Shown here piece after piece: positions 1-11,298 of a stretch of 11,298 bases of DNA; position 1 is the first letter of the stretch, and every line of letters starts with the position of its first letter. Origin of the DNA: Planctomycetaceae bacterium. Lineage in GTDB: Bacteria > Planctomycetota > Planctomycetia > Planctomycetales > Planctomycetaceae. The stretch covers positions 1 through 11,298 of the forward strand of contig JAGQQP010000074.1 in assembly GCA_020426085.1 (NCBI GenBank), written 5' to 3'. The notes beneath the pieces are model-generated. The model was given only the letters and a program-made list of their open reading frames with translations. It was not told where the DNA came from and did no database searches. A program made the translations under genes and the position numbers.

Positions 1-395
1 CCCTGACAGCCAACCTGCAGATCAACACATTTGAAATTGGAAACAGAATTATTAGATTCTGGATGATAGAAACTTTAAGTCGGGACTGTAATTCCGAGCC
101 CTTTTTGTGTCAATGCGGGGAGTACTGGTGCTTTGAGTGATGCTCAAACAGCAGCAGGAAAACTTGAATTCAAGTAGCCAGAAATGAGAAAATACTCCTT
201 ATTTCCCCCAAACCCGGGACGCAACCTCGCCCCTTTTAATCCAGTTTATCTATTTTGCGCAACAGACACGATTTTGAACAAAAAATGAAGATCCGGAATT
301 TCAGCCTCAAACAGACCGCTTTCTCAACCGAGAAGCAATGCAGTCGAAAGCGATTACCGCTGTAACTAACCGGCTTGTCTGGCGTTACCGCTCTT
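1..395. other. Left-edge stretch with no recognisable gene
   Basis: This stretch lies downstream of the last gene of the minus-strand peptide operon. No frame on either strand gives a protein I recognise. A frame open from the left edge ends at a TGA at 138-140 and could be the tail of a gene outside the window, but its roughly 45 residues show no family signature. No tRNA-like cloverleaf is visible. A weak hairpin (GCTTTCTC at 318-325 against GAGAAGC at 330-336, with one bulged base) is the only candidate for terminating the operon, and it lacks a T-tract. Confidence 0.5.
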
Positions 396-1286
396 TCAGT
401 GGTTGCTACGTGTGACACCAACAAAATAAGCAGATTCGGTCCAGTGCTTGAACCAGACATGCAGTTGTCCTGCCATTTGTTCCGGCTCCAGAAGTCCTGC
501 TTCCGCGAATTCGCTGATCGCATCACCGACTGTGAGCCCGTGATGCAGTCGAGAAAGCAGAAAGTACTCTGTTTCAGAAATCGCGGCACGACGCACGATA
601 TAATTGCGGCGAGTAATTGCCAGGCGGGTGGTTTGGGCGGCGGGGATGTCAGGAATTTCGTCACGTTTTGTGCTGGAGATGTATTCCTGCACAGGGAACT
701 GAAACTCCATCAGCCGAAAACAGGGAGCCATCTGTAAGGTCAGATCGGGCCATTCTTCCGGAGATATCGTATTCAGAGTCTCCGCTGTCAGCAGATCCTG
801 TTTTTCGATTCCCGGCCCATCGAATACTTCGCTGTAGACGCGTTCCAGTGTCGCCAGTTCGATCAGAAAATCAGTCCAGTCAGGTGTCTCTGCATTCGAT
901 TCCGGTTCTGGTCGACTCTCCTGCAGGAATTGAGGAAACCGGGCCCCCAGTTCCCCGAGCGTATAACTGGCAGGAGGATATTTTTGCAGATATTGCAGAC
1001 TGAATGCGCCGAAGGCAGCGGTCCCCATCGCCGACACCAGGGCCGCATATTCCTCACTGAGGCATTCCAGCAGACGCGCGTAGTAGGCATTGGCATAAAT
1101 GCCGATGCGCTCTTGACTCGTCTGCTGACTGGAACGGGTAATCACCGATTCCAGCTGGTCGTTTGCCAGCGGGATTTCCCGTTGTGCTTCTTCCGAAGCG
1201 ATGCCCGCTTCGACTCCGCCCGGCGCACTGATCACGGTCTGCATCCAGCGCTGAATCTGATCCAGTTTACGTTGCTTCTGGTTCAT
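396..1286 (-). CDS. DUF2063 / HvfC-BufC family peptide-modification partner protein
   Basis: This 296-residue protein belongs to the DUF2063 family (HvfC/BufC), the usual partner of DUF692/MNIO enzymes, thought to present the precursor peptide to the enzyme. The family core is clear: a helical N-terminal domain with [18 protein letters not shown] at about residues 63-80, an aromatic and Leu-rich region ending in GARFPQFL (114-121), and a helix [16 protein letters not shown] (141-156). The C-terminal part (about 225-290) reads like a small winged-helix fold and could be the peptide-binding module; that is inference. No signal peptide is present, so it acts in the cytoplasm. Its ATG overlaps the stop of the upstream MNIO gene as ATGA, implying translational coupling. 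The length is close to the family norm. Family assignment is firm; the exact biochemical role is inferred from relatives. Confidence 0.9.
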
Positions 1287-2212
1287 TCAAAGTCCGCCAC
1301 GATAAACGAAGCAGGATGGGGAATGGCTTGCGTATCAACATGGACAGGCTCTGCCTCTGAAACCACTACGTTCGGGACGGCGAGATTCTCATCCATGTAC
1401 TGACGGGCTTTTAATACTTCCTGATGTACGACAGGAAACGGTGGAATCTCTGCATCCCATTCCAGTAAAGTCGCGACTCCGCCGGTGCGCTGATGCAGTA
1501 AACGGAACAGATTCCAGACCGGGTCAACCACATGTCCGTCATGGGTATCGATCAGATGCGTACCACAGTTAGTGTGCCCGGCCAGATGACACTGCACAAC
1601 GCGTTCAGCTGGAATCGCCTCCACATAAGCAACGGGATCAAATTCATGATTCACACTGGAAACATAGACATTATTGACGTCCAGCAGAAGTCCACAGTCT
1701 GCTTCTTCCGCCATACGACAGACGAATTCAGATTCACTCATTGTGGAATCCTGAAATTCGAGGTAGCTGCTGGGGTTCTCCAGGACCAGTGGTCGTTCGA
1801 GGATGTCCTGCACGATCCCTATCCGTTCCACCAGATGCGAAAGGGTCGCTTCGTTATAAGGAATGGGCAGCAGATCATGTGAATTACGGCCGGCCACACC
1901 GGTCCAGCAGACGTGATCGGAAATCCAGCGTGCGTTAATCCCTTCCGCCAGCCGTTTCAGTTTTTGCAGATAGTCACGGTTCAGTGGGTCTGTACTGCCT
2001 ATCGACAGTGAGACGCCATGCATGACGATTGGATAGCGTTCTGCAATCTGTTCCAGCACAGCACGCGGGCGACCGTTTGAATCCATGAAGTTTTCTGAAA
2101 TGATCTCGAACCAGTCGACATCCGGCTGATGTTCCAGAATGTGAGAGAAGTGAACCGTTCGCAACCCCACTCCCAACCCCAGATTCTCATGTCCCAGACG
2201 CGGTTTCCGCAT
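1283..2212 (-). CDS. DUF692 / MNIO family multinuclear non-heme iron oxygenase (bufferin-maturase-like)
   Basis: This 309-residue TIM-barrel enzyme is of the DUF692 family (MNIO; relatives include MbnB, TglH, ChrH and the BufB/HvfB group). Characterised members use a di- or tri-iron centre and O2 to modify cysteines of a precursor peptide, for example into thiooxazole or oxazolone-thioamide groups. The family motifs appear in order: [10 protein letters not shown] (64-73), SDHVCW (98-103), LENPSSYL (144-151), [10 protein letters not shown] (175-184), CHLAGH (208-213), DTHDGH (222-227) and LLEWD (249-253). These hold the expected His, Asp and Glu ligands, so the enzyme looks intact. No signal peptide is present, so modification would be cytoplasmic. 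It lies 126 bp downstream of the Cys-rich precursor gene and overlaps the DUF2063 gene. A weak AGAG-type ribosome site precedes the ATG. The exact product chemistry cannot be read from the sequence. Confidence 0.93.
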
Positions 2213-2276
2213 TTGTCTCTACTTTCGTGCCTCGAGAGAAATTACAAAGCAGTGCATTTACCTCAGGTCATGATAC

Positions 2277-2319
2277 GAAGCGGGCTCCTTAACAATCAAT
2301 TGAGAAGGAGCCCGACTTC
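2277..2319 (-). promoter_or_regulatory. Intercistronic hairpin between precursor and MNIO genes
   Basis: Left arm GAAGCGGGCTCCTT (2277-2290) pairs with AAGGAGCCCG (2305-2314) and, after one bulged A, CTTC (2316-2319). This gives a GC-rich stem of 14 pairs with a 14-nt loop. It lies 20 bp after the precursor stop and 64 bp before the MNIO start. No T-tract follows on the minus strand, so a full terminator is unlikely. A partial attenuator or a 3'-end stabiliser that keeps precursor mRNA more abundant than enzyme mRNA fits the position. Confidence 0.7.
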
Positions 2320-2338
2320 CATGTCTGAGAAATGACCC

Positions 2339-2863
2339 TTATTTTTTCTTGGGTTCCGGGGCAGGTCCGACTTTCTTACCCGCTTTCTCCATTGCTTTTT
2401 CAAATTCTGCTCGTGCGAGCTTCCAGGCATCCGGCATCAGAGGTATGTGGCACCCCCCTTTACCTTTACATGAATTCATACCAGGATTGCTACCACACCC
2501 GCCCTGGCCTTTACATTCGTTTTCGCCAGAACAGCTGTGTTCTGCTACAGAAGCACAGGCTCCCAGACCGGCACATTCATTTTCAATTCCCGCATGTTTC
2601 CCTTTGCAGGTATTCAATCCGCGGCAGACATGAGGTTCCGTCATCAACAGGCTGACATCTTTATCACCAGTTTCAGCTCCTCCTTCAGCAGCGTGATCAT
2701 GATCGTCATGACCACCGGCAGTCGTGCTACCCGCTTCAGGATCGGTGGCAGGTGCAGGCGGAGTCGCAGGCTGACAGCCTGTCATGGAACCAGCAACCAC
2801 TCCACCAAATGCAGCAAAGGTGAGTCGATTAAAATCGCGTCGATTCATTTCTGGACGTTTCAT
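2339..2863 (-). CDS. Cys-rich bufferin-like RiPP precursor, Tat-type lipoprotein
   Basis: This 174-residue protein is the likely substrate of the adjacent MNIO enzyme. The N-terminus has a twin-arginine motif NRRDFNRL (7-14), a hydrophobic stretch (15-27) and a lipobox-like MTGC ending at Cys30, suggesting Tat export and lipid anchoring. A Pro/Ala linker follows, then a His/Asp patch (HDDHDH, 52-57). The core (80-138) has nine cysteines at 80, 86, 97, 103, 111, 117, 123, 132 and 138. All pairs are spaced Cx5C, and the spans follow C-[RASK]-G-x-[NG]-x-C. A charged C-terminal helix (145-164) and a Lys tail end the protein. The start is supported by CGAGGT just upstream; an alternative ATG is residue 6. 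Known relatives carry modified cysteines that bind copper; copper binding here is inferred. An unmodified metallothionein-like protein is the main alternative. Confidence 0.85.
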   Translation of the reverse strand: MKRPEMNRRDFNRLTFAAFGGVVAGSMTGCQPATPPAPATDPEAGSTTAGGHDDHDHAAEGGAETGDKDVSLLMTEPHVCRGLNTCKGKHAGIENECAGLGACASVAEHSCSGENECKGQGGCGSNPGMNSCKGKGGCHIPLMPDAWKLARAEFEKAMEKAGKKVGPAPEPKKK

Positions 2864-2879
2864 GTATTACCTCGATGTT

Positions 2880-2907
2880 TCTATATGGCAAAAAGATGTG
2901 ATATCAA
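2880..2907 (-). promoter_or_regulatory. Candidate sigma-70-type promoter of the precursor operon
   Basis: Read on the minus strand, TTGATA (2902-2907) and TATAGA (2880-2885) are separated by 16 bp and face the precursor gene. The predicted start would leave a leader of only about 10 nt, which is tight around the ribosome site. This is therefore a weak call, and another promoter further upstream is possible. Confidence 0.3.
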
Positions 2908-2945
2908 ACTGAAAGTTCAGACTAAACAGAGTTCAGCGCCCATTC

Positions 2946-2961
2946 TGTGAGTTATCTCACA
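2946..2961. promoter_or_regulatory. CRP/FNR-family operator, perfect TGTGA-N6-TCACA
   Basis: The sequence TGTGAGTTATCTCACA is a perfect dyad (TGTGAG, TTAT, CTCACA) and matches all ten informative bases of the CRP-type consensus. The flank on the right, TCACATTT, also fits the extended consensus. It is centred about 90 bp upstream of the precursor start codon, a usual distance for activation. The cognate regulator is not in the window. Confidence 0.65.
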
Positions 2962-3105
2962 TTTCAACTCAGAATTAAACTGAGGAAACTAGTTTTCAGT
3001 CATTTTTTGAACTTCTTTTACACAACCGGGTTCATGGATTTTTGACTATATTTCCGCTGCGTTTCCTCAATGATGACAGATTAATTCAAGACTCTTTCAG
3101 GCTCT

Positions 3106-3121
3106 TGTAATCCATCTCACA
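3106..3121. promoter_or_regulatory. Second CRP-like site, TGTAA-N6-TCACA
   Basis: TGTAATCCATCTCACA matches nine of ten CRP-type consensus positions. Its centre is 160 bp from the centre of the perfect site at 2946-2961. On the minus strand both sites share TGTGAGAT. It may be an auxiliary site for the precursor operon. A lone half-site, TCACATTT, follows at 3212-3219. Confidence 0.45.
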
Positions 3122-3585
3122 ATTTCAATTTCTGAAACGTTCGATATCTGTTTCAGGCAATCAGAACTTCCCACTCTTATCAAGAACTACAGTTTGTTCT
3201 TATTTCAGATGTCACATTTCAGAAGCACTGATATCAAATGGAAACGACAATATTTTAACGATATGGAGACAGAGAGCCTTCATGAAAACCCTTTGAATCG
3301 GTCCTGTTTCCGAATGAAAAAAGACATAAAAAGCCAGTTAAATCAGAATATTTTACGTATAAAGTATAAGTCCTGCGTTTGACGTTTTACCTGAGCCAGC
3401 CTGGTTCTAATAAACTCTGACATTTAAAGCACTTACCCTGAATCAAAATCGAACGACTCTGCTCTCGAATACAAGTTCAGACTGTTCACGAATTCATTCC
3501 CTTTTAATCCTGCATCCATATTTCTCTGCCAGAGAAAACAACAAATTTTGCTCAAGTTTTGGAGTTCTTGTGGAGCATCCTTTCC

Positions 3586-3662
3586 AACTCTGACTGTCGT
3601 TTAGAACAGAGTTTGACAGCAATCGCCTCCCCCTTCTCTGTCAACACAGAGAAATTAGACAG
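3586..3662 (+). other. Cluster of mutually exclusive hairpins (possible leader or small RNA)
   Basis: Three perfect stems lie within about 80 nt: AACTCTG (3586-3592) with CAGAGTT (3607-3613); TTGACAG (3613-3619) with CTGTCAA (3638-3644); and TTCTCTGT (3634-3641) with ACAGAGAA (3646-3653) around a CAAC loop. The second and third cannot form together. A further GACAG at 3658-3662 can also pair with CTGTC. No T-tract follows. The cluster begins 240 bp upstream of the thioredoxin-fusion start codon. Function is unknown. Confidence 0.35.
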
Positions 3663-3825
3663 ACTGCAAAACATACTAACGCTAATCGCAATCAGAAATC
3701 GTCATAAACCCTAAATCAATTACAAAAATCTGAACCAGAACAATCCTGCAAACTGAACAGACCATCAAATATTACCGATATGTAAAGCGTGTAGGACTAC
3801 TGGATATTTATCATAAGGAACCATT

Positions 3826-4638
3826 ATGCGTGCCGGGCACTTAATTCTATTTTCACTTAGTTTAGTCACCATTCCTTTATTTTCTGTCTCCACACATGCA
3901 GAAGAGATCAAATGGCAAACCAATCTGAAGCAGGCCGCCCAACAGGCCCGTTCTGAAGACAAAGCCATGTTGATTCAAATTGGTGCTTCATGGTGTGGCT
4001 TCTGCCATAAAATGGATCGGGAAACATACAAAGACGCGAAAGTCATCAAACACGTCAACTCCTGCTTTGTTCCCGTTCGTGTGGATGCAGACGAAAACTC
4101 TGAGCTGGTTGACGCGATTGGGGTTGCCGGCCTGCCCACAACTGTCATCATTACTCCGGAACTGAAAATCGTGAAAAAGATTTCCGGTTATGTCGCTGCC
4201 CCGGAAATGCAGGGGCATCTCAGTAAAATTTGCCTGGTGAATCACGAACAGGCAGCGCCTGCCCGGAAACAGCAACCCATTCAGAAAATGAGTCAGAAAC
4301 AGGTCGCACCTGAATTCGCCTTCAAGGGTATCTGTCTGGTAAGCATGCTGGATGATCAGCAACTGACTGAAGGAAAACCGGAATATACATCGAACTATCG
4401 AAACCAGACAGTCTGTTTCGCTACGAAAGAGCACAAGCAGAAATTTGATGCAGCCCCTGAGCAATACTGGCCTGCCTTCGAAGGAAAGTGTCGCGTCTCA
4501 CAACTGGAACGAAATCAGTCAGTAGAAGGAAATCCCTACGCGGGCGGCGTGTATCGTGAACGGCTGGTATTTTTCACATCAGAATCGGAACGCGATAAAT
4601 TTACTGCCAATCCAGGTTACTACCTGATCAAGAAATAA
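3826..4638 (+). CDS. Secreted thioredoxin-fold protein with two C-terminal YHS-like repeats
   Basis: This 270-residue envelope protein starts with a Sec signal peptide (hydrophobic about 6-22, likely cleavage after THA, residue 25). A thioredoxin fold follows (about 28-135) with the redox motif WCGFC (Cys57, Cys60) and the cis-proline loop GLPT (Pro104), so it is probably an active disulfide oxidoreductase of the DUF255/thioredoxin-like group. After a Gln/Lys-rich linker come two related repeats of about 50 residues (166-217 and 218-268) resembling YHS-type domains: a GxC start, an aromatic strand, then a KF-x2-APEQY-type helix. In these repeats the usual second Cys of CxxC is absent (GICLVS, GKCRVS). 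AAGGA eight bases before the ATG supports the start. It converges on a gene whose repeats are homologous. Substrate is unknown; electron or metal delivery in the periplasm is plausible. Confidence 0.82.
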   Translation: MRAGHLILFSLSLVTIPLFSVSTHAEEIKWQTNLKQAAQQARSEDKAMLIQIGASWCGFCHKMDRETYKDAKVIKHVNSCFVPVRVDADENSELVDAIGVAGLPTTVIITPELKIVKKISGYVAAPEMQGHLSKICLVNHEQAAPARKQQPIQKMSQKQVAPEFAFKGICLVSMLDDQQLTEGKPEYTSNYRNQTVCFATKEHKQKFDAAPEQYWPAFEGKCRVSQLERNQSVEGNPYAGGVYRERLVFFTSESERDKFTANPGYYLIKK

Positions 4639-4645
4639 AGCAAAA

Positions 4646-4707
4646 ACACCTGACAGCCATCCTCAACTCTGGTTGGAAGGGAGAGGAACAGAATCGCTGC
4701 CAGGTGT
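4646..4707 (+). repeat. Long imperfect hairpin after the thioredoxin-fusion gene
   Basis: ACACCTGACAGC (4646-4657) pairs with GCTGCCAGGTGT (4696-4707), with 11 of 12 bases complementary, around a 38-nt loop. The loop contains a smaller CAAC/GTTG stem. It begins a few bases past the stop codon and precedes the stronger terminator at 4724-4760. It may protect the 3' end or assist termination. Confidence 0.45.
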
Positions 4708-4723
4708 CGTATCAAATTTCATT

Positions 4724-4760
4724 AACAGCCTGTTATCAACTGCGGTAACAGGCTGTTTTT
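4724..4760 (+). terminator. Rho-independent terminator between convergent genes
   Basis: A perfect 12-bp stem, AACAGCCTGTTA (4724-4735) with TAACAGGCTGTT (4746-4757), has a 10-nt loop and is followed by a T-rich run (TTT then CTTCTT). It fits termination of the plus-strand thioredoxin-fusion gene. It may also stop the opposing gene ending at 4772, though the T-tract on that strand is poor. Confidence 0.85.
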
Positions 4761-4771
4761 CTTCTTACAGG

Positions 4772-5668
4772 TTACTTCACGTTTTCAATTGACTGGGGAT
4801 CCAGCCAGACAAACTTCCCTTTATGAGCAATCTGTTTGCCTTTCACGCTGACCTTTAAGCTCTGAAACCGGGATTTGTATAAATCCGGATGGGAAGCATG
4901 TGCTCCTTCAATGACATAAATTTTTCCGTCATCGCTTTTGACAGCCAGACCTAATTCATCCGGATTCTGTTTGGGATGCACTCCAAATTCACAAGCGGCA
5001 CAACCGGTGGTCCCACTGATGGAAACCAGCTCAGATGCAGCAGGCGAACTGCTGACAGCAGCCTGCTTCGCAGTTAAGCCAGCGACATATTTAGCAGGAG
5101 CTTTCTGAAATTTCTGCATGACAGCCTCGCTGGGGAACTGATAACGCAGTCCCTGGTAGATGGCCGTAAACTCCGGTTTTCCAGCTACGTCTTTCCCGCC
5201 ATCAACTTTACAGACGATACATTTTCCGTCACAGGCCAGATCGACGTCAGCATATTCTGCGGGAGATTTATCAAAAACAGCTTTGATACTCTCATTCGGG
5301 AACAGAAAGACGCGTCCTTCATAAAAACTGATATGATCAATCTTGCCCGGGTTCCGCACTCCATCATGATGAGCAAAGCAGACGGTGCAGTCTCCTTTCA
5401 ATGCGGGAACATATTTTTCCGGAGCTTCTGTAAATTTCTGTTTTACTTCTTCTGATGGAAACAGATAAGTCTGACCATCATAGACGACGGCAAACTCCGG
5501 CTTTCCAGCAACCACTTTCTTTCCATTCACCAGACAGACCGCACATTTTCCATCAAGGGCTAAAGGGACCTGTTTTTTCTGACCGTTTTCTGCAGCATTC
5601 ACAGCACCACTGAGACAGACTACGGATACCAGTACCGCTGCTGTCATGACAAAACGAAATAAATTCAT
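4772..5668 (-). CDS. Secreted protein with three YHS-like CxVC repeats and a CxxC C-terminal domain
   Basis: This 298-residue protein has a Sec signal peptide (hydrophobic about 4-22, cleavage near NAA at 24-26). It then has three repeats of about 50 residues beginning DGKCAVC (39-45), GDCTVC (92-97) and DGKCIVC (147-153). Each continues with an FP-[SN]-E strand and a KF-x2-[AS]P-x2-Y-type helix, as in YHS-type domains. A C-terminal part (about 219-298) has GCAACEFGV and a beta-rich region recalling DUF6370-type proteins; that link is tentative. The paired cysteines suggest metal binding or redox chemistry in the periplasm. The start is placed at the internal ATG because AGGAG sits at proper spacing before it and it begins the signal peptide; the frame stays open 252 bp further upstream. 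Repeats two and three are less alike than one and three. The repeats are homologous to those of the convergent thioredoxin fusion. Confidence 0.8.
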   Translation of the reverse strand: MNLFRFVMTAAVLVSVVCLSGAVNAAENGQKKQVPLALDGKCAVCLVNGKKVVAGKPEFAVVYDGQTYLFPSEEVKQKFTEAPEKYVPALKGDCTVCFAHHDGVRNPGKIDHISFYEGRVFLFPNESIKAVFDKSPAEYADVDLACDGKCIVCKVDGGKDVAGKPEFTAIYQGLRYQFPSEAVMQKFQKAPAKYVAGLTAKQAAVSSSPAASELVSISGTTGCAACEFGVHPKQNPDELGLAVKSDDGKIYVIEGAHASHPDLYKSRFQSLKVSVKGKQIAHKGKFVWLDPQSIENVK

Positions 5669-5829
5669 CTGCATCTCCTGAAACATTGACTCTGTATTTT
5701 CTTGAAGGGATTTCGTGCTGCGAACATTCAGTCCGTCAACCTCGATCAGATTCCCTGACGCACACTGATCCATATCCATGGCTGATGAATCAGAACAGTC
5801 ACAGTATTGCGACGACCAGGGGTACATTC

Positions 5830-5845
5830 TGTGGTGTACTTCACA
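5830..5845. promoter_or_regulatory. Third CRP-like site, TGTGG-N6-TCACA
   Basis: TGTGGTGTACTTCACA matches nine of ten CRP-type consensus positions. It is about 170 bp upstream of the YHS-repeat gene and about 185 bp upstream of the zinc-ribbon gene, so either could be its target. Its presence here and upstream of the peptide operon suggests shared control. Confidence 0.4.
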
Positions 5846-5846
5846 C

Positions 5847-5865
5847 TCACGAATTATTTTCGTGA
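5847..5865. promoter_or_regulatory. Dyad TCACGAA-N5-TTCGTGA, candidate operator
   Basis: A perfect 7-bp inverted repeat (5847-5853 with 5859-5865) with a TTATT centre lies two bases from the CRP-like site. The compact 19-bp symmetry suits binding by a dimeric repressor or activator. I do not recognise the regulator family. Confidence 0.45.
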
Positions 5866-6023
5866 TTCTACAAGCGTGCCTGCGAAGCAAACTCAGGCGC
5901 ATAAAGCGGTATTGCATCAAATGGCCAAGTATTGATAATCAGGGTCTCTCTCCAATTCAAAATCAGATCCAGACATTTCTCAAGTCCTCTCTAATTCTTA
6001 AGTTATAACAAACCAGGTGCCTT

Positions 6024-6860
6024 ATGTGGTGCACAAGTTGCCAGTCCGATGTGGCTGCAGAAGTTTCGTCCGACTCCAAACGAGTACAATGTGCTACGTG
6101 TGGAAGTGATCTTGGAACTACGGCTGCGGCACGAATCAGTGATAAAACCAAAGAAGCGCGCGAACTTCTGGCTCGTTGGTCGAATCGTGAAATCCTGGAC
6201 CCATACGGTCCTTTAACCCGATCCGAATCTCGCGCGGCAAGTTCCGCTTCCCTGTTTGAACAACCCGAACCACAGCGTACGGAACCCCTGCCACAGCCGG
6301 TTCAGAAATCTACCACGGAACCGGCCCCTTCCCTGCAGAGAACCAATCCGAATTTCGATTCGGATACTGCAGTGGAACAGACTTATGCTTATGCAGCGCA
6401 AGAATCGGAGTATGAAGACGACTTCGAAGAAACATTCGTCCCCCGATTACATTCCGAATATCGCGATATTCAGGATCTGATTGAAGAAGATGATCAGAAA
6501 CCCAACTGGCTGGGACTGGTGGGACAACTCATGGCCTATGGTGGCGTTGCCGTTTTGACGATTGGCACGACACTGGTCTTGTGGGGCTATTATGGCGGAC
6601 CTGCTAACTATGCTTCAACAGGCTGGCTCATCAGTACGGCTGGGCAGATGCTGCTCTTCCTGGGAGTCATCACTCTCGTGTCTGCAGGCATGGAACAGAC
6701 AACCAGTTCTGTCAGCCGCCGGATTGATCGCCTGGGGAAACGTATATTTCTGTTTGAACAGGCGATGCTGGAACAACAGCAGTCTCAACAACGCAAACGA
6801 CGTACTTCATCAACACCACCTCCTAAGACAGCAGATCCGGTGTCACGTAAGTCGGCATAA
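6024..6860 (+). CDS. Hypothetical zinc-ribbon protein with two membrane helices
   Basis: I cannot assign a function to this 278-residue protein. It starts with a compact zinc ribbon, CTSC (3-6) and CATC (23-26), followed by a helix (41-56). A disordered Pro/Gln/Glu-rich and acidic region follows (about 66-160). Two membrane segments are at about 162-190 and 199-223, and a basic, Gln-rich coiled-coil tail (about 226-262) ends in Lys/Arg and Ser/Pro. Both N- and C-terminal parts are probably cytoplasmic, with a short external loop. AGGTG before the ATG supports the start. It converges on the alkyltransferase gene with 31 bp between stops. The architecture suggests a membrane-tethered scaffold or regulator, but nothing in the sequence proves that. 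Confidence 0.75.
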   Translation: MWCTSCQSDVAAEVSSDSKRVQCATCGSDLGTTAAARISDKTKEARELLARWSNREILDPYGPLTRSESRAASSASLFEQPEPQRTEPLPQPVQKSTTEPAPSLQRTNPNFDSDTAVEQTYAYAAQESEYEDDFEETFVPRLHSEYRDIQDLIEEDDQKPNWLGLVGQLMAYGGVAVLTIGTTLVLWGYYGGPANYASTGWLISTAGQMLLFLGVITLVSAGMEQTTSSVSRRIDRLGKRIFLFEQAMLEQQQSQQRKRRTSSTPPPKTADPVSRKSA

Positions 6861-6891
6861 ACAACCTGGCTCAATTCTGCCAGAAGTCTGA

Positions 6892-7497
6892 TCAGAACTG
6901 CACCCGTGATTCCAGCATCAGCAGATGTTCTTTAAGCGAAGTTCCCTGTGGTGCTGAGAAGCCACCCAGCTTTCCTCCGGATGCGATCACACGATGGCAG
7001 GGAATCAGAATCGGAATTCGATTCGAAGCCATCACAGTACCCACCGCACGCGCTGCACGTGGCGAACCAGCCTTCTCTGCAAGTTCGCCGTAAGTAATCT
7101 GCCCGCCATAGCCAATCTGCTGCAGAGCGTGAATGACGCGAGATTGAAAAGGCGTCATCTTTATTAATTTCAGTTTCACATCCTGAAATTCTACCTGGGC
7201 CCCCTGGAAATAATCCTGCAAACGTTCCTGCAGTTCCGGATACCAGTTCCCTTCGATGAACTGATTCGCAGAAAATGATCCTTCGCCAGCAGACTCGGAC
7301 TCGATTAACTGTTGCAGATCAGAGCGACGAGGCAATCCCATCAGGAAGCGTTCTACAGTCTCATCCCTCCCCTGCAGACCACACCAGCCGATTTCCGTCT
7401 GAAACAGTGACCAGCAGGCGGACACTTCGGAAGAAGAAGTGGTTAAATGTTCTGTTTCCGGAACAACGCTCTTTCGAGAAACAGTTCTTTGACCCAT
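6892..7497 (-). CDS. ogt: Methylated-DNA--protein-cysteine methyltransferase (Ogt/MGMT type)
   Basis: This 201-residue DNA repair protein removes O6-alkyl groups from guanine by irreversible transfer to its own cysteine. The C-terminal catalytic domain is complete: TPFQSRV (115-121), the DNA-binding helix region TYGELAEKAG (135-144), AARAVG (148-153) with the expected arginine finger, SNRIPILIPCHRV (158-170) with acceptor Cys167, and GKLGGFS. The N-terminal domain is divergent, as usual in Ogt-like proteins. No AdaA-type zinc domain is fused. The start is the ATG at 7497, with GGAG at good spacing; the open frame extends 25 residues further upstream without support. The gene is divergent from the hypothetical gene at 7594. 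The name ogt is used in the family sense. Confidence 0.93.
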   Translation of the reverse strand: MGQRTVSRKSVVPETEHLTTSSSEVSACWSLFQTEIGWCGLQGRDETVERFLMGLPRRSDLQQLIESESAGEGSFSANQFIEGNWYPELQERLQDYFQGAQVEFQDVKLKLIKMTPFQSRVIHALQQIGYGGQITYGELAEKAGSPRAARAVGTVMASNRIPILIPCHRVIASGGKLGGFSAPQGTSLKEHLLMLESRVQF

Positions 7498-7537
7498 CTT
7501 AAATTCTCCGATAGAATAAGTTTCACAAACGAATCTC

Positions 7538-7568
7538 GACTGACTCCTTCTGGCCCGAATCGTCAGTC
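7538..7568. repeat. Inverted repeat GACTGAC-N17-GTCAGTC in a divergent promoter region
   Basis: Perfect 7-bp arms at 7538-7544 and 7562-7568 lie in the 96-bp space between the alkyltransferase gene and the divergent hypothetical gene. The spacing would put two half-sites about two helical turns apart. It could be an operator or a leader hairpin. No known motif is recognised. Confidence 0.3.
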
Positions 7569-7593
7569 TCAATTATATGATGATCGAGAGAAT

Positions 7594-8340
7594 ATGCATC
7601 CTTACAGCATGCTGTCAGATGATTATTTCATCAACTTAAACCTGTGCACAGAAATGACACTGCCTTCCTCCCGGGAAACAGTTTTGAATTTTTTTGAACG
7701 GGTCCAGAAATCGTTTCCCAGCATGCGGAATTTCTACAATCGCGGCGAAGGTGGATTCATCCTTGAAGAAGATAAGGAAGAAGTCGGTCAGCAGCGCTGG
7801 ATGTCCCTGGAGACTCAGCGAATCTGCAGCGGCTATCTGAATCCTAAAGATCCGGAAGACTGCCTGGAACAGAATCGGCTGATGCTGGAACTGGTTCCCT
7901 ACATGCTCTCTGTCAGCCCGCTGGACTGCGAAGCCCTGGATTATATCGTCGGTTTTGATTTTTCTTATCGAGGCAATCACGATGCTCTGGTCGCCGAAGT
8001 GCTCGGCGCAAATCATGCAGTCGACAGTCTGCTGCAGATTCCCGGGTCACAGGCACTCAACTACGAACCTTCAATTACATTGAGCCTGGATGATTCCTGT
8101 CGCTGTCAGGCACGACTGCTGATCGAAACCCGCACCAACGCTTACCAGGTGAAACGCGATGAGTATCCTGACGAACAGATTACCGTTTTCTTTACACTCA
8201 GACAGTACGGGAGTCAGTCCGCAGACACCAGACTCGAAGACACAATGCTCGATCTGAAAGCAAAATCGGACCGCCTGCTGAACGAGTATGTGATCGATCA
8301 GGTGCTGCGTCCTCTGGCCCAGGCCATTTCAACGAAATGA
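7594..8340 (+). CDS. Conserved-looking hypothetical cytosolic protein
   Basis: I do not recognise this 248-residue protein. It has no signal peptide or membrane helix. The N-terminal region (about 24-45) reads as an amphipathic helix after a short strand, and the centre has acidic and Leu-rich helices. A stretch around SLDDSCRCQARLLIETRT (about 168-185) begins an alternating-pattern beta region, and the C-terminus (about 212-248) is helical. Cysteines occur but without a metal-binding pattern. The ATG at 7594 is preceded by a GAGAG-like weak ribosome site. Starting earlier would force overlap with the divergent alkyltransferase gene. The next gene lies 149 bp downstream, so it is probably transcribed alone. 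Confidence 0.65.
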   Translation: MHPYSMLSDDYFINLNLCTEMTLPSSRETVLNFFERVQKSFPSMRNFYNRGEGGFILEEDKEEVGQQRWMSLETQRICSGYLNPKDPEDCLEQNRLMLELVPYMLSVSPLDCEALDYIVGFDFSYRGNHDALVAEVLGANHAVDSLLQIPGSQALNYEPSITLSLDDSCRCQARLLIETRTNAYQVKRDEYPDEQITVFFTLRQYGSQSADTRLEDTMLDLKAKSDRLLNEYVIDQVLRPLAQAISTK

Positions 8341-8489
8341 ACTGAGTTTTACAGAATCGGGGCTGGTCCAGTTTCAAAAACCGGTTTCCCGCTATAGAGT
8401 AATAGTGGTCGATCAATCCAGTCTGAAAAGACAAAAATGCAAATTGAGAATGCTTCTGGAATAATTTCAAACTTAAAGGGGATACCTTC

Positions 8490-9758
8490 GTGGCGCTAAC
8501 ATTAAGTGATTTCGCTCAGTCTCTTACCGTGGAAACCGCATTCAGCGTACTGGCCGTCGCCAAACAGCTTAAGGCAGAAGGTAAAGATGTCGTCGAACTC
8601 GAAGTCGGCGACAGTCCGTTTGACAGTACTGCTTCTGCCAAATCTACCGGGATTGAAGCAATCCAGAACAATCAGTCACACTATTGTGCCTCACCGGGTA
8701 TTCCTGAGTTTCGCAAAGCAGCTGCCGAATTCGTCTCCCGGGAATTCAATGTCGACGCAAAACCGGAAAACATCGTGGTCGGCCCCGGCGCTAAAGTGTT
8801 TGAGCAGTTCTTCTGCGAAGCATTCCTGAACCCTGGTGATGGAGTGCTGGTTTTCAGCCCTTATTTCCCTACGTATCTGCCGAACATCGAACGACGCGGC
8901 GCCCGCATGGTGCTGTCTGATCTGAAACAGGCGAATGAATTCCGACCCGATATCGCGGACATCGAAAAGTTCCTGGAAGAAGATCCTTCCCCCAAAGCGA
9001 TCTTCCTCAACTCTCCCCATAATCCCACTGGCGGCGTCATTCAGGAAGAGGATCTGAAAGCGATCGCCGATCTGATTCGCGGCAAAAACATTGCCGTCTT
9101 CAGCGACGAACCTTACTGCCACATGGTCTGGCAGGGTAAACATCACTCCATCCTTGCACAACCGGGTATGATGGATCAATGTGTCTCCGCATACACTTTC
9201 AGTAAATCATACAGCATGAGTGGCTGGCGTCTGGGTTTCTGTGTGGCTTCCGAAGCGGTCGCGACATCCATCGGCAAAATGGTGAATACCACACTTTCCT
9301 GCACACCGCCAATCGTGCAGTTGGCAGGAGCTGCTGCTCTCAACTGTGATTCCGTCGAACGGGATGAAGTCATGCTGAAATTCCGTGAGAAAGTGGTTCT
9401 GTTGACGAACAAGCTCAATGCCATCGAAAATTTTCATGCGCTTGATCCCCATGCCACGTTTTACGTTTTTGTGAATGTTGCTCCGGTCTGTAATCAACTC
9501 GGGATTACCAGTCATGGTCTGGCACTATACCTGCTGGAAGGTGCTGACGATGACTTTGGCATTGCCTGCCTGGGCGGAGAGTGTTTCGGAGAAGCGGGAC
9601 ATGGATTTTTGCGGTTCAGCTGTGCCGAGCCGAATGATCGTCTGGAACAGGCGATTGATTTCATTCCCGAAGCGATCTCGCGAACGGACCGCATTGCCAG
9701 CTATCTGGAATCACATCCGGCTGCACGGTTGAAGGCACCATACCCGGCCCCGGAATAA
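8490..9758 (+). CDS. Pyridoxal-phosphate aminotransferase, class I/II
   Basis: This 422-residue fold-type I PLP enzyme moves an amino group between an amino acid and a 2-oxo acid. Signature residues are all present: GPGAKVFEQF (98-107) for cofactor phosphate binding, NSPHNPTGG (174-182), FSDEPY (204-209) with Asp206 pairing to the pyridine nitrogen, SKSYSMSGWRLG (238-249) with Schiff-base Lys239 and phosphate-binding Arg247, and RFSCAEP (375-381) with the carboxylate-binding arginine. Length matches aspartate/alanine-type aminotransferases. The donor cannot be told from sequence alone. It starts with GTG, supported by AAGGGG eight bases upstream. The VanZ-like gene follows after 53 bp and may be cotranscribed, without an obvious functional tie. 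Confidence 0.93.
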   Translation: MALTLSDFAQSLTVETAFSVLAVAKQLKAEGKDVVELEVGDSPFDSTASAKSTGIEAIQNNQSHYCASPGIPEFRKAAAEFVSREFNVDAKPENIVVGPGAKVFEQFFCEAFLNPGDGVLVFSPYFPTYLPNIERRGARMVLSDLKQANEFRPDIADIEKFLEEDPSPKAIFLNSPHNPTGGVIQEEDLKAIADLIRGKNIAVFSDEPYCHMVWQGKHHSILAQPGMMDQCVSAYTFSKSYSMSGWRLGFCVASEAVATSIGKMVNTTLSCTPPIVQLAGAAALNCDSVERDEVMLKFREKVVLLTNKLNAIENFHALDPHATFYVFVNVAPVCNQLGITSHGLALYLLEGADDDFGIACLGGECFGEAGHGFLRFSCAEPNDRLEQAIDFIPEAISRTDRIASYLESHPAARLKAPYPAPE

Positions 9759-9811
9759 ATCGAGACCGTAATACTCGGCTACCGCAAGTCAGACCAGTTT
9801 ACAGGGATGTT

Positions 9812-10222
9812 ATGAACCGTTATCAATTACTGATACGCAGCGGACTGATTCTTTACTGGATCCTTCTGTTCACGGCGACTCATATTCCGTTGAAGAAGGG
9901 AACCATCCCCCAGGGGACCGATGTGCCCCTGCACTTCATTGCTTATGCCGGGCTGGCCTTTCTACTGACCTGGTGGTTGTCACTCAAATGGGACAGGCTG
10001 ACAGTAAAGCGTCTGTTACTGATATTTGCTGGTGTCAGCCTGTTTGGTGTAATGGACGAACTGCTGCAGGGCATTCCCGTCCTGCAACGCGAACCGAGCA
10101 TCAAAGACTGGATCGCTGATACAACAGGTGCGCTGCTGGGAATGACTCTGTTTCTGCTGGTAAGCAAGTCGCTGCATTCCATCAGCAGCCGCTTCCAGCA
10201 GAAACCAGATGAATCAGATTAA
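9812..10222 (+). CDS. VanZ-like family small membrane protein
   Basis: This 136-residue integral membrane protein has four predicted helices at about 7-25, 41-60, 69-83 and 110-126. The VanZ-like pattern is visible: HFIAYAGLAFLL after the first loop, then DELLQ and a conserved KDWIADTTGALLG segment at the last helix. VanZ proteins of glycopeptide clusters affect teicoplanin sensitivity, but most family members, like this lone gene, have no known role. AGGGATG precedes the ATG. The stop is 29 bp from the convergent stop of the dehydrogenase gene. Confidence 0.83.
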   Translation: MNRYQLLIRSGLILYWILLFTATHIPLKKGTIPQGTDVPLHFIAYAGLAFLLTWWLSLKWDRLTVKRLLLIFAGVSLFGVMDELLQGIPVLQREPSIKDWIADTTGALLGMTLFLLVSKSLHSISSRFQQKPDESD

Positions 10223-10227
10223 ATAGT

Positions 10228-10258
10228 GCTGTTACTGTCCCACAGATTCAGTTACAGC
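10228..10258. terminator. Candidate bidirectional terminator hairpin
   Basis: GCTGTTACTG (10228-10237) pairs with CAGTTACAGC (10249-10258), with nine of ten pairs and an 11-nt loop, between two convergent genes. The right arm overlaps the stop codon of the dehydrogenase gene. T-tracts are weak on both strands (TTCTT on plus), so terminator activity is plausible but uncertain. Confidence 0.4.
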
Positions 10259-11298
10259 TTCTTACTCGTGGACGGAGTCCGCCAGCGCCGCTTTGATTTC
10301 TCTAAGAGCTGGATGGCTCCTGCGGGTCCCCAGGTTCCGGCGTAATACGGTTCGGGCGTATGCTCGGGTCGCTCCCATTGTTCCAGCACGGGCGTTACAA
10401 ATTTCCAGGCTGCTTCGAGTTCATCACTACGGGTAAACAAAGTGGAATCGCCGCGCAGAACATCCATCAGCAGTCGTTCGTAAGCTTCAGGCAGACTCGT
10501 GTGATACGCGTCTTCAAACGCGAAGTCCATCGTGACCGGCTGAATCTGATACTGCATTCCAGGTCGCTTCGTCGAAAATTTCATCGAGATTGACTCTTTT
10601 GGCTGAATGCGGAAGATCAACTCGTTCGGCTTGCGTTCCACCAGCGAACAGATATCGCCATCACATTCTACTGTTGTAAACAGATTCATGGGGGGATGCT
10701 TGAACTGAATTGCAATTTCACTCACACGCTCAGGCAGACGTTTTCCGGTTCGCAGGTAAAAGGGAACTCCTTCCCAGCGCCAGTTTTCCACCAGAACTTC
10801 CATCGCCACAAACGTTTCTCGATGTGAATCAGCGGGTACACGTTCTTCTTCCCGATAGCCGGGAACCGCCTGATCCTGCGACTGCCCCGCGGTATACTGA
10901 CCGGCGACAGCCCATTCCGAAATGGGCCCTTTTGATCCGGGAGTCAGTGTTTTGAGCACCTTGAGTTTTTCATCACGGATTTCTTCACCACTGAAGAGTG
11001 CCGGCGGTTCCATGGCGATCAGGCACAGCAGCTGCAGCACATGGTTCTGCAGAACATCCCGCAATGCACCAGAACGGTCATAGTAACCGCCACGCCCATG
11101 TTCGATCCCCTGTGATTCCGCCACAGTGATCTGGACATGATCTACATGATTGCGATTGAGCAGTGGTTCAAAAATCGAGTTACTTAATCGGAATAACAGA
11201 ATATTCTGGACCGTCTCTTTGCCGAGATAATGATCGATGCGGTAAATCTGGTCTTCGGATAAGAGTTCGCTCAATTCCTGACTCAGTTTCTGCGCCGA
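10252..11298 (-). CDS. zwf: Glucose-6-phosphate 1-dehydrogenase, C-terminal part (cut by window edge)
   Basis: This is the C-terminal 349 residues of glucose-6-phosphate dehydrogenase, which oxidises glucose-6-phosphate to 6-phosphogluconolactone with NAD(P)+, the first step of the oxidative pentose phosphate route. The frame is open through the right edge, so the N-terminal nucleotide-binding domain lies outside the window. Visible signatures are the substrate-site motif RIDHYLGKE (20-28 of the visible part), the HVQITVAE strand, QNHLVLQ-like QNHVLQLLC, IRDEKLKVLK, WRWEGVPFYLRTGKRLP, AYERLLMDVLRGD and YYAGTWGP near the end. The closest apparent in-frame start, a TTG at 11274, is not real because conserved sequence continues upstream of it. 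No frameshift is visible. Other pentose phosphate genes are not in view. Confidence 0.96.
   Translation of the reverse strand, partial: SAQKLSQELSELLSEDQIYRIDHYLGKETVQNILLFRLSNSIFEPLLNRNHVDHVQITVAESQGIEHGRGGYYDRSGALRDVLQNHVLQLLCLIAMEPPALFSGEEIRDEKLKVLKTLTPGSKGPISEWAVAGQYTAGQSQDQAVPGYREEERVPADSHRETFVAMEVLVENWRWEGVPFYLRTGKRLPERVSEIAIQFKHPPMNLFTTVECDGDICSLVERKPNELIFRIQPKESISMKFSTKRPGMQYQIQPVTMDFAFEDAYHTSLPEAYERLLMDVLRGDSTLFTRSDELEAAWKFVTPVLEQWERPEHTPEPYYAGTWGPAGAIQLLEKSKRRWRTPSTSKKL

Follow-up and report, generated by a model that had tools for sequence, protein, structure and literature searches.

The closest described relatives of the locus analysed here are the Buf2 bufferins (Buf_6/12Cys, NCBIfam BufA2) and the DAG-RiPPs DybA and NedA. 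Bufferins have been described as Sec-exported (Antoine et al. 2025, PMC12452194), and that paper gives predicted lipoprotein signals for about 16% of Buf2, whose lipoprotein precursors are likewise taken to be exported by Sec. The same authors reason that some mechanism must stop the export of signal-bearing precursors before modification, and they mention preliminary data according to which the signal peptide of Buf1 is part of the recognition sequence. NedA is described in PMC12636315 as an oxazolin that was produced in lipidated form in E. coli, and lipidation of DybA and NedA has been reported by Chen et al. 2025 (PMC12636315). A lipid anchor on bufferin-type precursors is already anticipated in print. 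The earlier note on this DNA had set Tat export and membrane anchoring against the usual Sec type signal of known bufferins; in view of the prediction for Buf2, a lipid anchor is not new, whereas the Tat route was not found in print. A word search of the main text of PMC12452194 and PMC12636315 did not return 'Tat', and no description of Tat-exported bufferins was found in the literature searched, most subscription journals being outside its scope. The only paper found with both 'bufferins' and 'Tat' (PMC12509749) concerns an outer membrane channel.

The present locus lies in a planctomycete window, i.e. the whole stretch of DNA analysed, with a length of 11,298 nucleotides. It resembles Buf2 in the order of precursor, MNIO and DUF2063 genes, in its CxGxNxC and CKGxGGC motifs and, as far as the predicted lipoproteins among Buf2 are concerned, in the lipobox of its precursor. 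In contrast to Buf2, the precursor carries nine core cysteines instead of 6 or 12, a Tat-type instead of a Sec signal and a conserved C-terminal helix. With the DAG-RiPPs it shares a lipobox on a putative MNIO substrate, as exemplified by NedA, which is both lipidated and modified in E. coli; it differs from them according to PMC12636315 in that NedA has EGKCG motifs and DybA a ChrH-type MNIO. Its RRDF-type signal is found likewise in planctomycete Tat-dependent proteins, from which the precursor is set apart by its small size, its many cysteines, a core predicted to be disordered and a non-hydrophobic +4 position. The probable product of the operon is a metal trap that is rich in cysteine and chemically modified. 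Beyond this, we favour, with somewhat better than even confidence, the reading of a self-contained bufferin-type RiPP operon whose modified precursor would be exported by Tat, lipidated and held at a membrane, where it would buffer metal.

Layout of the operon and its enzymes

The three genes form a compact unit on the minus strand (Table 1), in which the stop of the MNIO gene and the start of the DUF2063 gene share ATGA at 1283-1286. The claim of the earlier note that a three-gene bufferin-like operon with its last two genes coupled by ATGA is present was borne out, the MNIO scoring above the BufB cut-off and the partner above that of Pfam DUF2063. Comparison of the gene order in relatives, a check which that note had proposed, gave precursor, MNIO and DUF2063 genes in this order at 16 of 16 same-genus loci. 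Since the unit is kept at all of these loci, it is not a chance arrangement; the MNIO itself was found at 83-93% identity in all 16 same-genus genomes searched and had a match in 24 of 40 relatives searched. Hence, a bufferin-like unit is retained in every searched genome of one planctomycete genus.

Table 1 Features of the operon and its surroundings in the window
Feature	Position	Strand	Remarks
Precursor (BufA-like), 174 aa	2339-2863	-	Tat-type signal, lipobox, linker, 9-Cys core, C-terminal helix
MNIO (DUF692) enzyme, BufB type, 309 aa	1283-2212	-	PF05114, NCBIfam MNIO_BufB
DUF2063 partner protein (PME type 1), 296 aa	396-1286	-	PF09836
Hairpin between precursor and MNIO genes, 10-bp stem	2281-2314	-	conservation in same-genus sequences
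Perfect dyad TGTGAG-ATAA-CTCACA (minus-strand reading), candidate operator	2946-2961		82 bp upstream of precursor start
Imperfect second dyad TGTGAGATGGATTACA (minus strand), possible distal operator	3106-3121		partly conserved, read by eye; putative
Thioredoxin-YHS protein	3826-4638	+	adjoins operon
YHS-domain protein	4772-5668	-	adjoins operon

The MNIO matches PF05114 with an E value of 1.2e-109 and the NCBIfam model MNIO_BufB with 361 bits (cut-off 310), and it is the only MNIO found in the window's genome, an assembly which is 76% complete. Across 85 aligned rows of its family, 43 polar positions are conserved at a level of 97% or more; L107, L127, L153 and L161 were excluded before this count, which left 84 rows including the window's own locus. 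In a quick tree, MNIOs standing beside members of the nine-cysteine family cluster (4 changes compared with a mean of 19 in shuffles), although some rows are misplaced there, L107 and L127 being likely wrong picks and L153 and L161 having odd precursors. The partner protein reaches 62.2 bits against PF09836 (E value 5.6e-17, cut-off 27.2), but stays below the cut-off for the RRE-type C-terminus (PF22106, 21.9 vs 27) as well as for the HvfC model (54.1 vs 142). Among its aligned relatives, DUF2063 is recognized in 18/18 and NGO1945_C, the RRE part, in 12/18 at E ≤0.001. At locus L037, one open frame about 83 bases past the precursor frame is recognized by the MNIO profile as well as by that of DUF2063, which suggests that the two enzymes may be naturally fused there; as the MNIO profile includes a DUF2063 stretch through this very frame, it also matches DUF2063 frames. 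A frame of 660 residues at L153:2-1981 adjoins an MNIO and consists of a large domain followed by a bufferin-like Cys-rich stretch, possibly representing a protein-sized MNIO substrate.

PADLOC gave no match for the precursor, the MNIO or the DUF2063 protein, and an anti-phage role was set aside. The same applies to a structured RNA, for which no Rfam match was obtained at gathering scores.

A nine-cysteine precursor family with a constant twin arginine

The precursor begins with MKRPEMNRRDFNRL...SMTGC and is composed of an NRRDFNRL signal, an MTGC lipobox, an acidic/His-rich linker, a nine-cysteine core and a conserved C-terminal helix. Its ten cysteines comprise Cys30 of the lipobox and positions 80, 86, 97, 103, 111, 117, 123, 132 and 138 of the core. 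In an alignment of 52 precursors (the window's and 51 chosen from 120 listed homologues), no variation is seen at R8, R9, F11, C30 and the nine cysteines of the core, nor at W147, R151, G166, A168 and P169 of the tail. Homologues number 417 at E ≤1e-3, and the named ones among the 120 listed belong to Gimesia and other planctomycetes; the best 80 of 202 loci from a genome scan are mostly Planctomycetota with some Verrucomicrobiota. An AlphaFold2 model of low confidence (mean pLDDT 56) shows an N-terminal and a C-terminal helix around a disordered core, with pLDDT below 50 for residues 41-67 and 76-116, and sequence searches of the PDB yielded nothing convincingly related to either the precursor or the DUF2063 partner. 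At L076, L093, L110 and L162, two different precursor genes of the family occur in tandem or close together.

Classification as BufA2 was considered and rejected, because the precursor scores only 26.3 bits against that model (NCBIfam NF050166, cut-off 60) and has nine core cysteines. The relationship is nonetheless visible across the family: the BufA2 model matches all 52 chosen members at E ≤1 (best 4.1e-8), and 101 of 108 distinct family copies have exactly 9 Cys from the core start onward. Judged by its sequence, the precursor belongs to a sister family of the Buf2 bufferins with nine core cysteines, occurring mainly in Planctomycetota, and is not classified as Buf2 itself. The adjamnio-I family was set aside as well, as its description (PMC12452194) gives 8-21 Cys and no Sec signal but a PME type 2 partner, although odd members may still belong there.

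All 120 homologues listed out of 417 have the twin arginine, and so do all 107 intact distinct genome copies of the family, in none of which it is replaced by RK, KR or KK; in a 108th copy a frame break divides the gene, and the motif lies in the other half. Phenylalanine at +3 is kept in 104/107 copies. Arginine and lysine swap at +5 (R in 53, K in 33, together 86 of 107) but not at the twin arginine. A lipobox, in contrast, is recognized by pattern in 81/107 copies, and most of the 26 members without it end their signal in AxA-like sites instead. Thus, the twin arginine is the constant part of the family and the lipid anchor its variable part. A tree of the core, built on few columns, shows 8 changes of the lipobox label in the form drawn, but well-supported branches require no more than 2. 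For the lipid anchoring proposed in the earlier note, this means that the MTGC lipobox supports it in the window's lineage, yet the anchor is not fixed in the family.

The Tat assignment itself is better supported now than it was on the basis of a single sequence, and the conserved RRxF points to export of the precursor by this route. Two features do not fit the classical picture. Classical Tat signals have a hydrophobic residue at +4, a position occupied by H, N, S, G or T in 97/107 family copies, and the window's precursor has no match to the Tat-signal model TIGR01409 at E ≤1. A hydrophobic +4 residue is also found in most same-genus proteins with Tat-type starts. TIGR01409 matches 10 of the 52 precursors (best E 0.0061) and a Rieske Tat-signal family 14 of them (best 6e-4), both at E ≤1. 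All eight genomes tested encode TatC, the window's own included, and three genomes gave 50, 81 and 85 Tat-signal matches at E ≤1. The start of a same-genus sulfatase (L160:1499-3220), MEQSPMNRRDFNKLT, is closely like that of the precursor's signal. A further argument of the earlier note, namely that Tat carries folded proteins and would hence suit a precursor modified in the cytoplasm, is weak here since the core is predicted to be disordered in the low-confidence model.

Alternative readings and the proposed route

The most serious competitor keeps the operon and its chemistry, but lets the precursor leave by Sec like the known bufferins and undergo lipoprotein processing afterwards, the two arginines being no more than a basic n-region. 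Precedent speaks for it, as the Sec assignment of Antoine et al. extends to lipoprotein Buf2, and so does the h-region, whose mean hydrophobicity in family precursors (1.62, n=81; 1.65, n=26) exceeds the value of 1.36 for Tat proteins of the genus (n=21, picked by eye and biased to strong model matches). It is at the same time lower than in Sec-type Buf2 (2.07, n=15, i.e. the 16 Sec-type lipoprotein signals without L156), so that the family is intermediate and differs from both groups. A mere basic n-region is hard to reconcile with an RR pair that stays unreplaced although basic residues swap at +5, or with the retention of F at +3, and we therefore regard export by Sec as a clearly less probable, roughly one-in-five alternative. 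Weaker precursors of the phylum, mostly with 12 Cys, bear on this question too: sorted by eye, because the RR pattern had picked up false stretches further upstream in four cases (L148, L150 and L153 among them), 16 of 21 have Sec-type lipoprotein signals, 3 have Tat-type signals and 2 neither. The Sec-type cases lend the Sec reading some weight. They also argue against another reading, by which RRxF is kept because the MNIO/DUF2063 complex docks on it and export may follow either route: these precursors lack RR and stand beside related MNIOs, which shows that MNIO systems in general can do without RR. Docking would agree with the preliminary Buf1 data and with the nearly exceptionless co-occurrence of precursor and MNIO, but it leaves the similar N-terminus on a sulfatase unaccounted for and seems rather unlikely to us.

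That co-occurrence also bears on a further reading, in which the precursor stays unmodified, as a lipoprotein resembling metallothionein, while the MNIO has a different substrate. Precursor-profile matches, weak ones included, occur in 53 of 294 planctomycete genomes of the phylum sample, and each of the 53 has an MNIO (strong in 52, distant in one, G100), compared with 85/294 genomes overall. At the level of loci the tie is looser: an MNIO adjoins 75 of 108 distinct family copies and is absent beside 30, the contig end being too near in 3, which favours independence of the two. Yet 30 of the 31 genomes whose locus showed no MNIO have some MNIO, 28 of them a full-length strong one, one a partial match and one a distant paralogue only; G328 and G317 account for the genome without any MNIO and the one with just the paralogue. 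Together with the neighbourhood of both genes at the 16 same-genus loci, this renders an unmodified metallothionein highly improbable.

Under the favoured reading of a Tat-exported and lipidated bufferin, for which we infer the chemistry, the use of Tat, the lipidation, the metal and the regulation, the precursor would be made in the cytoplasm, where MNIO and DUF2063 partner would oxidize cysteines of the nine-cysteine core to thiooxazole or a related ring, as concluded from characterized bufferins. The Tat translocon would then export the modified precursor by means of its twin-arginine signal. In the window's lineage, Cys30 would be lipidated and the precursor retained on a membrane, facing the periplasm, where it would buffer excess copper or a similar soft metal. 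The dyad operator may control the three-gene unit, and the hairpin after the precursor gene may keep the enzymes scarcer than their substrate.

Tat-like signals are also encountered beyond the nine-cysteine family, namely in some 12-Cys relatives among Buf2. A search starting from one of the three weaker precursors with Tat-type signals found the RR motif in 95 of 120 listed relatives (of 5468), a count which includes some spurious RR. Ranking by the core alone, 73 of 120 listed matches (of 6108) scored Tat-like and 45 Sec-like; as the ranking favours matches similar to a Tat-type query, this is not a general share, and at least two of the 73 (P0261 and P0273) resemble Sec signals in which RR occurs by chance. 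One RR-bearing relative is named Woeseiaceae bacterium, so that the occurrence of Tat-like signals among relatives of Buf2 seems to extend beyond planctomycetes. Whether a large subgroup of MNIO-made metallophores, comprising some 12-Cys Buf2 as well as the nine-cysteine family of Planctomycetota and Verrucomicrobiota, uses Tat in place of Sec is in our view an evenly balanced matter. If so, release would be restricted to the modified form, perhaps loaded with metal, either through Tat proofreading or through a DUF2063 partner acting like a chaperone, which would answer how a signal-bearing precursor escapes export before modification; it would also be the first Tat-exported RiPP class findable in the literature searched. 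A Tat-tagged branch makes the question of premature export raised by Antoine et al. testable, as modification becomes separable from export.

Candidate regulatory elements and genomic neighbours

Upstream of the precursor gene, the dyad TGTGAGATAACTCACA lies within 22 consecutive columns that are invariant in 17 same-genus sequences, and the perfect site is the only exact one in the window's genome (76% complete). Of 9 genomes, 6 including the window's own have a single site of the general pattern TGTGAG-N4-CTCACA, and the other 3 have two. A reversed control pattern is likewise found at one place in 5/9 genomes, so that it is the conservation of the dyad which counts and not its rarity. Among 112 upstream stretches, 16 contain the exact dyad (12 of the same genus, 4 others) and 2 more a version with one mismatch; reversed controls gave none at either level in these stretches. 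A global CRP-like regulon was rejected, as TGTGAN6TCACA is not consistently more frequent than its control in three genomes (6 v 6, 14 v 4, 7 v 5). In two same-genus genomes (L226 and L227), a second exact TGTGAG-N4-CTCACA is situated between two divergent frames. The hairpin comprises 9 predicted pairs over the 17 same-genus sequences, one of them with compensatory changes, and is followed by at least 4 T in 14/17 of these, the window's own not being one of the 14. Perfect stems of at least 8 pairs are, as a raw count, present between precursor and MNIO in 31 of 59 family loci.

The window extends 395 bases past the last gene of the operon; the far downstream side was hence seen in two other, complete genomes of the genus, in which ten flanking frames were scanned. 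In agreement with the earlier note, which had reported no DoxX gene next to the operon, none was present among these frames, a further difference from Buf2, and DoxX is not among the listed families (25 of 67) that match at least 2 of 48 flanking proteins, so it was dismissed as a recurrent neighbour. No copper genes were recognized among the flanks scanned in these two genomes. Downstream of the operon, both genomes carry an Amidase_2 gene. On the upstream side, both have a thioredoxin-YHS gene, in one case with a DUF547 gene in between; the flank protein is 71% identical to the window's thioredoxin-YHS protein, and one of the two genomes has a YHS protein beyond it. The thioredoxin-YHS and YHS neighbours make a metal or redox link to the operon possible.
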